Shown piece after piece: positions 1-64,000 of a DNA stretch of 64,000 nucleotides (positions are counted from its first letter, which is position 1; every line of letters starts with the position of its first letter). Source of the DNA: Akkermansia muciniphila (lineage in GTDB: Bacteria; Verrucomicrobiota; Verrucomicrobiia; Limisphaerales; BJHT01). Under the pieces are notes generated by a model. The model was given only the letters and a program-made list of their open reading frames with translations. It did not search any database and was not told the origin of the DNA. Both the position numbers and the translations under genes were made by a program. Where the stretch lies: the NCBI GenBank assembly GCA_945861535.1, contig CAMAUZ010000002.1, positions 1 through 64,000 on the forward strand, written 5' to 3'.

Positions 1-184
1 TGGCGAGCTGGTCCTTGTGGCGGAGGGCCAGGCGGACGGCCGCGATTTCGGCCGGGGAGCACCGGGAAAGATTGCCGAGGGTGCGATGTTTGACCTTGCC
101 CGCCTCCCGGTACGAACTGCGCAGGAGGACGCGGGAGTAGCGGCGGCCCTTGGCGGAGGTGACGCTGGCGGTGTCGAGATACAT
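1..184 (-). CDS. IS1634-like transposase, N-terminal part (cut by window edge)
   Basis: The reverse strand reads from an ATG at 184 to the window edge without a stop, giving about 61 residues. It begins MYLDTASV and continues with RYSRVLLRSSYRE and KHRTLGNLS. This opening (a short beta strand, then an RxLGxLS-type segment) is characteristic of IS1634/IS4-family transposases. Only the N-terminus is in the window, so catalytic DDE residues cannot be checked. The 120 AT-rich bases upstream (185-310) probably hold the insertion-sequence end, but I could not define a terminal inverted repeat. It points away from a severed gene tail at 311-487, consistent with insertion into that gene. The family call rests on the N-terminal pattern only. 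Confidence 0.6.
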   Translation of the reverse strand, partial: MYLDTASVTSAKGRRYSRVLLRSSYREAGKVKHRTLGNLSRCSPAEIAAVRLALRHKDQLA

Positions 185-310
185 CGTGGGCACAGTGTAT
201 TCGCCAGAACAGGCAATATAGCGAGCGAATTATGGTATTTCATATATGTTTTAGTGGCTACACATTCGAGCACGAAATGCCTGTAAGTGATTCACTATAA
301 ACAAGTTTAG

Positions 311-487
311 CTGGCGGAGCTGGCGGGCAGAGAAAACTTCCGCTACAAATACCTCGGGGATAATCTGGACGTGCTGCCTGGGGCGGACCCGGTTCACGAG
401 CGCCTGAGCCAGCTCTTCGCGGGACAAGGAAACCGGCCCACGCCTCCTACCCCGCCGGATCCCACCCCCACTCCGCCCAACCCCTGA
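311..487 (+). pseudogene. C-terminal fragment of an unidentified gene, probably cut by the adjacent IS
   Basis: An open stretch of 58 codons begins right after an in-frame TAG at 308 and ends with TGA at 485-487. It reads like real coding sequence: LAELAGRENF, then YKYLGDNLDVLPG, then a Pro/Thr-rich tail ending PTPPNP. There is no start codon or promoter of its own, and AT-rich IS flanking sequence lies directly upstream. The simplest reading is the 3' end of a gene whose 5' part was separated by the transposase-bearing element. I do not recognise the family. The Pro-rich tail is typical of a disordered terminus. Confidence 0.45.
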
Positions 488-501
488 CCGACCGAATCCA
501 C

Positions 502-732
502 CATCAACGTGAGTCGGTTCACTGTTTGGGTGAAACGACTCACGTTTTTTGTCAGCGAATTCACAAAATTGGTGAAATGACTCACGTTTTTCGTCAGTCG
601 ATTCACGAATTCTGTGAGATCAGTCACACCGCGTCTGAGTGGTGTCGGTAATTTTGTCAGTGAGTTCTCAAAGTGGGTGAAATCGGGCACCCGTTTTGTG
701 TTTTCACTGACGTTTTTGGCGAAATGGGTCAG
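502..732. repeat. 21-bp periodic repeat array (about 11 units, 42-bp higher-order period)
   Basis: TCAC-type words recur at exactly 21-bp steps (518, 539, 560, 581, 602, 623). Three dyads of the form TTCAC-N7-GTGAA/G lie 42 bp apart at 518-534, 560-576 and 602-618. Read on the minus strand, the block is 11 consecutive degenerate heptads without a register break, for example VNRLTKN, VSHFTNF, VNSLTKN, VSRFTQT. It may be a decayed coiled-coil coding region or an array of protein-binding dyads. The enclosing minus-strand open frame (394-915) starts inside a REP-like element, so I do not call it a gene. Confidence 0.75.
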
Positions 733-757
733 GGGGAAGCGGAGTTGTTTGCGGTGA

Positions 758-872
758 GACGGGGCGGCATACTTGCCGCCTGTTCCCACGGGGGGATGGC
801 CGGCGCGGCGGAACCGGGAACACGGGGCAGGGATGCCCCGTGAACCGGCAGGCAAGGATGCCTGCCCCACCT
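758..872. repeat. REP-like composite palindrome, family A, copy 1
   Basis: Three short palindromes sit in series: GGCGGCATACTTGCCGCC, GGGGCAGGGATGCCCC and GGCAGGCAAGGATGCCTGCC. The same modules, in a similar arrangement, recur at 54051-54186 and 57719-57854. All three copies are in spacers between genes. They could form RNA hairpins if transcribed. No transposase of the RAYT type is seen in the window. Confidence 0.75.
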
Positions 873-899
873 TCGCAGCGATCGTTCCAAACAAGCCGG

Positions 900-1322
900 T
901 CAGGGGGCCGCACACCAGGATTCGATCACTTCCTTGATGCTGTCGCGCACTTTGCGGGTGGCGGCGAGGCGTTCCTCGTAGGTGCCTTCGAAGCTGGAGG
1001 GGTCAGGGAAGCTCCAATGCAACCGTTTGGTTACGCCGACGAAAATGGGACACCGCTCGGCGCTGGCCTCGTCGCAGACGGTGATGACATGGGAAAACAT
1101 CGTGCCGGCTTTGATATACTCGAAAACCCCCTTGGCGCGGTTGCCGGAGATGTCGAGGCCGACCTCCTTCATGGCCGCCACCACGACAGGGTTAAGTTTG
1201 CCCGGCTCGAGACCGGCGCTATGGGCCTCATACATGTCGCCACCGATCTGGTTGAGAAACGCCTCGGCCATCTGGCTGCGGGCGCTGTTGTGGATGCAGA
1301 CGAACAGAACTTTTTGTTTCAT
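900..1322 (-). CDS. arsC: Arsenate reductase ArsC (low-molecular-weight phosphatase fold)
   Basis: The 140-residue product reduces arsenate to arsenite in the cytoplasm. The P-loop CIHNSARS places the nucleophilic Cys at residue 9 and the conserved Arg at residue 15. Two more cysteines, C83 and C91 in [11 protein letters not shown], match the resolving pair of the thioredoxin-coupled ArsC class, and D107 in the FPDP motif is the expected general acid. Length is normal for the family. I start at MKQKVLF rather than ten codons upstream: its ATG overlaps the stop of the aquaporin gene as ATGA, which implies translational coupling, and the protein fold begins there. Neighbouring ArsC and an aquaglyceroporin is a known arsenic-resistance arrangement (AqpS-ArsC in Sinorhizobium). 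No arsR gene is visible. Confidence 0.93.
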
Positions 1323-1996
1323 AGAGCAGGTTTCGGAACGGGGTTGGAGCAACAGCCGTCAGCCTGCACACAGCGGCAGCCGCCGACGGCCAAAATGGCG
1401 CCGACAACCGGCGCAACGAGGTAAATCCACAAGCTTTCCAGATGGTCCGCGACCAGGGCGGGACCCAGCGAGCGGGCGGGATTCATGGAAGCACCGCAGA
1501 TGGGTCCGGCAAAGAGTGCTTCCAAGGCGATCACCGCCCCGATCACGATGCCCGCGGTGAGTCCTTTTTCCTTCGCGCCCGTGGAGACATTCAAGATCAC
1601 GAACATCAACATCGCCGTCAGGATGACTTCCAGCAGGAAGGACTGCATCGCGGAGCCGGCAGGCAGGGTCGCGCCCAACAGACGGTCTTGGGGAAAGAGC
1701 AGGCGCAGTGCGCCGCTGGCGGTTAGCGCCCCCGCACACTGGCTGGCGAGGTACGGAGCAATCAAGCGGGCCGGGAAGCGCCGGGCGGCCCAGAAGCCGA
1801 GTGTCACGGCCGGATTCAGGTGCGCGCCGGAGACTTCGCCGACGGTGTAAATCATGGCCAGCACCACCAATCCGAAGGTCAGGGCAATCCCGACATGGGA
1901 GACAACTCCACCGCTGGCTTCGTTGATGACGATGGCACCGGTGCCCGCAAACACGAGAGCGAACGTGCCAAAAAACTCGGCGAGGCATGGTTTCAT
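1319..1996 (-). CDS. MIP-family aquaglyceroporin, likely arsenite channel (AqpS-like)
   Basis: A 225-residue major intrinsic protein with both half-helix signatures: [10 protein letters not shown] and [13 protein letters not shown]. Six membrane segments can be followed, from [16 protein letters not shown] to the C-terminal [15 protein letters not shown]. The gene overlaps arsC by ATGA, so the likely job is letting arsenite made by ArsC leave down its gradient, as shown for AqpS (family knowledge; substrate inferred here). The frame stays open upstream to 2308. That extension carries two extra hydrophobic segments, around LALGFLQIAGATASLGLLV and PLVIGTVFVTGVISA. I chose the ATG at 1996 because the MIP fold starts exactly there, but a longer fused protein or a separate upstream small membrane gene remains possible. 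Confidence 0.88.
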
Positions 1997-2308
1997 AATG
2001 GACGGCCAACCTAATGGTGGGCGGTCTGGACTATCAACGCATAGCCACCGAAACAGGACTGCGCTGGTCGCCGAAATCACGCCGGTGACAAAGACCGTTC
2101 CGATCACCAGCGGGACGGGACCGAGCTGCACCAGCAGCCCGAGCGAGGCGGTCGCACCGGCGATCTGCAGGAAGCCCAGCGCCAGGCGGACAAACGCCCA
2201 GCGCTGTTGAGGGATATGGGACTGGCCGGCTGAAATCTTAGTAAGAGTCAAGCAACCGTCGAAACACCTGTCGAGCGTCAAGGGCGGTAGCGGCCATTTG
2301 TCACCCAA
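1997..2308 (-). other. Open in-frame extension upstream of the aquaporin with two hydrophobic segments
   Basis: The aquaporin reading frame continues about 104 codons upstream without a stop. The translated stretch has two plausible transmembrane helices and then a short loop containing LCVDSPDRPP before the MIP start. ATG occurs at 2308 and a TTG lies inside. It could be an N-terminal fusion to the channel, or a separate two-helix membrane protein whose stop was lost. I do not recognise the domain. Confidence 0.35.
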
Positions 2309-2529
2309 CCGTCACTCAGGCATACCCTGCTCGTATCGAGGGATTCATCCGTCAGTTATCAAGCTTTGCGAAAGTTCGTGCCGGGACCGCTGTAACAAGA
2401 AGCGCGTCCGTCTCCCTCGACCCGGGAGGCACGAACGGGGAGAGGGCCGGGGAGACGGGTGCTCCACCCATGCCAACGGTCTCACCCGTGCGGAGCGCCT
2501 CCTCTCCCCGCCCCTTTCCTCCGTTCCGG

Positions 2530-2752
2530 TATGTGTTTAGCGCCAAAGGCGCGGCTCATACCAGCCTGGGGCAACGCCCCAGGTCAAATGCCAGCCAATG
2601 AATTCATGGCTGAAAGCCCGTTCCATCTTCCTGATGAAGGCAGAACCGTTCCCGCGATGGACCGCGCTTTCAGCGCTCCAATGGTAAATGGCTCGTTTCC
2701 TGGGGCGTTGCCCCAGGCTGGTATGAGTCCGCGCCTTTGGCGCTAAACAGAT
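2530..2752. repeat. 220-bp palindromic element, copy 1
   Basis: The left arm begins TGTTTAGCGCCAAAGGCGCG and runs about 48 bases to GGGGCAACGCCCCA. The right arm, ending CGCTAAACAG, is its near-perfect reverse complement. The middle holds a second inverted pair, GGCTGAAAGCCC and GGGC-like CGCGCTTTCAGCGC. The outer flanks also pair, as CCTCCGTTC on the left and GAACGGAGG on the right. A second copy lies at 5456-5677. The remaining spacer 2309-2529 shows no gene; it has a GC-rich stretch and the word CTTTGCGAAAGTTC, found inverted near 2802. Confidence 0.85.
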
Positions 2753-2890
2753 ACCCGTCCCGAACGGAGGAGACGGAGGCCCCGGTGGGGACTACATGAA
2801 CTTTCGCAAAGACTGATCCAAGGCACGAATCTGTAGATCGAGAGCCGAGCAGGAAAATTCCGGCACCGCCGATGACCATGGGAAAAGCGT

Positions 2891-2924
2891 AAAAAAAAGC
2901 AGCGCGGGCTTGCGCCCGCGCTGC
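2891..2924 (-). terminator. Rho-independent terminator of the PstS-like gene
   Basis: Read on the minus strand, an 11-bp perfect stem (GCAGCGCGGGC with GCCCGCGCTGC) and a 4-base loop are followed by eight T residues. It lies about 40 bases past the stop codon of the minus-strand gene at 2967-4190. This is the clearest intrinsic terminator in the window. Confidence 0.9.
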
Positions 2925-2966
2925 TGTGGTTGGCTAACAGACCTAGTTCTCTCAGGACTAGATCGT

Positions 2967-4190
2967 TCAGTACTTGGTGCCGATGGGGCCGCCATCGACG
3001 AAGCGTTCGACCGTCATCGCGGAGAGCGGGATGCCGGAGGCGCCCGTGCCCGTGCCGAGGTTGTTGGGAATGGTGGCCACGACGTTGTTCTTGAACGTGG
3101 TGAGATTGGCATTGAGGCCGGACTTCCACATGAAGTGCTGATAGCTCCACATGGTGTATTGGCCGTTTTGGACGGCGTTGGTGCTGTAGGCCTGGCCATC
3201 ATAGGTCAGGTTGAGCGCGCCCGCCGAGTTGCCGGCTACGCTGAAGGCGTCTTTCACGCCCAAGGTGCCGATGGCATAGCCGGTGACATAGGTGGCACCG
3301 TCGGTGCCCAGCGCCTTGGCGGTGCTGAAACCCAGATCGGTCCGGATGTTGCTACCGCTGGTGTAGCCCTCGTTGGGATCGGGGGTCACCTGAGTGTAGG
3401 CCGGGCTGCCGGCGTCGGCGGTCGTACTATGCTTATAGTTGATCGAATTTTTCAGCGCGCCGTAGCCGGTGTCGGCAAAGATCGCGAAGCGCGTGCCGGA
3501 GCCGGCATAGCGACCGATCAAGCAGGCGACCTTGTTGGTATCACCGCCGTTGGACATGTCACCCGTGAGGTAGGACAAAGGCACCACGCCCGCCGCGAAC
3601 AGGGTCCGGGTCTGCTGATGGGTGATGTTGGTGAGGTTGGCCGGAGCGCCGGCGCTCTTGACCAGCGCGAACGGAATGACCCCGACGGTAGCTTTCAAGA
3701 GCGTGGGGGTCTTGTAGGTGGTGGTGGACTGGAACACGTCCGTGAACGTGAAGTCGGCAACGCCGGTGACCGGAGCGTTGGTATAGGCCGTGGTCTGGCT
3801 GACGGGCGTGCTGAGGAGCGAGAGGTTGTTGCCCTGCGTGAGGTCGCGGATGCCTTCGACCGAGCCGCTCCACTGGCAGTTGATGGTGACGATCTGAGAG
3901 CCGAACGCGGGCATCGTGCCGCTGAAGGTCATGTAGTTCTGACCATTGTAGATGCTCGCCGAGGAGGGGGCGAGGGGGGCTTGCGGGTTGGCAACGGTGA
4001 CCAGGTCGCCGTTGGCGTTGAGGCTGCCCGCGTTCACGTTCACACCGGCATCATAAAGGGACAGGATGCCGGTGTAGGCCGCCGCGCGAAACGCGGTGGA
4101 GCCAGTGATGTTGATGGTGAAGTCGGCTTGCGCCGCCGGGACAAGCAGGAGGCCCGCCAGACCGCCGAGGAGGTATTTATTGAGTTTCAT
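2967..4190 (-). CDS. Secreted PstS-like periplasmic-binding-fold protein
   Basis: A 407-residue exported protein. Residues 1-22 (MKLNKYLLGGLAGLLLVPAAQA) form a Sec signal peptide with an AQA cleavage site. The mature protein opens with INITGSTAFRAA, the ligand-loop motif of phosphate-binding PstS-like proteins, where the Ser/Thr pair normally holds the oxyanion. There is no lipoprotein cysteine and no ABC transporter gene nearby, so a transport role is not shown; it may be a secreted or surface-bound binding protein. It is followed by a strong terminator, and lies 72 bases downstream of a PEP-CTERM gene on the same strand, which may share a promoter. The start is the only ATG giving a signal peptide. 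No Shine-Dalgarno site precedes it. Confidence 0.7.
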   Translation of the reverse strand: MKLNKYLLGGLAGLLLVPAAQADFTINITGSTAFRAAAYTGILSLYDAGVNVNAGSLNANGDLVTVANPQAPLAPSSASIYNGQNYMTFSGTMPAFGSQIVTINCQWSGSVEGIRDLTQGNNLSLLSTPVSQTTAYTNAPVTGVADFTFTDVFQSTTTYKTPTLLKATVGVIPFALVKSAGAPANLTNITHQQTRTLFAAGVVPLSYLTGDMSNGGDTNKVACLIGRYAGSGTRFAIFADTGYGALKNSINYKHSTTADAGSPAYTQVTPDPNEGYTSGSNIRTDLGFSTAKALGTDGATYVTGYAIGTLGVKDAFSVAGNSAGALNLTYDGQAYSTNAVQNGQYTMWSYQHFMWKSGLNANLTTFKNNVVATIPNNLGTGTGASGIPLSAMTVERFVDGGPIGTKY

Positions 4191-4262
4191 ATCTTGATGG
4201 GTGTGTGGAGTTGATTACGTGGTTTGCTGTTTTCTGAGGTTGGATGGTTGGGTTGAGGAGGT

Positions 4263-5078
4263 TTAGTTGTGGGCTTCGCTCTTGCGATGGGCACGCATCA
4301 GGGCCAGGGCCATGAGGGCCGCGCCGAAAGCGGTCGCGTAACTGCTGGCTTCCGGAACGGCGACGAAGGTGAGCGCGCCGGTCGTGCCCAGTTCGAAGTA
4401 GCCGAGGAACGTGCCGTTGCCCGCGCCCTGCTGCAATTCATACAGGTCCGAACGGGCCGCCGTGCCGCCCGTGGTGAACGTGCCGGACAGGGTGTTTTCG
4501 ATGTTACCTTGGAAGGTAGCAAAGTCGCCGCCGTCCCCGATGTTATCATGGTAGGAGTTCGCGCCGTTCGCGATAACCGCGGCGGTGGTGCTGCCCGCGT
4601 TGCCATTCGCGGCGGCAAAACCGCCACCAACTGTGAGCACAGCCGAGCTGATGGAGCCTTGGGACGCCGCCCGGGTCCACGGAGTGGTCTGGGTGTTGAC
4701 GTCCGCGCTGTTGATGCCGCGCGCGCTGGTCAGCCAGACAGACCTGGTGCCGGCCGTGATCCCGTTCTGGTTAAGGGCGTTGATCGAGCCACTGACGGAC
4801 CAGATGGCGTTGTTCAAGCTGCCCGCCCCGACGGTGCCGACGCCGGCGAGGATGTCGGCGCTGGTGAACTTGGTGCTGAAGTCGAGCACCTGGCCGGTGC
4901 CCGCGATGTTTTTGATCTGGTTGATGGAACCGAGGTTCACTTCCAGATTGCTGGTGGCGGCGTCCTTGCGGAAGCCGAGCAGCAGGTCCCCGTTGGCGTA
5001 GGTCATGGCAGCATCGGCGCTTTGAGCCACTAACATGGCTCCGGCACCTGCCAGCATGAGGGTTTTGAGGTTTTTCAT
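4263..5078 (-). CDS. PEP-CTERM sorted exported protein
   Basis: A 271-residue protein with an N-terminal signal peptide (MKNLKTLMLAGAGAMLVAQS, cleavage after ADA). The tail has the tripartite sorting signal: VPEASS, a hydrophobic helix (ATAFGAALMALALMR) and basic residues. The middle is low in charge and rich in Gly, Asn, Ser and Thr, with no cysteine motif or catalytic site I can name. Exosortases elsewhere in this window are the likely sorting enzymes. I start at the ATG at 5078, since the 79 codons upstream in the open frame do not resemble a secretion signal. Its function is unknown; such proteins are usually cell-envelope or matrix proteins. Confidence 0.8.
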   Translation of the reverse strand: MKNLKTLMLAGAGAMLVAQSADAAMTYANGDLLLGFRKDAATSNLEVNLGSINQIKNIAGTGQVLDFSTKFTSADILAGVGTVGAGSLNNAIWSVSGSINALNQNGITAGTRSVWLTSARGINSADVNTQTTPWTRAASQGSISSAVLTVGGGFAAANGNAGSTTAAVIANGANSYHDNIGDGGDFATFQGNIENTLSGTFTTGGTAARSDLYELQQGAGNGTFLGYFELGTTGALTFVAVPEASSYATAFGAALMALALMRAHRKSEAHN

Positions 5079-5455
5079 TTGTTCTGTTGGGTTGTGTTGA
5101 CTAGCTACACTTACGTTGAGCCGCAGTTGCAACTGCGACTTGTGAGCAACTGCCCACTCCCACACGATAGGGGAGCGGACGGCGAAACTGCTACCCGGTT
5201 GAGGACAGGGATGGGCACGAACAGGACCAGCGGTAAGGGAGAGTAACGACGCTGACTGCCAATGAGTTGCGACGGAAGGCGTCGGCTGGACCGAGCGGGA
5301 ATGCCGGCTTGTCACCGAGAGGTAACGAAGGGCGGCGGGAAGGGCGAGCCGATCGCCTGGCTATCCGGGCGAGTTGCTGCTAAAAATTGAGGTCTGCCCG
5401 GTGAGCGAACGTGCTTGGTGTAGGTTTCGGTCGGGGATGAAAAACTCGCACCACG

Positions 5456-5677
5456 TATGTGTTTAGCGCCAACGGCGCGGCTCATACCAGCCTGGGGCAA
5501 CGCCCCAGTCAGATGCCAGCCAACAAATTCAGGGCTGAAAGCCCGTCCCATCTTCCTGCTGAAGGATGATCCGTCGCCGCGATGGCCCGCGCTTTCAGCG
5601 CTCAAATAGTAAATGGCTCGGTTCCTGGGGCGTTGCCCCAGGCTGGAATTAATCCGCGCCTTGGGCGCTAAGCCGAT
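5456..5677. repeat. 220-bp palindromic element, copy 2
   Basis: This is a diverged copy of the element at 2530-2752, with the same arms (TGTTTAGCGCCAACGGCGCG at the left, TTGGGCGCTAAGC at the right) and the same inner GCTGAAAGCCC/GCGCTTTCAGCGC pair. Its flanks AAAACTCGCACCACG and CGTGCGAGTTTT-like sequence at 5678-5700 are also inverted to each other. The rest of the spacer 5079-5833 shows no gene. Confidence 0.85.
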
Positions 5678-5833
5678 ACTCGCACGACGGTGCGAGTTTT
5701 GCCATGGAGCCGCCGCTATTGGTCTTCTGTCACAGCAATGTAACCATAGAGTGCTTTCCCGCCGACTGACTTTGGTGATGATTTGCCGGAGTAGCTCTCA
5801 GTTCCTTGGGTAACTCTTTCTAAAAGCCAATCT

Positions 5834-6718
5834 ATGAAATTCAAAACTCACTTCTGGACGGCGGCTGTACTGGTGGTCTCGCTCGCAGCGGCGGTCGCAG
5901 CGCAGAACTCTCCCGCCAACACCGGACAGTCTTCAGCCGGGACGGTTCCCGCCAACGCCGACTCCATCGTCGTCAAAGGCGTGAAAGGCCGGGTGTTTGC
6001 CGTGTCGCCGACCGGCAGGAGCATCCGGGTGCGCGAGGGCATGGTGTTGCCGGAGGGTTTTACGATTCAGACCAAGGGCGCAGAATCGTTCGTGGACCTG
6101 TTTCTGAAAGCGACTGCCGCGACGGTCCGCCTGGGTGGTGATTCCGACCTGAAGATTGACAAGGTGACGGTGCCTACCACCGGGCCGAATGGGCTGACCA
6201 CCAAGCCGGAAGTCAAACTGACCTTGAATTCCGGTGAGATCGTCGGGAATGCGACCGGGATGAAGGATGACGCGAAGTTTCAGGTGGTCACCAGCCGCGG
6301 CATTGTGGAGGTGAAACCCTCGGAGTTCGCCATCAAGCCGGGCGCTGGACTGGTGGTGAAGAGCGGCGTCGCTTACTACACCACCTCGAACGTGGTGGAT
6401 GGCCGGACGGCCACGACCCGGACCCAGGTGGCGGCAAATCAGCAATTCACGCCGGCAGCGCCCACCTCCGCGAACAGGCCCGCCAACACGCCGCCGCCGC
6501 AAGTGCAACCCATTCCGGCCGCGGTCAGCACGGCGCTGGCCTCGCAATTCAACGCGGTGGCGAACATTGAACTGGCCAGCACGCAGCCGCCGGGAACCAA
6601 GCCTCCCGTTACTCCGCCAGCCGGGAACCCTCCCAATTCGCAAATCGGCGGCGGCGGTAACGGAGTGCCGAACACCACGACCTTTGATCAGGTCGTGAAG
6701 AGCAACAGTCCGCGGTAA
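5834..6718 (+). CDS. Exported FecR-like domain protein with proline-rich tail
   Basis: A 294-residue protein with a signal peptide (MKFKTHFWTAAVLVVSLAAA, cleavage near VAAQ). Residues about 40-210 resemble a FecR-type beta domain: a segment with GRSIRVREGMVLPEGFTIQT, then LRLGGDSDLKI-like strands, and VVTSRGIVEVKPSEFAI, which fits the repeated strand pattern of FecR. From about 215 the chain is low-complexity, rich in Pro, Asn and Thr, ending in a Gly-rich segment and TTTFDQVVKSNSPR. There is no cytoplasmic or TonB partner gene nearby, so iron signalling is unlikely; in this group such proteins are usually envelope proteins of unknown role. A membrane O-antigen-ligase-like gene follows after 45 bases and may be co-transcribed. 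Confidence 0.65.
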   Translation: MKFKTHFWTAAVLVVSLAAAVAAQNSPANTGQSSAGTVPANADSIVVKGVKGRVFAVSPTGRSIRVREGMVLPEGFTIQTKGAESFVDLFLKATAATVRLGGDSDLKIDKVTVPTTGPNGLTTKPEVKLTLNSGEIVGNATGMKDDAKFQVVTSRGIVEVKPSEFAIKPGAGLVVKSGVAYYTTSNVVDGRTATTRTQVAANQQFTPAAPTSANRPANTPPPQVQPIPAAVSTALASQFNAVANIELASTQPPGTKPPVTPPAGNPPNSQIGGGGNGVPNTTTFDQVVKSNSPR

Positions 6719-6763
6719 CTGGGCGGCGGGAGCGACCGCAGAATCCAGCCTTCTCCAAACCGG

Positions 6764-9112
6764 TTGCTCTGTGAAACAAGGCCTTTGTTGAGTGCTGCGA
6801 GTCTGGACGCCCTGATCGTCTGCCTGAGCGCGCTCGCTCCGGCGGTCGCGGGGGCGGTGGAGTTCCCGGCGCAAATCCCCCTGCTCGGTGCCGCCATCGT
6901 GCTCATGGCGCGCGACAACCGGCGCGTCGCGACGAAGCTTCCCGTGGTGGTTCTGGCACTCGCCGGCGTCTTCGTGGCCTTGTGCGCGGCGGCGTTTTTG
7001 CCGGCCTCGTGGCTCGGCGGCAGCGATGTCCGGCAGCAATTGACGGCGGCGCTGGACCTCGACCTCGGCGGTCAGGTGAGTCTGCAACCGTGGGTGACTT
7101 TGGAGTGCCTCCTCGTGCTCGGGGTGAATTTCGTGTGGGGCTACTTTCTCCTCACCCGCTCATGGAGCTGGGGACGCGCGCGAATCATGGCTGGTTTTTG
7201 CACCGTACTCGCCGTGCTGGCGGTGGTGTCGATCGTGTTTTTCGTGCATGGCTCGCGACCGCCCTTCTGGCCGGCCGCGCCGTTCGGCCCGTGCCCGAAC
7301 CGTAACGAAACAGGTTTCATCTTCGGACTCGCCGGTCTGATCAGCTTCTGTCTCGCGTTCCGCAAATCGAATCAAAAAGCCACTCAGCACGTGCTCTGGC
7401 TCGGCGTGTTCCTGCTGTTCGGCGTCGCGCTCACACTCAATCTCTCTCGCAGCGGCATCCTCATTCTGCTCGGCGGCCCGCTGCTGTGGCTCGTGGTCTG
7501 CGCAGTAACCAAACAAAAGCGCACGCCGGACGTGTTGCGGCTCGGAGTGGCGCTCGGGATGGTGGGCGTGCTGTTCCTGATCTTCGGCGGGAAAGCCGTG
7601 AGGCGATTCGGCGAGGTCGCGGAAACGCCCATGGCGGACTACCGGGTGGTGATTCAAAAAGACGCGCTTCAGCTAGTCCACCAGGCCTCACTGGTTGGCG
7701 TCGGCGCGGGTAATTTCGAGGCGATCTTTCCCTTCTTCCGCACGGCCTCGTGGAATGACAAGCGCGCGCTGCATCCCGAAAGCGACTGGGTGTGTCTCGC
7801 CGCCGAGCTGGGGTGGCTCGCCGTGCCCATCGCATGGGCGCTGCTGTTCTGGTGTGTGTGGCGTACGACCGCGACGCTCGGCCAGCGTGACGGCCCGCTG
7901 ATGCTCGGGGCCGGCGTGGGCGGATTTTGTCTCTTCGCGCACGGCTTCGCGGACATGAACGCCCATCGCATGGGAGCGGTCTGGCCGGTGCTATTGGTTC
8001 TCGCCGCAGGCCAGCCACGCCCGGCCGATGACATCGAGCGAGTTCCGCGGACGTGGTGGTGGCGCGGATTGCTTGTGGGTTTGGGTGCGCTGGTTTTGCT
8101 CGCGTGGGTCGGGCCGAGGTTTCAGTGGAATTATCCCGGCACCACGCTGCGCCGGCGTCTGGACACGGAGTTCACGGCGGCGGGCAAAGCGGGCGACTAT
8201 GTCAAGGCGCGACAACTCACTGAGCAATCTCTCAAGCTCACCCCGCTCGACTGGCGGCTGTATTTCCAGCGGGCCTGGGTCACGCTCGCCAGTCGCGGCG
8301 AGGTCAACGACGCGGTGCTCGACTTCGCCCGCGCCCGCGCACTCGAGCCGAATCTGCCGGACCTGCCGGTGCTCGAATTTCAATACTGGTGGGCCTTTGG
8401 CTGGCCGCAGCAAACCTCGCTCGCCTTGGAAGAATGTTTCCGTCGCGGCGGCTACACCGGCGCGATGTTTGATCACGTCTTTGCGCTTTGCCGACACGAC
8501 CCCGGACTGATTAGCGCACTGCTGGCCCCAGCCGCTCGTCAGCCAACAACCCAACTGCGCTACCTCCGCGATGCGCCGCCGGAGCTGTTCAAGGAAATGC
8601 TGCAACTCGTGGTCAGCCATCCGCTCTCGGAATGGTCGGACGAGCAACGCGTCACCCTCTTCCGCCTCTGGTCGGAGCACGCGGAGCGGACGCTGCTCCC
8701 GGACTATCTCGAAACTCATCCCGAAGAAATGCCGCACGCCTGGGCGGGATTGGCGCGTGCAAAAATGCAGGCCGGTCAGCACGAGGCCGCCGGCGAAGTG
8801 ATCGCCCGCTGGAGCAAGCCACCCAAGCTCCCCACGCTCGCTGCGGAAGAATCTCTGGCCCGCCTCCAGAACAAACTCCATCTCAACTCGGCCGACTGGG
8901 GAACGGTGTTCATCCTCGTTAATCGCCATCAAAACGAAGGGCGCATGGATGACGCCTTGCAGTTGCTCAGCAGCACCACCGAGCGCGCCAACGCGCCAAA
9001 CTATTTTCATTACCTGTCCTATCAGCTTCACGCCGGTCGCCGCGATTGGCCGGCCGCCAGCGCCGCCTGGCTCCGCTACGATGCTGGTCTGTTACGAACG
9101 GGGAGAAAGTGA
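6764..9112 (+). CDS. O-antigen ligase/polymerase-like membrane protein with C-terminal TPR region
   Basis: A 782-residue protein. Residues 1 to about 440 hold ten or more membrane helices with the Wzy_C/WaaL-type central region: LNLSRSGILILLGGP and, in the large periplasmic loop, VGVGAGNFEAIFPFF and LHPESDWVCLAAELG. From about 470 the chain is soluble and helical, with TPR-like repeats (for example DYVKARQLTEQSLKLTPLDWRLY). This WaaL-plus-TPR layout is common in enzymes that polymerise or ligate surface glycans. The start is uncertain: the frame opens with TTG at 6764, and no good ATG or ribosome site is visible. It lies far from the main polysaccharide locus but beside secreted-protein genes, so it might act in glycan attachment to exported proteins or in another polymer (inference). 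Confidence 0.75.
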   Translation: MLCETRPLLSAASLDALIVCLSALAPAVAGAVEFPAQIPLLGAAIVLMARDNRRVATKLPVVVLALAGVFVALCAAAFLPASWLGGSDVRQQLTAALDLDLGGQVSLQPWVTLECLLVLGVNFVWGYFLLTRSWSWGRARIMAGFCTVLAVLAVVSIVFFVHGSRPPFWPAAPFGPCPNRNETGFIFGLAGLISFCLAFRKSNQKATQHVLWLGVFLLFGVALTLNLSRSGILILLGGPLLWLVVCAVTKQKRTPDVLRLGVALGMVGVLFLIFGGKAVRRFGEVAETPMADYRVVIQKDALQLVHQASLVGVGAGNFEAIFPFFRTASWNDKRALHPESDWVCLAAELGWLAVPIAWALLFWCVWRTTATLGQRDGPLMLGAGVGGFCLFAHGFADMNAHRMGAVWPVLLVLAAGQPRPADDIERVPRTWWWRGLLVGLGALVLLAWVGPRFQWNYPGTTLRRRLDTEFTAAGKAGDYVKARQLTEQSLKLTPLDWRLYFQRAWVTLASRGEVNDAVLDFARARALEPNLPDLPVLEFQYWWAFGWPQQTSLALEECFRRGGYTGAMFDHVFALCRHDPGLISALLAPAARQPTTQLRYLRDAPPELFKEMLQLVVSHPLSEWSDEQRVTLFRLWSEHAERTLLPDYLETHPEEMPHAWAGLARAKMQAGQHEAAGEVIARWSKPPKLPTLAAEESLARLQNKLHLNSADWGTVFILVNRHQNEGRMDDALQLLSSTTERANAPNYFHYLSYQLHAGRRDWPAASAAWLRYDAGLLRTGRK

Positions 9113-9202
9113 CCGACCAAGTCACAGTCCGATGACATTGGAGTAACTTTCCGGCGGTCCTATTGTGAACCGCCTCTCACCGCCTAGAATGCCCCGCTTA
9201 TT

Positions 9203-10891
9203 ATGAACACGTCGTTACCTTCGGCCTCGCGGTTGCTCAAGCTGACCCTGATCGCGCTCTTTACCGTGACCAGCCTGGCCGGAACGCTTTATGGCGCCTA
9301 CCGCGGTTACACCCAGTGGCGGCAGGCCCGCCTGCTGAATCAGACCCGCGACCATCTCGCCCGCGCCGATCTCCGCCAGGCCGTGCTCACCATTCGTCAG
9401 GCCGTGCAGAATGACCCGAGTCACGTTCCCACCTGTCGCCTGATGGCCGACGTCGCCGAACGCGCCGGCTCGAGCGTGGCGGTGTTCTATCGCCAGCGAC
9501 TGGTGGAATTGCAGCCCGAGGTCACCACCAACCGTGTCATGCTAGCCAAGACCGCGCTGGCATTCGGTGACTCGCGCGTGGCGGAGAAGGCGCTGGCCGA
9601 CATTCCCGAGTCCGCGCGCCAGACGTTTGAGTTTCATTGGATGTCCGCGTTGTTGTGCATCCCGACGCATCGCGAACCGCAGGCGGAAACCCATCTCCTC
9701 GCCGCAATGCAACTCGCCCCGACCAATGTCGTGGCCCCGCTGAAGCTCGCGGCGCTCCGCCTGAAAGCGAACGACACCAACCGCCAGGAGCAGGCCCGCT
9801 CGCTCCTCCTCACCCTGCGCGCCAACCCGGCCGCGAAGTCCGACGCATTGCGCATGCTCACCGAGGATGCGGCTCGGCACGGTCGCGGCACCGTCGCGCT
9901 CGCGCATTCCGCTGAGCTGTTCAAAAGCTCCGAGGAATTCCGCGACAGCCTCCTGCGCCTCCAGGTGCTCCGGCAATTTCAGCGCGACGATTTCAGCGCG
10001 CTGCTGTTCCAGCTCAAGGCGCGGGCACACGAAAATCCCATGCAGGCCTTCGAGCTGACGCAGTGGCTGCGGGCCGCAGGCCAGGTGGACGACGCGGCGG
10101 CCTGGTTAAAGCAGGTGCCCGAGAATGTGCGACGCCAACTACCGCTCGCGCCCGTTGCGGCGGGAGCACTCGAACGCGCGGCGGATTGGAAGGGCCTGGA
10201 GAATTTCCTGCGCGACCAAAACTGGGCGCGCCGCGAGCCCGCCCGTCTCGCCTTCCTCACCCGCGCGTTGCGGGCACAGGACAACGAACGCGCCGCCGTC
10301 GTCGAGTGGCGCAAGGCCCTCAAGGCGGCGGACAAGGATCTGGCCGGCCTGCAGGAGCTGCTCGAAATGACCACGGCGTGGAATTGGGAGACCGAAACCC
10401 AGGAAGCTCTCTGGCAGGTGGTCAATAACTGGCCCAAGGAAAAAGGCGCGTTCCTTGCCCTGAGCACCCGGCTCACCAAGACCGGCAACACCGCCGGACT
10501 GCGAACGCTATTCAGCCGCGTGAACCAGTCCGAGCCGGATAATCTGGCGGTAAAAAACAATCTGGTGATGACCAGCCTGCTTCTGGACGGACGCGACAAG
10601 GCCAGCCACCAGAAGGCGCTCGAGTTATACGTAAGTGATCCGGCGAATCCCGTGTTCGTCTCGACTTACGGCTTCTCCCTCTATTTGCAGAAGAAAAGCA
10701 ACGAAGCCCTCGCCGCGTTTGCGAAACTGACCGCCGAGCAATTGCTGGAACCCAACGTCGCCGCCTACTACGGCCTCGTGTTGGTGGCCAACGGCCGGGC
10801 CGCCGAGGCCGGCAAGTTCCTGCAAGCCGCCCGGCAGGCAAAACTGCTGCCCGAGGAAACCGCGCTGCTCGCCCGCGCCAACGGTGTGTGA
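9203..10891 (+). CDS. Membrane-anchored TPR protein
   Basis: A 562-residue protein with one N-terminal membrane helix (LKLTLIALFTVTSLAGTLYG) and then an all-helical chain of degenerate TPR repeats. Clear ones include HLARADLRQAVLTIRQAVQN and the C-terminal PVFVSTYGFSLYLQKKSNEA. It is paralogous to the large TPR protein at 51008-53991: both share KNNL-V-LLL followed by the FVSTY-FSL signature and a final YYG-L-A-G repeat. The soluble part probably faces the periplasm. It follows an O-antigen-ligase/TPR gene by 90 bases. TPR proteins of this type act as scaffolds, in glycan export or PEP-CTERM systems among others; no partner can be named from sequence alone. Confidence 0.75.
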   Translation: MNTSLPSASRLLKLTLIALFTVTSLAGTLYGAYRGYTQWRQARLLNQTRDHLARADLRQAVLTIRQAVQNDPSHVPTCRLMADVAERAGSSVAVFYRQRLVELQPEVTTNRVMLAKTALAFGDSRVAEKALADIPESARQTFEFHWMSALLCIPTHREPQAETHLLAAMQLAPTNVVAPLKLAALRLKANDTNRQEQARSLLLTLRANPAAKSDALRMLTEDAARHGRGTVALAHSAELFKSSEEFRDSLLRLQVLRQFQRDDFSALLFQLKARAHENPMQAFELTQWLRAAGQVDDAAAWLKQVPENVRRQLPLAPVAAGALERAADWKGLENFLRDQNWARREPARLAFLTRALRAQDNERAAVVEWRKALKAADKDLAGLQELLEMTTAWNWETETQEALWQVVNNWPKEKGAFLALSTRLTKTGNTAGLRTLFSRVNQSEPDNLAVKNNLVMTSLLLDGRDKASHQKALELYVSDPANPVFVSTYGFSLYLQKKSNEALAAFAKLTAEQLLEPNVAAYYGLVLVANGRAAEAGKFLQAARQAKLLPEETALLARANGV

Positions 10892-10918
10892 CACGAACTG
10901 TGTTCGATACAGAATTGG

Positions 10919-11014
10919 AAACCACTAACCGGCACTAACCTGCACTAATAAGACAGAAAGCAATTAGCCCGATGAGTTATGTCAGTTTTTCCCATTAGTG
11001 CCGGTTAGTGGTTT
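10919..11014. repeat. Inverted repeat with 20-bp perfect arms (TTAGTG-type dispersed repeat)
   Basis: Arms at 10919-10938 and 10995-11014 (the right arm is TTAGTGCCGGTTAGTGGTTT) are exact reverse complements, separated by 56 bases. It fills most of the gap between the TPR gene and the protease gene. Similar CACTAA/TTAGTG words occur inside the Ser/Thr kinase gene near 61146-61266. It could fold as an RNA stem, but has no T-tract, so I do not call it a terminator. Confidence 0.75.
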
Positions 11015-11038
11015 GAACTCCCCTGCCAACTTCATCCT

Positions 11039-11992
11039 ATGCGTCTCAGATATTGTTTGCTGGCCGCCTGTCTTCTCTGTGTGACTCCCGCCCGCGCGAT
11101 AATCTTCTATGGTACGGGTGATCCGAGCTTCAACACCACCGCTCCCTCGGGCGGCCTTTTGGACAGCGGCTGGCAATATCAGGGAAGCTGGGGCGGTTCC
11201 CTCGGCACCGCCATCGCGCCGAACTACTTCGTCACCGCCAGGCACATCGGCGGCAGCGTCGGTGACACATTTACTTACAATGGCTCGACCTATCCGACCA
11301 CCGCTGTCTTTGATTCTCCCAACAGCGACCTCCGCATCTGGCAGGTCAATGGCACCTTTTCCAATTACGCGCCCATCTATCGCGACAACAGCGCCGGCAC
11401 GGTAGGCCAGAGTGCCGTCGTCTTCGGCCGCGGCACCCAGCGCGGCAGCGATGTCACGGTCAGTGGTCAACTCAAAGGCTGGACTTGGGGCACTACCGAT
11501 CAGGTCCAGCGCTGGGGGCAGAACATCGTGGACGGCGTGACCGCCGGTGGCGCGTCGCTCGGCAATCTGCTCCGCTTCGGCTTCAGCGCCTCGGGTGGAC
11601 CCAACGAAGCGCATATCAGCGGCGGCGACAGCGGCGGTGCGGTCTTTCTCCAGAGCAGCGGCGTGTGGAAACTGGCGGGCATCAGCTACGCCGTGGACGG
11701 TCATTTCAACTACACGGGCACGGATGGCCAGAGCTTCGACGCCGCGATCTTCGATGCGCGCGGACTCTACTTTGGCCAGGACGGAAGCTGGCAGCTCATC
11801 AGCGGGAGCAGCCCCGTCGAGAGTTCCTTCTACGCCACGAGCCTCGCCGACAATCTGACCTGGGTGGATGGTATCATCACCCCCGTCCCCGAGCCGGGCA
11901 TCACCGCGGGCCTTGGCGGCGTGGCCTGCATCATCCTTTTGACAATGGAATCCAATCGTCGCCGTCGGCGCGCCCCCTCATCCCGCTCCTGA
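11039..11992 (+). CDS. Exported trypsin-like serine protease with PEP-CTERM anchor
   Basis: A 317-residue protein: signal peptide (MRLRYCLLAACLLCVTPARA), protease domain, and PEP-CTERM tail. The chymotrypsin-fold triad is visible as H69 in YFVTARHIGG, D97 in NSDLRIWQ and S198 in GGDSGGAVF. The tail has VPEPG, a hydrophobic helix (ITAGLGGVACIILLTM) and an arginine cluster, and so should be processed by an exosortase. An exosortase gene begins 22 bases downstream on the same strand, which supports a functional pairing. The substrate is unknown. The start matches the signal peptide; no ribosome-binding site is evident. Confidence 0.9.
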   Translation: MRLRYCLLAACLLCVTPARAIIFYGTGDPSFNTTAPSGGLLDSGWQYQGSWGGSLGTAIAPNYFVTARHIGGSVGDTFTYNGSTYPTTAVFDSPNSDLRIWQVNGTFSNYAPIYRDNSAGTVGQSAVVFGRGTQRGSDVTVSGQLKGWTWGTTDQVQRWGQNIVDGVTAGGASLGNLLRFGFSASGGPNEAHISGGDSGGAVFLQSSGVWKLAGISYAVDGHFNYTGTDGQSFDAAIFDARGLYFGQDGSWQLISGSSPVESSFYATSLADNLTWVDGIITPVPEPGITAGLGGVACIILLTMESNRRRRRAPSSRS

Positions 11993-12014
11993 AACTGTCA
12001 GCCCGAATACGGCC

Positions 12015-12584
12015 ATGGAACCATGGATGGACCGGATGGACACTGATGGGAACAGAGAATCCTCCAAGCAGGCCTCGCCAAATAATGGTAGCCCCGTGTC
12101 GAAGTTTGCCTGGCGATTCGCGGGCTTCACTCTGGGATTCTACGCGCTCGCGCTAATCCCAGGCTGGGATGCGATGCTCGCGACTGGCCTGACGGCCCAC
12201 GCCCACCTCGGCGCACGCCTCCTCAATGGGTTCGGCGAGCCATGCCAAGTCTTCGGTAACAGCATCTGGTCCGCCAGTCATGGCATCACCGTGGAGCCGG
12301 GTTGTTCCGCCCTCGAATATCCCGCCTTTCTTTGCGCGGCGGTATTCTCGTTTCCGGCGCCTCTGGATCGGAAAGTCCCGGGGGCCTTGGCGGGAGTGGC
12401 GCTCCTGCTCGCGGCGAATCTGGTTCGCATCACGAGCTTGTATTGGATCGGAGTCCACTCTCCCGCGTTCTTCGACACCGCCCATCTGGTGCTGTGGCCG
12501 TGCCTGCTGGTGGTCCTCACCATCGGCATCGTCGCCGGCTGGCTCCACTGGATCCCCCCACGCCATGAGTTCCGCCGGGAATAG
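12015..12584 (+). CDS. Exosortase/archaeosortase-family transpeptidase, XrtH-like
   Basis: A 189-residue multi-spanning membrane protein. The exosortase catalytic set is present: C97 in VEPGCSALE, R138 in AANLVRITSL, and H157 in FFDTAHLVLWP. It is small, without an EpsI domain, and is followed by an overlapping gene for a membrane protein of the kind that accompanies exosortase H; together these favour the XrtH class. The enzyme cleaves C-terminal sorting signals of exported proteins at the inner membrane. The first 25 codons (MEPWMDRMDTDGNRES) look like a dispersed sequence, so the true start may be a GTG nearer VSKFAWRF. It follows a PEP-CTERM protease gene and precedes a surface protein gene with a variant C-terminal signal. 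Confidence 0.8.
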   Translation: MEPWMDRMDTDGNRESSKQASPNNGSPVSKFAWRFAGFTLGFYALALIPGWDAMLATGLTAHAHLGARLLNGFGEPCQVFGNSIWSASHGITVEPGCSALEYPAFLCAAVFSFPAPLDRKVPGALAGVALLLAANLVRITSLYWIGVHSPAFFDTAHLVLWPCLLVVLTIGIVAGWLHWIPPRHEFRRE

Positions 12585-13203
12585 GACTCTGTGGCGATTC
12601 CTGCTCTGCTTCGCGCTCACGTATGCGTTGCTGATTCTGCCGTGGCCGGGATTCCCCGCGGCTTACCACAGCTTCTTCCGGCTGCTGCTGCGCGCCGCCT
12701 TCGCGCCGGGGAATGGACCGCGGGAGCTGGGTTTCAACTCCTTGAAACCCGAGCACGGCCGCAGTCTTGTGCGCATCGAGATCACCAACCGCACCCTCAT
12801 GGCCCCGGATGGCTCCGGCCCGGTCAGAAACCTCGTGGTGGACACCGGAGGCTTCTGGCGGGCGACAGCCCTGCTCCTGGCCCTGATCGTTGTGACCCCC
12901 GTCGCATGGCGGCGACGCATCAGCGCGGTGTTGTCGGGCTGCCTGTGGCTGCATGGGGGCATCCTCCTCATCGTGGGCTTCTCGATCTGGAACGAATCGC
13001 GCCATGTCTCGCTCGTGCTGTTGTCGCCATTCTGGCAAACGCTCGCGGACCGGATCCAGCGGATGCTCCTTTCTGGGCTTAACCTCGCCGCCCCGGTCTT
13101 GCTCTGGATGCTGGTGACTTTCCGCCGCGAGGATTTCGCTGGCATGAAACTCTGGCTCCCCGGCGGTCTGGCATTCCCTCCAAACCCCGTTCGCCCGGGG
13201 TGA
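12565..13203 (+). CDS. Exosortase-associated membrane protein (XrtH partner-like)
   Basis: A 212-residue protein with about four membrane helices: LWRFLLCFALTYALLILPWP, TALLLALIVVTPVAW, AVLSGCLWLHGGILLIVGF and LNLAAPVLLWMLVTF. Between the first two lies an extracytoplasmic segment with GRSLVRIEITNRTL. The ATG at 12565 overlaps the exosortase gene by 20 bases, so the two are probably translated together. A small membrane protein in this position is typical of exosortase H loci; its biochemical role is not known. No catalytic motif is visible. Confidence 0.7.
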   Translation: MSSAGNRTLWRFLLCFALTYALLILPWPGFPAAYHSFFRLLLRAAFAPGNGPRELGFNSLKPEHGRSLVRIEITNRTLMAPDGSGPVRNLVVDTGGFWRATALLLALIVVTPVAWRRRISAVLSGCLWLHGGILLIVGFSIWNESRHVSLVLLSPFWQTLADRIQRMLLSGLNLAAPVLLWMLVTFRREDFAGMKLWLPGGLAFPPNPVRPG

Positions 13204-13260
13204 CCGGGCATGCCGAACGTCGGCGGCCTGGATTACTCGCCGATCCGCCAACCGCGTCCC

Positions 13261-14055
13261 TCACCCGGCGCATCGGCGGAGATGAAATGCCCCAAGACCG
13301 AGCAACAACGCGGCCGCAACCACCAAGCCCAGCAACGGGGAGGCCGGCACGGCGACGGGTGGGGAATAAGTAATCGAAAGGCTCGGCCGCAGGGCGGCGT
13401 TGGAATTTTCCCGCGCGGCAAATTGAGTCGCACTGGTGGCGGTCGTCTCGTCACCCAGAATCGCCCAGCCCTGATTCGTGGCCGGGTGATTCACCCACGC
13501 CTGCACATCGGCCACCAACTGCGGTGATGAGCCAAACGTCACCTTCGTCCCCACAGCCCCAAACGACGCGGTGGCGCTCGTGGCGGCCGCCAGATCTCCC
13601 CCCGCCGTCGTCCAGGTCTGGCCGCCCGTGCCGTAGAACCGGTGGCTCCAGGTCGCATCCCCGGTCTGCGCCGCCGCGCCGGTGCCCTGCGAACTGGACG
13701 ATCCCGCTTCGCCCCAGGACGCCAGGATTCGACGCAGCGTGCCATTCAGCGGCGCACTGCCCGGCTCGCGGGTGACGGACAAAACGAGCGAGACCGACGT
13801 CACGGTGGCGCCCGCGGGGATCGCCGTGACATCGAAATAGACCAATGCCCGCCGCACCGCACCACCATGCGGACCGGTCAGGCCCGCGAAGAAAACCGGT
13901 CCCGAGCCATTGCTGGCATTGGCATTGTCGGCCAGCAATGTGGTGTCGCGGGTCGGTGAAAGCTGCACCGTGGCCGCCTGCGCCTGCGCCGCGACGATGG
14001 CAAACCAGGCGGCAACCAACACAGCGAGGGATGGCACAAGGCGGAGAGATTTCAT
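13261..14055 (-). CDS. Exported DNRLRE-type surface protein with variant C-terminal sorting signal
   Basis: A 264-residue protein. The signal peptide is MKSLRLVPSLAVLVAAWFAI with cleavage near AQA. The main part resembles the DNRLRE/carbohydrate-binding-like surface module: TVQLSPTRDTTLL near its start, RRALVYFDVTAIPAG, ATVTSVSLVLSV, and a final strand SLSITYSPP. The tail, VPASP plus a hydrophobic helix (LLGLVVAAALLLGLGAF) and LRR, has the layout of an exosortase sorting signal but not the PEP consensus. It converges on the XrtH-like pair, a possible substrate-enzyme link (inference). I start at 14055 because the 70 upstream codons of the open frame carry no secretion signal. Confidence 0.7.
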   Translation of the reverse strand: MKSLRLVPSLAVLVAAWFAIVAAQAQAATVQLSPTRDTTLLADNANASNGSGPVFFAGLTGPHGGAVRRALVYFDVTAIPAGATVTSVSLVLSVTREPGSAPLNGTLRRILASWGEAGSSSSQGTGAAAQTGDATWSHRFYGTGGQTWTTAGGDLAAATSATASFGAVGTKVTFGSSPQLVADVQAWVNHPATNQGWAILGDETTATSATQFAARENSNAALRPSLSITYSPPVAVPASPLLGLVVAAALLLGLGAFHLRRCAG

Positions 14056-14368
14056 GACATTCAACGATTCAATGACCGGCTCGGACAGCCGTGAACCAAG
14101 CGCGCGCAATGCCGCGCCGAGAAGCGGCCTGTCCCAGCTGCCAATGATAGCCATTCCCGCCCTGTCACCAACGACGGCACCGTGACGATTTGGAAAAAAA
14201 CGCGGCGAACCAGCGCGCGAACCCGCGTCGAGAGTTATTCGCTCAAGCGAATGTCTGCGTTGCAAACATTGGACAATGGCCGCGGGCGGGCGCGGGGCGT
14301 ACCCATGAGTCTCAGCCGCCTGATGTGAGACAAAGGAGAACCCCCCGCCGGATCGGGCCGCTTTTCCT
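14056..14368. other. Intergenic spacer upstream of the surface-protein gene
   Basis: About 310 bases between the start of the minus-strand DNRLRE-type gene and the end of the exosortase-EpsI gene. It must contain the promoter of the former. The stretch GTTATTCGCTCAAGCGAATG (14231-14250) includes the small inverted pair ATTCGCT/AGCGAAT. I see no gene or terminator. Confidence 0.4.
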
Positions 14369-15907
14369 TCAGCGGATGATCAAGGTGCCCAACATTTCCC
14401 GCAGTGCGGCGATGGATTCCTCGCGGGTCACGGGACCCTCCACGGCGATTTCCAAAACTTGCTGCCCCAGATGTCGGCGACCGGCGCGGACGGCGGACAA
14501 GCGGCTGGCTTGGGTGCCGTCTTCGTGCGGGTCATCGGCGTGGGCGGAGGGCCGGTCTTCCCAGAGGCAGTAGAAGACAAAGAGCGTGCGGGAGCCGGAG
14601 CCAAACTCGTAGTGCCGGAAGGGCAGTTCGACGCCGTGGACGTGCATTCGGACGCGCTCATGCTCCGCACGGAGCTGGTGGCCGGTGCCGGGCAGGCAGA
14701 TGTCCGGCGTGTGGCCTTTGGCGAGTTGCGCGGAGTTTTTGCCCGGCTCCCAGCGCAGAAAAAACATCCGCCATTGATTGGCCCGCGCGTCGCTCCAGCT
14801 CACGCCGCGGCCCGTATCGCAGCGCAGCATGGCGCGCGCGGTGTCGCCGATTTCAATTTCGCCGAAGCCCGCTTGATTGGTCGGCCACGCGACAGTCCAG
14901 CGTGCGCTGGGCAGCGCGGCAGTTTCATGGCGGCGATACCAGCCTTCTGTTCCCGCTTCGGCCACGACCGCGAACCAGAGAAACAACAGCGCGGGCCGCC
15001 AGCCCAGCCACCGCGGATTCGTGCCCGCTGGCGTGCCCGCCGACGCGACCACTGGCACCGGACGCCACCCGCGCCGCAGCCACCAAGCCACGCCCCAGAG
15101 CAACGGCAGAACCATCGAGATCACCACCACGCCCGCGCCATCGTGTGCGCGATGCAGCGCCTCGAAGCCGTGCCGTGTCGCCACCCACACGAGGAAAAAA
15201 GTCCGGCTCACATTGGCAGGCAGCGCCAGCAAAAATCCCGCGACCACCAGCGCGAGGCGACGCCCGGCGTTGAACGCGTACAACTCACCGAGAAAGAGCG
15301 ACACCATCAGGGTCGTTTGCAGCGAGCGCACGCCGCTGCACGCCTCATCCACGCCCACCATGCCGGAGCTGACCTCGATGAGATTCCCATGCCGCAGGGC
15401 CGGGATGCTGGCGAGGCCCGCCAGATCGACCGTGACGCTCGCCACGCCGCGCATGAGATTTTGAATGATCGCCTGCTCGAACCCGACCGGCCACGGCACC
15501 GCGACCAGCAGGAAGAAAATCGGAAATGCGAAATGCCGTCGCCATGCCACGCCGCCCGTGGCCTGGAGCAACGCGAGCGTGACGCCCGTGAGCAGCAGCG
15601 CGTGCGTCCAGAGGATCAGCCGCCATTCCGGGTTCGCCTCCTCGATCAGCCGGACCGGCAGGAGCAGCGCCAGCAGCGCGCCAGCGAGCGCGATGGCCCC
15701 ATGCCCGCTCGTGGTCGTCACCGCCGGACGGCGTGGCCAACGCTGCCAGAGCAACCCGAGCGCGAGCGGCGGGACGATGAAACCGTAGCCGTACTGCGGA
15801 TTGATCGCCCAGTCCGAGCGCAGTTGGTTGAACAACTGCAACCAGACAACCGCGAGCACCACGCCGACCGGAACCAGTGCGGCGGGGGTCAACCGGGCAC
15901 CTCGCAT
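14369..15907 (-). CDS. Exosortase fused to EpsI domain
   Basis: A 512-residue protein. Residues 1-290 are the multi-spanning exosortase with its active residues: C190 in VDEACSGVRSLQ, R235 in PANVSRTFFL, and H255 in HRAHDGAG. Residues about 305-512 form a periplasmic EpsI-like domain (WRMFFLRWEPGKNS, HTPDICLPGTGH, FVFYCLWED). This fusion is the layout of polysaccharide-linked exosortases, and here the gene ends the long glycan operon. It overlaps the glycosyltransferase gene upstream by 19 bases. It likely processes PEP-CTERM proteins such as those at 4263 and 11039. It differs in size and domains from the second exosortase at 12015. Confidence 0.92.
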   Translation of the reverse strand: MRGARLTPAALVPVGVVLAVVWLQLFNQLRSDWAINPQYGYGFIVPPLALGLLWQRWPRRPAVTTTSGHGAIALAGALLALLLPVRLIEEANPEWRLILWTHALLLTGVTLALLQATGGVAWRRHFAFPIFFLLVAVPWPVGFEQAIIQNLMRGVASVTVDLAGLASIPALRHGNLIEVSSGMVGVDEACSGVRSLQTTLMVSLFLGELYAFNAGRRLALVVAGFLLALPANVSRTFFLVWVATRHGFEALHRAHDGAGVVVISMVLPLLWGVAWWLRRGWRPVPVVASAGTPAGTNPRWLGWRPALLFLWFAVVAEAGTEGWYRRHETAALPSARWTVAWPTNQAGFGEIEIGDTARAMLRCDTGRGVSWSDARANQWRMFFLRWEPGKNSAQLAKGHTPDICLPGTGHQLRAEHERVRMHVHGVELPFRHYEFGSGSRTLFVFYCLWEDRPSAHADDPHEDGTQASRLSAVRAGRRHLGQQVLEIAVEGPVTREESIAALREMLGTLIIR

Positions 15908-17154
15908 TCCGTCTTGCCGCGTGCGCCGCTCGGATCACGAACAGCGGCCAGCGCCGTCAGTTGGGCGGCGAAATCCCGCAGCACCCGCTCCTGCTCGAAC
16001 TGCGCGACAAACCGCCGGCCCGCGGCCCCGCATTCGCGCAAGCGTTCCGGCGTTGCCGCCAGCCCGTCCAGCGCGCGGGCGAGTTCGTCGGCGCGACCGG
16101 GCGGCACGTTGACGCCGAAGCCGCCCTCCGCCAGCGCGCGCGCCAGTTCGCTCTGCTCGTCCGCCACCGTCAGCACCGGCCGCGCCAGCGCGAGGCTGCG
16201 CAGCAATTTGCTCGGAAAGAAAAACGCGCCCGAGCCGCTCTGCTGCGTGACGAGCGTGAGGTCCGCGTCCACGAGCATTTCGAGATAGCGCGCCTCGCTC
16301 TGCAATTCGAGCAGCCGCACGTTGCCCAGCTTCAGCTCGCGCACGCGCGCCTCCAACCGCGGACGCATTGCGCCATCGCCGCAGATGACAATGTGCAGCC
16401 GGGGATTCGTCACGAGCGCCGCGGCCTCGAGCACGCCCTCCAGCCCCTGCTTCACGCCGAGGTTGCCCGAATAGACCGCGACGAAATCATCCGCGCGAAA
16501 TCCGTGACGCGCGCGAAAGCCTCCGGGCGCGGGCTGCGTCTCGGGCAGCGCCACGCCATTTGGAAAATAGACCAGGCGCGCGGCGGGAACGCCCTTGCCC
16601 GCCATCGCGTGCAACATGCCCTGGCTGATGGCGGAAACGCGCGCGGCGCGGGCGTAGGCGAACGCTTCCAGCGCATACAGCAGTCGCATGAAAAATCCCG
16701 GCTGCAACATGCCCAGACCGAGCGCGGCGTCCGGCTGCAGGTCCTGCACGTGAAAGACCACCGGAGCAGGCTTCACGCGCGTCAGCAGCCACGCCGCCGC
16801 GCCGAGCAGCAGCGGCGGCGACACGACGACGAACACGTCGGGGCGCGGCAACCGCAGCAGCCGGTGCAGTGAGCACGCCACAAAACTGGCCTCGTGAAAA
16901 ATCCGCTTCAACGTGCCGGGACGCTGCGGCACGTAATGCCAGCAACGGTGGATCCGGACGTCGTTCACGTCGTCATCGCGAAAAACTTTTCTCGCATCGG
17001 CGGGCTGTTTCTTCCACGCGGGATAATACGGAAAGCTCGTGACCATCCGCACCGTGTGCCCCTTCCCGCGCAGAAACTCGCACAACGCCGTGTTGTAAGG
17101 CGCGATGCCGGTCAGCTCCGGCGCGTAGTTGATGCCCCAGACCGTGATGTTCAT
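15889..17154 (-). CDS. WcaI-like glycosyltransferase, family 4
   Basis: A 421-residue cytoplasmic glycosyltransferase of the GT-B fold. The start, NITVWGINYAPELTGIAPYN, is typical of the WcaI group of colanic-acid-type enzymes. The nucleotide-sugar half holds VYSGNLGVKQGLEGVLEAA and a C-terminal FFFPSKLLRSLALARPVL region where the family's conserved Glu/Lys sites lie. It would add one sugar to the lipid-linked repeat unit. The start overlaps the stop of the upstream GT2 gene as ATGA. Donor and acceptor cannot be deduced. Confidence 0.88.
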   Translation of the reverse strand: MNITVWGINYAPELTGIAPYNTALCEFLRGKGHTVRMVTSFPYYPAWKKQPADARKVFRDDDVNDVRIHRCWHYVPQRPGTLKRIFHEASFVACSLHRLLRLPRPDVFVVVSPPLLLGAAAWLLTRVKPAPVVFHVQDLQPDAALGLGMLQPGFFMRLLYALEAFAYARAARVSAISQGMLHAMAGKGVPAARLVYFPNGVALPETQPAPGGFRARHGFRADDFVAVYSGNLGVKQGLEGVLEAAALVTNPRLHIVICGDGAMRPRLEARVRELKLGNVRLLELQSEARYLEMLVDADLTLVTQQSGSGAFFFPSKLLRSLALARPVLTVADEQSELARALAEGGFGVNVPPGRADELARALDGLAATPERLRECGAAGRRFVAQFEQERVLRDFAAQLTALAAVRDPSGARGKTECEVPG

Positions 17155-17984
17155 GCGCCGGGAAAGGTTTTACCCGTGGCGGCCAGCTCCAGTTCCCGCG
17201 TTTGCAGCACGATGAAATATTCGTAAATCGCCAGCAGCAGCGCATACGCCAGCCCGGCGCGGCCGTCCAGAAACGCGCGCCGCCACACGAGCAGATACAA
17301 AAACTTCACCAGCGGCCGGCACGGCATCTGGTAAAACAACCGCTTTTGATGCACGCGGCGCTGGTGAAAATCCGCGCCGAACAAAGCGGTTTTCCACGAG
17401 CCGCGCTCCGCGTTTTTCTCCACCAGCATCTTCGCCTCAACCGCGGCGTAGCGAACGTGGCGCTCGAGCCAGAAGCCGATGCCCTTGCTGAACGGGTAGT
17501 GATCGAACGGCTCGGTCAGTTCACCAGTCTCGCCGTCCACGACCGCCACCTGATGCACGAGGCGTTCGTAGCGAATCTTGCCGGGCCGGAAAACCCGCAC
17601 ATACCACGGCGTGACCTGCACGTATCTCAGCCACGCGCCATCGAAGAAAAAATCGCGGCGGCGGATGCGAAAGGCCGCGCGCGGATCGCCCGCGTCCAGG
17701 CGACGCAGTTCCTCCGCGAGTGGCGTCGGCACGCGCTCATCCGCATCCAGGTGCAGCACCCACGGATGTTTGAACGGCAGCTCCCGTGCCGCGAAATTTT
17801 GGTGCGCCGCCCAGTTGTCGAACGGCCGCTGCGTCACCAGCGCCCCGGCGTCGCGGGCCAGTTCCACCGTGCGATCGGTGCTGAAGGAGTCGAGGACATG
17901 CACATCGTCCGACCACGCCACCGAAGCTAGGCAGCCGGGCAAATCCTGCTGCTCGTTCTTCGTGAAAATGAGGACGGAGATCAT
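17151..17984 (-). CDS. Glycosyltransferase family 2 (WaaE-like)
   Basis: A 277-residue GT-A fold enzyme. It begins ISVLIFTKNEQQDLPGCLAS, followed by HVLDSFSTDRTVELA and HLDADERV, whose DAD is the metal and nucleotide binding DXD motif. The sequence resembles WaaE/lipopolysaccharide core transferases. The C-terminal half is amphipathic (LVKFLYLLVWRRAFLDGRAG), suggesting membrane contact. It lies inside the operon and overlaps the next gene. Sugar specificity is unknown. Confidence 0.88.
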   Translation of the reverse strand: MISVLIFTKNEQQDLPGCLASVAWSDDVHVLDSFSTDRTVELARDAGALVTQRPFDNWAAHQNFAARELPFKHPWVLHLDADERVPTPLAEELRRLDAGDPRAAFRIRRRDFFFDGAWLRYVQVTPWYVRVFRPGKIRYERLVHQVAVVDGETGELTEPFDHYPFSKGIGFWLERHVRYAAVEAKMLVEKNAERGSWKTALFGADFHQRRVHQKRLFYQMPCRPLVKFLYLLVWRRAFLDGRAGLAYALLLAIYEYFIVLQTRELELAATGKTFPGA

Positions 17985-18002
17985 GGGAAAGCGAAGCCGG
18001 CC

Positions 18003-18632
18003 TCAGTAGAAAAACACGTCCGTCGAGGTGACGCCCGGACGGCACGGGCCGGTGCTGCGGAACTCGCGCCAGGCCTTCGCCCGGTGGCTCGTGCGCAGTT
18101 CCGGGTAACGCCACGAGTCGTCCACGATGATGATGCCGCCCGGCTGGATGCGCGTCTCCGCGTGGCGGAAACACTGCGGTCGCACCGGCGTGCCTTCTTC
18201 CGTGCCATCCACCACGATGATGTTCAGCGGTTCGGCGGGCAGCGAATTCAAGTAGGCCGATTGCGCGAAGTCGGCCGCGTGGTGGAAATCGTAGGGATGA
18301 TGCGCCAGTCGAACGTTCGTCAATTTCTCCTCTTCCAGCGCCGCGCGGACGCGCTGCAACCAGTCGGCGTTGTCTTCGGTGGAAAGCACCGAGGCCGCGC
18401 GCCATGCGAAGAAAATCGTCGAGCCGCCCGAGCCATACTCGAAGACACTCATCTGCTTCGTTACATAGCTTTCCAGAAACTCGATGGCCGACTGCGCGAA
18501 CCACGGCACGCCCAGTTCGAGCGGACTGCGGCGGCACAGCGGTCCGCGCGTGACATACGCGCCGACGTGGCGCGGATGCGTGGCCAGATGCGCGACCACG
18601 CGGCCGAGTTTGGTGAGGGCGTTTCCTTTCAT
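18003..18632 (-). CDS. Putative class I SAM-dependent methyltransferase
   Basis: A 209-residue protein with a Rossmann-like opening FEYGSGGSTIFFAWRA, which resembles the glycine-rich SAM loop (motif I). An acidic strand end follows (SVLSTEDNADWL), and then NIIVVDG and IIIVDDSWRYP. The true start is the ATG at 18632, which overlaps the stop of the upstream methyltransferase gene as ATGA; longer versions of the frame are antisense to that gene. It may modify the glycan repeat unit, but the acceptor is unknown. Nucleotide-sugar-binding alternatives are less likely, since no glycosyltransferase motif is visible. Confidence 0.7.
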   Translation of the reverse strand: MKGNALTKLGRVVAHLATHPRHVGAYVTRGPLCRRSPLELGVPWFAQSAIEFLESYVTKQMSVFEYGSGGSTIFFAWRAASVLSTEDNADWLQRVRAALEEEKLTNVRLAHHPYDFHHAADFAQSAYLNSLPAEPLNIIVVDGTEEGTPVRPQCFRHAETRIQPGGIIIVDDSWRYPELRTSHRAKAWREFRSTGPCRPGVTSTDVFFY

Positions 18633-19441
18633 GTGGTTCGTGGGACGGGCGAGTCGGCGTCCGGCTTCTCGATGGCCACGTTCACCTGCAACAGGTTTTT
18701 CACGACCCAGTCCTTGACGCTGCCGCTCGGCAGCCGGCAACGCCGAAGCCAGCCCCGGCCGCGTGCGAAGGCCCTCAGATCGAACAGCGACACCAGGTGA
18801 ATCGCGTCGCGATCTCGCGCCCATTCGCGATGGAAGACGGACGGGTCGGTCACAATCAGAAAGGCAGACGGCCCGCCGAGCCATGTCCGGACGCGACGCC
18901 CGAGCAAGAACAGGCCGGTCAGCCAACGGGTCGCAGCCGACCGATGGTCGAAGGAAGGCGGCAGGTAAAACGGCATGTCATAGCGGGGGCAGAAAACAAA
19001 CAGCGCCCCGCCGGGCGTCACCATTGCCCACGCCCGTTCGAGGGTCGCGCGCGGGTTGGTGATATGCTCGAAGACGAACGTGCTGAAGATCACATCGTAC
19101 CGCCCCGTGACGGTCTGGAGGTCGCCGACGAACACCTCGTCCGCCTGCGTCCGCAGATACTCGGCATTGAGCGCCGTCACGTCTTGGGCGGCGAAGTGCA
19201 GCTCCGGGGCGAGACAGAAGTGGCGGAAACCGGTGCGGCCCGCGCCAATTTCCAGCACGCGACAGGAACCCTTGCGCGCAATGACCGCCTCAACTTTCTC
19301 CACCACAAAACGCCAGCAGTTCGACTGGTCGCTCGGCGCAACAAACGCCCCGTAGGCCGGCGAATTCTGGTAGAAACGGTCGAGCGCGACCCGCAGCGCG
19401 GACGCATCAGGATGCGCTTCATTGACCAGGGAGAGTTTCAT
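18629..19441 (-). CDS. Class I SAM-dependent methyltransferase
   Basis: A 270-residue enzyme. Motif I is VLEIGAGRTGFRHF, followed by the acidic strand AAQDVTALN, FVGDLQTVTGRYDVIFST and FEHITNPRATLERAW, in the canonical order of the Methyltransf_11/23 group. The ATG at 19441 overlaps the stop of the acetyltransferase gene as ATGA, so it replaces a start eight codons upstream. It is probably an O- or C-methyltransferase acting on a sugar or glycolipid intermediate of the polymer. Confidence 0.85.
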   Translation of the reverse strand: MKLSLVNEAHPDASALRVALDRFYQNSPAYGAFVAPSDQSNCWRFVVEKVEAVIARKGSCRVLEIGAGRTGFRHFCLAPELHFAAQDVTALNAEYLRTQADEVFVGDLQTVTGRYDVIFSTFVFEHITNPRATLERAWAMVTPGGALFVFCPRYDMPFYLPPSFDHRSAATRWLTGLFLLGRRVRTWLGGPSAFLIVTDPSVFHREWARDRDAIHLVSLFDLRAFARGRGWLRRCRLPSGSVKDWVVKNLLQVNVAIEKPDADSPVPRTT

Positions 19442-19989
19442 GCGCGGGGCCGGATGATCCGGCACGGGTTACCCGCGTTGATCGTGCGCGGCGGCACATC
19501 GCGGGTGACCACGGAGCACGCGCCGACAATGGCGTCCGCGCCGATCGTCACGCCCGGCATCACGAAGGCGCGCGCGCCGACGAACGCCCGCGCCCCCACC
19601 ACGATGGGCGCGGTCAGCAGTGGCAGGGCCACTTGAGTGAAGTCGTGCGTGCCGGCGCAGAGATAGGCTTCCTGCGCCACCGTAGCGTCTTCTTCGAGGC
19701 GAATCGGCCCGAGCGAATACGCGTTGGCACGGTCGCCGAGACAGGCGCGATGGCGCAGTTCCAGATTCCACGGCATCGCGACCCGCGCGCGCTGATGCAC
19801 AAACGGCACGCCGCTGAGCCGCGCGCCAAACGCCCGCAGCCAGAGCAGCCGCCAGGCGTTGAGCGGCTTCGGAGTCCACGCGCAGAAGAGCAGCCAGCAA
19901 TATTCCCACGCGAGCAGCTTGAGCCGGAGCGCCAGCGACCACGGGCTGACGTAGGGCGAGCTTTGCGAATGGGTGGTGAATTCCCTCAT
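19438..19989 (-). CDS. WcaF-like acyltransferase (left-handed beta-helix)
   Basis: A 183-residue protein. Its C-terminal two thirds hold hexapeptide repeats (PIVVGARAFVGARAFVMPGV, then IGADAIVGACSVVTRDV) and the acetyl-CoA site GTHDF with a catalytic His. The ending PPRTINAGNPCRIIR is characteristic of the WcaF/NodL/LacA group. It would O-acetylate a sugar of the exopolysaccharide. The gene overlaps both neighbours by four bases. Confidence 0.9.
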   Translation of the reverse strand: MREFTTHSQSSPYVSPWSLALRLKLLAWEYCWLLFCAWTPKPLNAWRLLWLRAFGARLSGVPFVHQRARVAMPWNLELRHRACLGDRANAYSLGPIRLEEDATVAQEAYLCAGTHDFTQVALPLLTAPIVVGARAFVGARAFVMPGVTIGADAIVGACSVVTRDVPPRTINAGNPCRIIRPRA

Positions 19990-21089
19990 GCGAGCAGCGA
20001 TTGGAAATCCGCGAGGTACCGCGCGGCGACCTCCGGCAACGCAAACTCCCGGGCCGTCGCGTAGGCCGCCGGAGCGAGCGCCGCGAGCCGCTCAGGCGCG
20101 CCGAGCAGCGCGGAAATGCTCTGCGCCAGCACGCGCACGGAGTCGGCGACACGGTGGTCGAAGACAAATCCATTTTTACCAGCACGGATGAAATCGCGGA
20201 AGCACGCGAGGTCCGACACCAGCGCGATGCGGCTCCGGGCCATCGCCTCAAGCGGCGCAAGGCCAAACGTCTCGCCCTTCTCCGCCAGCGACGGATAGAC
20301 GAACAACGTCGCGGCATCGAACTCCGAGTTCAGTTTCTCCGGCTGAAAAATCGGGCCGGTGAATTGCACGCGCTCGGGCGCAGCCAGCGCACGCAAGGCC
20401 TGGTAATACGCCTCGCCACCACCGCCCAGCTCGGTCTGCCACGGTCCGACGATGCGGAGTTGATGCGCGACCGACAGCCGGGCACACGCGCGCACAAGCA
20501 GTTCCAGCCCCTTCTCGGGATGCACGCGACCGACGTAGAGAATGACCGGCGGCCGCGTGGTCGGTTGCGGTGCCTGGTTGAACTGTTCGAGCGGCAGTGG
20601 ATTCGGCAGCGCGACAACTTTGTGCGCCAGTGTCGGCACCTGCTCGCGCACCGCCTGGGCCACGGGTGCCGAGACCGCCTGCAACCGCGCCGCGCGCCGA
20701 TACAGCGCCATCTGCCGCTTCGGGTAGCGCGCGATGTGGACGTAGATTTTTCCCTGCCGTCGTTGGCGCGCGAGCAACGGCAGCCAGAACGTGTTTGTAA
20801 CCAGAATGTCCGCGTCTGGCAGCGCGCGCGCTGCCCCCACCGAGTACACAAAATCCTCGCACTGCCGCCGGAGCATCGTGCGCGGCGAGTCAAAGCCCGG
20901 CAGCCGCACGTGCCGCACGCCGTGCAGGGTTTCCTGTTCCGGCAGTTCCGGATGCCGCCGCGAAAGGTGCGTCACCGCGACGCCGCGGCGGGCCAGTTCC
21001 TGGCCCAGCGCGAACCACACTTTTTCCACGCCTCCGCCCAGGAGCGGCGGCACCGGCAGAAACGCGCCCTGGACCACGGTGATTCTCAC
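19986..21089 (-). CDS. Glycosyltransferase family 4
   Basis: A 367-residue GT-B enzyme. It opens with ITVVQGAFLPVPPLLGGGVE. The donor-site half contains ILYVGRVHPEKGLELLVRAC and the E-x7-E region SLAEKGETFGLAPLEAMA. These are the standard GT4 signatures for retaining transferases using nucleotide sugars. It sits in the middle of the operon with ATGA overlaps on both sides. Sugar specificity is unknown. Confidence 0.9.
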   Translation of the reverse strand: MRITVVQGAFLPVPPLLGGGVEKVWFALGQELARRGVAVTHLSRRHPELPEQETLHGVRHVRLPGFDSPRTMLRRQCEDFVYSVGAARALPDADILVTNTFWLPLLARQRRQGKIYVHIARYPKRQMALYRRAARLQAVSAPVAQAVREQVPTLAHKVVALPNPLPLEQFNQAPQPTTRPPVILYVGRVHPEKGLELLVRACARLSVAHQLRIVGPWQTELGGGGEAYYQALRALAAPERVQFTGPIFQPEKLNSEFDAATLFVYPSLAEKGETFGLAPLEAMARSRIALVSDLACFRDFIRAGKNGFVFDHRVADSVRVLAQSISALLGAPERLAALAPAAYATAREFALPEVAARYLADFQSLLA

Positions 21090-22249
21090 GCCGCCACCCC
21101 GCTTTCCCGCAAGGTCTCAACGAACTGTGCGGCGACGCGGCGGATCTCGTACCGCTTCTGAAAGCACGCGACCGCGCGCGCGCGCATGACTTCCCTGGCT
21201 GGCTCCGATAGTTCGCGCCAGCGGTTCAGCAGGTCCACCGTGCCCGCCACCGTGTCGGCGGCGACCAATCCCGCACCGTCCTGCGCGATCTCGCGATAAA
21301 TGTTCACTTGATCCGAGATCAACACGGGCACGCCGCACGCGAGCGCCTCGACCACGGCGACGCCAAAATTTTCCTGGTGCGAGGGCAACACAAAAACATC
21401 CGCCGCGTGCATTGCGCCCCATTTGAGTTCGCCTTGCAGCAGGCCCGTCCACGTCACGCGCTGCGTCACGCCGAGACCGGCTGCGAGTCCCTGCAACTCC
21501 GCGAGCAACGCTGGCGCGGCGGGTCCGGCGATGACGAGATGGTCGTCGTAACCAGCCGCGGCGCTGACCTGCGCCCACGCGCGCAGAAGCAGGTCCACGC
21601 CCTTTTTCTCGTGAACGCGGCCGAAAAACAGCAGCAAGCGCCGGTCGCGCAAGCACGGATGAGCCGCGAGAAATTGTTCGCGTTGCCGGGTCGGTTCACC
21701 GGGCGGCGGCGCGGTGCCGAAGCTCACCACGCGCTCGTGGCAGCGGTAGTAGCTGAACGAATCACGCGCCAGCTCGCGCTCGCGTTCGCAGGTGAAGAGC
21801 AAGGCCCTAGCGTCGCGGAGGACGCGATATTCCGCCCACGGCCAGTAGAGCCATTTCTTGAGATGTTTGAGCGGATACTGCCGCTTGAACCACGGATCGA
21901 GCATCCCATGCGGATACACGAAGTAAGGCGTGTCGTGGCCGCTGAGCGAGCGCCACGTGCCGAAGCTGTGGTATTGCCACACGCCCTCGACAACCACGGC
22001 ATCAAAGGCGTGCGCGTGCGTGGTGAGCCACGGCGCGTAGCCAGGCGTGTAACCGTAGCTGCCGTGGCCGGGACCGAGCGCGTGCAGCGGCAGCGGGAAA
22101 TCCGCAACGCCCGGCGCGTCGGGCGAATCCAAGCTGGCGACTTCGACGCGGTGCCCCATAGCGAGCAGCGCGGCGGAGACTTGCTTCAATCCCTCGACCG
22201 GGCCGCCACCCGCGGGGTTCACCGAATGGATGACGCGCAATAGTCTCAT
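21086..22249 (-). CDS. Glycosyltransferase family 4
   Basis: A 387-residue GT-B enzyme with an N-terminal VIHSVNPAGGGPVEGLKQ and an acceptor domain with PYFVYPHGMLDPWFKRQYP, a pattern seen in WbaZ/WcaC-like enzymes. The donor site has FFGRVHEKKGVDLLLRAW and FVLPSHQENFGVAVVEALA. One transfer step in repeat-unit assembly is the likely role. The start overlaps no gene: seven bases separate it from the GT9 gene upstream. Confidence 0.9.
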   Translation of the reverse strand: MRLLRVIHSVNPAGGGPVEGLKQVSAALLAMGHRVEVASLDSPDAPGVADFPLPLHALGPGHGSYGYTPGYAPWLTTHAHAFDAVVVEGVWQYHSFGTWRSLSGHDTPYFVYPHGMLDPWFKRQYPLKHLKKWLYWPWAEYRVLRDARALLFTCERERELARDSFSYYRCHERVVSFGTAPPPGEPTRQREQFLAAHPCLRDRRLLLFFGRVHEKKGVDLLLRAWAQVSAAAGYDDHLVIAGPAAPALLAELQGLAAGLGVTQRVTWTGLLQGELKWGAMHAADVFVLPSHQENFGVAVVEALACGVPVLISDQVNIYREIAQDGAGLVAADTVAGTVDLLNRWRELSEPAREVMRARAVACFQKRYEIRRVAAQFVETLRESGVAA

Positions 22250-22256
22250 CGCAGTT

Positions 22257-23381
22257 TCAGCGTGATGCGGATTGCCCGGCGAAACTCGCGGAGGCGAGCG
22301 GAGCCAATTCGCGCGACGGCACGGCGCGCGTCACCGGCGGGAGGCGTTCCTCGATCGCCTCCAAAACTTCCGCCACGGTGATGGATGTGAGGCATCGCAA
22401 CTGTTGCGCGACACACTCGTCGAGCGCGCAACCGAAGCAGGGGACATGGCGGTAAAGAATCGCGTGGCCCGTGCCGCGCGGATTCCATTGGCCGGGGAGA
22501 CTGCGCGCGGAGAACACGACGACGCAGGGCACGCCGACACAGGCCGCGAGGTGCATTGGGCCGCTGTCGGGGCCGACAAACAGCCGCGCTGACGCAAGCA
22601 CGGCGGCGCTCACGCGCGGGCCGCAGCCCCCCGCCAGATTCGCGCGCGGGCCGCGCCACCTGGCGGCAAGACGCTCGTTACGGGCGCTGTCCTCGCGGCT
22701 CCCGAGCTGCACGAGCGGCAGGGTGGGATGCCGTGCGGCGAGCCGTTGCAGCACGGTTTGCCACCGCTCCTCGCCCCAATCTTTCGCGGACACTTTCGTG
22801 CCGGTGGCGAGCGCCAGAAACGGCGCCGTCACGCCTGCGTCACTGAGCAAACGCCGGGCTTCCGCGCGTTCCGCCGCGGTCAGGCGCAAGTCCCACGCCG
22901 CACCGTCGGCGGGACCGGGCGCGCCCAGCGGCGCGAGTCGCAAGGCCAGCCGTTGCGCCTCCCATTCAAATTGCTCTCGGCCTGGCTCGCGCTGGCAGAC
23001 CAAGTCCCGGCGACGAAAGGGCACGCCGAGCACGCGCGGAATTCCACACGATTTGAAGAAGAGCCAATCCCGCACGCTGCGCGCCAGCCCGCGCGCCGCA
23101 GCGAGCGAGATGGCCAGATCAAACCGGCGGGCTTTGAGTTCCCGGCGCAATTTTAACGCCGCGCCCGCGCCGCCGAGGCCGACGGGATACGCGATGAACG
23201 AGTCAACGGTGCCGGTGTTTTCCAGAATGGCTTGCAGGGGCGGTGCCGAGCCGGCGACGGGTTGATTGGTCAGCACGGTGATTTCCGCGGCGGGAAACTG
23301 GCGACGGAGGAAGTGAAAGCACGGCAGCGCGAGAACGGTGTCACCCAGGCTGCCCAAGCGGTAAATCAGGATTCGCTTCAT
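22257..23381 (-). CDS. Glycosyltransferase family 9 (heptosyltransferase-like)
   Basis: A 374-residue GT-B enzyme of the ADP-heptose:LPS heptosyltransferase family. It starts MKRILIYRLGSLGDTVLALP, the classic GT9 opening. The donor site includes ALATGTKVSAKDWGEERW and GPDSGPMHLAACVGVP. In Verrucomicrobia-like loci such enzymes appear in both LPS and exopolysaccharide clusters. The start at 23381 is supported by the family N-terminus; the frame extends 40 codons further upstream into the neighbouring gene. The C-terminus carries a cysteine-rich patch (HVPCFGCALDECVAQQLRC) common in GT9 enzymes. Confidence 0.9.
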   Translation of the reverse strand: MKRILIYRLGSLGDTVLALPCFHFLRRQFPAAEITVLTNQPVAGSAPPLQAILENTGTVDSFIAYPVGLGGAGAALKLRRELKARRFDLAISLAAARGLARSVRDWLFFKSCGIPRVLGVPFRRRDLVCQREPGREQFEWEAQRLALRLAPLGAPGPADGAAWDLRLTAAERAEARRLLSDAGVTAPFLALATGTKVSAKDWGEERWQTVLQRLAARHPTLPLVQLGSREDSARNERLAARWRGPRANLAGGCGPRVSAAVLASARLFVGPDSGPMHLAACVGVPCVVVFSARSLPGQWNPRGTGHAILYRHVPCFGCALDECVAQQLRCLTSITVAEVLEAIEERLPPVTRAVPSRELAPLASASFAGQSASR

Positions 23382-23385
23382 GCGC

Positions 23386-24906
23386 TCAGGGGATTTCACT
23401 GAGCGCCCGCGTTTTGGATTCCGCGAGATCGCCGAAGTCGAACGGCCGCTGCCGCCGACTCCAGACGTGGACAACGAGAATGAGCCGCGAGACGGCGACA
23501 TAGCCCAGCGGTGCCAGCACCAAACTGATGAGCATCGAGGCGATGGGTTGTTCGGTGAAACTGTGCTGAAAATCGCACATCAGGTAGGCGCACCAGGCAT
23601 TGCGCTCCAGCGGTCCGGTCAGCGTGCGATACACGAGCACGAAGGCCGTCAGAAGGACACATGGCAGGAGGACCGCGCCCCACCATTTGAACGCGCTGAA
23701 ACTGTCGGCGACAAACCCGAAAGACACCTGGGTTCCCTGATCGTTGTCACCCAGCATTTTGGCCTTGTGACCGAGGAAGTTGCCCGTGCTGATGGCTGGC
23801 TTCGAGGGATTGAGGAAGCGCGGCACGAGCATGCGAAAACCATGCGAGATCGTCTCCCAGCCCGAGCCGCCGTCGCGCAGCGTTTCGGTCACGAGGATAT
23901 CCACTGCTTTGATCATGCTGAAGCGTTCGAGGAACCCGCTCGCGCCGTGAAAATAGGTTTGGTACTCGCTCTCGCTGCTGTCGCCCGCCTCCTCAGCGGC
24001 ACGCAACCGCGCGAGCGGCTCGCCTGAGCGAATGAGAGCGCCGATGAATTCCGTGGTCAGTTCCGCCGATCGCACCAAGCCGTAGCCGCGCACAAAATTC
24101 CGCGCGACCTGGGCAAAGGGGAAGAGGACGGCTTGGGCGATGATGCCGAGAGCCACGACGGCCACGCCATGCGACCACCGGAATGAGAAACCGAAGGCCA
24201 CCGCCGTCACCGCGAACAACAGCACCGGCTCGAACATCATCTGCTTGCTCGCGGTCATCAGCCCGAAGAGGAACATCATCCCCATCGTGGTGGAATTGAG
24301 CCAGCCCACTGCGCGCCGGCCGCCGCTGCGCACCAGCGTGTGCGCGGTGGTGAAGACCACGGCGAGTTTCATGGTGAAGGACAACTGCCGCAGCAGGCCG
24401 GTGATGCCGCCGACATGAATCACGCCGTCCTGCGCCCCCCCGAGGGCGAGCATTCCCACAATGCTGAGCAGGCCCAAGGCCGACGTGAGCCACGCCGCGA
24501 CCCGCAGCGACTCCTCGTCCTGAAACGCCGGGAGCAGCGGCTGCCGGACCGCGAACGGCCGCGTCACCCACGCGGCGAGGGTGATGCCGCCCAAGCCCGC
24601 GACGAGCACCAGCAGCGTGGTCACCGGCTCGCTCAGCTCGAGCTGCGCCGGCTCCCAATAGCACACCTTGGCGACCTGGCTGATGACGACGGTCTTGAGT
24701 CCGAACACGGCGACACAGAAACCGGACACGGTGTTCAGGCCGCCCAGCAGGTTGACCGTGAAGGCCAGTAGCATGGTGAAAATGAAGACCAGTTCCGCGA
24801 ACAGCAGCTTGGTTCCGCTAGTCACCTGCAAGGCGAGCAGCACAAGCGCAAAGCCTAGCGTCCAGTCCATTCGCACGAACCGCGGGATTGAGATCTTCAG
24901 TCGCAC
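23386..24906 (-). CDS. Putative polysaccharide polymerase (Wzy-like membrane protein)
   Basis: A 506-residue integral membrane protein with about ten hydrophobic segments (for example WTLGFALVLLALQVTSGTKL, TTLLVLVAGLGGITLAAW, and near the C-terminus ASMLISLVLAPLGYVAV). A large hydrophilic loop follows FVRGYGLVRSAELTTEF. Wzy enzymes share topology but little sequence. Its position between glycosyltransferases, a flippase and a Wzc in one operon, with no other polymerase in the operon, makes it the best Wzy candidate. That is inference from topology and context, not from a catalytic motif. Confidence 0.6.
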   Translation of the reverse strand: MRLKISIPRFVRMDWTLGFALVLLALQVTSGTKLLFAELVFIFTMLLAFTVNLLGGLNTVSGFCVAVFGLKTVVISQVAKVCYWEPAQLELSEPVTTLLVLVAGLGGITLAAWVTRPFAVRQPLLPAFQDEESLRVAAWLTSALGLLSIVGMLALGGAQDGVIHVGGITGLLRQLSFTMKLAVVFTTAHTLVRSGGRRAVGWLNSTTMGMMFLFGLMTASKQMMFEPVLLFAVTAVAFGFSFRWSHGVAVVALGIIAQAVLFPFAQVARNFVRGYGLVRSAELTTEFIGALIRSGEPLARLRAAEEAGDSSESEYQTYFHGASGFLERFSMIKAVDILVTETLRDGGSGWETISHGFRMLVPRFLNPSKPAISTGNFLGHKAKMLGDNDQGTQVSFGFVADSFSAFKWWGAVLLPCVLLTAFVLVYRTLTGPLERNAWCAYLMCDFQHSFTEQPIASMLISLVLAPLGYVAVSRLILVVHVWSRRQRPFDFGDLAESKTRALSEIP

Positions 24907-25955
24907 AGGACCGCCTTTCGGTTGGCCTCGGATGCGCCGATTTCCAACTGTTCGAGAATGCGGGCCAGCGTGACTTCATTGCCCAGCCCGAGTTCGCACG
25001 CGCGCCGCTGGCCGGCCAGCGCAATGGCGCGGGCGCGCGCGGGATTCACCAGCAGCTCCTGGCATTTCGCCACACACTCATCGGCGTCGTCCCAGAAAAC
25101 CGCCTCCACTCCATCGCTATACATCTGCACGTGCTCGCGCGTCCGCTCGGCGCAGAGGAGTCCGCCGATGGCTGGAATCTCGGCGCTCCGTTGCGTGTGC
25201 AAATCCCGGTTGCCCTGCGACACCAAGCCGAGGCTGACCTGCGCGTAGCGGATGGCCTTGACGTAGCCAGCGCCCAACACCGCGTGGCCGCGCAGGGCGC
25301 GCTGGAGCACCCGCCACTCGGGAGCTTTTTCCCAGCGATTGCCGTAGATCGCCAGCGGCACGCCCGACCGCAGCAGTTGCGCCAGGAAGCCGCCGCGTTC
25401 GGGCATCCAGGTGCCGACGAACACCACTGGCGCGCGCCACGCGGCCTCGTCGGCCGCGGAGAACGGCTCGGGCGCATGGGCCACTTCATCGTAGCCGCGA
25501 TAAACTTGCAGAAGGTTTCGGACACCGAGCGCGCGGTATTCCGTCGTGCTCTCGTCCCGCACGACCACGCACAAATCGTAAGCGGGCAGGGCGCGCAGCA
25601 ACGTGCGCCAGAGGTTGCCATCGCGCCGGCCGGTGGGGTCGTCGAGGTTGTAACTCAGCACCTGACGGCACTGCTGCTTCAGCGCGGTCACGAGGTCGAG
25701 ACTCACTTCCGCGCCGCCGTCCACCCATGCGAGGTCGAAGCGTTCGCCGTGAATTGCGTTCAGTAAAAAATTGCGGATGCGCCCCGCCGCCAACGCGTAG
25801 CCGGTGAGATAGTTCAACTTGCCAAGCAGCCGCGACGGCCGCAGAGCGCGCTGCGGATTGAGATGGCGCACCCGGTGACCGAGGCGTTCGAGCGCCTGCG
25901 CCCGGTGCCGCGCGCTGCCGTGGGGATGATCGTCGCCGACAAAAAGAATGTTCAT
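24897..25955 (-). CDS. CgeB-like glycosyltransferase (GT1-like)
   Basis: A 352-residue protein starting NILFVGDDHPHGSARHRAQA, with FDLAWVDGGAEVSL and YNLDDPTGRRDGN. The second half has PVVFVGTWMPERGGFLAQL and ends in the EIPAIGGLLCAERTREH pattern of CgeB-type glycosyltransferases. It overlaps the Wzy-like gene by ten bases and the upstream GT4 gene by ATGA. It probably transfers a sugar in repeat-unit assembly; the family's donor specificity is poorly defined. Confidence 0.8.
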   Translation of the reverse strand: MNILFVGDDHPHGSARHRAQALERLGHRVRHLNPQRALRPSRLLGKLNYLTGYALAAGRIRNFLLNAIHGERFDLAWVDGGAEVSLDLVTALKQQCRQVLSYNLDDPTGRRDGNLWRTLLRALPAYDLCVVVRDESTTEYRALGVRNLLQVYRGYDEVAHAPEPFSAADEAAWRAPVVFVGTWMPERGGFLAQLLRSGVPLAIYGNRWEKAPEWRVLQRALRGHAVLGAGYVKAIRYAQVSLGLVSQGNRDLHTQRSAEIPAIGGLLCAERTREHVQMYSDGVEAVFWDDADECVAKCQELLVNPARARAIALAGQRRACELGLGNEVTLARILEQLEIGASEANRKAVLCD

Positions 25956-27085
25956 GGCTCGAGCAGCGCACGCGCGGCGGCCTCGATGCTGTAGCCAGCA
26001 AGGCGTTCACGGCACCAGTCAAAATCGCGGGGCAACGCCGATAACGCGACGAGGTGCCGCGCCAGTTGGGCCACATCGCCCACCGGGAACACCCCCACGC
26101 GTTCCCAGCTTTTGAACTCTTCCGCGCAACCGACCGCGTCCGAAACGATCGCCGCGCAGCCCGCCTGCAACGCTTCATTCACCACGAGGCCCCACGTTTC
26201 ACCCATGCGCCGTGACGGCAGCACGACCACGTCGGCGGCCAGGTAATAGTCCGGCAGCGCGGTCTGATTAATGAAGCCGGTGAAGATCGCGCGTGCATCG
26301 CGGGCGCGCAGACCGGCCTCGAGTTCGCCGGAGCCAACGAGCAGCAGACGCGTTCGCTGGCGCAGCGGCTCCGGCAGGAGTTGGCGCGCAGCGAAGAGGA
26401 GGTCGGGATTTTTTTTGGGAATGAGTTTGCCGAAAAACGCGACGACCAGTTCGTGATCCGCGACGCCCAGTTGTTGCCGCGCGGCCCGACGACGACGCTC
26501 CTTCTCCGCGCGGGTCACGTCACGCAAAGGATCAGTCACGCAGTAGCGAGCCGGCCGCAAGCGCTCCGGAGCGACGCCGTGCCGGAGCAGATGCCGACGG
26601 TTCAATTCGCCGATGAAAAACGCGCGCTGCAAAGGCCGGTAGAGCAACCGGTAGCACAGGCGGCGGACGGCCTCTTTCCACGGCGCGCGGTCGAAGGCGG
26701 CATCCTGCGTCTCGGAGCGCAGCCACACGGGAATCCCGAGGCGCAGCGCGGCGAAATACGCGGCGAAATCCATCTGGAACACGAGGCCGTTGAGCAGCAC
26801 GGCGGCGGGGCGTTCGCGTCGGAGTCGCGCCGCGATGCCGCGGCCGTGCAGGCTCGTGCGATGTTCGAGCGTGTCGCCGCGCTGGTTGTGCAACACTTCA
26901 AACGGGTAGCCTGCGAGCAGCTCGGTGTCCCATTTCACCGCGCGTCCAAAGCCCGGATCGTGGTGGCCGCGCATCGAGCCATCGGTGCCGAACAGCACTT
27001 TGCACGCGCCCGCGCGCAGCCGTTCCATGCACTGATAGACGGGCACGCGATATTGGATGGGATGCGATTCAAGAACGAGCAGCAT
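25952..27085 (-). CDS. Glycosyltransferase family 4
   Basis: A 377-residue GT-B enzyme. It starts LLVLESHPIQYRVPVYQCME, a form common in WfgS/WbnK-like proteins. Donor-site motifs are VAFFGKLIPKKNPDLLFAA, LLLVGSGELEAGLRAR and VVLPSRRMGETWGLVVNEAL. It overlaps the next upstream gene by 17 bases. Its role is one transfer in the exopolysaccharide unit; specificity is unknown. Confidence 0.88.
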   Translation of the reverse strand: MLLVLESHPIQYRVPVYQCMERLRAGACKVLFGTDGSMRGHHDPGFGRAVKWDTELLAGYPFEVLHNQRGDTLEHRTSLHGRGIAARLRRERPAAVLLNGLVFQMDFAAYFAALRLGIPVWLRSETQDAAFDRAPWKEAVRRLCYRLLYRPLQRAFFIGELNRRHLLRHGVAPERLRPARYCVTDPLRDVTRAEKERRRRAARQQLGVADHELVVAFFGKLIPKKNPDLLFAARQLLPEPLRQRTRLLLVGSGELEAGLRARDARAIFTGFINQTALPDYYLAADVVVLPSRRMGETWGLVVNEALQAGCAAIVSDAVGCAEEFKSWERVGVFPVGDVAQLARHLVALSALPRDFDWCRERLAGYSIEAAARALLEP

Positions 27086-28238
27086 GGCCTTGGTGCAAGC
27101 GGCGGCAGACCTCGAAATATTCGCGCCCGTAACTGTCCCAGCCGCCGAGCGCGCGGGCGCGGGTCAGCGCATTTTCGGCCATGCGCCGCTGGAGCGGGGC
27201 GTCGTCGGCCAGTTGCTGCAAGCGTTCCCGGAGCGCTTCGCTCTGCCCGGCCGGCACGACAAAGCCGTTGCTCCCGTTGGCGATCAGGTCCGGTCCGCCG
27301 GAGTTTTCCGACGCAATCACCGGACAGCCACAGGCCATCGCCTGGCCCATCACCATGCCGAAGCCATCGCTCAAACTCGGCAGCACGAGCACATGGCTGC
27401 TGCTCATCCACCGCGACAGAGCGGACTGCGGCCGCGGTCCCGCAAAGGTCACGTCGGCAAATTGTTTTCCGCGGCAATAGGCCGCCATCTCCGGGGCCAT
27501 TGCACCGATGAGCACCAGTTCCTTGCGCGGGTGTCGCAACGCGGCGAAGGCCTCCAGCAGATAGGGAATCCCCTTGTTGAAGGAGATCGCGCCCACAAAG
27601 AGCACGACGAACTTGTCATCCGGCGGCAGCGCGACCCTTTGAAAACGCGACAGGTCCATCCCGTACGGCACCCGGCGCAATTTGCCGGGCGCAATTCCTT
27701 CCGCGACGAAGCTACGCTCCGCAAACGACGACGGCACCGTGATCACATCCGCCGACGCGTACTCGGCCTCCTCCTGCGCACGGTTTCGTGGATCGACTCC
27801 CTCGAAGGGTGCGCCGCGTTTGCGAAACTCCTCCCGCAGCAACCGCTCATGCGCCACGATGTGCGCCGAACCCCGATCGCAGATCACTTTGGCCCCGCGC
27901 GCGCGCGCCCGCCGACCCGACTTTAATGCCGCTCCCGAGAGGCCGACGAACACATCGCAGTCCCGCAGATTTTTCTCCACGAGCCAGTCGTGCGTCTGAT
28001 GCACCCGCCACGCCAGCTCGTGGTCAAACCAGCGATGCGTCAGGCCGAAATATCCGCGCGCCATGTAGGCCGTCAGCAGCCACGGGAGCGTGTGGACCTT
28101 CTCGACCGGCAGCCCCTCACCCCGCAATTTCCAGCGTGGATAACCCGTGAAAATGCACTCGAGCGCCGCGCGCTGGTGCAACTGCCGCGCGAGATCGAAG
28201 TGGTGAAATTTCCCGTGACAGGATTGCACGATGCGCAT
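27069..28238 (-). CDS. Glycosyltransferase family 4
   Basis: A 389-residue GT-B enzyme with an N-terminal MRIVQSCHGKFHHFDLARQL and a donor half holding VLFVGAISFNKGIPYLLEAF and VLPSLSDGFGMVMGQAMACG. It has an unusually good ribosome-binding site for this window (AGGAGGGCTGA just before the ATG). It abuts the flippase gene with no gap. It is another repeat-unit transferase of unknown specificity. Confidence 0.88.
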   Translation of the reverse strand: MRIVQSCHGKFHHFDLARQLHQRAALECIFTGYPRWKLRGEGLPVEKVHTLPWLLTAYMARGYFGLTHRWFDHELAWRVHQTHDWLVEKNLRDCDVFVGLSGAALKSGRRARARGAKVICDRGSAHIVAHERLLREEFRKRGAPFEGVDPRNRAQEEAEYASADVITVPSSFAERSFVAEGIAPGKLRRVPYGMDLSRFQRVALPPDDKFVVLFVGAISFNKGIPYLLEAFAALRHPRKELVLIGAMAPEMAAYCRGKQFADVTFAGPRPQSALSRWMSSSHVLVLPSLSDGFGMVMGQAMACGCPVIASENSGGPDLIANGSNGFVVPAGQSEALRERLQQLADDAPLQRRMAENALTRARALGGWDSYGREYFEVCRRLHQGHAARS

Positions 28239-29735
28239 TCAGCCCTCCTGTCGGCAAAAGTTAAGCGATCCCATGAACCGCCGCGCCGGAGCCGCAAGTC
28301 CGTCGCCGAACAGCAGCAGCGCGATCGCTCCCGTCACGGTCGCGGCGAGCGTAGCACAGCCCGCGCGCAGGACCCACGACGCGCCCTCCAGCCACACCAG
28401 CAACGCGTAAACACCCGGCACCACCACCACCGGCAGCGCTGCCGCAGCCCACAAGCGCGCGGATTGCGGGTCTTCACCGGGCGGTCGATTCCAGCGGAAG
28501 ATCACGACCGCCAGAACCAGCTCGGTGATGAGCCACGCCAGCAGCAGCCCCGGCTCGCCGGCGATCTGCGCGAGCCACAGGCCCGCCACACTCATGACGA
28601 GATAGCCGCCGCCAATGAGCAGCGTCGCGCGCTCGTGGCAATTGGTCGCGAGCGGCAGCGCGTATTGGTTGTCCTTGAAAATGGTCGCCAGACCAACTGC
28701 GGCCATCAACGCGAGCATCGCGGCTGAAGGGTCGGTGCGCCCGTGCAGCCAGAGTTCGATGACCCACGGACTCAGCACGGCGAGGGCAACGACGAGAAAC
28801 CCACCGCCCGCGAGCGCGACCGTTTCGCTGAAGCGCTGGAGTTTCCAAAGCTGTCCCGGAATCGGACCACCGAAGGATCGTGTCAGCTCCTGCTGCACGG
28901 CGAGTTGCACGGGCGTGAGCAACTGGCGCGCGGCCGAAAACAACGTGCGGGTGGTGGCGAAGGTGACGACGGCGACCGGCCCGAGGGTCCACTGCAAAAT
29001 CAGCAGGGGCACCTCGTAGAGGACAAGAAAGTTCAGCGTGGTGAGACCGAAGAACAGGCTGGGGCAAACCATTTCCCGGGCCTCGTGCGTATTCCATTCC
29101 CGGAGACTGGGAGCCACGGGACTGCGTCGGGTGTCCCACAGCACCAGAGCAATCCCAACGACGACGCTGACGACATGCGCGACCGCGAGCCAGACAATGT
29201 CGCAGCGCCAGTGGAGCAGCAGCAGCGAGGCGACGAGCAATCCGGCGCGTTGCAGGTTGTCCCATTGCTGCGCGCGGTGGGCCGCACCGCTGGCGCGCAG
29301 CACCGCGGCGAGTTGCCCCTGAATGAGCCGGAGAATCACCCACGTTCCCAACAGCAGCAGGACCGGACGCGCCTCCGTCGGCGACCAGCCGAGCCGCAGC
29401 CAGCTTTCCAACGGCAATCCTTGCGCGATGAGCAGCCCCAGAAAACCCAGGCCGCCCAGTCCGAGCGCCAGTCGCAGTCCAATTGATTGCAGGCGGCAGA
29501 ACTGTGCGAAATCACCCGCGGCATGGAGCATCGTCAGCCGGTTGTTGAGATAGGTTTGCAGCCCGAAGTCGAGATTGCCCAACTGCCCGGCCGCCGCCAT
29601 TACCACCAGCCACGCGCCATAACCCTCAACCCCGAACTGCCGCAGGAACGCGACCGGCAACAGGAGTTGCTGCGCCAGATTAATGCCTTGGCCAAGGCCA
29701 ATGCTGAATGAGTGTTTAGCCAGACGACGCCACAT
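28239..29735 (-). CDS. Wzx-like polysaccharide flippase
   Basis: A 498-residue protein of about 12-14 hydrophobic helices with the MATE/MOP layout of Wzx-type flippases: the opening KHSFSIGLGQGINLAQQLLL, GLQTYLNNRLTMLHA, and then repeated membrane pairs. It would move the undecaprenyl-linked repeat unit to the periplasmic face, where a Wzy polymerase joins units. It is directly upstream of the glycosyltransferases and downstream of the Wzc gene. No catalytic residues are expected. Confidence 0.85.
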   Translation of the reverse strand: MWRRLAKHSFSIGLGQGINLAQQLLLPVAFLRQFGVEGYGAWLVVMAAAGQLGNLDFGLQTYLNNRLTMLHAAGDFAQFCRLQSIGLRLALGLGGLGFLGLLIAQGLPLESWLRLGWSPTEARPVLLLLGTWVILRLIQGQLAAVLRASGAAHRAQQWDNLQRAGLLVASLLLLHWRCDIVWLAVAHVVSVVVGIALVLWDTRRSPVAPSLREWNTHEAREMVCPSLFFGLTTLNFLVLYEVPLLILQWTLGPVAVVTFATTRTLFSAARQLLTPVQLAVQQELTRSFGGPIPGQLWKLQRFSETVALAGGGFLVVALAVLSPWVIELWLHGRTDPSAAMLALMAAVGLATIFKDNQYALPLATNCHERATLLIGGGYLVMSVAGLWLAQIAGEPGLLLAWLITELVLAVVIFRWNRPPGEDPQSARLWAAAALPVVVVPGVYALLVWLEGASWVLRAGCATLAATVTGAIALLLFGDGLAAPARRFMGSLNFCRQEG

Positions 29736-29758
29736 TCGCTCAATGAGATGCGCCCGGA

Positions 29759-31858
29759 CTAGGCGCGGGTGACGGCTTTGGGCGCGGGCCGCGAACGGAC
29801 GCCGTAGGTCTTGTAACCGTATTGATAGTAAACGTCGGAGACGGCATCCGCGCGGTTGAAGACAAAGCCCAGCACCTTCACCCGACGTTGGTAGAACATC
29901 TCCAAAGCCTGGGTCAGTACGCCCGCGCGGCTGCGGCGCCGGCGCACGACCATCAGCACCCCGTCCATCTGCGGGGCGAGCGTCACCGCATCCGCACCGG
30001 CAAACACCGGCGCGCTGTCCACGATCACGTAGTCATAGCCCTTCGACCACTCCTTCAACTGCTGGCATTGGGTGGCGTTGATATAGAAGGAATTGGCCAG
30101 CCCATGTGACTGACCCCGCGGGAGCAGATGCAGATTGGGATGAGCCACCGAGGGCGTCACTTTCTCGAACGGCAATCCCTGAGTGAACAGTTCCACCAAG
30201 CCCGGCGCGAGCGGAGTGTTGAAGGTTTGATGCAAGGCACCGCGGGTAAGATCGGCGTCAATGAGCAACACCCGCGAACCGGCCAGCGCCATTGTCATCG
30301 CAAGGTTGGCGGCGATGGTGGACTTGCCTTCGTCCGGCACGCCGCTGGTCACCAACAGATATTTCGGAAAACGACCTGTGCCGTCAGCCACTTGAATCGA
30401 GGAGTAAATGTGACGGATACTCTCCGCGAAGAGCGAGCGCTCGTCATTCGCACTGATCGGCTTCAAGGGATTCCGACGCGAAACTCCGGGTACCTCTGGA
30501 ACCTGCGCCACCACAGTCTCTTCAAACTGCTCCTTCAATTCCTTGAGACTCGCAATGCGATCGTCACTGCGTTCCCAGACAACCAACAAGCCCAGACCGA
30601 GTAGCAAGCCAACCGCAGCCGCCACACCCAGCTTCAGGGGCAACTGATTGATCGCCGTGGCCAGACCGGCCCGCTCCAGGGTGACAATGTTCTCCGGTTC
30701 GAGGTTCTTGTTCACGTCCACGTTTTGCAGCAACCGCAAGAGTTGATCATACAATGCCTGGGTGCGGGCGAGATTGGCCTTGTGCTGATCGAAATCCGCC
30801 ATGCGGGTGTTCGCCTCCAGCACCTTGGCCTCCCAGTCACGGATGGTCGTCAGGACGCTCTGCATGCGCAGTTTCACCGAGCGGCGCGCGGAATCCAACT
30901 GGTCGCGGCTCTGATCATGATAGACCTCGATCAGCTTCTCCACGCGGGCGATGTCTTCCTTCAACTTGACCATCTTAGGATGCTCCGGACGCATGAACAG
31001 CCCCCACTCATCCCGCTGGAATTTGAACAACTGAATCTGCTGCTTGGCGGTGAGATAGTCAGCCGGCGGAAGGATGCCGACCGTTGAGGAATCATTGACC
31101 ATTTTTGAGTCAGAGCCTCGATTCTTGATCTGGCTGCCCACATTCTCCTCGGCGGTGAGTGATAGAAGCACCTTCTCCTCCACCTGCAGATCAGACATCT
31201 GGGTGGTCAGGCGCGCGAGATAGTTGCCCGCGGCCGAACCCATCTCCTGCAGCAAGGCGACGTTGTTCAGCTTCTTAAACTGGTGCAGTTTGTCCTGCTC
31301 ACTCTTCAACTCTTTCTCCTGCTGCAGCAATTTGGCGGTCAGCGAGGCGAGCGTGTCATCGGAAGCCACCACGCGCATCTCTTTCTTGTAGGCGAGATAT
31401 TCATCCGCCAGCGCATTCAAGAAGGCCTGCGCATACGCACCATCCTCGCTCGTGGACCGGAGGAGAAAAATCGAGGTCCGCCGAATTTGGGTGACTGAGA
31501 GCAGGACCAGGGCGCGATTAATCTCGGGTTGTGCCGCCTTCAAGGCCGCATGAGCACGTTCCTTGAGTTTCTCGCTCTGCATCAACTCAATCTGCGTCCC
31601 GAAGAAATTCATGTTGTCATCCGAGAACATTCCACTCTCGGGCAGCTTCACCTTGCCGCCGACCATCATGCGGGCAAAGGAGCTGTATTCCACCGGTTCA
31701 TTGAGCGCCAGATAGGTCTGCCCACCCACGCACAGGAGGCTCGTCAGCCCTACCACCCACCACATGCGCCCCAGGAAACGCAGGTAACGATCCAACCGAG
31801 TGACTTCCGGAGACTCCGCCGGAGACTTCAGATGTCCGTTTCCATTTTTGTAGCTCAT
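29759..31858 (-). CDS. Wzc-like tyrosine autokinase/chain-length determinant
   Basis: A 699-residue inner-membrane protein. Residues about 20-440 form the Wzz-type domain with two helices (FLGRMWWVVGLTSLLCVGGQ and LGVAAAVGLLLGLGLLVVW) around a coiled-coil periplasmic part. The kinase domain has Walker A at about 506-514 (GVPDEGKST), Walker A-prime VLLIDADLTRG, and YVIVDSAPVF. The C-terminal tail carries the tyrosine cluster YYQYGYKTY at about 677-685, the usual autophosphorylation site. Such proteins regulate polymer length and drive export with the Wza pore encoded next door. Confidence 0.93.
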   Translation of the reverse strand: MSYKNGNGHLKSPAESPEVTRLDRYLRFLGRMWWVVGLTSLLCVGGQTYLALNEPVEYSSFARMMVGGKVKLPESGMFSDDNMNFFGTQIELMQSEKLKERAHAALKAAQPEINRALVLLSVTQIRRTSIFLLRSTSEDGAYAQAFLNALADEYLAYKKEMRVVASDDTLASLTAKLLQQEKELKSEQDKLHQFKKLNNVALLQEMGSAAGNYLARLTTQMSDLQVEEKVLLSLTAEENVGSQIKNRGSDSKMVNDSSTVGILPPADYLTAKQQIQLFKFQRDEWGLFMRPEHPKMVKLKEDIARVEKLIEVYHDQSRDQLDSARRSVKLRMQSVLTTIRDWEAKVLEANTRMADFDQHKANLARTQALYDQLLRLLQNVDVNKNLEPENIVTLERAGLATAINQLPLKLGVAAAVGLLLGLGLLVVWERSDDRIASLKELKEQFEETVVAQVPEVPGVSRRNPLKPISANDERSLFAESIRHIYSSIQVADGTGRFPKYLLVTSGVPDEGKSTIAANLAMTMALAGSRVLLIDADLTRGALHQTFNTPLAPGLVELFTQGLPFEKVTPSVAHPNLHLLPRGQSHGLANSFYINATQCQQLKEWSKGYDYVIVDSAPVFAGADAVTLAPQMDGVLMVVRRRRSRAGVLTQALEMFYQRRVKVLGFVFNRADAVSDVYYQYGYKTYGVRSRPAPKAVTRA

Positions 31859-31863
31859 GGTGG

Positions 31864-32568
31864 TTAAAAGCTGACCAACCGGGCCGGAACAAATACCAGA
31901 TCACCGCTCTGCAGCGTCAGATCTTTGTCCATTTTCCCTTTCTCGATAATTTCTACGACATCCACGGTGAAGGACTCCGGCTCCACGCCGGCCGGGCGTT
32001 TGCGGGTAACCTTGACATGCTTCTTATCCGCGAAATCGGTAAATCCGCCGGCCCGGAGGATGGCCTTGGTCAGTGTCAACGCCTCGTCACTCGGAATGTC
32101 CTGGGGACCGGAAGTGCGCAACTGCCCGACCAGATAAACCTTGCCACGATTCTTGCCGAACAGGTCCACGGCGACAATGACCGTGGCTTTGAGATAATAC
32201 TTTTTCTCGAGCTCGGTCTTGATTTCGCGCGCGAGGGAATAGCAGGTTTTCTCCGCCGCACTGACGCGTCCAATATAGGGAACCTCGAGTTCGCCAGTGT
32301 CGGAGATTAGGATCGGCTTGGGTTCCTCTTTGTCTTCGATGATGCGAAAACTAAGGCGATCTCCGATCGAGAGCTTCTGCTTGTCATCCAGCGCGTCCAT
32401 GGAGGCGAACCCGTTGGCGGGGAATCTCGGAGGCGGAAGAACGTCGGCGGCCCGGACTACCGGACCGAGCGATAAAAGGCCGGCGAGGCCCGCACACAGC
32501 AACACTCTGTGATACAGCGTCGCGAACGGGATGGACAACCTGACAAAATGAGTCTTCATATAGAACAC
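31864..32568 (-). CDS. Wza-like polysaccharide export protein
   Basis: A 234-residue exported protein with a signal peptide (about residues 15-40, cleavage near VVRAAD). The Poly_export domain follows (KLSIGDRLSFRIIED, ELEVPYIGRVSAAEKT), and then a SLBB-like segment beginning KVYLVGQLRTSGPQDIP. The end, LQSGDLVFVPARLVSF, is typical. It lacks the long C-terminal helix of E. coli Wza, as in many Verrucomicrobia and Bacteroidetes versions. It probably forms the periplasmic or outer-membrane export channel together with Wzc. The start may be the ATG at 32559 (MKTHFVRL). Confidence 0.9.
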   Translation of the reverse strand: MFYMKTHFVRLSIPFATLYHRVLLCAGLAGLLSLGPVVRAADVLPPPRFPANGFASMDALDDKQKLSIGDRLSFRIIEDKEEPKPILISDTGELEVPYIGRVSAAEKTCYSLAREIKTELEKKYYLKATVIVAVDLFGKNRGKVYLVGQLRTSGPQDIPSDEALTLTKAILRAGGFTDFADKKHVKVTRKRPAGVEPESFTVDVVEIIEKGKMDKDLTLQSGDLVFVPARLVSF

Positions 32569-32632
32569 AAAGTGGACAATGCGCCGCCCAAGTGTAGAAC
32601 TCGTGGCGGTTCGGTGTCGTTTTGGTGAACCT

Positions 32633-33925
32633 TTAGAAGCGGTAGGTCACTTCCAGAGTGACACTGTTCTGCCGGTAGTTGCGAAGCGCGAGGTCCGAGT
32701 CCTTGACGATGAAGTTGTAACCAATGGCGGCCCGGAGCTTTTCCGAAAGTTGCTGCGAGAGAGCCAGCCCGGCACCTAGCCGGTCATATTTCTCGGCACC
32801 GGTGGTCTTCAACTCCCGGCCGCGCTCGAAGAAGAGGCGGGGAGACACGGTCATGTGTTGCGAGATTTTCCAGTCCGCCTGATACCGCACCGTCCACAAC
32901 TCCAAGGCATCGGAGGCAATGCCGAGCTGCAGCTCCCGGCCTCCTTTAAGCGAATGCACAAAGTTCTGTCCTAGTTTATGCACGGTACCCAGTCCCGCAT
33001 AATAGGATTCTTGATCCGGTGTGGGTCCCACGGTGCCAGTGCGGTCGAAATCGTAGGCGATCATGCCCGCTTCCGCCGTGAGTTTGAAACGCGGCGTGAC
33101 AGCCACGACCGTGTCCGCACCCACCCGGAAATAGCGGTGGTCATTGAGAAAGGCCTGCTCGTAGTTATTGAAACCGCCGCCGGCCGAGAGGCCCAGCGAG
33201 AACGTGCGGGTGATTTGATAGGTGCCGTGGGCGTTGAAGTTCTCCGAGGAGTTGTTGAGCTGCTCAAACTGGCGCGAACTGCTGATAAATGTCACATGAT
33301 CGTATCCCAGGCTGAGCACGAGATTGTTATAGTCACCCACCACCTTCGCCCCGGCGGCGTTATTGAACCCACCAAACACAGCCGTGCCACTCACGCTACC
33401 AACCGCAATCGGGTCCTGGGTGTACGAAAACTGGTCGTGGAGATTGAGCAAGTAGTCTCCGAGATAGAAATCGAATGCCAATTCCGAACCGGGAGTGATC
33501 AACACCCGGTCATATTCGGAATTCTTCAGATAGAGGGCCGGACTGACACCGAGCGAAAGATTGATGGAATTGACGGTCGTCACCGGCAGAAAACCCCGCA
33601 CCGACACCGACGGACGAAAGATCGCATCCTGCTGGCGGGCGACGTCGGCGACGTTGATGTTGTCGTTATACTCAAAGTTCGCCCCGGCCTCGATCGCGAG
33701 CTTGAGGCGGCCGGTTTGTACGGTGTAGGGACTGTTTTCCAGCGCGGCGCGCTTGGCCAACGCAGCAGCCTCGCCGGCGATCGAGTAGCGCGGAGCCTCC
33801 TGTGCCGCGGCCGGGCCGGCCGACACCCCGCTCCACACGCCCAACACGGCAACGGTTCGCAGCAGTGCGCCGACGCTTCGGGGACGCTCAGAACTTGGGG
33901 CGGGCTGCGGCTTTGCTGTTGTCAT
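32633..33925 (-). CDS. Outer-membrane beta-barrel protein of the exopolysaccharide locus
   Basis: A 430-residue protein with a signal peptide after a long N-region (LLRTVAVLGVWSGVSAGPAA, cleavage near AAAQ). The rest alternates polar and hydrophobic residues, as in strands such as LKLAIEAGANFEYNDNINVA, YLKNSEYDRVL and LRAAIGYNFIVKDSDLALRN, and ends NSVTLEVTYRF with a C-terminal Phe, the outer-membrane barrel signature. Similar proteins accompany Wza/Wzc genes and may form or support the export port. The ATG at 33925 replaces a start 39 codons upstream lying in the divergent promoter. It is the first gene of the long minus-strand operon. Confidence 0.75.
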   Translation of the reverse strand: MTTAKPQPAPSSERPRSVGALLRTVAVLGVWSGVSAGPAAAQEAPRYSIAGEAAALAKRAALENSPYTVQTGRLKLAIEAGANFEYNDNINVADVARQQDAIFRPSVSVRGFLPVTTVNSINLSLGVSPALYLKNSEYDRVLITPGSELAFDFYLGDYLLNLHDQFSYTQDPIAVGSVSGTAVFGGFNNAAGAKVVGDYNNLVLSLGYDHVTFISSSRQFEQLNNSSENFNAHGTYQITRTFSLGLSAGGGFNNYEQAFLNDHRYFRVGADTVVAVTPRFKLTAEAGMIAYDFDRTGTVGPTPDQESYYAGLGTVHKLGQNFVHSLKGGRELQLGIASDALELWTVRYQADWKISQHMTVSPRLFFERGRELKTTGAEKYDRLGAGLALSQQLSEKLRAAIGYNFIVKDSDLALRNYRQNSVTLEVTYRF

Positions 33926-34157
33926 ATCATTGGCTGCTTCAATCGAACCTACACGATTGTCTGGTAGTTTGCGGCGTGAGCTTTCCAACTCCCGGCCCCG
34001 CTCACAAGCGACGATCAGGTTACGGCCACGCGAACTTGTCACAGTCGCCTGCTTTGTTTCGATCCGGCGGGGTGCTAAAGAACCAGCATGTCAAAGTGTA
34101 TATCTGTGGTTGTGTCCGCGGCCCGAAGCCGGGGTGCTGTGGTTACCCTATCCTGAA
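33926..34157. promoter_or_regulatory. Divergent promoter region of the exopolysaccharide locus
   Basis: These 232 bases separate the first minus-strand gene (outer-membrane protein) from the plus-strand initiating transferase, so promoters for both halves must lie here. Possible elements include TTGTCA near 34035 and TATATC near 34100 on the plus strand, but spacing is poor and I cannot assign them. No operator dyad stands out. Confidence 0.5.
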
Positions 34158-35558
34158 ATGGTCTCAAATCGCACCCGCGGGGTCTATCTGATTTGCGTTT
34201 ACGGGCACCTCCTGCTCTCGCAGGCCTGTTTCTGGCTGTGGGCCGGGATGTTTAACCTCATGGGGATTATCAAACTCTTAGGTCCCGACACCCCAGCGCA
34301 TTTCCTCTACAGCGAAATCCTCTCCATCGGAGTGGTGCTGGGTGCTACCTTTGTGCGGGAGCGCAATGAGCTTATCGGCTCGGTGGTGGATGGGTCAAAT
34401 GGCGTCGCGCTGCGGCAAATCGTGACCGCCTATTGCTTGTTGTTTTTCTATCTTATTGCTTCCAAAGATACGGGCATCAGTCGGCTCTTCGTATTCACCA
34501 TGGTGGTCCCGCTTTATCTTACCCTGCATTTTGCGAACTGCCGTCTGCCTGCGCTCGTTCGCCGGCAGATGTTTCAAGGTGACCGCGAGGAACGAATCCT
34601 GGTCGCGGGGGGGATGGAAGGGTGGAATTGGCTGAGCGACTGGCTGCGCCGCAAGGAGCTGGTGGGCTATCGGACAGTGGGCCAAGTATGCGACGATGCG
34701 ACTGACTGCGGGAGCGGGCAGATTCTTGGCCGGCTAGGCGATTTGGAAAGGGTGATTGCGGCGCATCAAGTCACCCAACTGATTGTATCCGAGGCGGCCA
34801 TTCCCACCGGCTTTCTTGCCGGGGCGGCCGAGGTTTGCGAACGGCTCGGCGTCCGCCTTTTGGTTGTCAATGACATGGATCGCCATTTCAATCATCCGGT
34901 CACTCTGGTGGAGGATGATGGGATGCGTTTCCTTACTCTGCGTGTCGAGCCTTTGGAAAGTCCGTTCAATCGCATCCTCAAGCGCACGCTCGACATCGTT
35001 ATCGCCGCGCCGGTCACGGTATTTCTCCTGCCGTGCTCCCATCTGCTAGTGTGGCTGCTGCAGTGCTGGCAATCGCCCGGCCCGGTTTATTTCAAACAGA
35101 CCCGTGCAGGGATCCGAAACCGTCCGTTCATCATCTATAAATTCCGCACCATGCACGTAAACAGCGGGGACGAGTCGCGACAGGCGACAATGAATGACAC
35201 CCGCATCTTCCCCGCCGGACGCTGGCTGCGCAAACTGAGCATTGATGAACTGCCACAATTCTACAACGTCCTGCGCGGCGACATGAGTGTCGTCGGCCCC
35301 CGCCCGCACCTGATCCAGCACAACGATCTCTTCGCGCAGGCGATGAAGAACTATCATGTCCGTGCGATCGCCAAGCCAGGTATCACCGGCCTTGCCCAAG
35401 TGTGCGGTTTCCGCGGCGAGGCGACCACGCCGCAAGAGATCATCGCCCGCGTGGGAGCGGATGTGAAGTATCTGGAGACTTGGACCTTCCTGGGGGATTG
35501 CCTCATCGTATTGCGGACTTTACTGCACGTGATCGCTCCGCCCCGGAAGGCGGTTTAA
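34158..35558 (+). CDS. Undecaprenyl-phosphate sugar phosphotransferase (WbaP/WcaJ-type)
   Basis: A 466-residue enzyme that starts the repeat unit by moving sugar-1-phosphate to undecaprenyl phosphate at the inner membrane. The N-terminal third has several membrane helices, the middle a CoA-binding-like domain (ILVAGGMEGWNWLSDWL), and the C-terminal third the bacterial sugar transferase domain: LKRTLDIVIAAPVTVFLLPC, VYFKQTRAGIRNRPFIIYKF, RTM, and SIDELPQFYNVLRGDMSVVG followed by PRPH. It is transcribed away from the rest of the cluster. I chose the ATG at 34158 because the membrane domain starts there; the open frame runs 76 codons further back through the divergent promoter. Confidence 0.93.
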   Translation: MVSNRTRGVYLICVYGHLLLSQACFWLWAGMFNLMGIIKLLGPDTPAHFLYSEILSIGVVLGATFVRERNELIGSVVDGSNGVALRQIVTAYCLLFFYLIASKDTGISRLFVFTMVVPLYLTLHFANCRLPALVRRQMFQGDREERILVAGGMEGWNWLSDWLRRKELVGYRTVGQVCDDATDCGSGQILGRLGDLERVIAAHQVTQLIVSEAAIPTGFLAGAAEVCERLGVRLLVVNDMDRHFNHPVTLVEDDGMRFLTLRVEPLESPFNRILKRTLDIVIAAPVTVFLLPCSHLLVWLLQCWQSPGPVYFKQTRAGIRNRPFIIYKFRTMHVNSGDESRQATMNDTRIFPAGRWLRKLSIDELPQFYNVLRGDMSVVGPRPHLIQHNDLFAQAMKNYHVRAIAKPGITGLAQVCGFRGEATTPQEIIARVGADVKYLETWTFLGDCLIVLRTLLHVIAPPRKAV

Positions 35559-35933
35559 TCTTCCCGACCGGGGAGCATCATGGCAATGAGTCGGTAGGCC
35601 GTTCCGCCACGCGCCGCTCGCTGCAAGAGGGAAACGGTATCGCAGCGGGGGACTTCTTCTTGCAAAGGTGGTTCCCATCGATGGCGGTTGCATTCGCGGC
35701 CTCCAGTGTCGCCTTCCAATCGTCGCACTGATCGAAGGTATTTCGCTTTCTCCTTTTTCGGCCCTTTGGCTGGGTCTTACGGTTGTGGCAGCGGTGGAAC
35801 TGTCGACCGGCTGTTTTGATGCCAGTTTCAAGCTGCGCCCATTATTGGGTCTCGAACAAGTCTGGTTTTTGGGCTCGACAAAGGCCAGCCGAGCGAAGAA
35901 AGAACTCAAAAACAATCCACCTAATCCAAGGAT
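35559..35933. other. Spacer between the polysaccharide locus and the PEGA/ATPase operon
   Basis: These 375 bases hold no confident gene. On the plus strand an 89-codon frame, 35668-35937, has one hydrophobic segment (PFSALWLGLTVVAAVEL) and ends with a TGA overlapping the ATG of the next gene. That resembles the ATGA couplings seen further on in the same operon. On the minus strand a short frame ends at 35555 and reads like a decayed gene end, but I do not recognise it. The promoter of the operon should lie here. Confidence 0.4.
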
Positions 35934-37886
35934 ATGAACCCTTTGGGAAGGCCAGCGTCGCCTGATCGAGCTGCCGTCAAACGCCAGCGGCGGGCCTTTC
36001 GTCCCCTCATCATCTATCTGGTCTTCGCGTTGCCGGTGCTGGCTTGGGACATCCATGTCAAATTGGTGAAGAAGACCTTCCTGAGCGCGACGGTGACGCT
36101 CGAAGGCAGGCGATTGGAAGAGCCATTCCAGGTGCAGATCAACGGTCAGCCGCACGCGCTGAATCGGCCGGTATCGCCCGGCTTCAAGACCATCCGCTTT
36201 TCCAGCCGCGATACCGAAGTGTGGGAAATCAACCGGTTCGTCTGGTATGGGCAAAATCCGCTGGGTGACGTGACGCTGTTACGGAGTCGAGGCGATTTGC
36301 GCGTGGCGGTGCAACCCAAACCGCTGGAAGTCATCGTGACCGGGGCGTTGGCGAAATTGACGAGTTCCGAAGCAGAGCCGGTCTTTCGCGGGTTGCCGGT
36401 GGGCGATTACCGGGTGCGGATGCGGTTCCAACATTTTGAGCGCGAACTTACGGTGCGCGTCGAGCGGAGCATCATGGCCACCGTGGCGGACAAGTTCGCC
36501 GTCGGCTTCCTGCATCTCGAAATCGAACCGGCCGGTGGACGGTACGAACTGCGGAGCGTTCCCAGTGGGAATCTGCGATTGAGTGGCGAACTCCCCGCCA
36601 TGCTGACGAATCTGCCACCGTTGAACTACCAACTCGAACTCACGCGCGGCGATTATCCCAAGAGCCGGACGTTCTTCTTGAGCGGGGGCCAGACCAATCA
36701 AGTGCGGGAAGTGTTCGAATATGGGCAGGCGAACATCACGACCGAACCGTCTGGGGCGACCGTGATGATGGGAGAACGCATCGTGGGCAAGACACCGCTG
36801 CTGTTGAAAGAACTCAAGCCCGACAGCCAGACGATCCAGGCGGCGTTGGAGGGGTATCTGCCGGTTCGCTGGACCGTGGACATCCAAACCAACCTGACCG
36901 TGATGCTCGCGACGAATCTGGTCAGCTTGCGCTACTCCGAAGCGATGGACCGGGCCAACGCCGCCCTGAACAACTACCCGCGTGACTATCGACTGGCTCT
37001 CACGAACCTCACGACAGCACTAACCGTCATACCCGGCGATCCCGCCGCCACCCGCCTGCGGCAGGAAACGCAATACCAACTTCACATCAAGGACGGACGG
37101 AGTGCCCTGTCCGCGGGACAAATCCCGGCGGCAACCAAGTCCGTGGAAGCGGCGCTGGCACTCAAGCCCGCGGGAACGGAAGCCGTGGGCTTGCGCGCGG
37201 ACATTCAAGGAGCGGAACGCGACGCCGAAGACCGGCGGCAACGGGAGGTGGAGCAAAAGGCCACCGAAGTGCGACGTCTCGCGGCCATGGAAAAGGCGGC
37301 AGCGCAGCAGAAGGCCGAACAGGAACAACGGCGACTGGAGGCGGAGAAAGCGGCGGCCGAGGCGAAAAACGTCGAAGAACAGCGGAAGCTGGCCATGGAA
37401 AAGGACGCAGCCCGGGCAAAGGCCGAAGAGGAGCAACGTCGGATCACCGCCGAAAAGCAGGCAGCCAATCAGCGGCGGGAACAAATGCTGGCCGAAACCT
37501 TCGCCAAGGCATTGGAGAAAACTCCGCCCGGTCAACGAGTGACGTGGCGAACCAGTGTAACCCAGAGCGAAGCGGCCAGCGCTCTGACCCGCGCCATTGG
37601 GCAATTGCCCCAACGCTGGAACGTCCTCACCAAGACAGATGGTGATGGCCTGGAGCAGTACTCCCTCGTCGGAATCGGATTGCCGGGGGCGACGCAGCGC
37701 GCGCTGGTGCAATGCGCCCAACTGAGCGAGTTCACCGAAGTGCGGGTGGCCTTCTGGTCGCAAGAAATCAAGGGTCTGCTCGGCATCACCTTCCGGTATG
37801 ATGGTGCCGTGGCGGAGAAACTGCGGGGAGTGGAGCCGCTCTTTCGCGAGAAGTGGCAGAAGGAACTCGGAAAACCCCTCCAATGA
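35934..37886 (+). CDS. Membrane PEGA-domain/coiled-coil protein, first gene of an ATGA-coupled operon
   Basis: A 650-residue protein with an N-terminal membrane helix (PLIIYLVFALPVLAW) after a basic cytoplasmic tail. A beta-rich region follows, including a PEGA-like module around 260-310 (ANITTEPSGATVMMGERIVG, then KTPLLLKEL). Next come a helical TPR-like segment with YRLALTNLTTALTVIPGDPA and a long charged coiled coil (about 420-530, repeats of AAMEKAAAQQKAEQEQRRLE type). A globular C-terminus ends the chain (VAFWSQEIKGLLGITFRYDG). PEGA modules usually bind extracellular or surface structures. The stop overlaps the next start as ATGA. Its function is unknown; the context suggests a role at the membrane with a VirD4-like ATPase. 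Confidence 0.75.
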   Translation: MNPLGRPASPDRAAVKRQRRAFRPLIIYLVFALPVLAWDIHVKLVKKTFLSATVTLEGRRLEEPFQVQINGQPHALNRPVSPGFKTIRFSSRDTEVWEINRFVWYGQNPLGDVTLLRSRGDLRVAVQPKPLEVIVTGALAKLTSSEAEPVFRGLPVGDYRVRMRFQHFERELTVRVERSIMATVADKFAVGFLHLEIEPAGGRYELRSVPSGNLRLSGELPAMLTNLPPLNYQLELTRGDYPKSRTFFLSGGQTNQVREVFEYGQANITTEPSGATVMMGERIVGKTPLLLKELKPDSQTIQAALEGYLPVRWTVDIQTNLTVMLATNLVSLRYSEAMDRANAALNNYPRDYRLALTNLTTALTVIPGDPAATRLRQETQYQLHIKDGRSALSAGQIPAATKSVEAALALKPAGTEAVGLRADIQGAERDAEDRRQREVEQKATEVRRLAAMEKAAAQQKAEQEQRRLEAEKAAAEAKNVEEQRKLAMEKDAARAKAEEEQRRITAEKQAANQRREQMLAETFAKALEKTPPGQRVTWRTSVTQSEAASALTRAIGQLPQRWNVLTKTDGDGLEQYSLVGIGLPGATQRALVQCAQLSEFTEVRVAFWSQEIKGLLGITFRYDGAVAEKLRGVEPLFREKWQKELGKPLQ

Positions 37887-38620
37887 GCACGAACATCCCC
37901 AGCGTCTGGTCCTGGTTCACTTTCCCCTTCCGGTTTTTGGCCGGGGCGCGGGAGCGGCTGCAAGTGCGCGGCAGCGAGGAGATTTCCCAGTGGGCCAAGC
38001 CGTTCGAGCAGTTCAACTATTCGCCGCAGGAGTTCTACAAGCTGGTCGAAAGGAACTTGGAAACGCGGAAAATTCCGGGAGCGGCGGCGGAATGGCGGGC
38101 GATCCATGAAGGCAACATCCTGTCGCCGGAACGGCTTTACCTGAACATCCAGCGGGAACGCCTGCTGTTCGTGCTGTGTGCTGCGCCGTTCGGCAACGCG
38201 TTCTTTGTCTCGTGTCGGTTGCTCGACTACCGCTCCGGCGCGAACCTGTTTGATTACCTGGTCGGCGTGGTCCTGCTGCTGGGTGTCAGCTTCGCGGTCT
38301 TCACCGAATACGGACTTATTCCCGGCCTGTTCGCTCTGGGCCTGCTGGTCACGCTGTTCTGGTCGCTGTTTCGACGGGCTGTTACTGTCGGCGGCGAGTG
38401 GCTGGATGAGAAAATCGCCGACGTGCCGATCATCGGGCCGATCTATGAAAGCCTGTTCCGACCCGACACTTATTACCGGCGCGACACGGCGGAGATGTTC
38501 CGGCAACTGACACACAACGCGGTCATGCAGGCGGTTGACGAGATGACGACCGAGAAAGGGATTCGCGGGCTGACCGAAGAAGAGCGCAAGCCAGTCGTGC
38601 GCAACTTGTATAAGCGATGA
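37883..38620 (+). CDS. Conserved-looking membrane protein, second gene of the operon
   Basis: A 245-residue protein with a soluble N-terminal 90 residues (EISQWAKPFEQFNYSPQEFY and VERNLETRKIPGAAAEWRAI). About three hydrophobic helices follow (LLFVLCAAPFGNAFFVSC, FDYLVGVVLLLGVSFAVF and LIPGLFALGLLVTLFW), and then a cytoplasmic tail with YYRRDTAEMFRQLTHNAV. The start ATG overlaps the upstream stop and its own stop overlaps the ATPase start, both as ATGA. I do not recognise the family. It may be the membrane platform for the ATPase encoded next. Confidence 0.75.
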   Translation: MSTNIPSVWSWFTFPFRFLAGARERLQVRGSEEISQWAKPFEQFNYSPQEFYKLVERNLETRKIPGAAAEWRAIHEGNILSPERLYLNIQRERLLFVLCAAPFGNAFFVSCRLLDYRSGANLFDYLVGVVLLLGVSFAVFTEYGLIPGLFALGLLVTLFWSLFRRAVTVGGEWLDEKIADVPIIGPIYESLFRPDTYYRRDTAEMFRQLTHNAVMQAVDEMTTEKGIRGLTEEERKPVVRNLYKR

Positions 38621-41600
38621 GCGCGCCGTTCTCCGTCGCGGAAGTGCTGACGAAGCAGTTTTACGACTGGGAACTGCGCGGGCGCGGCTGGCAGGTGTGG
38701 GAATCACCGGTGGAACCCGAACCGCCCTTTCGCCCCTTCACCGGTCATCATATCCCGCGAAACTTCTTTGCGGACGACGGTCGGGTGGAACCCACAGGCT
38801 GGCGCAAGGCGCTGTTCGGCCAGCCTGCCGCCGTGCCGCCCATTCTTCCCGAACCGTCGCCGGACGAACTGGAGCCGGCAGCGGAATTCATTCAGAGCCT
38901 GCCCGACCTGATCGAGATGCAACTGGCGTTGCCCCCCAACAGCCAGCCGAAGGCGGACGTGTTTGAGCAACTCCTATCCAGCCTCCATTACTGCCGGCGA
39001 CCGCTGGCCTTCGAAGTGGTGGGGACGGGCGAGTCACTGGTGATGCAGATGGTGGCGGAACACTGCGACGTCGGCCAGGTCGCCCCGCAACTCAAGGCGC
39101 ATTTTCCCGAAGCCGTGATCGAGCCAAAGCGGGACTTTCTGAAAAGCGAGTGGGAACGGACCGACGCGGGCCACACGGTGTTGCTCGATTTCGGACTGGA
39201 CCGGGAATTCATGCTGCCCCTCATGACGAAGAACTTCGCCACCGATCCGTTGGTGGGCGTGACCGGAGCGCTGGAGCGCCTCGGTGTCAGCGAACTGGGC
39301 GTCCTGCAAATCCTCTTCACCCCGACCCGGCACCCGTGGGCGGAGAGCATCCTGCGAGCGGTCTGCACCGAGAAAGGGGAGCCATTCTTCGAGAACGCGC
39401 CCGAGATGCTGGCTGGCGCGCGGCTGAAAATATCTCGTCCGCTATACACCGTGGTTGTCCGCGTGACCGCCCGTTCCCGCGACGAAAAGCGGGCGTGGCA
39501 GATTGCCAAGGGACTGGCCGGCGCGCTGTATCTGTTCCGCAATTTGCAGGGCAACGAACTGGTCGCGCTCGACAACGAGTTTCCCGACGAGGAACACGGG
39601 CTGGACTTCATCCACCGGCTCACCCGCCGCAGCGGGATGCTGCTCAACAGCGATGAACTGGTGGCGTTGGCCCACCTGCCCACGGCGGCGGTTCGTTCAC
39701 AAAAGCTCCAGCGCCAGACCCGGACCACACGCGCCGCGCCGGACTTCGCGGCGCATGACGGCGTGCTGCTGGGAGCCAACGAGCACGAGGGCGCAACGCG
39801 GCCGGTGATGTTGACGGCGGAGCAGCGGATGCGGCACACGCACATCATCGGGGCGTCCGGCACGGGCAAATCGACGCTGCTCCTGAACCTGATCGTGCAG
39901 GACATTCACCGGGGCGAAGGTCTGGCGGTGCTCGATCCGCATGGGGACTTGATCGACCGGATTCTGGACTACATCCCGCCCAGCCGCTGGGACGATGTGG
40001 TCATGGTGGACCCGTCGGATGAGCAGTTTCCCGTCGGGTTCAACATCCTGTCAGCGCACACGGATTTGGAGCGGACCCTGCTGGCGTCGGATTTGGTCGG
40101 CGTGTTTCAGCGCCTCTCCACGTCATGGGGCGATCAGATGACCAGCGTGCTCGGCAACGCGATCCTCGCGTTTCTGGAAAGCGACCGGGGTGGAACCCTG
40201 CCGCAACTGCGGCGGTTTCTGATCGAGCCGGAGTTTCGGAAGGAGTTTCTCACGACAGTCAAAGACCCGGAGGTGGTGTATTACTGGCAGAAGGAGTTTG
40301 GATTGGTCGGCGGCAAATCGCTCGGCCCGCTGCTCACGCGGCTGGACACGTTTCTCCGCCCCAAGGCGATTCGTTACATGGTCGGGCAGTCGGCCAACCG
40401 GCTGAACTTCGGGGACATCATGGACTCGGGCAAAATTGTGCTCGCGAAACTGCCGCAGGGATTGATCGGCGAGGAGAACGCCTTCCTGCTGGGCTCGGTG
40501 TTGGTGGGCAAGCTCCAGCAAATGGCAATGGCCCGGCAGGCCCAGCAGGTCGCCGCCCGCAAGGACTTCTATCTCTACATCGACGAGTTCCATCACTTCA
40601 TCACGCCCTCGATGGCGGCCATTCTCACCGGGGCGCGGAAATACCGGCTGGGGTTGGTACTCGCGCATCAGGAAGTACGGCAATTGCAGCGCGACTCGGA
40701 CGTGGCCGGCGCGGTGATGGCGAACCCGGCGACGCGCATCAGTTTCCGGGTGGGGGATGAGGATGCGCGCCGGCTGGCGGACAGTTTCGCGGGGTTCACG
40801 GCGCAGGATTTGCAGAACCTCGACACCGGCGAAGCGCTGTGCCGGATGGAAAGGTTTGCGTTCAATCTGCGAATCGCGCCGCTGCCGCCGGTGGAACCCA
40901 GCGCCTATACCCGCGACGCGATTTACCAGCGATCCCGGCAAAAGTATGCCACCGCCCGATCTGCGGTGGAGGAGGAACTCGCCCGCAACCGCACCCAGGC
41001 GGAGCCGGAGCCAGTGGAGCGCGTGGACCCGTTTGCCAAGCGCAAGGCGAAGGCGGACGCGCCCTTGGCAGCCGAAGCACCGGCGGCTTCACCGGTCCAA
41101 AAGCCGGTAGCGGAAACGCCGCCTGTGGCTGCGCCGCCTCCGCCGTCACCCGTTCGGAAACCCCCACCCGTTGTGGTGGTGTCGAAGGCTCCGGAGCCAC
41201 CACCCGAGCCATCCCAGTCCGGCAAGGGTGGACCACAGCATCGCAGGCTTCAGGAAACCTTTAAGTTGTTGGCCGAGGGGTTGGGTTGGCGTGCTTCAAA
41301 AGAGGAAAAGGTGTCAGGCGGTCTGGTGGACGTGGTCTTCGGCAAGGGGAAGATCACGGTGGCGTGCGAGATTTCGGTGACCACCGGCGTGGACTATGAA
41401 CTCGGCAATCTCCGCAAATGCCTCGGTGCGGCATTCACGCACATCGTCATGGTGAGCGAAGACCCGAAGCACCTGACCAAGATCGAGACGGCGGCGAAGA
41501 AGCAGCTTTCGGCAACCGAGTTGGCGAGGATTCGTTTTCTCGAACCCGATGGCTTGATCCGGTGGCTGGAAGAACTCACCGCCGCGCAGGCGGGCGGGGA

Positions 41601-41736
41601 GAAGACGGTCAAGGGCTACCGGGTTTCGACCTCCTACGAAACGATCAACCATGCGGAGAAGCGCAACCGCAAGGAGGGAATTGGCGAGGCGGTGGCCCGA
41701 GCCATGCGCCGGAGCGGGGAAGGCGGCAAACCGTGA
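38617..41736 (+). CDS. VirD4/HerA-like ATPase with C-terminal nuclease-like domain
   Basis: A 1039-residue protein. Residues 1-400 are an N-terminal domain with several alpha/beta blocks (LLSSLHYCRRPLAFEVVGTG, DAGHTVLLDFGLDREFMLPL). The ATPase domain has Walker A IIGASGTGKSTLLLNL at about 409-424, the LAVLDPHGDLIDRI strand, the Walker B-like DFYLYIDEFHHF, and QEVRQLQRDSD near the end. This is the TraG/VirD4-HerA architecture for moving DNA. A Pro/Ala-rich linker (about 800-870) leads to a C-terminal domain with LVDVVFGKGKITVACEISVT, the D/E-x-S pattern of PD-(D/E)XK-like folds but without the usual Lys. Role (conjugation, DNA uptake or defence) is unresolved. Confidence 0.8.
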   Translation: MSAPFSVAEVLTKQFYDWELRGRGWQVWESPVEPEPPFRPFTGHHIPRNFFADDGRVEPTGWRKALFGQPAAVPPILPEPSPDELEPAAEFIQSLPDLIEMQLALPPNSQPKADVFEQLLSSLHYCRRPLAFEVVGTGESLVMQMVAEHCDVGQVAPQLKAHFPEAVIEPKRDFLKSEWERTDAGHTVLLDFGLDREFMLPLMTKNFATDPLVGVTGALERLGVSELGVLQILFTPTRHPWAESILRAVCTEKGEPFFENAPEMLAGARLKISRPLYTVVVRVTARSRDEKRAWQIAKGLAGALYLFRNLQGNELVALDNEFPDEEHGLDFIHRLTRRSGMLLNSDELVALAHLPTAAVRSQKLQRQTRTTRAAPDFAAHDGVLLGANEHEGATRPVMLTAEQRMRHTHIIGASGTGKSTLLLNLIVQDIHRGEGLAVLDPHGDLIDRILDYIPPSRWDDVVMVDPSDEQFPVGFNILSAHTDLERTLLASDLVGVFQRLSTSWGDQMTSVLGNAILAFLESDRGGTLPQLRRFLIEPEFRKEFLTTVKDPEVVYYWQKEFGLVGGKSLGPLLTRLDTFLRPKAIRYMVGQSANRLNFGDIMDSGKIVLAKLPQGLIGEENAFLLGSVLVGKLQQMAMARQAQQVAARKDFYLYIDEFHHFITPSMAAILTGARKYRLGLVLAHQEVRQLQRDSDVAGAVMANPATRISFRVGDEDARRLADSFAGFTAQDLQNLDTGEALCRMERFAFNLRIAPLPPVEPSAYTRDAIYQRSRQKYATARSAVEEELARNRTQAEPEPVERVDPFAKRKAKADAPLAAEAPAASPVQKPVAETPPVAAPPPPSPVRKPPPVVVVSKAPEPPPEPSQSGKGGPQHRRLQETFKLLAEGLGWRASKEEKVSGGLVDVVFGKGKITVACEISVTTGVDYELGNLRKCLGAAFTHIVMVSEDPKHLTKIETAAKKQLSATELARIRFLEPDGLIRWLEELTAAQAGGEKTVKGYRVSTSYETINHAEKRNRKEGIGEAVARAMRRSGEGGKP

Positions 41737-41738
41737 GG

Positions 41739-41984
41739 CTATTTCTTCCGAACCAGATACACCGGCCCGTCCACCCGATAGTCCGAAAAAGTTTCGATGA
41801 TGCGCTTGCGCAGCAACTGAAAACCTTTGTGCGGGTGTTCCTCGGCGTAAAAGATGGCAGGGCGCGAAACCTCCAAGTCCCGTGCCGCTTGGGCGCGGTT
41901 CTTGCCGGTTGCCTCACGACATTGCTTGGCCAGGGCCGCGAGACCCGCGTCGTCCACTGTCTTGGGTTCTTTTGGTGTTGCCAT
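41739..41984 (-). CDS. Small HTH protein, probable regulator of the recombinase
   Basis: An 81-residue protein. Its core TGKNRAQAARDLEVSRPAIFYA folds as a helix-turn-helix of the XRE/Lambda-repressor type: AARDLEVS is the turn and SRPAIFYAEE the recognition helix. It converges on the VirD4-like gene with a 2-base gap and diverges from the serine recombinase gene. Upstream lie two TGACCA sites one helical turn apart, a plausible operator. The ATG at 41984 is preferred over one 17 codons upstream, which starts outside the fold. It may control excision or integration. Confidence 0.7.
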   Translation of the reverse strand: MATPKEPKTVDDAGLAALAKQCREATGKNRAQAARDLEVSRPAIFYAEEHPHKGFQLLRKRIIETFSDYRVDGPVYLVRKK

Positions 41985-42068
41985 GCTGAAACCGTATTGA
42001 AATGACCACAGTTTGACCAACAAAGTATCTTGCAATACGTAATATATACAATTACGATTCCGCCATCA
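41985..42068. promoter_or_regulatory. Divergent control region of HTH regulator and serine recombinase
   Basis: This 84-bp AT-rich spacer holds two direct TGACCA sites (42003-42008 and 42014-42019), 11 bp apart, which is one helical turn. On the plus strand TTGACC (42013-42018) lies 17 bases before TACGTA (42036), and a better -10 box, TACAAT, is at 42047-42052. On the minus strand TTGGTC and TACGGT are 18 bases apart and end six bases before the HTH ATG. The repeats overlap the plus-strand -35 box, the classic place for an autorepressor. Confidence 0.55.
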
Positions 42069-44096
42069 ATGAAAACCATCCCTTTCCCCAAAGATCAACT
42101 CCCCAAGGCGGTCGGCATCTGGATTCGCGTCTCGACCGAAGATCAGGCGCGGGGCGACAGTCCGGAACATCACGAGCGGCGTGCGCAAGCCTACGCCGAG
42201 TCGCGGGACTGGCACGTCAAGGAGGTGTATCGCTTGGCCGGCGTCAGCGGTAAGGACGTGCTTACCCATCCGGAAACCAAGCGGATGCTCGAAGACGTGC
42301 GCAAGGGACACATCACCGGCCTGATTTTCTCGAAGCTCGCCCGGCTGGCCCGGAACACCAAACAGCTCTTGGAGTTCGCCGACCTGTTCAAGGCGTCCGG
42401 GGCCGATCTCATTTCCTTGCAGGAGTGCATCGACACCTCGTCCTCGGCCGGCCGGTTCTTCTACACGATGATCGCCGCCATGGCCGAATGGGAGCGCGAG
42501 GAGATCGCCGACCGGGTGGCCGCCTCGGTGCCGATCCGCGCCCAGATGGGCAAGTCCCTCGGCGGCAGTGCGCCCTTCGGTTACCAATGGAAGGACAACC
42601 AACTCATCCCGCACGAACAAGAGGCCCCGGTGCGCAAGTTGATCCATGAGCTGTTTCTGGAATTACGCCGCAAGAAGGCGGTGGCCCGGGAACTCAACCA
42701 GCGCGGGTATCGCACCCGGAAAGGCGGACTGTGGACCGATACCGCCGTCGAGTGGCTGCTCCGCGATCCGTCGGCCAAGGGGCTGCACCGGAAGAACTAC
42801 GTCACGCACCGGCTGCCGGGCAAGCAGTGGGCGCTCAAGCCGGCGTCCGACACGATTCACTTTCCGATCCCGGCGTTGATTTCGGTGGAGACGTGGGAAA
42901 AAGCTTTCGCCCTGCTCGAAGAAGGACGCCTCAAACGGCAACGTCCGGCCAAGCGGACGGTGCATCTGTTCGCCGGGTTCGTGTATTGCGAATGCGGCAC
43001 CAAGATGTATGTCTCGTCCGACACCCCGAAATACCTCTGTCAGGAGTGCCGGAACAAGATTCCGATCGTGGACTTGGAAGCAATCTTCTACGAACAGCTG
43101 CGCGGCTACTTTTTGTCCGGCGAAGAAGTGGCCGGGTATCTCGGCAAAGCCGATGCCGCGCTCAAGGAAAGTGAGGAACTGGCGGTGACGCTGAAAGCGG
43201 AACGGGACGCCACCCAGAAGAAGATCGACCGCCTCTACGACGACTATGGGGCCGAACGGTTGACCGGCGACCAGTTCAACCGGCTGTTCCAACCGCTGGA
43301 CACCCGGATCAAACAGTTGGACGAAGAACTGCCCAAAGTGGAAGCCCGGGTGACGGTGCTCAAAGTTGACCACCTGTCGAGCGACCGGATTTTGACGGAA
43401 TCCAAAGACCTGTACGACCGCTGGCCGCTCTTGAACCACGACGAGAAGCGGCAAGTCGTTGAGGGCGTGACCGTAAAGATCGTCGTGGGGAAAGGAGAAG
43501 TGGCCATTAAACTGGCCTTTTTTCCCGGCTATGAAGACCTCGTAAATGAGCAAAGAACCGTGGGCGGGTGCGGTCCCCGGCTGGGGAGCGCACGTCGCTG
43601 GCGTGCGGTTTTCGGCGGCGCTCCGAAAACTCGTGCCACCCACATTTTCCCGCGGCGGCGGCGGAGGCAGACTGGGGAACGAGGGTTTGGGCGGGCCGCC
43701 CAAACCGGCACGCGGGCCGCGTGCGCTCCCCGGGTTTCTCGCGAGGGCGCGAAAAACTGCACCCGGGGGCGGGTGCGGTCCCCTAGCTTCGGGCTTCGCG
43801 TTGAAGTCGGCTCAGAGCCCTTTGACTTCCCACCCTTTGCGATAGGTGCGGCGGACGTATTGGTTGGCGTCGGGGTGGTTGGGGAATTTGAGGGTGGCGG
43901 CGTCCCACTCGAGGGTGGTCATGGGGAAGCGGCTGGCGACGCCACCGAGGAGGATGGTTTCGGTGAGGGGACCGGAGTAGCCGAAGTGGGCGGAGGTCTG
44001 GCCTTCGCCGCGGCAGGCGGAGACGAACTGACCCCAGTGATTGGCACCATCGACCTTGGGCATCTGGTAGTCTTTGAATTGTTCGACTGGGAATAG
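42069..44096 (+). CDS. Large serine recombinase, with unusual C-terminal read-through
   Basis: The first about 490 residues are a complete large serine recombinase. The catalytic serine S22 is in IWIRVSTEDQARGDS, and LARLARNTKQLLE and MAEWEREEIADRV are the resolvase motifs. Then come the recombinase domain, a zinc ribbon (CECGTKMYVSS and CQEC) and a coiled coil (about 375-425). It likely integrates or excises the element. After VNEQRTVGG (near 43550) the frame runs on for about 180 codons as low-complexity Arg/Gly-rich sequence, ending antisense to the Gfo/Idh gene. That tail is probably not native: the normal stop appears lost at the element boundary. The start at 42069 is preferred over a TTG at 42030. 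Confidence 0.88.
   Translation: MKTIPFPKDQLPKAVGIWIRVSTEDQARGDSPEHHERRAQAYAESRDWHVKEVYRLAGVSGKDVLTHPETKRMLEDVRKGHITGLIFSKLARLARNTKQLLEFADLFKASGADLISLQECIDTSSSAGRFFYTMIAAMAEWEREEIADRVAASVPIRAQMGKSLGGSAPFGYQWKDNQLIPHEQEAPVRKLIHELFLELRRKKAVARELNQRGYRTRKGGLWTDTAVEWLLRDPSAKGLHRKNYVTHRLPGKQWALKPASDTIHFPIPALISVETWEKAFALLEEGRLKRQRPAKRTVHLFAGFVYCECGTKMYVSSDTPKYLCQECRNKIPIVDLEAIFYEQLRGYFLSGEEVAGYLGKADAALKESEELAVTLKAERDATQKKIDRLYDDYGAERLTGDQFNRLFQPLDTRIKQLDEELPKVEARVTVLKVDHLSSDRILTESKDLYDRWPLLNHDEKRQVVEGVTVKIVVGKGEVAIKLAFFPGYEDLVNEQRTVGGCGPRLGSARRWRAVFGGAPKTRATHIFPRRRRRQTGERGFGRAAQTGTRAACAPRVSREGAKNCTRGRVRSPSFGLRVEVGSEPFDFPPFAIGAADVLVGVGVVGEFEGGGVPLEGGHGEAAGDATEEDGFGEGTGVAEVGGGLAFAAAGGDELTPVIGTIDLGHLVVFELFDWE
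43550..43811. repeat. Element boundary region with 17-bp direct repeat and inverted words
   Basis: The word GGGCGGGTGCGGTCCCC occurs at 43562-43578 and again at 43767-43783. The inverted pair GGGGAGCGCACG (43583) and CGTGCGCTCCCC (about 43718) lies between them, as does a small hairpin GTTTTCGGCGGCGCTCCGAAAAC. The recombinase frame passes through this region. It may be an attachment site or simply a dispersed repeat; no matching copy was found near the start of the operon. Confidence 0.5.
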
Positions 44097-45146
44097 CTGC
44101 GGGCGGGAGACATGGGGGAGGACCATGATGCCTTTGGTGCCGATGAAGATGGAGCCCTGGCCGGGGATTTTCTTGGCGTCGCCGACTTGGGAGAGGATGT
44201 CGGCGGGCGGGCGTTTGTCGCCGTCGTACCAGACTACTTTCACAGTCTTGCCATCGGTGTATTGGGTGCCGGGGAAGACGTAGTGGACGACGGCGCCGAG
44301 GCCCCAGTTGTGCGCGGTGGGGGCGGAGCCTTCGGAGCGGACGCTGAGGGGCGCGGTGACGCCGATGGCTTTGAAGACGGGGTCGTAGATGTGGCAGCCC
44401 ATGTCGCCGAAGGTGCCGGTGCCGAAGTCGAGGCGTTTGCGCCAGTTGCCGGGATGATAGTAGCCGCCGCCGATGAAGGGGCGTTCGGCGGTGACACCGA
44501 GCCAGAGGTCCCAGTTGAAATTCGCGGGCACGGGATCGACGCGGTCGGGGCGGGTGGAGGCGTCGCCCCAGGTTTTGTTGGACCAGGTGTGGACTTCTTT
44601 GACCTTGCCGATGACGCCGTCCTGGATCACACGCACGGCGAGGCGGTATTCGGCGCTGGAGTGGACCTGGATGCCCATCTGAGTGACGAGCTTGTTGTCG
44701 CGGGCGACTTCGGTGAGGCGGCGGGATTCGTAGATGTCGTGGGTGAGGGGTTTCTGGCCGTACACATGTTTGCCCAACTGGAGGCAGGCCATGCCGATGG
44801 GGGCGTGCATGTGGTCGGGCGTGGAGACGTTGACGGAGTGGAGGTCTTTCTCTTTGTCGAGGAGTTCGCGCCAGTCTTGGTAAACCTTGAGGTCGGGATA
44901 TTTCTTTTTCAGGCCCTCGGCGCGGGGGAGGTCCACGTCGGCGACGGCGACGAGTTTCACGTTGGGCTGGCCGGAGATGGCGCCGAGGTCCGCGCCGGCC
45001 ATGCCACCGGCGCCGAAGCTGGCGTGGAGCAACGCGCCGCTGGGCGGGGCGGAGATGAGGTGGCGGATGAAGAAGGGGGCGGTGACGCCGGCGACGCCGA
45101 GCTGTTGGAGAAAGGAGCGGCGGCTGGAACGAAGGGTGGATTTCAT
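43812..45146 (-). CDS. Tat-exported Gfo/Idh/MocA-family oxidoreductase
   Basis: A 444-residue protein. The N-terminus SSRRSFLQQLGVAG is a twin-arginine signal, so the enzyme acts in the periplasm. The Rossmann segment is divergent (LLHASFGAGGMAGADLGAIS) and is followed by VKLVAVADVDLPRAEGLKKK. Other family motifs are VNVSTPDHMHAPIGMACLQL, GKHVYGQKPLTH with the family Lys, and GTFGDMGCHIYDP with the substrate His. Members act on sugars, inositols or glycan parts with NAD(P). Its 3' end is overlapped antisense by the recombinase read-through. The substrate is unknown. Confidence 0.9.
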   Translation of the reverse strand: MKSTLRSSRRSFLQQLGVAGVTAPFFIRHLISAPPSGALLHASFGAGGMAGADLGAISGQPNVKLVAVADVDLPRAEGLKKKYPDLKVYQDWRELLDKEKDLHSVNVSTPDHMHAPIGMACLQLGKHVYGQKPLTHDIYESRRLTEVARDNKLVTQMGIQVHSSAEYRLAVRVIQDGVIGKVKEVHTWSNKTWGDASTRPDRVDPVPANFNWDLWLGVTAERPFIGGGYYHPGNWRKRLDFGTGTFGDMGCHIYDPVFKAIGVTAPLSVRSEGSAPTAHNWGLGAVVHYVFPGTQYTDGKTVKVVWYDGDKRPPADILSQVGDAKKIPGQGSIFIGTKGIMVLPHVSRPQLFPVEQFKDYQMPKVDGANHWGQFVSACRGEGQTSAHFGYSGPLTETILLGGVASRFPMTTLEWDAATLKFPNHPDANQYVRRTYRKGWEVKGL

Positions 45147-45365
45147 GGGGCGGAGGTTATCGGTGGGGGGAGGCGAGGCAAGCGGGGAAATGGGGGGAAA
45201 GGATGAATTATGAAGGATAAATTATGAATGGGGAACGGAGACCGTTCCGCAGGAGATGACAGAAAGATCGGGGACAGAAAAATGGGGGAAGGAAAGGAGC
45301 CGCTATTGCGAAGAGAGATACCGAGACTCGTCACTCGCCACCCGTCACGCATCACGCATCACGCG
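45147..45365. repeat. Short-tandem spacer with ATTATGAA and ATCACGC words
   Basis: About 220 bases between two minus-strand genes. It contains GAATTATGAAGGATAAATTATGAA (two ATTATGAA-type units near 45205-45230) and a run of CGTCACGCATCACGCATCAC units near 45338-45370. These simple repeats resemble those embedded in the kinase gene at 61146-61266 in style. It must also hold the promoter of the oxidoreductase gene. Confidence 0.5.
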
Positions 45366-46280
45366 TCACTCCGCTTCCAGCTCGGCCAGGAGCAGCGGGT
45401 CGTTGAGCGCCGCGGCGGCGAAGGCTTGGTCGATCTGCGCGGGGGTGCGGCCACCGATGAGTACGGTGGCGATTTGCGGCTGGTGGAGCGCCCACGCGAG
45501 CGCCAGCTCGACTTGCGGGCGACCGGTGCGGGCGGCCACTGCTTCGAGGCGCGCGAGGCGGCGGAAGGCGGCGTCTTGGAAATAGAGCGGCTGGTGGCCG
45601 GGGATCAGCTCGAAGCGGGAGCCGGGCTGCACGCCGGCGCGATGTTTGCCGGTCAGGAAACCCGCGCCGAGCGGGCTGAAGGTCATGATCGCGATGCCCG
45701 CCGCGGCGCAGAGTTGCTTCAACTCGGTGTCCACGCCGCGGATCGCGAGGTTGTGATTGTTTTGCAAAACGCGGAGCGGTGTCAGCCCGAGGGCGTGCTG
45801 TTGGTGGAGTACAAGGGCGAGTTGTTCGGCGGTGAAGTTGCTCCCGCCGAGGGCGCGGACTTTTCCCGTGCGCACGAGGGCATCGAGGGCCGTCAAGGCG
45901 GCCGGTGTTTCCGCGCTGGCATCCCAGCGGTGCAGGAAAAGCAGATCGAGCGACGCGCGCCCGAGCCGCGCCAGACTGCCGGCGACGGACGCCGCGATGT
46001 TCTCGGGTGTGTAGGGCGGCAACAGTTTTGTCGCCACCACGAGCGCGGCTGGGTCCGGCTGGCGCGCGGCCAGCCACGCACCCACCACGCGCTCGGAGGC
46101 CCCGTCGGCGTAGGCCGCGGCGGTGTCGAAGACGGTGATGCCGCGCGCCCAGGCGTGATCCATCATCGCGAACGAAGCCGCCTGATCGATCTCGCGGCCG
46201 AACGTCACGCATCCGAGTCCGAGGGGACTGAGTCGCGGGCCGGGGTCGGGGTTCAGCGGAGGCGAGGGGGCAGTTATCAC
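45366..46280 (-). CDS. Aldo/keto reductase
   Basis: A 304-residue (beta/alpha)8 barrel NADPH enzyme. The catalytic set is visible: Asp in GITVFDTAAAYADGASERVV with the Tyr a few residues on, Lys in ALVVATKLLPP, and His in LDLLFLHRWDA. The nucleotide-binding loop is FSPLGAGFLTGK, and the C-terminus has IATVLIGGRTPAQIDQAF. It begins with a GTG at 46280. The substrate is unknown; AKRs reduce a wide range of carbonyls. The gene stands alone on the minus strand, close to the Gfo/Idh gene. Confidence 0.9.
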   Translation of the reverse strand: MITAPSPPLNPDPGPRLSPLGLGCVTFGREIDQAASFAMMDHAWARGITVFDTAAAYADGASERVVGAWLAARQPDPAALVVATKLLPPYTPENIAASVAGSLARLGRASLDLLFLHRWDASAETPAALTALDALVRTGKVRALGGSNFTAEQLALVLHQQHALGLTPLRVLQNNHNLAIRGVDTELKQLCAAAGIAIMTFSPLGAGFLTGKHRAGVQPGSRFELIPGHQPLYFQDAAFRRLARLEAVAARTGRPQVELALAWALHQPQIATVLIGGRTPAQIDQAFAAAALNDPLLLAELEAE

Positions 46281-46519
46281 GGCGGAAAGAGTGGTGGCAT
46301 CGGCGCGGAAATGTCGCGTGGGAAAGTGGATTGGAGCGAAGGAATTGACGCCGCAATGGGTGAAGACTGGACCAGTGCAGCGGGAGCGGGGCGTTTACGC
46401 CGCTTCACAGTCCGCAGGTCGCGGCGCGAGCGGACACGCCAGGACGCAGCACGTTGAAGCGGCATAAATGCCGCGCGCCACGGGCGCGCAAATGCGCTTT
46501 CCGCCGCCCTCGTGCCTGC

Positions 46520-46532
46520 TACACTCGGTGCA
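46520..46532 (+). promoter_or_regulatory. -10 box placed for a leaderless transcript (hydrolase)
   Basis: TACACT at 46520-46525 is followed by CGGTGC and then the ATG at 46532. With a normal 6-7 base gap from the -10 box, transcription would start at the ATG itself. No Shine-Dalgarno site is present. The -35 region is weak. The same TACACT-to-ATG layout precedes the TIR-domain gene at 47823. Confidence 0.5.
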
Positions 46533-47428
46533 TGATTCGCCTGCTCACCCGCGCCTTGCCGGCGCTGCTCCTCGCTCTCACCGCCGTGCTCGCCGTCGCC
46601 CAGGACGCGAGTTTCACTCGCACCGAAGATGTCATCTACGGTCGCAAATTCGGCGTGGCGCTGACGCTGGATGTTTTCCAACCGACTGCGACCAACAACG
46701 GTTGCGCCGTGATCTACATGGTCAGCGGCGGCTGGTTTTCGTCGCACGACAATGTTCGGCCCGCCGGCTACAAGGCCTTCCTCGACCGCGGCTACACGGT
46801 GTTCGCCGTCGTTCACGGGTCGCAGCCCAAGTTCACCATCCTTGAGGTCACGCAGGACATTCACCGCGCCATCCGCTTCATCCGCAGCAACGCGGCGAAA
46901 TGGAAAGTGGACCCCGACAAGTTCGGCATCACCGGCGGCAGCGCGGGCGGACATCTTTCGCTCACGATGGGCACGCAGGGCGGCCCCGGCAAAGCGGATG
47001 CCAAAGACCCCATCGACCGCGCCAGCAGCACCGTCCAGGCCGTCGCGTGCTTTTTTCCTCCGACCGATTTCCTCAACTACGGCACGCCCGGTGAGGATGC
47101 CGTCGGCGTCGGCACGTTGAAGAACTTCAAGGCCGCCTTTGGTCCGCGCTCTGACACCGAGGAAGGTCGCAAGGCCCTCGGTCGCGAGATTTCGCCGATC
47201 TATTTCATCACCGCGAAAACCGCGCCCTCGCTCATCATCCACGGCGACGCCGACAAGCTCGTCCCTTACCAGCAGGCCGAATCCTTCGTGGCCAAGGCGA
47301 AGGAAGCGGGCGCGACCGCCCGGCTCATCAACCGCCCCGGCAAGGTCCACGGCTGGCCCGAAATGGGCGCCGACCAACTCCTCTTCGCCGACTGGTTCGA
47401 CCAGCATCTGCGCGGTCTCAAGCCGTAA
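46532..47428 (+). CDS. Exported alpha/beta hydrolase (esterase-like)
   Basis: A 298-residue protein with a signal peptide (MIRLLTRALPALLLALTAVL, cleavage near AVAQ). The hydrolase fold shows the nucleophile elbow GGSAGGHLSL, the acid in LIIHGDADKLVPYQQ, and His in GKVHGWPEM. The oxyanion region is VIYMVSGGWFSSHDN. This resembles the BD-FAE/acetyl-xylan esterase-like group that removes ester groups from polysaccharides. The substrate is not shown. The start is set at 46532, 26 codons inside a longer frame, because the signal peptide and the -10 box fit there. Confidence 0.88.
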   Translation: MIRLLTRALPALLLALTAVLAVAQDASFTRTEDVIYGRKFGVALTLDVFQPTATNNGCAVIYMVSGGWFSSHDNVRPAGYKAFLDRGYTVFAVVHGSQPKFTILEVTQDIHRAIRFIRSNAAKWKVDPDKFGITGGSAGGHLSLTMGTQGGPGKADAKDPIDRASSTVQAVACFFPPTDFLNYGTPGEDAVGVGTLKNFKAAFGPRSDTEEGRKALGREISPIYFITAKTAPSLIIHGDADKLVPYQQAESFVAKAKEAGATARLINRPGKVHGWPEMGADQLLFADWFDQHLRGLKP

Positions 47429-47822
47429 TCTGGGCGGGAGCGGAGCGCGACCGGTCCCAGATCGCAGCGCGTGAGGGGGAATGGGGCGCCGGAAATTGGC
47501 AATGTCCGGCGCCCGGCGGGCTGGCCGACCGTCGGAGCAACCGCAATAGTTGGCGCGCGGAGCACCAGCCGCGGCAGGTTGACCGCAGGGGACGCGTCGG
47601 ATTTCAAGGAGGGCCTCGACGAATTCGGGGCCGCTGCGGCTGGTCCTCGGCGGACACAGCCGCGCTCCTTCGGTTGCGGCTCCGCCGCCCTGGGCTCATC
47701 GGCTCTCTGTGGTCCCTCGGGATTAGCGACTGCACAGACACGGATTAGTCAGTCGGGAGCCGACGCGAGGCTGCTTTTCCACCGCTTGCCGCGCGGCTTT
47801 GGCGCCGCCTACACTCGCGGCC
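47429..47822. other. Spacer with a 10-bp stem and a dispersed 16-mer
   Basis: This 394-bp gap has no convincing gene. A stem GGGCGCCGGA/TCCGGCGCCC (47484-47514, loop of 11) may end the hydrolase transcript but has no T-tract. The 16-mer GAGCGCGACCGGTCCC (47443-47458) also occurs at 63705-63720. The end of the gap carries the promoter for the TIR gene. Confidence 0.5.
47786..47822 (+). promoter_or_regulatory. Promoter for a leaderless transcript (TIR gene)
   Basis: TTGCCG (47786-47791) and TACACT (47810-47815) are 18 bases apart, and the ATG follows the -10 box by seven bases, at 47823. Transcription starting at the ATG would leave no leader for a ribosome-binding site, and none is seen. Confidence 0.55.
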
Positions 47823-48797
47823 ATGCCGCTGATCTTCATGAGCTATCGCCGCGATGACTGCGCCGGTCATGCTGGCCGGCTTTACGACCGGCTGCGCGAG
47901 CACTTCGGCCCCGACAATATTTTTCGCGACATCGACACCATCGAGCCGGGGCAGGATTTTGTGGACGCCATTGAAACGGCCGTTGGCGCGTGTCCGGCGG
48001 TCGTGGTCCTGATCGGCAAACAATGGGCGAGCATCAAGGACGCGGCCGGTCGCCGCCGGCTCGACGCTCCCGAGGATTTCGTCCGGCTCGAGGTCGCCGC
48101 CGCGCTCCAGCGCAAGGTTCGCGTCGTCCCGGTCCTGCTCCAAGGTGCGACGATGCCCGCCGTGGCCGAGCTGCCCGAACCGCTCGCCCGGCTCGCCCGC
48201 CTCAACGCGATCGAAGTCAGCGACACCCGCTGGGATTTTGATGTGGGCCGCCTGATCGACGTGCTGGACAAAGTCCTCGGCCATGCGCCGGGCACGCGCA
48301 CACCCGCTGGCCTCGCACCCGGGTCATCCGCGCCCGGCACGCGCGGCACCGGCGATGGCGGGCCGGCTTCGGGCAGCGGCCCGGCCCGCGGCACGGGTGA
48401 CGGCCGGGTGCCGTTCGCTCCCGGTTCGCCGCCCCAATCGGCCGCCGCCCCGCCGATCCTCGGACGCCCCGGGCAGATCGCGCCGGCGCAGCTCTCGGCC
48501 GCGGATTTCGTGGGCCGCTGGCGGTTCGAGGACTCGGCGGTGATCAAGAGTTTTATCGATGCTGAGTTTCACCCCGACGGCGCCTGTCAGGGCGCGCAAA
48601 CAGCGGCGGCGCTGGGCTTCACCATTAATTTCAGCGGTCAATGGAGCTACCTGCCCGCGGCCCAACTCCTGCAAGTCCAGGGATTGATCGGGGGTTTTCA
48701 GCCGTTCAGTTTCGCCGTCATGATTCAAGCCAGCGCGCCCAACGGATTCCAAGGTCTGGGTCAGGATGGCCTGGTTTACACGCTGCAACGGGTGTGA
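47823..48797 (+). CDS. TIR-domain protein with C-terminal beta-rich domain
   Basis: A 324-residue protein. Residues 1-140 are a bacterial TIR domain: LIFMSYRRDDCAGHAGRLYD at the start, FRDIDTIEPGQDFVDAIE, CPAVVVLIGKQWA, and DFVRLEVAAALQRKVRVVPV, whose E90 is the position of the catalytic Glu in NAD-cleaving TIR enzymes. A Pro/Gly-rich linker (about 160-225) leads to a C-terminal domain with FVGRWRFEDSAVIKSFIDAE and GFTINFSGQWSYLPA, a small beta-structure I cannot name. It may act in signalling or phage defence by NAD cleavage, but no partner (STAND, SIR2, cyclase) is nearby. The YacG gene follows. Confidence 0.85.
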   Translation: MPLIFMSYRRDDCAGHAGRLYDRLREHFGPDNIFRDIDTIEPGQDFVDAIETAVGACPAVVVLIGKQWASIKDAAGRRRLDAPEDFVRLEVAAALQRKVRVVPVLLQGATMPAVAELPEPLARLARLNAIEVSDTRWDFDVGRLIDVLDKVLGHAPGTRTPAGLAPGSSAPGTRGTGDGGPASGSGPARGTGDGRVPFAPGSPPQSAAAPPILGRPGQIAPAQLSAADFVGRWRFEDSAVIKSFIDAEFHPDGACQGAQTAAALGFTINFSGQWSYLPAAQLLQVQGLIGGFQPFSFAVMIQASAPNGFQGLGQDGLVYTLQRV

Positions 48798-48860
48798 AAT
48801 TCGCCGATGTTTTTTCGTGCCGGGGGCTGATCGAGCCTGGCTGGCACACGCGATGTTAAG

Positions 48861-49079
48861 ATGAGCGGCCCGACCTCCAGCAAGTGTCCGACGTGCAAGA
48901 AGTCTGGTGATTGGTTCGCCGCGCCGTTCGGGCCGTTCTGTTCGCGGCGGTGCAAGCTGGTCGATCTGGGCAAGTGGTTCGCGGAGGAGCACGCCATCTC
49001 GGAGCCGCTGCGGCCGGACCATTTCGATGGCTGCGAGGAATTGCCGCCGGGCATCGACCCGGACCGGCCGGAGGAGTGA
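48861..49079 (+). CDS. yacG: YacG-like DNA gyrase inhibitor (zinc protein)
   Basis: A 72-residue protein with a four-Cys zinc site: C9 and C12 in [10 protein letters not shown]27 and C31 in [15 protein letters not shown]. The pattern C-x2-C-x14-C-x3-C followed by [12 protein letters not shown] is the YacG family. YacG binds GyrB and limits gyrase activity in E. coli (family knowledge). It lies alone after the TIR gene with a 63-base gap. Confidence 0.93.
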
Positions 49080-49161
49080 CCCGAGGCCGGATCATCAGGC
49101 CGGAAATCTGACTCCCACCAGCGCGCGCCCGCTGGTTTCCATCCCCAGCCCAGCGGGCGAA

Positions 49162-49345
49162 CGACAATAGCCCAGCACTTCAGTGCTGGGTCCGCCGCGG
49201 GAGTGAATCAGGTCCCGGCAGGGACGAAAGAAACGTCGCGCCGATGACTCGGTCGTCCCTGCCGGGACTTGCCAGTTCCCCGGTCGCCAACTCAGCACTG
49301 AAGTGCTGGGCTATTATCGGTCGTCCCGGCGGGACTGCATCAACG
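49162..49345. repeat. Palindromic element with nested inverted repeats (family D)
   Basis: The ends AATAGCCCAGCACTTCAG (from 49166) and CTGAAGTGCTGGGCTATT (to 49315) are reverse complements, and each contains the palindrome CAGCACTTCAGTGCTG. Inside, GTCCCGGCAGGGACGA (49211) pairs with TCGTCCCTGCCGGGAC (49249). It lies between YacG and the aldolase gene; the rest of 49080-49480 has no gene. Confidence 0.75.
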
Positions 49346-49480
49346 CGCACCGATCGTTGCAGGAAACTGAGATGCACCCGCCTGTCCAAGACTTCCAGAA
49401 ATAGTGTTTTCATTTCGGGAGCGGCTCTTAAACTTCGCGGCTGGTTGTGCGGTCTCGTTAAATCTTAAAGCTGAAAAATT

Positions 49481-50446
49481 ATGCCTCTGACACATACCCG
49501 AGAATTGTTCTCCAAGGCCTTGAAGGGCAAATACGCCCTGGGCGCGTTCAACGTGAACAACATGGAGCTGCTCCAGGCCATCGTGGAGGCCTGCGAGGAG
49601 GAGAAGGCACCGGTGATGCTCCAGATTTCCAAGGGCGCGCGGCAGTATGCGAACCCGGTGTATCTGAAGAAACTGATCGAGGCGGCGGTGAGCGTGACGA
49701 CGATCCCGATTGCAGTGCATTTGGATCACGGGGATTCGTTCGAGCTGTGCAAGGAGTGCATCGACGAGGGGTTCACGAGCGTGATGATTGATGCGAGCCA
49801 CGAGTCGTTCGAGAAGAACGTCGAGGTGTGCCGCAAGGTGGTGGATTACGCGCACAAGCATAACTGCGTGGTCGAGGGCGAGCTGGGGATGCTCGTGGGC
49901 GCGCAGCACGACGACGGCGAGGAGGGCGGCGGGTATTCCAAGGGCGGGTGTTACACGCATCCGGACGAGGCGGTGGATTTTGTGCGGAAGTCGGGGGTGG
50001 ATTCGCTGGCGGTGGCGATTGGGAATTCGCACGGGGCGTACAAGTTCAAGGGCGAGCAGCATCTGGATCTCGAGCGGCTCAAGGCGATCAAGAAGGCGTT
50101 GCTGGAGGCGGGCCTCGGGGATTATCCGCTGGTGCTGCACGGGGCCTCGAGCGTGCCGAAGGACCTGGCGCAGGAGATCAACAAATACGGCGGCAAGATG
50201 GGCGAGGACACGGCGGGCGTGCCCGAGGCGGACATCGAGATCGCGCGGCGCGTGGGCTGCACCAAGGTGAACATCGACACCGATCTGCGCATGGCGATGA
50301 CGGCGGCAATCCGCAAGGTGCTGGCGGAGAATCCGAAGGAGTTCGATCCGCGCAAGTATCTGGCGCCGGCGCGGACGAAGGTGAAGGAACTGGTGCGGCA
50401 CAAGCTGCGCAATGTGCTGTGCTGCGCGGGGCACGCGTTCGACTGA
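49481..50446 (+). CDS. fba: Class II fructose-1,6-bisphosphate aldolase
   Basis: A 321-residue zinc enzyme cleaving fructose 1,6-bisphosphate in glycolysis and gluconeogenesis. The zinc and catalytic sites are clear: H80, D82 and H83 in VHLDHGDSFELC, IDASHESFEKNV, VEGELGMLVG, IGNSHGAYKF with a zinc His, LVLHGASSVP with the third zinc His, and the phosphate site NIDTDLRMAMT. Length and motifs match the family. The start at ATG 49481 gives the usual N-terminus (PLTHTRELFSKALKGKYA). It stands alone; a 26-bp stem-loop lies 215 bases downstream. Confidence 0.96.
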   Translation: MPLTHTRELFSKALKGKYALGAFNVNNMELLQAIVEACEEEKAPVMLQISKGARQYANPVYLKKLIEAAVSVTTIPIAVHLDHGDSFELCKECIDEGFTSVMIDASHESFEKNVEVCRKVVDYAHKHNCVVEGELGMLVGAQHDDGEEGGGYSKGGCYTHPDEAVDFVRKSGVDSLAVAIGNSHGAYKFKGEQHLDLERLKAIKKALLEAGLGDYPLVLHGASSVPKDLAQEINKYGGKMGEDTAGVPEADIEIARRVGCTKVNIDTDLRMAMTAAIRKVLAENPKEFDPRKYLAPARTKVKELVRHKLRNVLCCAGHAFD

Positions 50447-51007
50447 ACGCGGCGGGCGAGGTGCGGGATTTTGGGAGCCGATCGGCGCAGGCCGGTCGGC
50501 TCTTGGTTTTGTTGGGGGAGGAGTTTTGCGCACCGGTGGCGGTGCGGGCGGTTCTTTCTTTGCCCGTGATTATCAATCCCGCCGATCGCAGAGGGGCGAA
50601 GAAACGAACGAAACGGAGCGGGACCGCAGGCAGGCACGGCCGGGTTGGGCAGGGGAATTTTGGGCAAAGGAATGGAGGCAAAGGAATGGGGACAGGGAGA
50701 CTTTTTGTCCTCATTCCTTTGCCTCCATTCCTTTGCCAAATTCGGTTGGTGTTCGGGGTGGGTACCCGTTGGCTGGGATGGGGAATTGCGCAGAAACCGG
50801 ATTGGCAGACGAATGGAAACCAACGTTTCTCCGTTTTCCCGACTTATTCGTCTGCCCGCATTCGTCTGCCAAAACCCCTGCTGAGCTTGGAGACCAAGAT
50901 CCGGTTCCCCACGCTTCGTCCAAGTCAGCCCGCTGCCCGCGCAGAGAAGGTTAGAGTCTCGTTACCTCGACTCCTACAAGGGTGGGCGGGCCGTCGGCGT
51001 TCCCGCC
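50447..51007. other. Spacer with a 26-bp perfect stem-loop and smaller inverted repeats
   Basis: GGCAAAGGAATGGAGGCAAA at the start of the left arm (50663-50688) pairs perfectly over 26 bases with 50712-50737; the 23-base loop contains a further GGACA/TGTCC pair. A second inverted pair, GGCAGACGAATG (about 50800) and CATTCGTCTGCC (about 50861), lies downstream. These look like dispersed palindromic elements. I see no gene in the 560 bases. Confidence 0.6.
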
Positions 51008-53991
51008 TCAGGGCTGGGCGGCGGCGATGCGGGCGCGGGTTTCGGTGGCGAGTTTGCGTTCTTCGGGGAGGAGGGCGGAGTCGGGGACAAGCTCGAGGTA
51101 GCCCTTGGCGGTGACCATCTGGCCGTCGCTGGCCAGCAGGATGGCGGAGTAGAAGGCGAGCATCGGCTTGGCGAGTTCTTTTTGCCCGAGCCGGGTCAGG
51201 GCGCGGAGGCCTTCGATGGTGCGGCCCTGGCGATGGAGGGCGTAGGCGTAGGCGCAGGCGTAGGCGGGTTGGAGATGGTCGCGGGTGACGAGGTCGTTGG
51301 CGTGGCGCACGGGTTCGTCGAGGCGCGGGTCGAGCAGGAGACCGAGGGACGCGAGGAGGTATTTGACCCCGGGATCGTTGGCGTCGGGTTGGTGGAGCGT
51401 CTGGGCCGCGGCGTAGAGGCGCGGCAGGCGGTCACGCGCGCGTCGGCGAGGACGGCGGGATTGGGACTGTCGAGAAGGCGCAGGGCGTCGGCGGTTTTGC
51501 GCTGGCGATGGAGGGCGAAGGCGTAGGCGCTGAGGGCGGCGGGATCGGCGGGGGCGCGCTCGTAGGCTTGCTGAAGCTGGCGGAAATGGCCGGCGAAGGT
51601 TTCGGCGCTGGCGACGAGGGCGCGTTCTTCGGTGAGCAGCAGGTCGAGGCGGACTTGGTTGAAAAAGCTGGCGGCCTTTTCGAGCTGGCCGACGGCGGTC
51701 AGGAGCACGCCGTAGAATGGCGCCACGGTGGGCGCGCGGAGTCCCGGCTCGGGCAGTTTGGCGAGGAGATTCACGGCTTCGCTGGATTTTCCCTGCCGAT
51801 GCAGCGCGAACGCGAGCGCGGTGGCGTGGGCGGAATTCGCGGGGTCGTTGTCGAAGAGTTGTTGGGCCAGCAACTGGGCGTCGGCGAGTTTCGGGTCGAG
51901 GAGGAGGCCGAGCGTGGCGGCGAGGAGTTTCACGGCGGGGTCGAGCGGGTCGCGTTGGAAGAGCTGATCGGCGGCGGCGGAAAGCGCGGCGGTGCCGGGA
52001 TTGCGGGCGAGCACGGTGCGGGCGGTTTCCCATTGGCCGGCGCTGGCGAGCAGAGCGGCGTAGCGCACGGCAACGGCGGGCATGGCGGTCTGCGCGGGAG
52101 TGAGCCGGGCGAGCAGGGTGAGGGCGTCGGTGGTTTTGCGCTGGCGATGGAGGGCGTAGGCGTAGTTGGCGGCGTTGAGGGGAGTGCCGGGGTCGCGGGT
52201 GTAGAGGTCTTCAAAGGTGCGGAATTCGTTCGCCTGCGTGAGGGCGCTGTTCACCATTTGCAGTTCCTCGGGCAGCAGTTTTGCCGTGGCGGCCAGGGTG
52301 AGGTACGGCCGGGCTTTTTCAAACTGGCCGTCGGCGGCGAGGATGGTGCCGTAGTAGGCGGCGATGGAGGGTTTGCCGAGCTGGGGTTCGCCCAGTTTCT
52401 CGAGGGCGGTCAGCGCGGCGGCGTTCTTGTGCTGGCGATGAAGCGAGAAGGCGTAGGTGGAAACGAACGACGCGTTGGTGGGGCTGTGGTCGTAGATTTC
52501 CTGGGCGAGGCGATGCGTGACGCTCGGCTTCAGATTCAGCAGGAGATTGACCACGGTGAGATTGTTTTTTGCGAGGACATCGGCGGGGTTCACTTCCAAC
52601 ATGCGCTCCAGGGTGCGTTGCAGGCCGGGGGTGTTGGTGCTGCGACCATAGAAGTTGTAGAGCACCGTCAGGGCGGCCTGCGCGCCGACATTGCCATTGG
52701 CGATCACCCACCAGGTCTCCTCGGACTCGCGCCGCCAGCCCCATTTGATCGCGAGATTGGCCAGCGTTTCCAAGCGGTCGGCGCGCGGGCGGGCGCGGGC
52801 GACGGCGTCCTGCCACAGGGCCTTGGCGCGGGGATTGAGCTGGAGCTGCTGGATTTCACTGAGCGCGCGGGCCTGATAGGCGGGGCGCAGAAAATCCAAC
52901 TCCTCCCATTTGGCAGAGGTCACGAGGGTCTCGAGGGTGGTCCAGTCTTTGACCGCGATGAGGGCATCGGCGAGGGCGATGCCGACGGACGCGGGGGCGG
53001 TGCGATCGGCCGGCAGCGTCGCGGTCCACGCGACGGCCTGGGCGGCGAGCTGGTTGGCCGTCAACCACTGGAGCAGGGCGGCGAGCGAGGTGGAGTTCTC
53101 CAGGGATTTTGCCTGCAAACGGGCGAGCAGCGCGGGGAAGCCCGGCGGGTCGGTCAGGCGCGCCACGCTGAGGCAGAGCAGCAGGTCGGAAAATTCGGCG
53201 GCGGGATGCGCCTGCAACTGCGCGGCGATGGCCCGCGCGCGGTCGAGCTGCTGGCGGCGCAGGGCGTCGGTGAGGAGGACGTTCAGCGCCGGAACCTGCT
53301 GGGCGCCGCCGGCGCGCATGCGGTCGAGCGTGGCGTAGGCCTGCTGGACTTGGTTGGACTGCGAGGCGAACAACTGTGCCTTGGCGAGGTTCAGTTGGAG
53401 CGATTCGTTTTGTGGCGCGGCCGCCAAGGCGGCGGTCCAGTGCGCGCCGGCTTCGTCGAAGCGACCGTCGGCGAAACTCAGCACGCCGGAGATTTCGTGA
53501 AATTGGAGCGAGTGGCGCGCCTCGGGCGGGAAGCGCTCGGCGGCGGTGCGGGCGGCGGCGAGATCCTGGAAACGGATCGCGGTGTAGGCCCAGCGCTGGA
53601 GGTTTTCGACGCGGCCGGGTTCGAGCATCGCCACGCGCGAGCGCCAGAGGACCGCGTCGCGGGCGCCGAGCACCTCGGCGATTTCGGCCATCACCCGGGT
53701 GGCGGGGACGTTGAGTTCATTGAACTGCAGGGCGCGGCGGGCGGCGATGATGGCGTCGGGATATTTCTTTTCCTTCAGGAGCGCCTCGGCCTGGGCGACG
53801 ACCTTGGTTTCGCGCCAGTTGCGATACAGCGCGCGGCCCTTCCACTTGTACAGCCCGACTCCCATGCCGAGGATGACGACCACCACGATCGTGCGAAAAG
53901 TCCAATACGACCACAGGGATGGTTTCGGAGGCCGGAGGGCCTGCGCTGGAATCGGGGTCGGTCCGCGACCGGGTATGGGGGCTTCGGGCAT
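51008..53991 (-). pseudogene. Very large membrane-anchored TPR protein, frame broken near 51440
   Basis: The intact part begins at 53991 (MPEAPIPGRG), has one membrane helix (TIVVVVILGMGVGLYKW) and about 800 residues of TPR-like helices (AEALLKEKKYPDAIIAARRA, FVSTYAFSLHRQHKNAAALT). The frame then shifts near 51435-51443 in CGCGCGCG, after LADARV; the next frame continues the TPR pattern (LPRLYAAAQTLHQPDAND, YAYALHRQGRTIEGL) to a stop at 51008. Removing one GC pair restores LADARDRLPRLY. The gene may be phase-variable, broken, or a sequencing artefact. It is a paralogue of the TPR protein at 9203-10891. Function is unknown. Confidence 0.8.
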
Positions 53992-54050
53992 AGCTGGAGA
54001 ATCCAAGGCCCGACGCTACGGAGCGGCGGGCAAAACGCAAGCGTCGCACG

Positions 54051-54186
54051 GGTGGGGCAGGCATCCTTGCCTGCCAGTTGGCGGGGCATCCCTGCCCCGT
54101 GTTCCCAGTGCGGCGGGGGTGCTCGGCCATGGAGACGGGCGGCAGGGATGCCGCCCGAACTGGCAGGCAAGGATGCCTGCCCCACC
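54051..54186. repeat. REP-like composite palindrome, family A, copy 2
   Basis: It contains GGCAGGCATCCTTGCCTGCC, GGGGCATCCCTGCCCC and a GGGCGGCAGGGATGCCGCCC block, ending GGCAGGCAAGGATGCCTGCC. These are the same modules as at 758-872 and 57719-57854. It lies in the gap between the TPR gene and the histidine kinase gene. A related palindrome with CTGCCGAAGGTTGCAGGCA follows at about 54202-54222. Confidence 0.8.
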
Positions 54187-54501
54187 ACGCCCGCGCGCGT
54201 GCCTGCCGAAGGTTGCAGGCAACTCAGATGCGCCCGCCGCCGTCTCCCCGCCGGAATACCTTTGCGTCGCACCGTGGAATCGTTAGCGTTCGCCAACATT
54301 ACCGCAGTAGGAGAACCCGAGAGAGACGCCCCCCTACTCGACACGCCACTGGATTTTTGTCGCTGACTTCGATCAGGGCAGCGGGAGCCAGAGGCCAGGA
54401 CAAAGCCGCCATGAGTCGCAGGAAACATTCGCCGCGCCACGGATCAGCCCCGTGGCACTGTCGCCGTCGACCGACGGCGGGGAGATAACACGCTCACCAT
54501 C

Positions 54502-56811
54502 ATGTCGCTCACCACCCACCACTCCCTGCCGACCCGGGTCCGCCTCATGATCGTCGGCACCAGCGCCGCGGCCCTGCTCATGGCCTGCGTCATTTTTTTT
54601 GGCAGCGCCTCCATGTGGTATCAGCGCAAGCTCGAGGCCGACCTGATCAGCCTGGCGACGCTCCTTGGGCAGACCGCCCGCCCCGCGCTCGAAGTGGACG
54701 ACCCCGGTGGCTCCCGCGACGCCATTGCCACGCTGAAAGGTCATCCCGACATTGTGGCCGGTTTTCTCTATCGGAACGACGGCACCGTGGTGGGCAGCTA
54801 CGTCCGCCCGGGGCTGTCCCTCACCGCGCCGACGAAGGCACCGCCTGAGGGCTTGGCCCCCGACCGCCTGGGTTTCGCCACGGTCGTCAAGAATTCGCAG
54901 GCCCAGCCGGTGGGAACAGTTTTTCTCCAATACGACCCGGCCCTGAAACGTGATTTCCAGAACCACTGCGTCTTGCTCGCGCTCGTCGCCCTGGGGTTCT
55001 GCGTCGTGTCCGCCTTCATGCTGGCCGCCTGTCTGCAGCGCGGGCTGACGCAGCCGATTCACCATCTCCTCGCGACCATGAAGCAGGTCGCCACGCAAAA
55101 GAACTACGGCCTCCGCGCCGAACGCGTGAACCACGACGAACTGGGCGATCTCGTCACCGGCTTCAACGACATGCTGGCGCAAATCCAGGCCCGCGACCGG
55201 CAGTTGCAGGACAGCGAGGCCCAGCTCGAGAAACTCGTCGAGCAGCGCACCGCCGAACTCACCACCGCCAAGGAAAAAGCCGAGGACGCCAACCGCGCCA
55301 AGAGCGCCTTCGTCGCCAACATGAGCCACGAACTGCGCACCCCGATGTCCGCGATCATCGGCTACAGCGAAATCCTCCAGGAAGAAGCCGAGGAACTCGG
55401 CGTGCCCAGCATGACGAGCGACCTGCGCAAAATCCACGCCGCCGGCCAGCACCTCCTGAGCCTCATCAACGAAATCCTCGACCTCTCCAAACTCGAAGCC
55501 GGTAAAATGGGGCTGAACCTCGAGACCTTCGACATCGCCACCCTCGTCGCCGAAACCGTCAGCACCGTCCATCCCCTCCTGCAGAAAAACCGCAACCACC
55601 TCGAAATCCACTGCCCCACGGACCTCGGCGTGATGACCGCCGACATGACCAAAGTCCGCCAGACCCTTTTCAATCTCCTCAGCAACGCCAGCAAGTTCAC
55701 CGACGCCGGCCGCATCACCCTCACCGTCGAGCGCCGGCCGCTCGACGGCGCTGATCATGTTTTCATCCACGTCTCCGACACCGGCATCGGCATCTCCGCC
55801 AAACAACTCGACAAACTCTTCCGTTCCTTCAGCCAGGCCGATTCCACCACGTCGCGCAAATTCGGTGGCACCGGCTTGGGGCTGGCCATCAGCCGCCGGT
55901 TTGCCCGCCTCATGCAGGGCGACCTCACCGTGCAGAGCGAACCCGGCCACGGGTCCACCTTTACCGTCCATTGGCCGGCCGTGGTGCGAAAACCCGAGCA
56001 CACCCCCACCGGCGGGGCGCGGACCGACCCCGCCTCCGCGCGATCCCCAGGCGCCGTCGTCGTCATTCACGAAAACGCCGTCAGCCGCGACCGCATGCGC
56101 GAGTTCCTCGCCGCCGAAGGTTTCCAAATCGAACTGGCCGAGAGCGGACCCGAGGGCCTCGAGCTGGCCCGCCGCATCAAGCCCATCGCCGTCGCCCTCG
56201 ACCTCGCCGCGCTCGGAGCCGACGGCGTCGGCCTGCTCTCGATCCTCCGCGCCGACACCCAGCTCGCCAACCTCCCCGTCATTCTCCTCACCCTCGTGGA
56301 AGGCCGGAAATACGGGTACGCCATGGGCGTCGGCGACCTCCTCAGCAAGCCGCTCCCGCACGACCGCCTCACCGAAATGCTCGAGCATTACCGCAAGGAA
56401 ACCTCCCTCCGCCCGGTCCTCATCGTCGAGGACGACGAAGCGGCCCGCGACCTCCTCCGGCGCATCCTCATCGCCGAAGGCTGGAGCGTCACCACCGCCG
56501 CCAACGGTCAGGAAGCCCTGCAGCGCCTCACCGAATCTCCCCCCGGCCTGATCCTCCTGGACCTGCTGATGCCCGAGATGGGCGGCATCGAACTCCTCAA
56601 CGAACTGCGTACGAAATCGGAATACCGGAACATTCCCACCATCATCATCACCGGCGAAGCGGTTGACCCCATCAACCCCGGTCAGTTCGGCAGCCAGGTC
56701 GTGCGCATTCTCAAAAAAGGCGGCTACACCGCCGACCAACTGCTCAAGACCATTTTCGAGATCGTCGCCAAACCCTCCGGTCCCAACCACTCGCCTCCGG
56801 CCAACCCATGA
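54502..56811 (+). CDS. Hybrid sensor histidine kinase with two receiver domains
   Basis: A 769-residue membrane kinase. Residues 15-180 hold two helices ([20 protein letters not shown] and [20 protein letters not shown]) flanking a periplasmic sensor, followed by a HAMP-like linker. HisKA has H276 in [14 protein letters not shown], and HATPase has [18 protein letters not shown] and [12 protein letters not shown]. Two receivers follow: the first has a degenerate acidic patch ([10 protein letters not shown]) with the Asp in [11 protein letters not shown], the second is canonical ([25 protein letters not shown]). The stop overlaps a response-regulator start as ATGA. The N-terminus [11 protein letters not shown] resembles a dispersed short repeat. 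Signal and target are unknown. Confidence 0.92.
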
Positions 56812-57236
56812 TCGTCCTTGGTGCCACCCCGGCGCGCCTCCTCGTCATCGAAGACAGCGAGGACAATCGCGACATCATCGTCCGCCGTCTCACCCGGCGC
56901 GGCTTCATCATGACCTCCGCCGTTGACGGATCTGACGGCCTCCGTCTGGCGAAGGACTCCCTGCCCGACCTCATCCTGCTCGATCTGCAAATGCCCGGCA
57001 TGGATGGCTACGAAGTCCTCCGCCAGCTCAAAGCCTTTGAACCCACGCGAGCGATTCCCGTGATCGTCCTCACCGCCCATGTCCTTGAAGACCACGAGCG
57101 CCGGGCGCGCGAGGCCGGCTGCTCCGACTTCGAGCCCAAGCCCGTCAACTTCCCGCGGCTCGTCGGCAAAATATTGGTCTGCCTTGGCCACCCCCCGCCG
57201 GCCGCTCCGCCCGCCGCCGCCGACGCCAGTGCCTGA
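56808..57236 (+). CDS. Single-domain response regulator
   Basis: A 142-residue receiver domain with no output domain. The acidic pair E15/D16 is in [10 protein letters not shown], the phosphoacceptor D59 in [11 protein letters not shown], then the Thr in [11 protein letters not shown] and Lys in FEPKPVNFP. An Ala/Pro-rich tail follows. It overlaps the hybrid kinase gene by ATGA and so is almost certainly its partner. Single-domain regulators of this kind often pass phosphate to another protein or act on an unlinked target. Confidence 0.93.
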
Positions 57237-58009
57237 CCGTCGGAACGCACCGCCGAAGCGCGGGGCATCCGACCGGTCCCGGCATCCAGACGGCAGGGCG
57301 CATGAGGGAAGCCACCCGAAGAGTTGGGGTGGATTGGAGTTTGGACATTCACGTTCGCCCCAACCGCGCGCCGGCTCCTCCTCCGCTTCGTGCCGGAGGC
57401 ACGCAAGCAATTAGCCGGTGGTGGAGCGCAGGGGAACCACCGGAAAACCCGCACCAAAGAGCGCTGCGCCCCGGCGCGGCGCGCGAGCCGTGAAACCCCG
57501 CCGCCGCGCCTCGTCATCGCGACGCTTCAGCCTGGGAAAAAGCATTTGGAACCACGAAAACCAGGAACCGAAAAACCGCAGTTGAGATGAACCACGAAAG
57601 GCACGAAACACACGGCAACAAAGGCTGCGAGTGAGGGGCGCAGCTCAGGTTCCTGCAACCTTCGGCAGGCACAGGTGGTGTGCTCGAGGAAACCTGCGGC
57701 GGCATGTGCGCGGGCGGGGTGGGGCAGGCATCCTTGCCTGCCAGTTCGGGCGGCATCCCTGCCGCCCGTTGCCATGGCCGAGCACCCCCGCTGAACCGGA
57801 AAGACGGGGCAGGGATGCCCCACCCACTGGCAGGCAAGGATGCCTGCCTCACCCGGCTGGCGCGGACGCCACGCCGCGTGCAAGCAACTGCGATGCGCCT
57901 GCGAGTGAGTTTTTCCGCATCGGAAAACCGCACCCGGCGGGTGAACCGTGAGCTTGCTGGAGCGCGTTCCCTTTTCGTCTCTTTCGTGGTTTCAACTGCT
58001 TTTTCTAGC
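57237..58009. other. Repeat-rich spacer between response regulator and kinase genes
   Basis: This 770-bp gap carries a family C repeat (about 57325-57495, with GTGCCGGAGGCACG and CCGGTGGTGGAGCG), a family A composite (57719-57854), and words such as TTCGTGGTTTCAACTG near 57985. No gene is convincing: open frames here translate the repeats. A promoter for neither flanking gene could be picked out. Confidence 0.55.
57719..57854. repeat. REP-like composite palindrome, family A, copy 3
   Basis: GGCAGGCATCCTTGCCTGCC, GGGCGGCATCCCTGCCGCCC, GGGGCAGGGATGCCCC and GGCAGGCAAGGATGCCTGCC appear in order. It matches the copy at 54051 almost base for base, with some module swaps. The flank TGCAACCTTCGGCAGGCAC at about 57655 pairs with the word after copy 2, suggesting that the full unit is longer than marked. 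Confidence 0.8.
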
Positions 58010-61000
58010 TCACCAATCCAGCCCCATCCCCGCCAGCTCCCGCCGCAGCGCCGGCACGTTCCACAACTTCAGCGCGCCCTGCAGGCTGCCCGAGGCGAGC
58101 GTTGCGCCGTCGGGGTTGAAGGTCAGCGCGGTCACGGCGGAATCGTGCGCCTCCCAGCGCGCCGCTTCGCGCGCGGTCGGAATTTCCCAGAAGCGGATCG
58201 TGCGATCCACGCCACCGGTCACCGCGAATTTTCCATCGGGGCTCACGGCGAGCGACTGGATGTAGCCCTCGTGACCGCGGCCGATGCCAAGCTCCACGCC
58301 CGTGTCCGCGTCGCGGATCAACAAGTAATTGGCCGAGACCGACACGATCCGCCGGCCATCGGGCGTGAACGCGATTTGCGAGACCATGTATTCGTCGTGG
58401 ATGTAGTCCTTGCCTTTGCCAACGAGCCAGCCAAGCCGGATGCCGAGAATCTGCCCCTCCGTCAGTTGCGGTCGCTCCGCGTGCCATTGCCTTGTCAACG
58501 TCTCCGCATCGAACACATCCAGCCCCTGATGCACAAACGCCGACGTGGCGATGCGTTTCCCGTCGGAACTGAACGCGCTCACGCCGGGTGCCCAGTCGGT
58601 GCTCATCACCGAATGGGCCTTGCTGAGCTTCATCGTCGGCAAATCCCAAAGCAGCATCGTCTGGTTGGTCATCACCATAAGATTGTTGGTCGTCCCGTAG
58701 CCGTAGGAAGCGACGAGCATCCGCCGCCCGTCCGGGCTGAACGTCGGCCCGCCGTTGTAGCAGCCGATATGCACGGGAAACTCCCGCCGCTCGGGCGCGA
58801 GCTGGCGCACGAGCACCTTGAACTCCGACGGGTTCGCGTCCGGATTCACACCTGCCTCCCAGATTTGGCTCTCGCCGGCGAAATAGACGCGCGAGCGAAT
58901 CGGCAGATCACTCACCGGACGCAGCGCCGCCCGGCCCGCCTGTGACTCCACCTTCCAAAGCCGGCTCGGCCCCGGGCTTTGCCACCGCCCGCCCGCCGTC
59001 AGCATCCGCCCGTCGCGGCTGAACGCGAGCGAGTGGACCTCCGTGCCCACCTGGTGCGTCGGCACGCCCGCGGCGACGGACCACAGTTGCAGGACCAGCC
59101 CCATCGTCCCGGTTTTCGCACCCTTCGGCAGCTCGCGCACGGGCGCGGGCGCACCCGCTGTCTGCGCGACGATCACGTCGTTCGATGCGATCTGATACGT
59201 GACGCCGTTGGAGTAGTGCATGAAGGCCCCCTCGCCCATTGACACGACCCAGCGCCCGTCGGCACTGCTCGCGAACTCCGAGGACTTCGGCAACGTCGCC
59301 ACCGCTTCGCCCGTCTCCGTATTCCACAGCGTCACCGACAGCTCGTGAATGCCCGTCAACGCGGCGAACACCGCGCCGTCGCCGAGGAACTGCCCGCCAT
59401 AAATTGCGCCCGGCGACGCGACCTCGAAGCCGAGATTCCAATCGTTGCTGCTCCACCACGCCCGCCATTTCTTGAACGGCCCGGGCTTCGGCGAAACCCC
59501 GGTGAGACTGCGCCGATACCCGCCCGCCTCCACGTCGTAGATGCGCACCGCCTGCTGGCCTTGGTCCAAACCCGTCGCGTCGCTGAACGCGAGCAGCCGC
59601 CCATCCGCGCTGAACCGCACGGCCGGGGAGACCGAGCGCACCGTCGGCAGCAGGGCCAGCCGCCTTTGCGCGACCAGATCAAACACGATGATCGCGCCCG
59701 GCGGATCGCTGTCATCGGTGACCGGGCGCGGCGGGCGGGCCGCACCCGGAGCGCTCTTCTCCCACAGGGCGGCCACGGTGCCGTGTGCGTTGACCGCAAT
59801 GATCGTCAACCCCGCTGGCGTGACCTGCGTCTCGGTGTCGGAGTGGAAATTCCATTTCACGACGCGGTCCGCGACGCGCAGCAGCACTTCGCCACCGGGC
59901 GTGAATGTGAGGAATGCGCCGCGGGCGCGCCGCTGCACATATTTCTTACGCGCCCGTTGCACCACATCCACGCTGTTCGAGGCCGCAATCGCGAGCCAGT
60001 TGCTGTCGGGACTGAACAGCAGCGCTCCCTCGCCCTCCTCCTGGCTGAGTTGCATCCCCGTGCGCGGGTTCCAAAACACAATCGTACCCTTCGTCTGCGA
60101 CAGCGCCACGACGCGCGCGTCGGGGCTGAACGCGGGCAGCGGCCCGAGCGGTTCCCACACGATTTCATTGAGCAATTTGCCCGTCGCCGTTTCCCAAACT
60201 TTAATCCTCGGCGTCTTGATCTGGCTGTGGCCCGAATAGCTGTGAACCATGCCCGCCGCCATTAGCAGACTGGCGTCGGCACTCAGCCCGAACCACGCTT
60301 CGTCGCCATACGGCACGCGCCGTTCCAGCCGCACGCCCGCCTGCGCGAGGGTCTGGACGGCCTCGTTGCGCAACGTCTCGTCCGTGCGGATGCGTGCGGC
60401 TTCGGCGATGGCGTCGAGTGAGCCGGCGCGGTTGTGTGTGACCCGCTCGGCGCGCGCGAGGTTCAGCAGCGACTGCCAGTAACGCTGGTTCAAGCCGCGA
60501 TTCGCCAGCAGCACGCCGACGATGAGCACGAGCACCGCCGCCGCGACCACGCCCGCCAGCGCCACCTGCGTCGGCTCGCGCTGCGCCCATTTGTGCGCCC
60601 GGTCGAGCGCCGTCGTGGGCCGCGCGAGGATCGGCTCGTGGCGCAGCCAGCGCTCGAGTTCATCCGCCAACGCCTCGGCCGAGCCGTAGCGGCGCTTCGG
60701 GTCTTTCTCCAGGCACTTGAGGCAGATCGTTGCGAGATCGCGGTCCACGGCGGGATTCACGGCGGACGGCGACGGCGGCTCCTCCTCGCCGACCTTGCGC
60801 AACGTCTCCATCAGGTTCTCCCCGCGAAACGGCGGCTGGCCCGTCAGCGTTTCGAACAGCACCGCGCCCAGTCCATACACGTCCGCCGCGGTGGTGACCT
60901 CCTTCGTTTTGCCCGCCGCCTGTTCGGGCGCCATGTAGTGCGCGCTGCCCATCACCGCGAGCGACTGCGTGAGGTCGGCCTCTTTTTCGACCAGCTTGGC

Positions 61001-61759
61001 GAGGCCGAAATCCGTGAGCATCGGCTCGCCCTTCGCATCGAGCAGGATGTTCCGCGGCTTGATGTCCCGGTGCAAAATGCCGCGTTGATGCGCGTAGTGA
61101 ACCGCGCGCGCCACTTTGGCCACGAGCGTCGCAGCGGGACGAAGGGGAGAGTGATTAGCAATTAGTGATAAGTGATTAGTGCCCGACTGCGAGCCGCGCC
61201 CTGATTTCCCACGACCACCCGCCGCTTCCGGCCCACTAATTACTAAGCACTGATTACTAATTACTTTTCCCCGCTTGCCGCCGACCGGAAACCACTGGCG
61301 AATGGCGTCCGCGAGGTTTCCCCCTTCGATCAGCTTCATGCTGAAATAATGCCGCCCGTCGCGATCGCCGATTTCGTAGAGGGGCACGATGTTCGGATGA
61401 TCGAGCCGCGCCGCCGCCTCGGCCTCGGTCTTGAAGCGCTCGACCTCGACCCCCGAAGCGAGCCGCCCGCCGAGGATCATCTTCAGCGCCACCACGCGGT
61501 TGAGCGTCACCTGCCGCGCGCGATACACGATGCCCATGCCGCCGGACGCGATCTCGCCGAGCAGCTCGTAATCACCGAAGTACCGCAGCGTTTCCCCCAC
61601 CGCCGGCGGCGGCCGCGGCACGCTGAGCACCACGGTCCCATCCTCGCCCGGCGCGCTGCCGGCGATGGCCTGGCGGACCAGGCACGGGGGACAAAGGCCC
61701 GCCGGCGCGTCGTCGGGAAGCGGCTTCTGGCATTCGGGACAGAGGCGATTCGAGTTCAT
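58010..61759 (-). CDS. Ser/Thr protein kinase with WD40-like C-terminal repeats
   Basis: A 1249-residue membrane protein. Residues 1-35 hold a zinc-ribbon (CPECQKPLP and CPPC). The kinase domain (about 65-350) has [24 protein letters not shown] with the Lys, [23 protein letters not shown] and [10 protein letters not shown] membrane helix ([20 protein letters not shown]) follows at about 400, then about 800 residues of WD40-type strands ([29 protein letters not shown]). Kinase hinge residues about 165-205 are an in-frame insertion of a dispersed repeat ([18 protein letters not shown]). Such kinases sense signals and phosphorylate unknown targets in planctomycete and verrucomicrobial cells. Confidence 0.9.
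61146..61266. repeat. Dispersed TTAGTG/ACTAAT repeat inside the kinase coding region
   Basis: The plus strand reads AGTGATTAGCAATTAGTGAT at the left and CACTGATTACTAATTACT at the right, which are inverted copies of each other. The insert keeps the kinase frame and adds about 40 residues in the loop before the catalytic region (GILHRD). The same kind of word forms the 96-bp inverted repeat at 10919-11014. Confidence 0.7.
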
Positions 61760-62432
61760 AATTTTTCCGTTCTTACCCGTTACAGAAGGAAGCGCAGGGA
61801 AAGGTTACACGAAAAGATGAGCCATCTCGAATGGCGCGTCGTGGCCGCCGGATTGGCACGGCCGTGGCCATCAGTCAGCGCCGGTAATGGTGCGCTGCGA
61901 GAAAGATCGGCCGTAGTGGAGCATGGACATTTTCATTCGGACCTCGCCGTGCCCCCCGACCTCGCCTCCGCGTCGTGCCGGAGGCACGTAAGATATTAGC
62001 CGGTGGTGAAGCGCAGCGGAACCACCGGACCCGCCGCCCCAACCCCACCCTGCGCCCCGGCGGGGCGCGAGAGCCGGGAAAGCGCGCCGACACCGCTCGC
62101 CTCTGCGACGGGTCCTCCGGCGCTCGGCTGCCCGGCTGGCGCGCCCACGGGGTTGCCAGCAGGCCGGGAGGTTTTACCGGTGGTTTCGCTACGCTTCACC
62201 ACCGGCTAATTTCTTGCGTGCCTCCGGCACGACGCGGACGCGGAGTCGCCCGTCCCGACTCGGGGCGAGACGCCCCGAGAACTCGCAGGCGGGACGCCTG
62301 CGGTACCCTGGCGCCACCGTGCCTTGGTGCGCGGATTTCCGCGCCGTCCGCGGGTGTCGCCTCCGCCTCGTCACCTCGGCGGCTACTTTTCGCACCGCCT
62401 GTTCAGGCCGCTGTCTGACGGCCTGGCTGTGG
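61760..62432. other. Repeat-rich spacer with inverted family C copies
   Basis: A family C copy begins near 61910 (GTGCCGGAGGCACG at 61975) and its reverse complement follows at 62175-62235 (CTAATTTCTTGCGTGCCTCC). The two form a large inverted repeat around a GC-rich middle. No gene is convincing. A third smaller copy is at 57325-57495. Confidence 0.6.
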
Positions 62433-63332
62433 CTAAAAGTGCGTGAGCCGCTTAATGTGGCTGGCGCGGTCTTCGATGGCGGCGCGAGTCGCTTTGGTGG
62501 TGCGGCCGAGGCCGAAGCCTTCGCAGCAAAACGAGGCGACGACACTGCCGTAAATGATGGCTTTGCGGAGGTTCTGGTTCACCGAGCCGCGATGGCCGGC
62601 CAGGTAGCCGATGAGACCGCCGACGAAGGAATCCCCCGCGCCGGTGGGATCGACGACTTTTTCCAGCGGAAAGGCGGGGGCGATGAAGTGGCCGCCGGGA
62701 GCGGAGAGGATGGCACCGTGCTCGCCCTTCTTGACGATGACGTAGGCGGGGCCGAGGCGATGGATTTTCTTGATGGCGAGCGGGAGGTTGTCTTCGCCGG
62801 TGAGGTGCCGGGCTTCGCTGTCGTTGACGACGATGGCATCGACGCGGCGGAGGAGTTTCAGGAGGTCGGGGAGCGCGATGTTGATCCAGAGGTCCATGGT
62901 GTCGGCGATGACGAATTTGGGCTTGGCCATCTGCTGGAGGACGTGGAGCTGGAGGCCGGGGGAAATGTTCGCCAGCAGCACGTAGGGGATGTGGCGGTAA
63001 TGCGCGGGCAGTTCGGGGGAGAAGTTTTCGATGACGCCCAACTCGGTGAACAGCGTGCGGCGGTTGTTCATGTTCACCTCGTATTCGCCGCCCCAGTGAA
63101 AGGTCTTGCCGGTGGCGCGATGGAGGCCGTCGAGGTTGATGCCGTGCTTGCGGTAGAGCTTGACGTACTTGTCTGGAAAATCCTCGCCCACCACGCCGAC
63201 CAGGTGGACGGGGGCGAAGAAGCTCGCGGCGACGGCGGCGTGACTGGCCGAGCCACCCAGCAGGCGGGGGTTTTCGGCATAGGGAGTCTTGATCGAATCA
63301 AGGGCGGTGGTTCCAACGACAAGGACGCTCAT
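62433..63332 (-). CDS. PfkB-family carbohydrate/nucleoside kinase
   Basis: A 299-residue kinase. The N-terminal substrate loop is LLGGSASHAAVAAS and the ATP/catalytic loop near the C-terminus is VDPTGAGDSFVGGLIGYLAG, the PfkB signature with the catalytic Asp in GAGDS. DAIVVNDSEARHLTGED and YVIVKKGEHGAILSA give the adenine site. The sequence resembles sugar kinases and adenosine kinases; the substrate cannot be decided. It stands alone on the minus strand with no visible ribosome-binding site. Confidence 0.9.
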   Translation of the reverse strand: MSVLVVGTTALDSIKTPYAENPRLLGGSASHAAVAASFFAPVHLVGVVGEDFPDKYVKLYRKHGINLDGLHRATGKTFHWGGEYEVNMNNRRTLFTELGVIENFSPELPAHYRHIPYVLLANISPGLQLHVLQQMAKPKFVIADTMDLWINIALPDLLKLLRRVDAIVVNDSEARHLTGEDNLPLAIKKIHRLGPAYVIVKKGEHGAILSAPGGHFIAPAFPLEKVVDPTGAGDSFVGGLIGYLAGHRGSVNQNLRKAIIYGSVVASFCCEGFGLGRTTKATRAAIEDRASHIKRLTHF

Positions 63333-64000
63333 GGATGGGTGGGTTGGGCGGATGCTATTTATCTAAAACGGCCATTTAATTAACTGTGGATAAACCCGGA
63401 GGGACACGGATGGGAACGATGAAATGAAAAACCAAACCATGCACTGGCCTCAGGCGACGCTGAGCTTGCCACCCGAGAACACGGCGCTCCGGAGAGCGGT
63501 ACCACAACAGGTCGCGGGCATCTGAGTAAGGTGCATAGGCCGATTTGAACCACCGGTTTTCACCCGGTCGGTGGTGGAGCAATAGTCGGTTTCGATCCCG
63601 ACTACAACGCCGCAAGTGGATGACTTTTCTTCCCAAGACTTCCGGCGGCGTCGGCCGCGAGTTTCCAGCCGCCGGCCCGGTGGGCGGCTGAGCCGCAACC
63701 CAGGGAGCGCGACCGGTCCCCGGTCGCAGCGGCTGCGGAAACAGCGAACCAGTGGGAATCTCGCGGTACCCGCTCGCATTTGGAGCCGCCGCAGGCGGGC
63801 ACCGCCCGCGCGCCGAAGGCGGCCCTTCCAATCCAGGTAGGGACCCGTTGCGCGCGTCCCTGACCTTTTCCCTGCAACGCCGCACTCGCCTGCAAACCAG
63901 CGCCCTCGCCAATCCCACGCGCCCGACCCGGTGGATTGCAGTGCCGCGCGCAACGCGGCCCTACCACGATGCGTTCCCGCGCCACCTCGCATCGTTGCCC
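63333..64000. other. End-of-window spacer with repeats, no confident gene
   Basis: This final 670 bases hold no gene I can support. It contains the 16-mer GAGCGCGACCGGTCCC (63705-63720), GC-rich inverted words (GTGGGCGGCTGAG, CGCGCGCCGAAGG), and a tract whose minus-strand reading (RVKTGGSNRPMHLTQMP) looks like a dispersed sequence. A T-arm-like GTCGGTTTCGATCCCGAC at 63581 is not part of a tRNA. The promoter for the PfkB gene must lie near 63340-63380, where TAGATAAATAGCAT is AT-rich. Confidence 0.5.

Follow-up and report, generated by a model that had tools for sequence, protein, structure and literature searches.

Introduction

Integrative and mobilizable elements (IMEs) of streptococci are known in which PF13814, recognized as the MobC relaxase superfamily, occurs together with a serine integrase and a VirD4 protein (PMC5357655), and in Thermus the element ICETh1 uses the ATPase TdtA together with a NurA-like nuclease for DNA donation (PMC5365140, PMC7767461). 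In Proteobacteria, comM is a known insertion site of mobile elements, which have been proposed to benefit from the disruption of transformation (PMC4774983). In the present study, we analyzed a locus within a 64,000-nucleotide stretch of DNA (the window) and found that three of its genes are one end of a mobile-element family inserting in bacterial chromosomes, often in comM. The combination of an ATPase carrying a nuclease-fold tail (ATPL) with a constant membrane partner (MEM) is a real and widespread element core. A search of the open literature found no paper describing the family, which is not proof of novelty; the ATPL core itself is of the known coupling type.

Gene Organization of the Window Locus

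The locus comprises the following features, with coordinates given in the window:

35934..37886, forward strand: PEGA protein, 650 aa (PF08308, E=3.7e-11)
37883..38620, forward strand: MEM, 245-aa membrane protein (AlphaFold2 pLDDT 90.9; hydrophobic spans at 122 and 145)
38617..41736, forward strand: ATPL, 1039-aa coupling-protein-type ATPase (TrwB_AAD_bind, E=1.4e-9; SXT_TraD, E=6e-14)
41206..41733, forward strand: predicted PD-(D/E)XK-fold C-terminal domain of ATPL, residues 864-1039 (model pLDDT 85.8)
41739..~41984, reverse strand: small divergent HTH protein (weak HTH_31 match)
42069..43558, forward strand: large serine recombinase (Resolvase PF00239, E=1.1e-29; Recombinase PF07508, E=7.2e-15)
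43558..43783, no strand: copy of a dispersed chromosomal repeat (dozens of genomic copies; longest matches begin at 43558-43562)

The genes are thus ordered PEGA, MEM, ATPL, the opposite-strand HTH gene, whose start is presumably the ATG at 41984, and the large serine recombinase. At both the PEGA/MEM and the MEM/ATPL junctions an ATGA is present in which the start codon overlaps the stop codon, confirming the coordinates and the coupled junctions originally reported for the three ORFs. An integrase lies directly beside the three genes: ATPL is followed by the HTH gene and the recombinase, both of which had been left out of the original prediction. The recombinase matched the phrog_95 integrase with E=1.1e-98, and its ORF extends to 44096, through flanking chromosomal sequence. 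The repeat at 43558-43783 is partly palindromic. No mating-pair genes were seen in the window, in agreement with what had been noted before.

ATPL Is Related to Coupling-Type ATPases

An alignment of 64 relatives divided ATPL into an N-terminal region, a VirD4/TrwB-like core at about residues 380-800, a proline-rich linker and the nuclease-fold tail. The TrwB_AAD_bind model scored 37.8 bits against a cut-off of 20.5, which identifies a TrwB/TraD-related P-loop core, and TraD-type models, including SXT_TraD, matched far under their equivalog cut-offs. The assignment to VirD4/HerA-type ATPases made in the original prediction was upheld by these HMM matches on the VirD4 side; HerA models matched weakly, and the HerA equivalog NF040819 reached 10.9 bits against a cut-off of 970, so that ATPL does not qualify as a HerA protein. 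A VirB4-type identity of the N-terminal region was dropped, as this region has no Pfam match. The PADLOC model mad8 matched ATPL with E=1e-17, covering the generic ATPase core only, and short ATPases of the family score alike; mad8 was the only MADS component matched, and the scanned window neighbours had no PADLOC match, so the locus does not show mad8 together with the other mad genes. No hydrophobic span was found in ATPL by a simple hydropathy scan, and it accordingly lacks the same-chain N-terminal TM anchor of a T4CP.

Two plasmid-encoded ATPases were also matched by the 1024-position ATPL profile: one of 886 aa from Bacillus subtilis (E 1e-54, profile positions 123-836) and one from Embleya (E 8e-92, profile positions 264-758). 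Both matches stop short of the nuclease tail. On both plasmids a replication-relaxation gene lies directly 3' of the ATPase gene, and the neighbours include TcpE and conjugal transfer proteins in Bacillus and PrgI and NlpC/P60 proteins in Embleya. Since these distant homologues adjoin a Replic_Relax gene in conjugation-type operons, ATPL is most likely a coupling-type DNA translocase, as judged from sequence relationships, and the same setting would be compatible with ATPL coupling a relaxosome to a type IV channel. These operons are the strongest evidence for a DNA-transfer role of the family.

The C-Terminal Tail Is Predicted to Adopt a Nuclease Fold

The AlphaFold2 model of the tail domain (pLDDT 85.8) has a restriction-endonuclease-like fold. 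Comparison of the model by VIA gave AF1548 (Z 10.1), two EndoMS-type enzymes (8.8-9.1), BamHI (8.5) and FokI (8.1), followed by Hjc-type resolvases (Z about 7.5), and Bax1, AF1548 and EcoT38I were among the best Foldseek matches, supporting the prediction that the tail is a PD-(D/E)XK nuclease fold. In the alignment, E896 and D905 were present in 64 of 64 relatives and E918, E928 and K934 in 63 of 64. Position 920, which holds the lysine of the classical E-x-K motif, was S, C, T, A, G or N in 63 of the 64. The PD-(D/E)XK-like tail with E-x-S described earlier was thus recovered both as a motif and as a predicted fold, and a complete active site was not: D905 and E918 of the D...E-x-K triad are conserved, and position 920 is not lysine. 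K934, by its conservation, may stand in for the absent lysine. Because the lysine of E-x-K is absent, the tail could also bind DNA instead of cutting it.

MEM and ATPL Form the Conserved Unit

In the MEM model (pLDDT 90.9) a two-helix hairpin is set into a soluble alpha/beta domain, and the two hydrophobic spans listed above were found by a hydropathy scan. MEM had no family match in a profile search and no clear relative among solved structures. As ATPL is without a hydrophobic span and MEM has two, MEM is a plausible anchor for ATPL. The PEGA protein of the window has a single N-terminal hydrophobic span at about residue 24, the PEGA domain and a coiled-coil-like stretch.

In a survey with a home-made ORF caller, profiles built here for the families and 10 kb flanks, all of which make the locus counts lower bounds, MEM lay directly 5' of ATPL in 63 of 71 loci having at least 1 kb of upstream sequence, and in 55 of the 65 pairs called the two genes were separated by -4 to +15 bases. 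PEGA was detected in only 5 of 65 relatives with enough upstream sequence, and in 5 of 8 distinct loci its gene ran in the opposite direction. A serine recombinase was found 3' of ATPL in 29 of 70 loci and a small HTH gene in 11 of 70. The conserved unit is the MEM-ATPL pair, linked to a recombinase, with PEGA as an accessory. The ATGA-coupled three-gene module of the original prediction was therefore reduced to two genes: its MEM/ATPL junction and its MEM partner are general, whereas the PEGA/MEM junction and the PEGA partner are not. A free-standing three-gene system was dropped for the same reason, PEGA being optional.

Distribution of the Family

The window genome (7.94 Mb, 169 contigs) encodes a second long ATPase, 52% identical to ATPL, on contig C69 (locus L004) and a short ATPase paralogue on contig C70 (L005). 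The second long ATPase lies at the end of its contig, and C70 starts with the genes for the short ATPase, Replic_Relax, primase and ArdC; the two pieces look like one larger element broken by assembly. ATPase matches were obtained in 10 of 58 genomes searched, comprising the window genome itself, one of the same genus and others of the same order, a patchy occurrence within the order such as mobile DNA would show.

A profile scan of named genomes yielded at least 551 relatives of ATPL, and 79 loci were kept, labelled as Verrucomicrobia, Acidobacteria, Bacteroidetes, Planctomycetes, Gemmatimonadetes, Patescibacteria and others, although most of them are metagenome bins whose individual taxon labels may be wrong. 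Isolates among the hosts are Mucilaginibacter, Pedobacter, Lacibacter and Brevifollis. Verrucomicrobia-type relatives carry genes for Replic_Relax (PF13814), a CHC2/Toprim primase and ArdC/RadC, the same gene families as on C70, and Replic_Relax was found 5' of ATPL in 6 of the 55 loci for which 9 kb of upstream sequence was available. Relatives also hold restriction and other defence-type cargo, which varies while the MEM-ATPL pair is constant.

A phage origin was rejected, as matches in the phage collection span about half of the ATPase at about 23% identity. Bacillus phage SPO1 gp27.4 and phage G gp156, among phage hits H41-H60, are distant ATPase homologues. A plasmid origin was likewise rejected, as PLSDB contained no ATPL match covering 80% of the query and no MEM match at all.

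Many Relatives Are Inserted in comM

One half of comM was located near the element in many loci, and two genomes of the order had the comM model split across contigs, with one half on the element contig. In several genomes both halves were on one contig, which allowed six elements of about 23-46 kb to be delimited. Cultured hosts of a complete comM element include Pedobacter frigiditerrae RP-1-13 and Mucilaginibacter phenanthrenivorans BJC16-A38. The break in comM occurs after the MNP codons in the motif AAMNP-CPCG, at the same codon in many elements. In the six delimited elements the N side of comM runs into a TGA stop and the C side restarts with TGY, so the likely crossover dinucleotide, as read from these junctions, is TG. 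GTTGCC and GGCAAC arms flank both junctions in several relatives, and would fit a serine-integrase attP. In one relative the recombinase gene ends inside a tRNA-Ser gene. With a serine recombinase beside comM or tRNA junctions, the relatives have the integrase at the edge and the defined site of an ICE.

All six complete elements share a serine recombinase (in some of them the recombinase cluster includes a second one), ATPL, MEM, a short ATPase and small HTH proteins. A Pfam scan of the larger unassigned proteins in three of the six, with a few exceptions, revealed no relaxase, T4SS or phage structural family, and the Replic_Relax profile detected nothing in any of the six. T4SS genes were found neither in the proteins scanned nor among the recurring families listed. 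A comM-inserted element of Mucilaginibacter contains an intact internal comM (L176:9219-10760), 88-90% identical to the disrupted outer halves, which may restore host function. A RuvX-like protein (L169:3676-4155 and relatives) occurs in four of the six complete elements, and an adjoining 76-aa protein in five.

Edges and State of the Window Copy

The right edge of the window element is most likely at or before 43558, as the dispersed repeat begins at 43558-43562. On the left, the region searched, 35540-35960, occurs only once in the genome and yielded no edge, and there was no convincing pair of direct repeats bounding the element. Insertion in a tRNA gene was rejected because none was found here, and insertion in comM because this genome has an intact comM on another contig; the window copy thus lies elsewhere. 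In the same-genus genome, searched for an empty site, the Gfo/Idh neighbour is 95% identical, with the match restricted to residues 1-345 of 444, and the left neighbour of the element has no close match.

The short ATPase is not in the window, the other ATPase matches of the genome being on C69 and C70, and no primase or Replic_Relax was seen near the window copy. The window ORFs, including that of the recombinase, are intact with full motifs, and recombinase ends reaching into the target site were also observed in two relatives (L034 and L038). We regard the window copy as probably reduced or helper-dependent, and the genes on C69 and C70 may serve it in trans.

Discussion

We consider it reasonably probable that the window genes form the DNA-translocating core of an integrative mobile element, in which the ATPL pump, MEM and the nuclease tail export the DNA of the element. 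According to this model, the large serine recombinase would insert and excise the element at a specific site, and ATPL would act as a ring ATPase of the coupling-protein type that MEM holds at the membrane. The PD-(D/E)XK tail might cut or trim the element DNA fed into the pump, which would then push it out of the cell or into the channel of another element, with PEGA as an optional envelope anchor. In favour of the model are the MEM-ATPL pairing, the link to a recombinase, the common gene set of the six comM elements, the plasmid homologues, the fold and conserved residues of the tail, and the hydrophobic spans that MEM has and ATPL lacks. Against it, no T4SS gene was found among the proteins scanned, the complete elements scanned showed no relaxase, the window copy is without the short ATPase, and the tail is without the E-x-K lysine. 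It is an unlikely extension of this model that integrative elements of several phyla export their own DNA with neither a canonical relaxase nor a type IV channel, using a pump and a nuclease in one protein tethered by MEM, and that their insertion in comM disables the transformation helicase of the host.

Quite possible, though short of probable, is that the family consists of integrative and mobilizable elements, whose ATPL and MEM dock a relaxosome to a type IV channel that another conjugative element in the same cell provides, the Replic_Relax/MobC-type relaxase being their own or supplied in trans and the nuclease tail a minor processing part. The Replic_Relax, primase and ArdC/RadC genes of some members and of C70 fit such elements, as does the streptococcal IME class that joins a serine integrase, PF13814/MobC and VirD4 (PMC5357655). 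The rarity of Replic_Relax 5' of ATPL, its absence by profile from the six complete comM elements and the retention of a tail with near-invariant residues argue against it. For the window copy alone, it is somewhat unlikely that it is a non-functional remnant kept by chance: the missing short ATPase, primase and Replic_Relax and the recombinase ORF continuing into the flanking repeat would be expected of a remnant, but the ORFs are intact and recombinases of relatives likewise reach into their target sites.

The original prediction had left a choice among a transport, a defence and an element-maintenance machine. The link to mobile elements was strengthened by the large serine recombinase near by, while a free-standing defence system was disfavoured by the finding that the pair is the constant core of larger integrative elements. 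We regard it as very unlikely that MEM-ATPL is an element-borne defence or anti-competitor system in which a HerA-like pump and the nuclease tail degrade invading DNA at the membrane. The mad8 match and the weak HerA matches, together with the restriction and other defence-type cargo of relatives, would point to such a system, but mad8 recognizes only a generic core shared with the short ATPases, and the cargo is variable where the pair is constant. A DNA-transfer role is better supported than defence because the distant homologues on plasmids have a Replic_Relax/MobC-type gene as neighbour in operons of the conjugation type.

Members of the family occur widely in phyla whose gene transfer is little understood, with cultured Mucilaginibacter and Pedobacter among the hosts. 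They allow one to ask directly whether a coupling-type ATPase that is fused to a nuclease domain and has one membrane partner can move DNA.

Comparison with Known Systems

The DUF87/VirD4-type ATPases of Bacillus and Streptomycetaceae plasmids belong to the same family as ATPL over most of the protein; in contrast to ATPL, they are without the PD-(D/E)XK tail and sit in operons with channel-type genes, and the plasmid collection gave no MEM match. Streptococcal IME class 8 (PMC5357655) resembles the present elements in combining a serine integrase with a coupling-type ATPase, and Replic_Relax is found in some members of the present family, whereas the scanned complete comM elements show none; the present family adds the nuclease tail, MEM and a second, short ATPase, and occurs in other phyla. 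ICETh1 is alike by description, as it is integrative, combines a DNA-pump ATPase with a nuclease and has no T4SS reported, but it has a tyrosine-type (XerC) integrase, a separate NurA nuclease and a tRNA site. With the Proteobacterial comM elements (PMC4774983) the present family shares insertion inside comM, and its hosts belong to other phyla, so that comM disruption by mobile elements is extended to further phyla.
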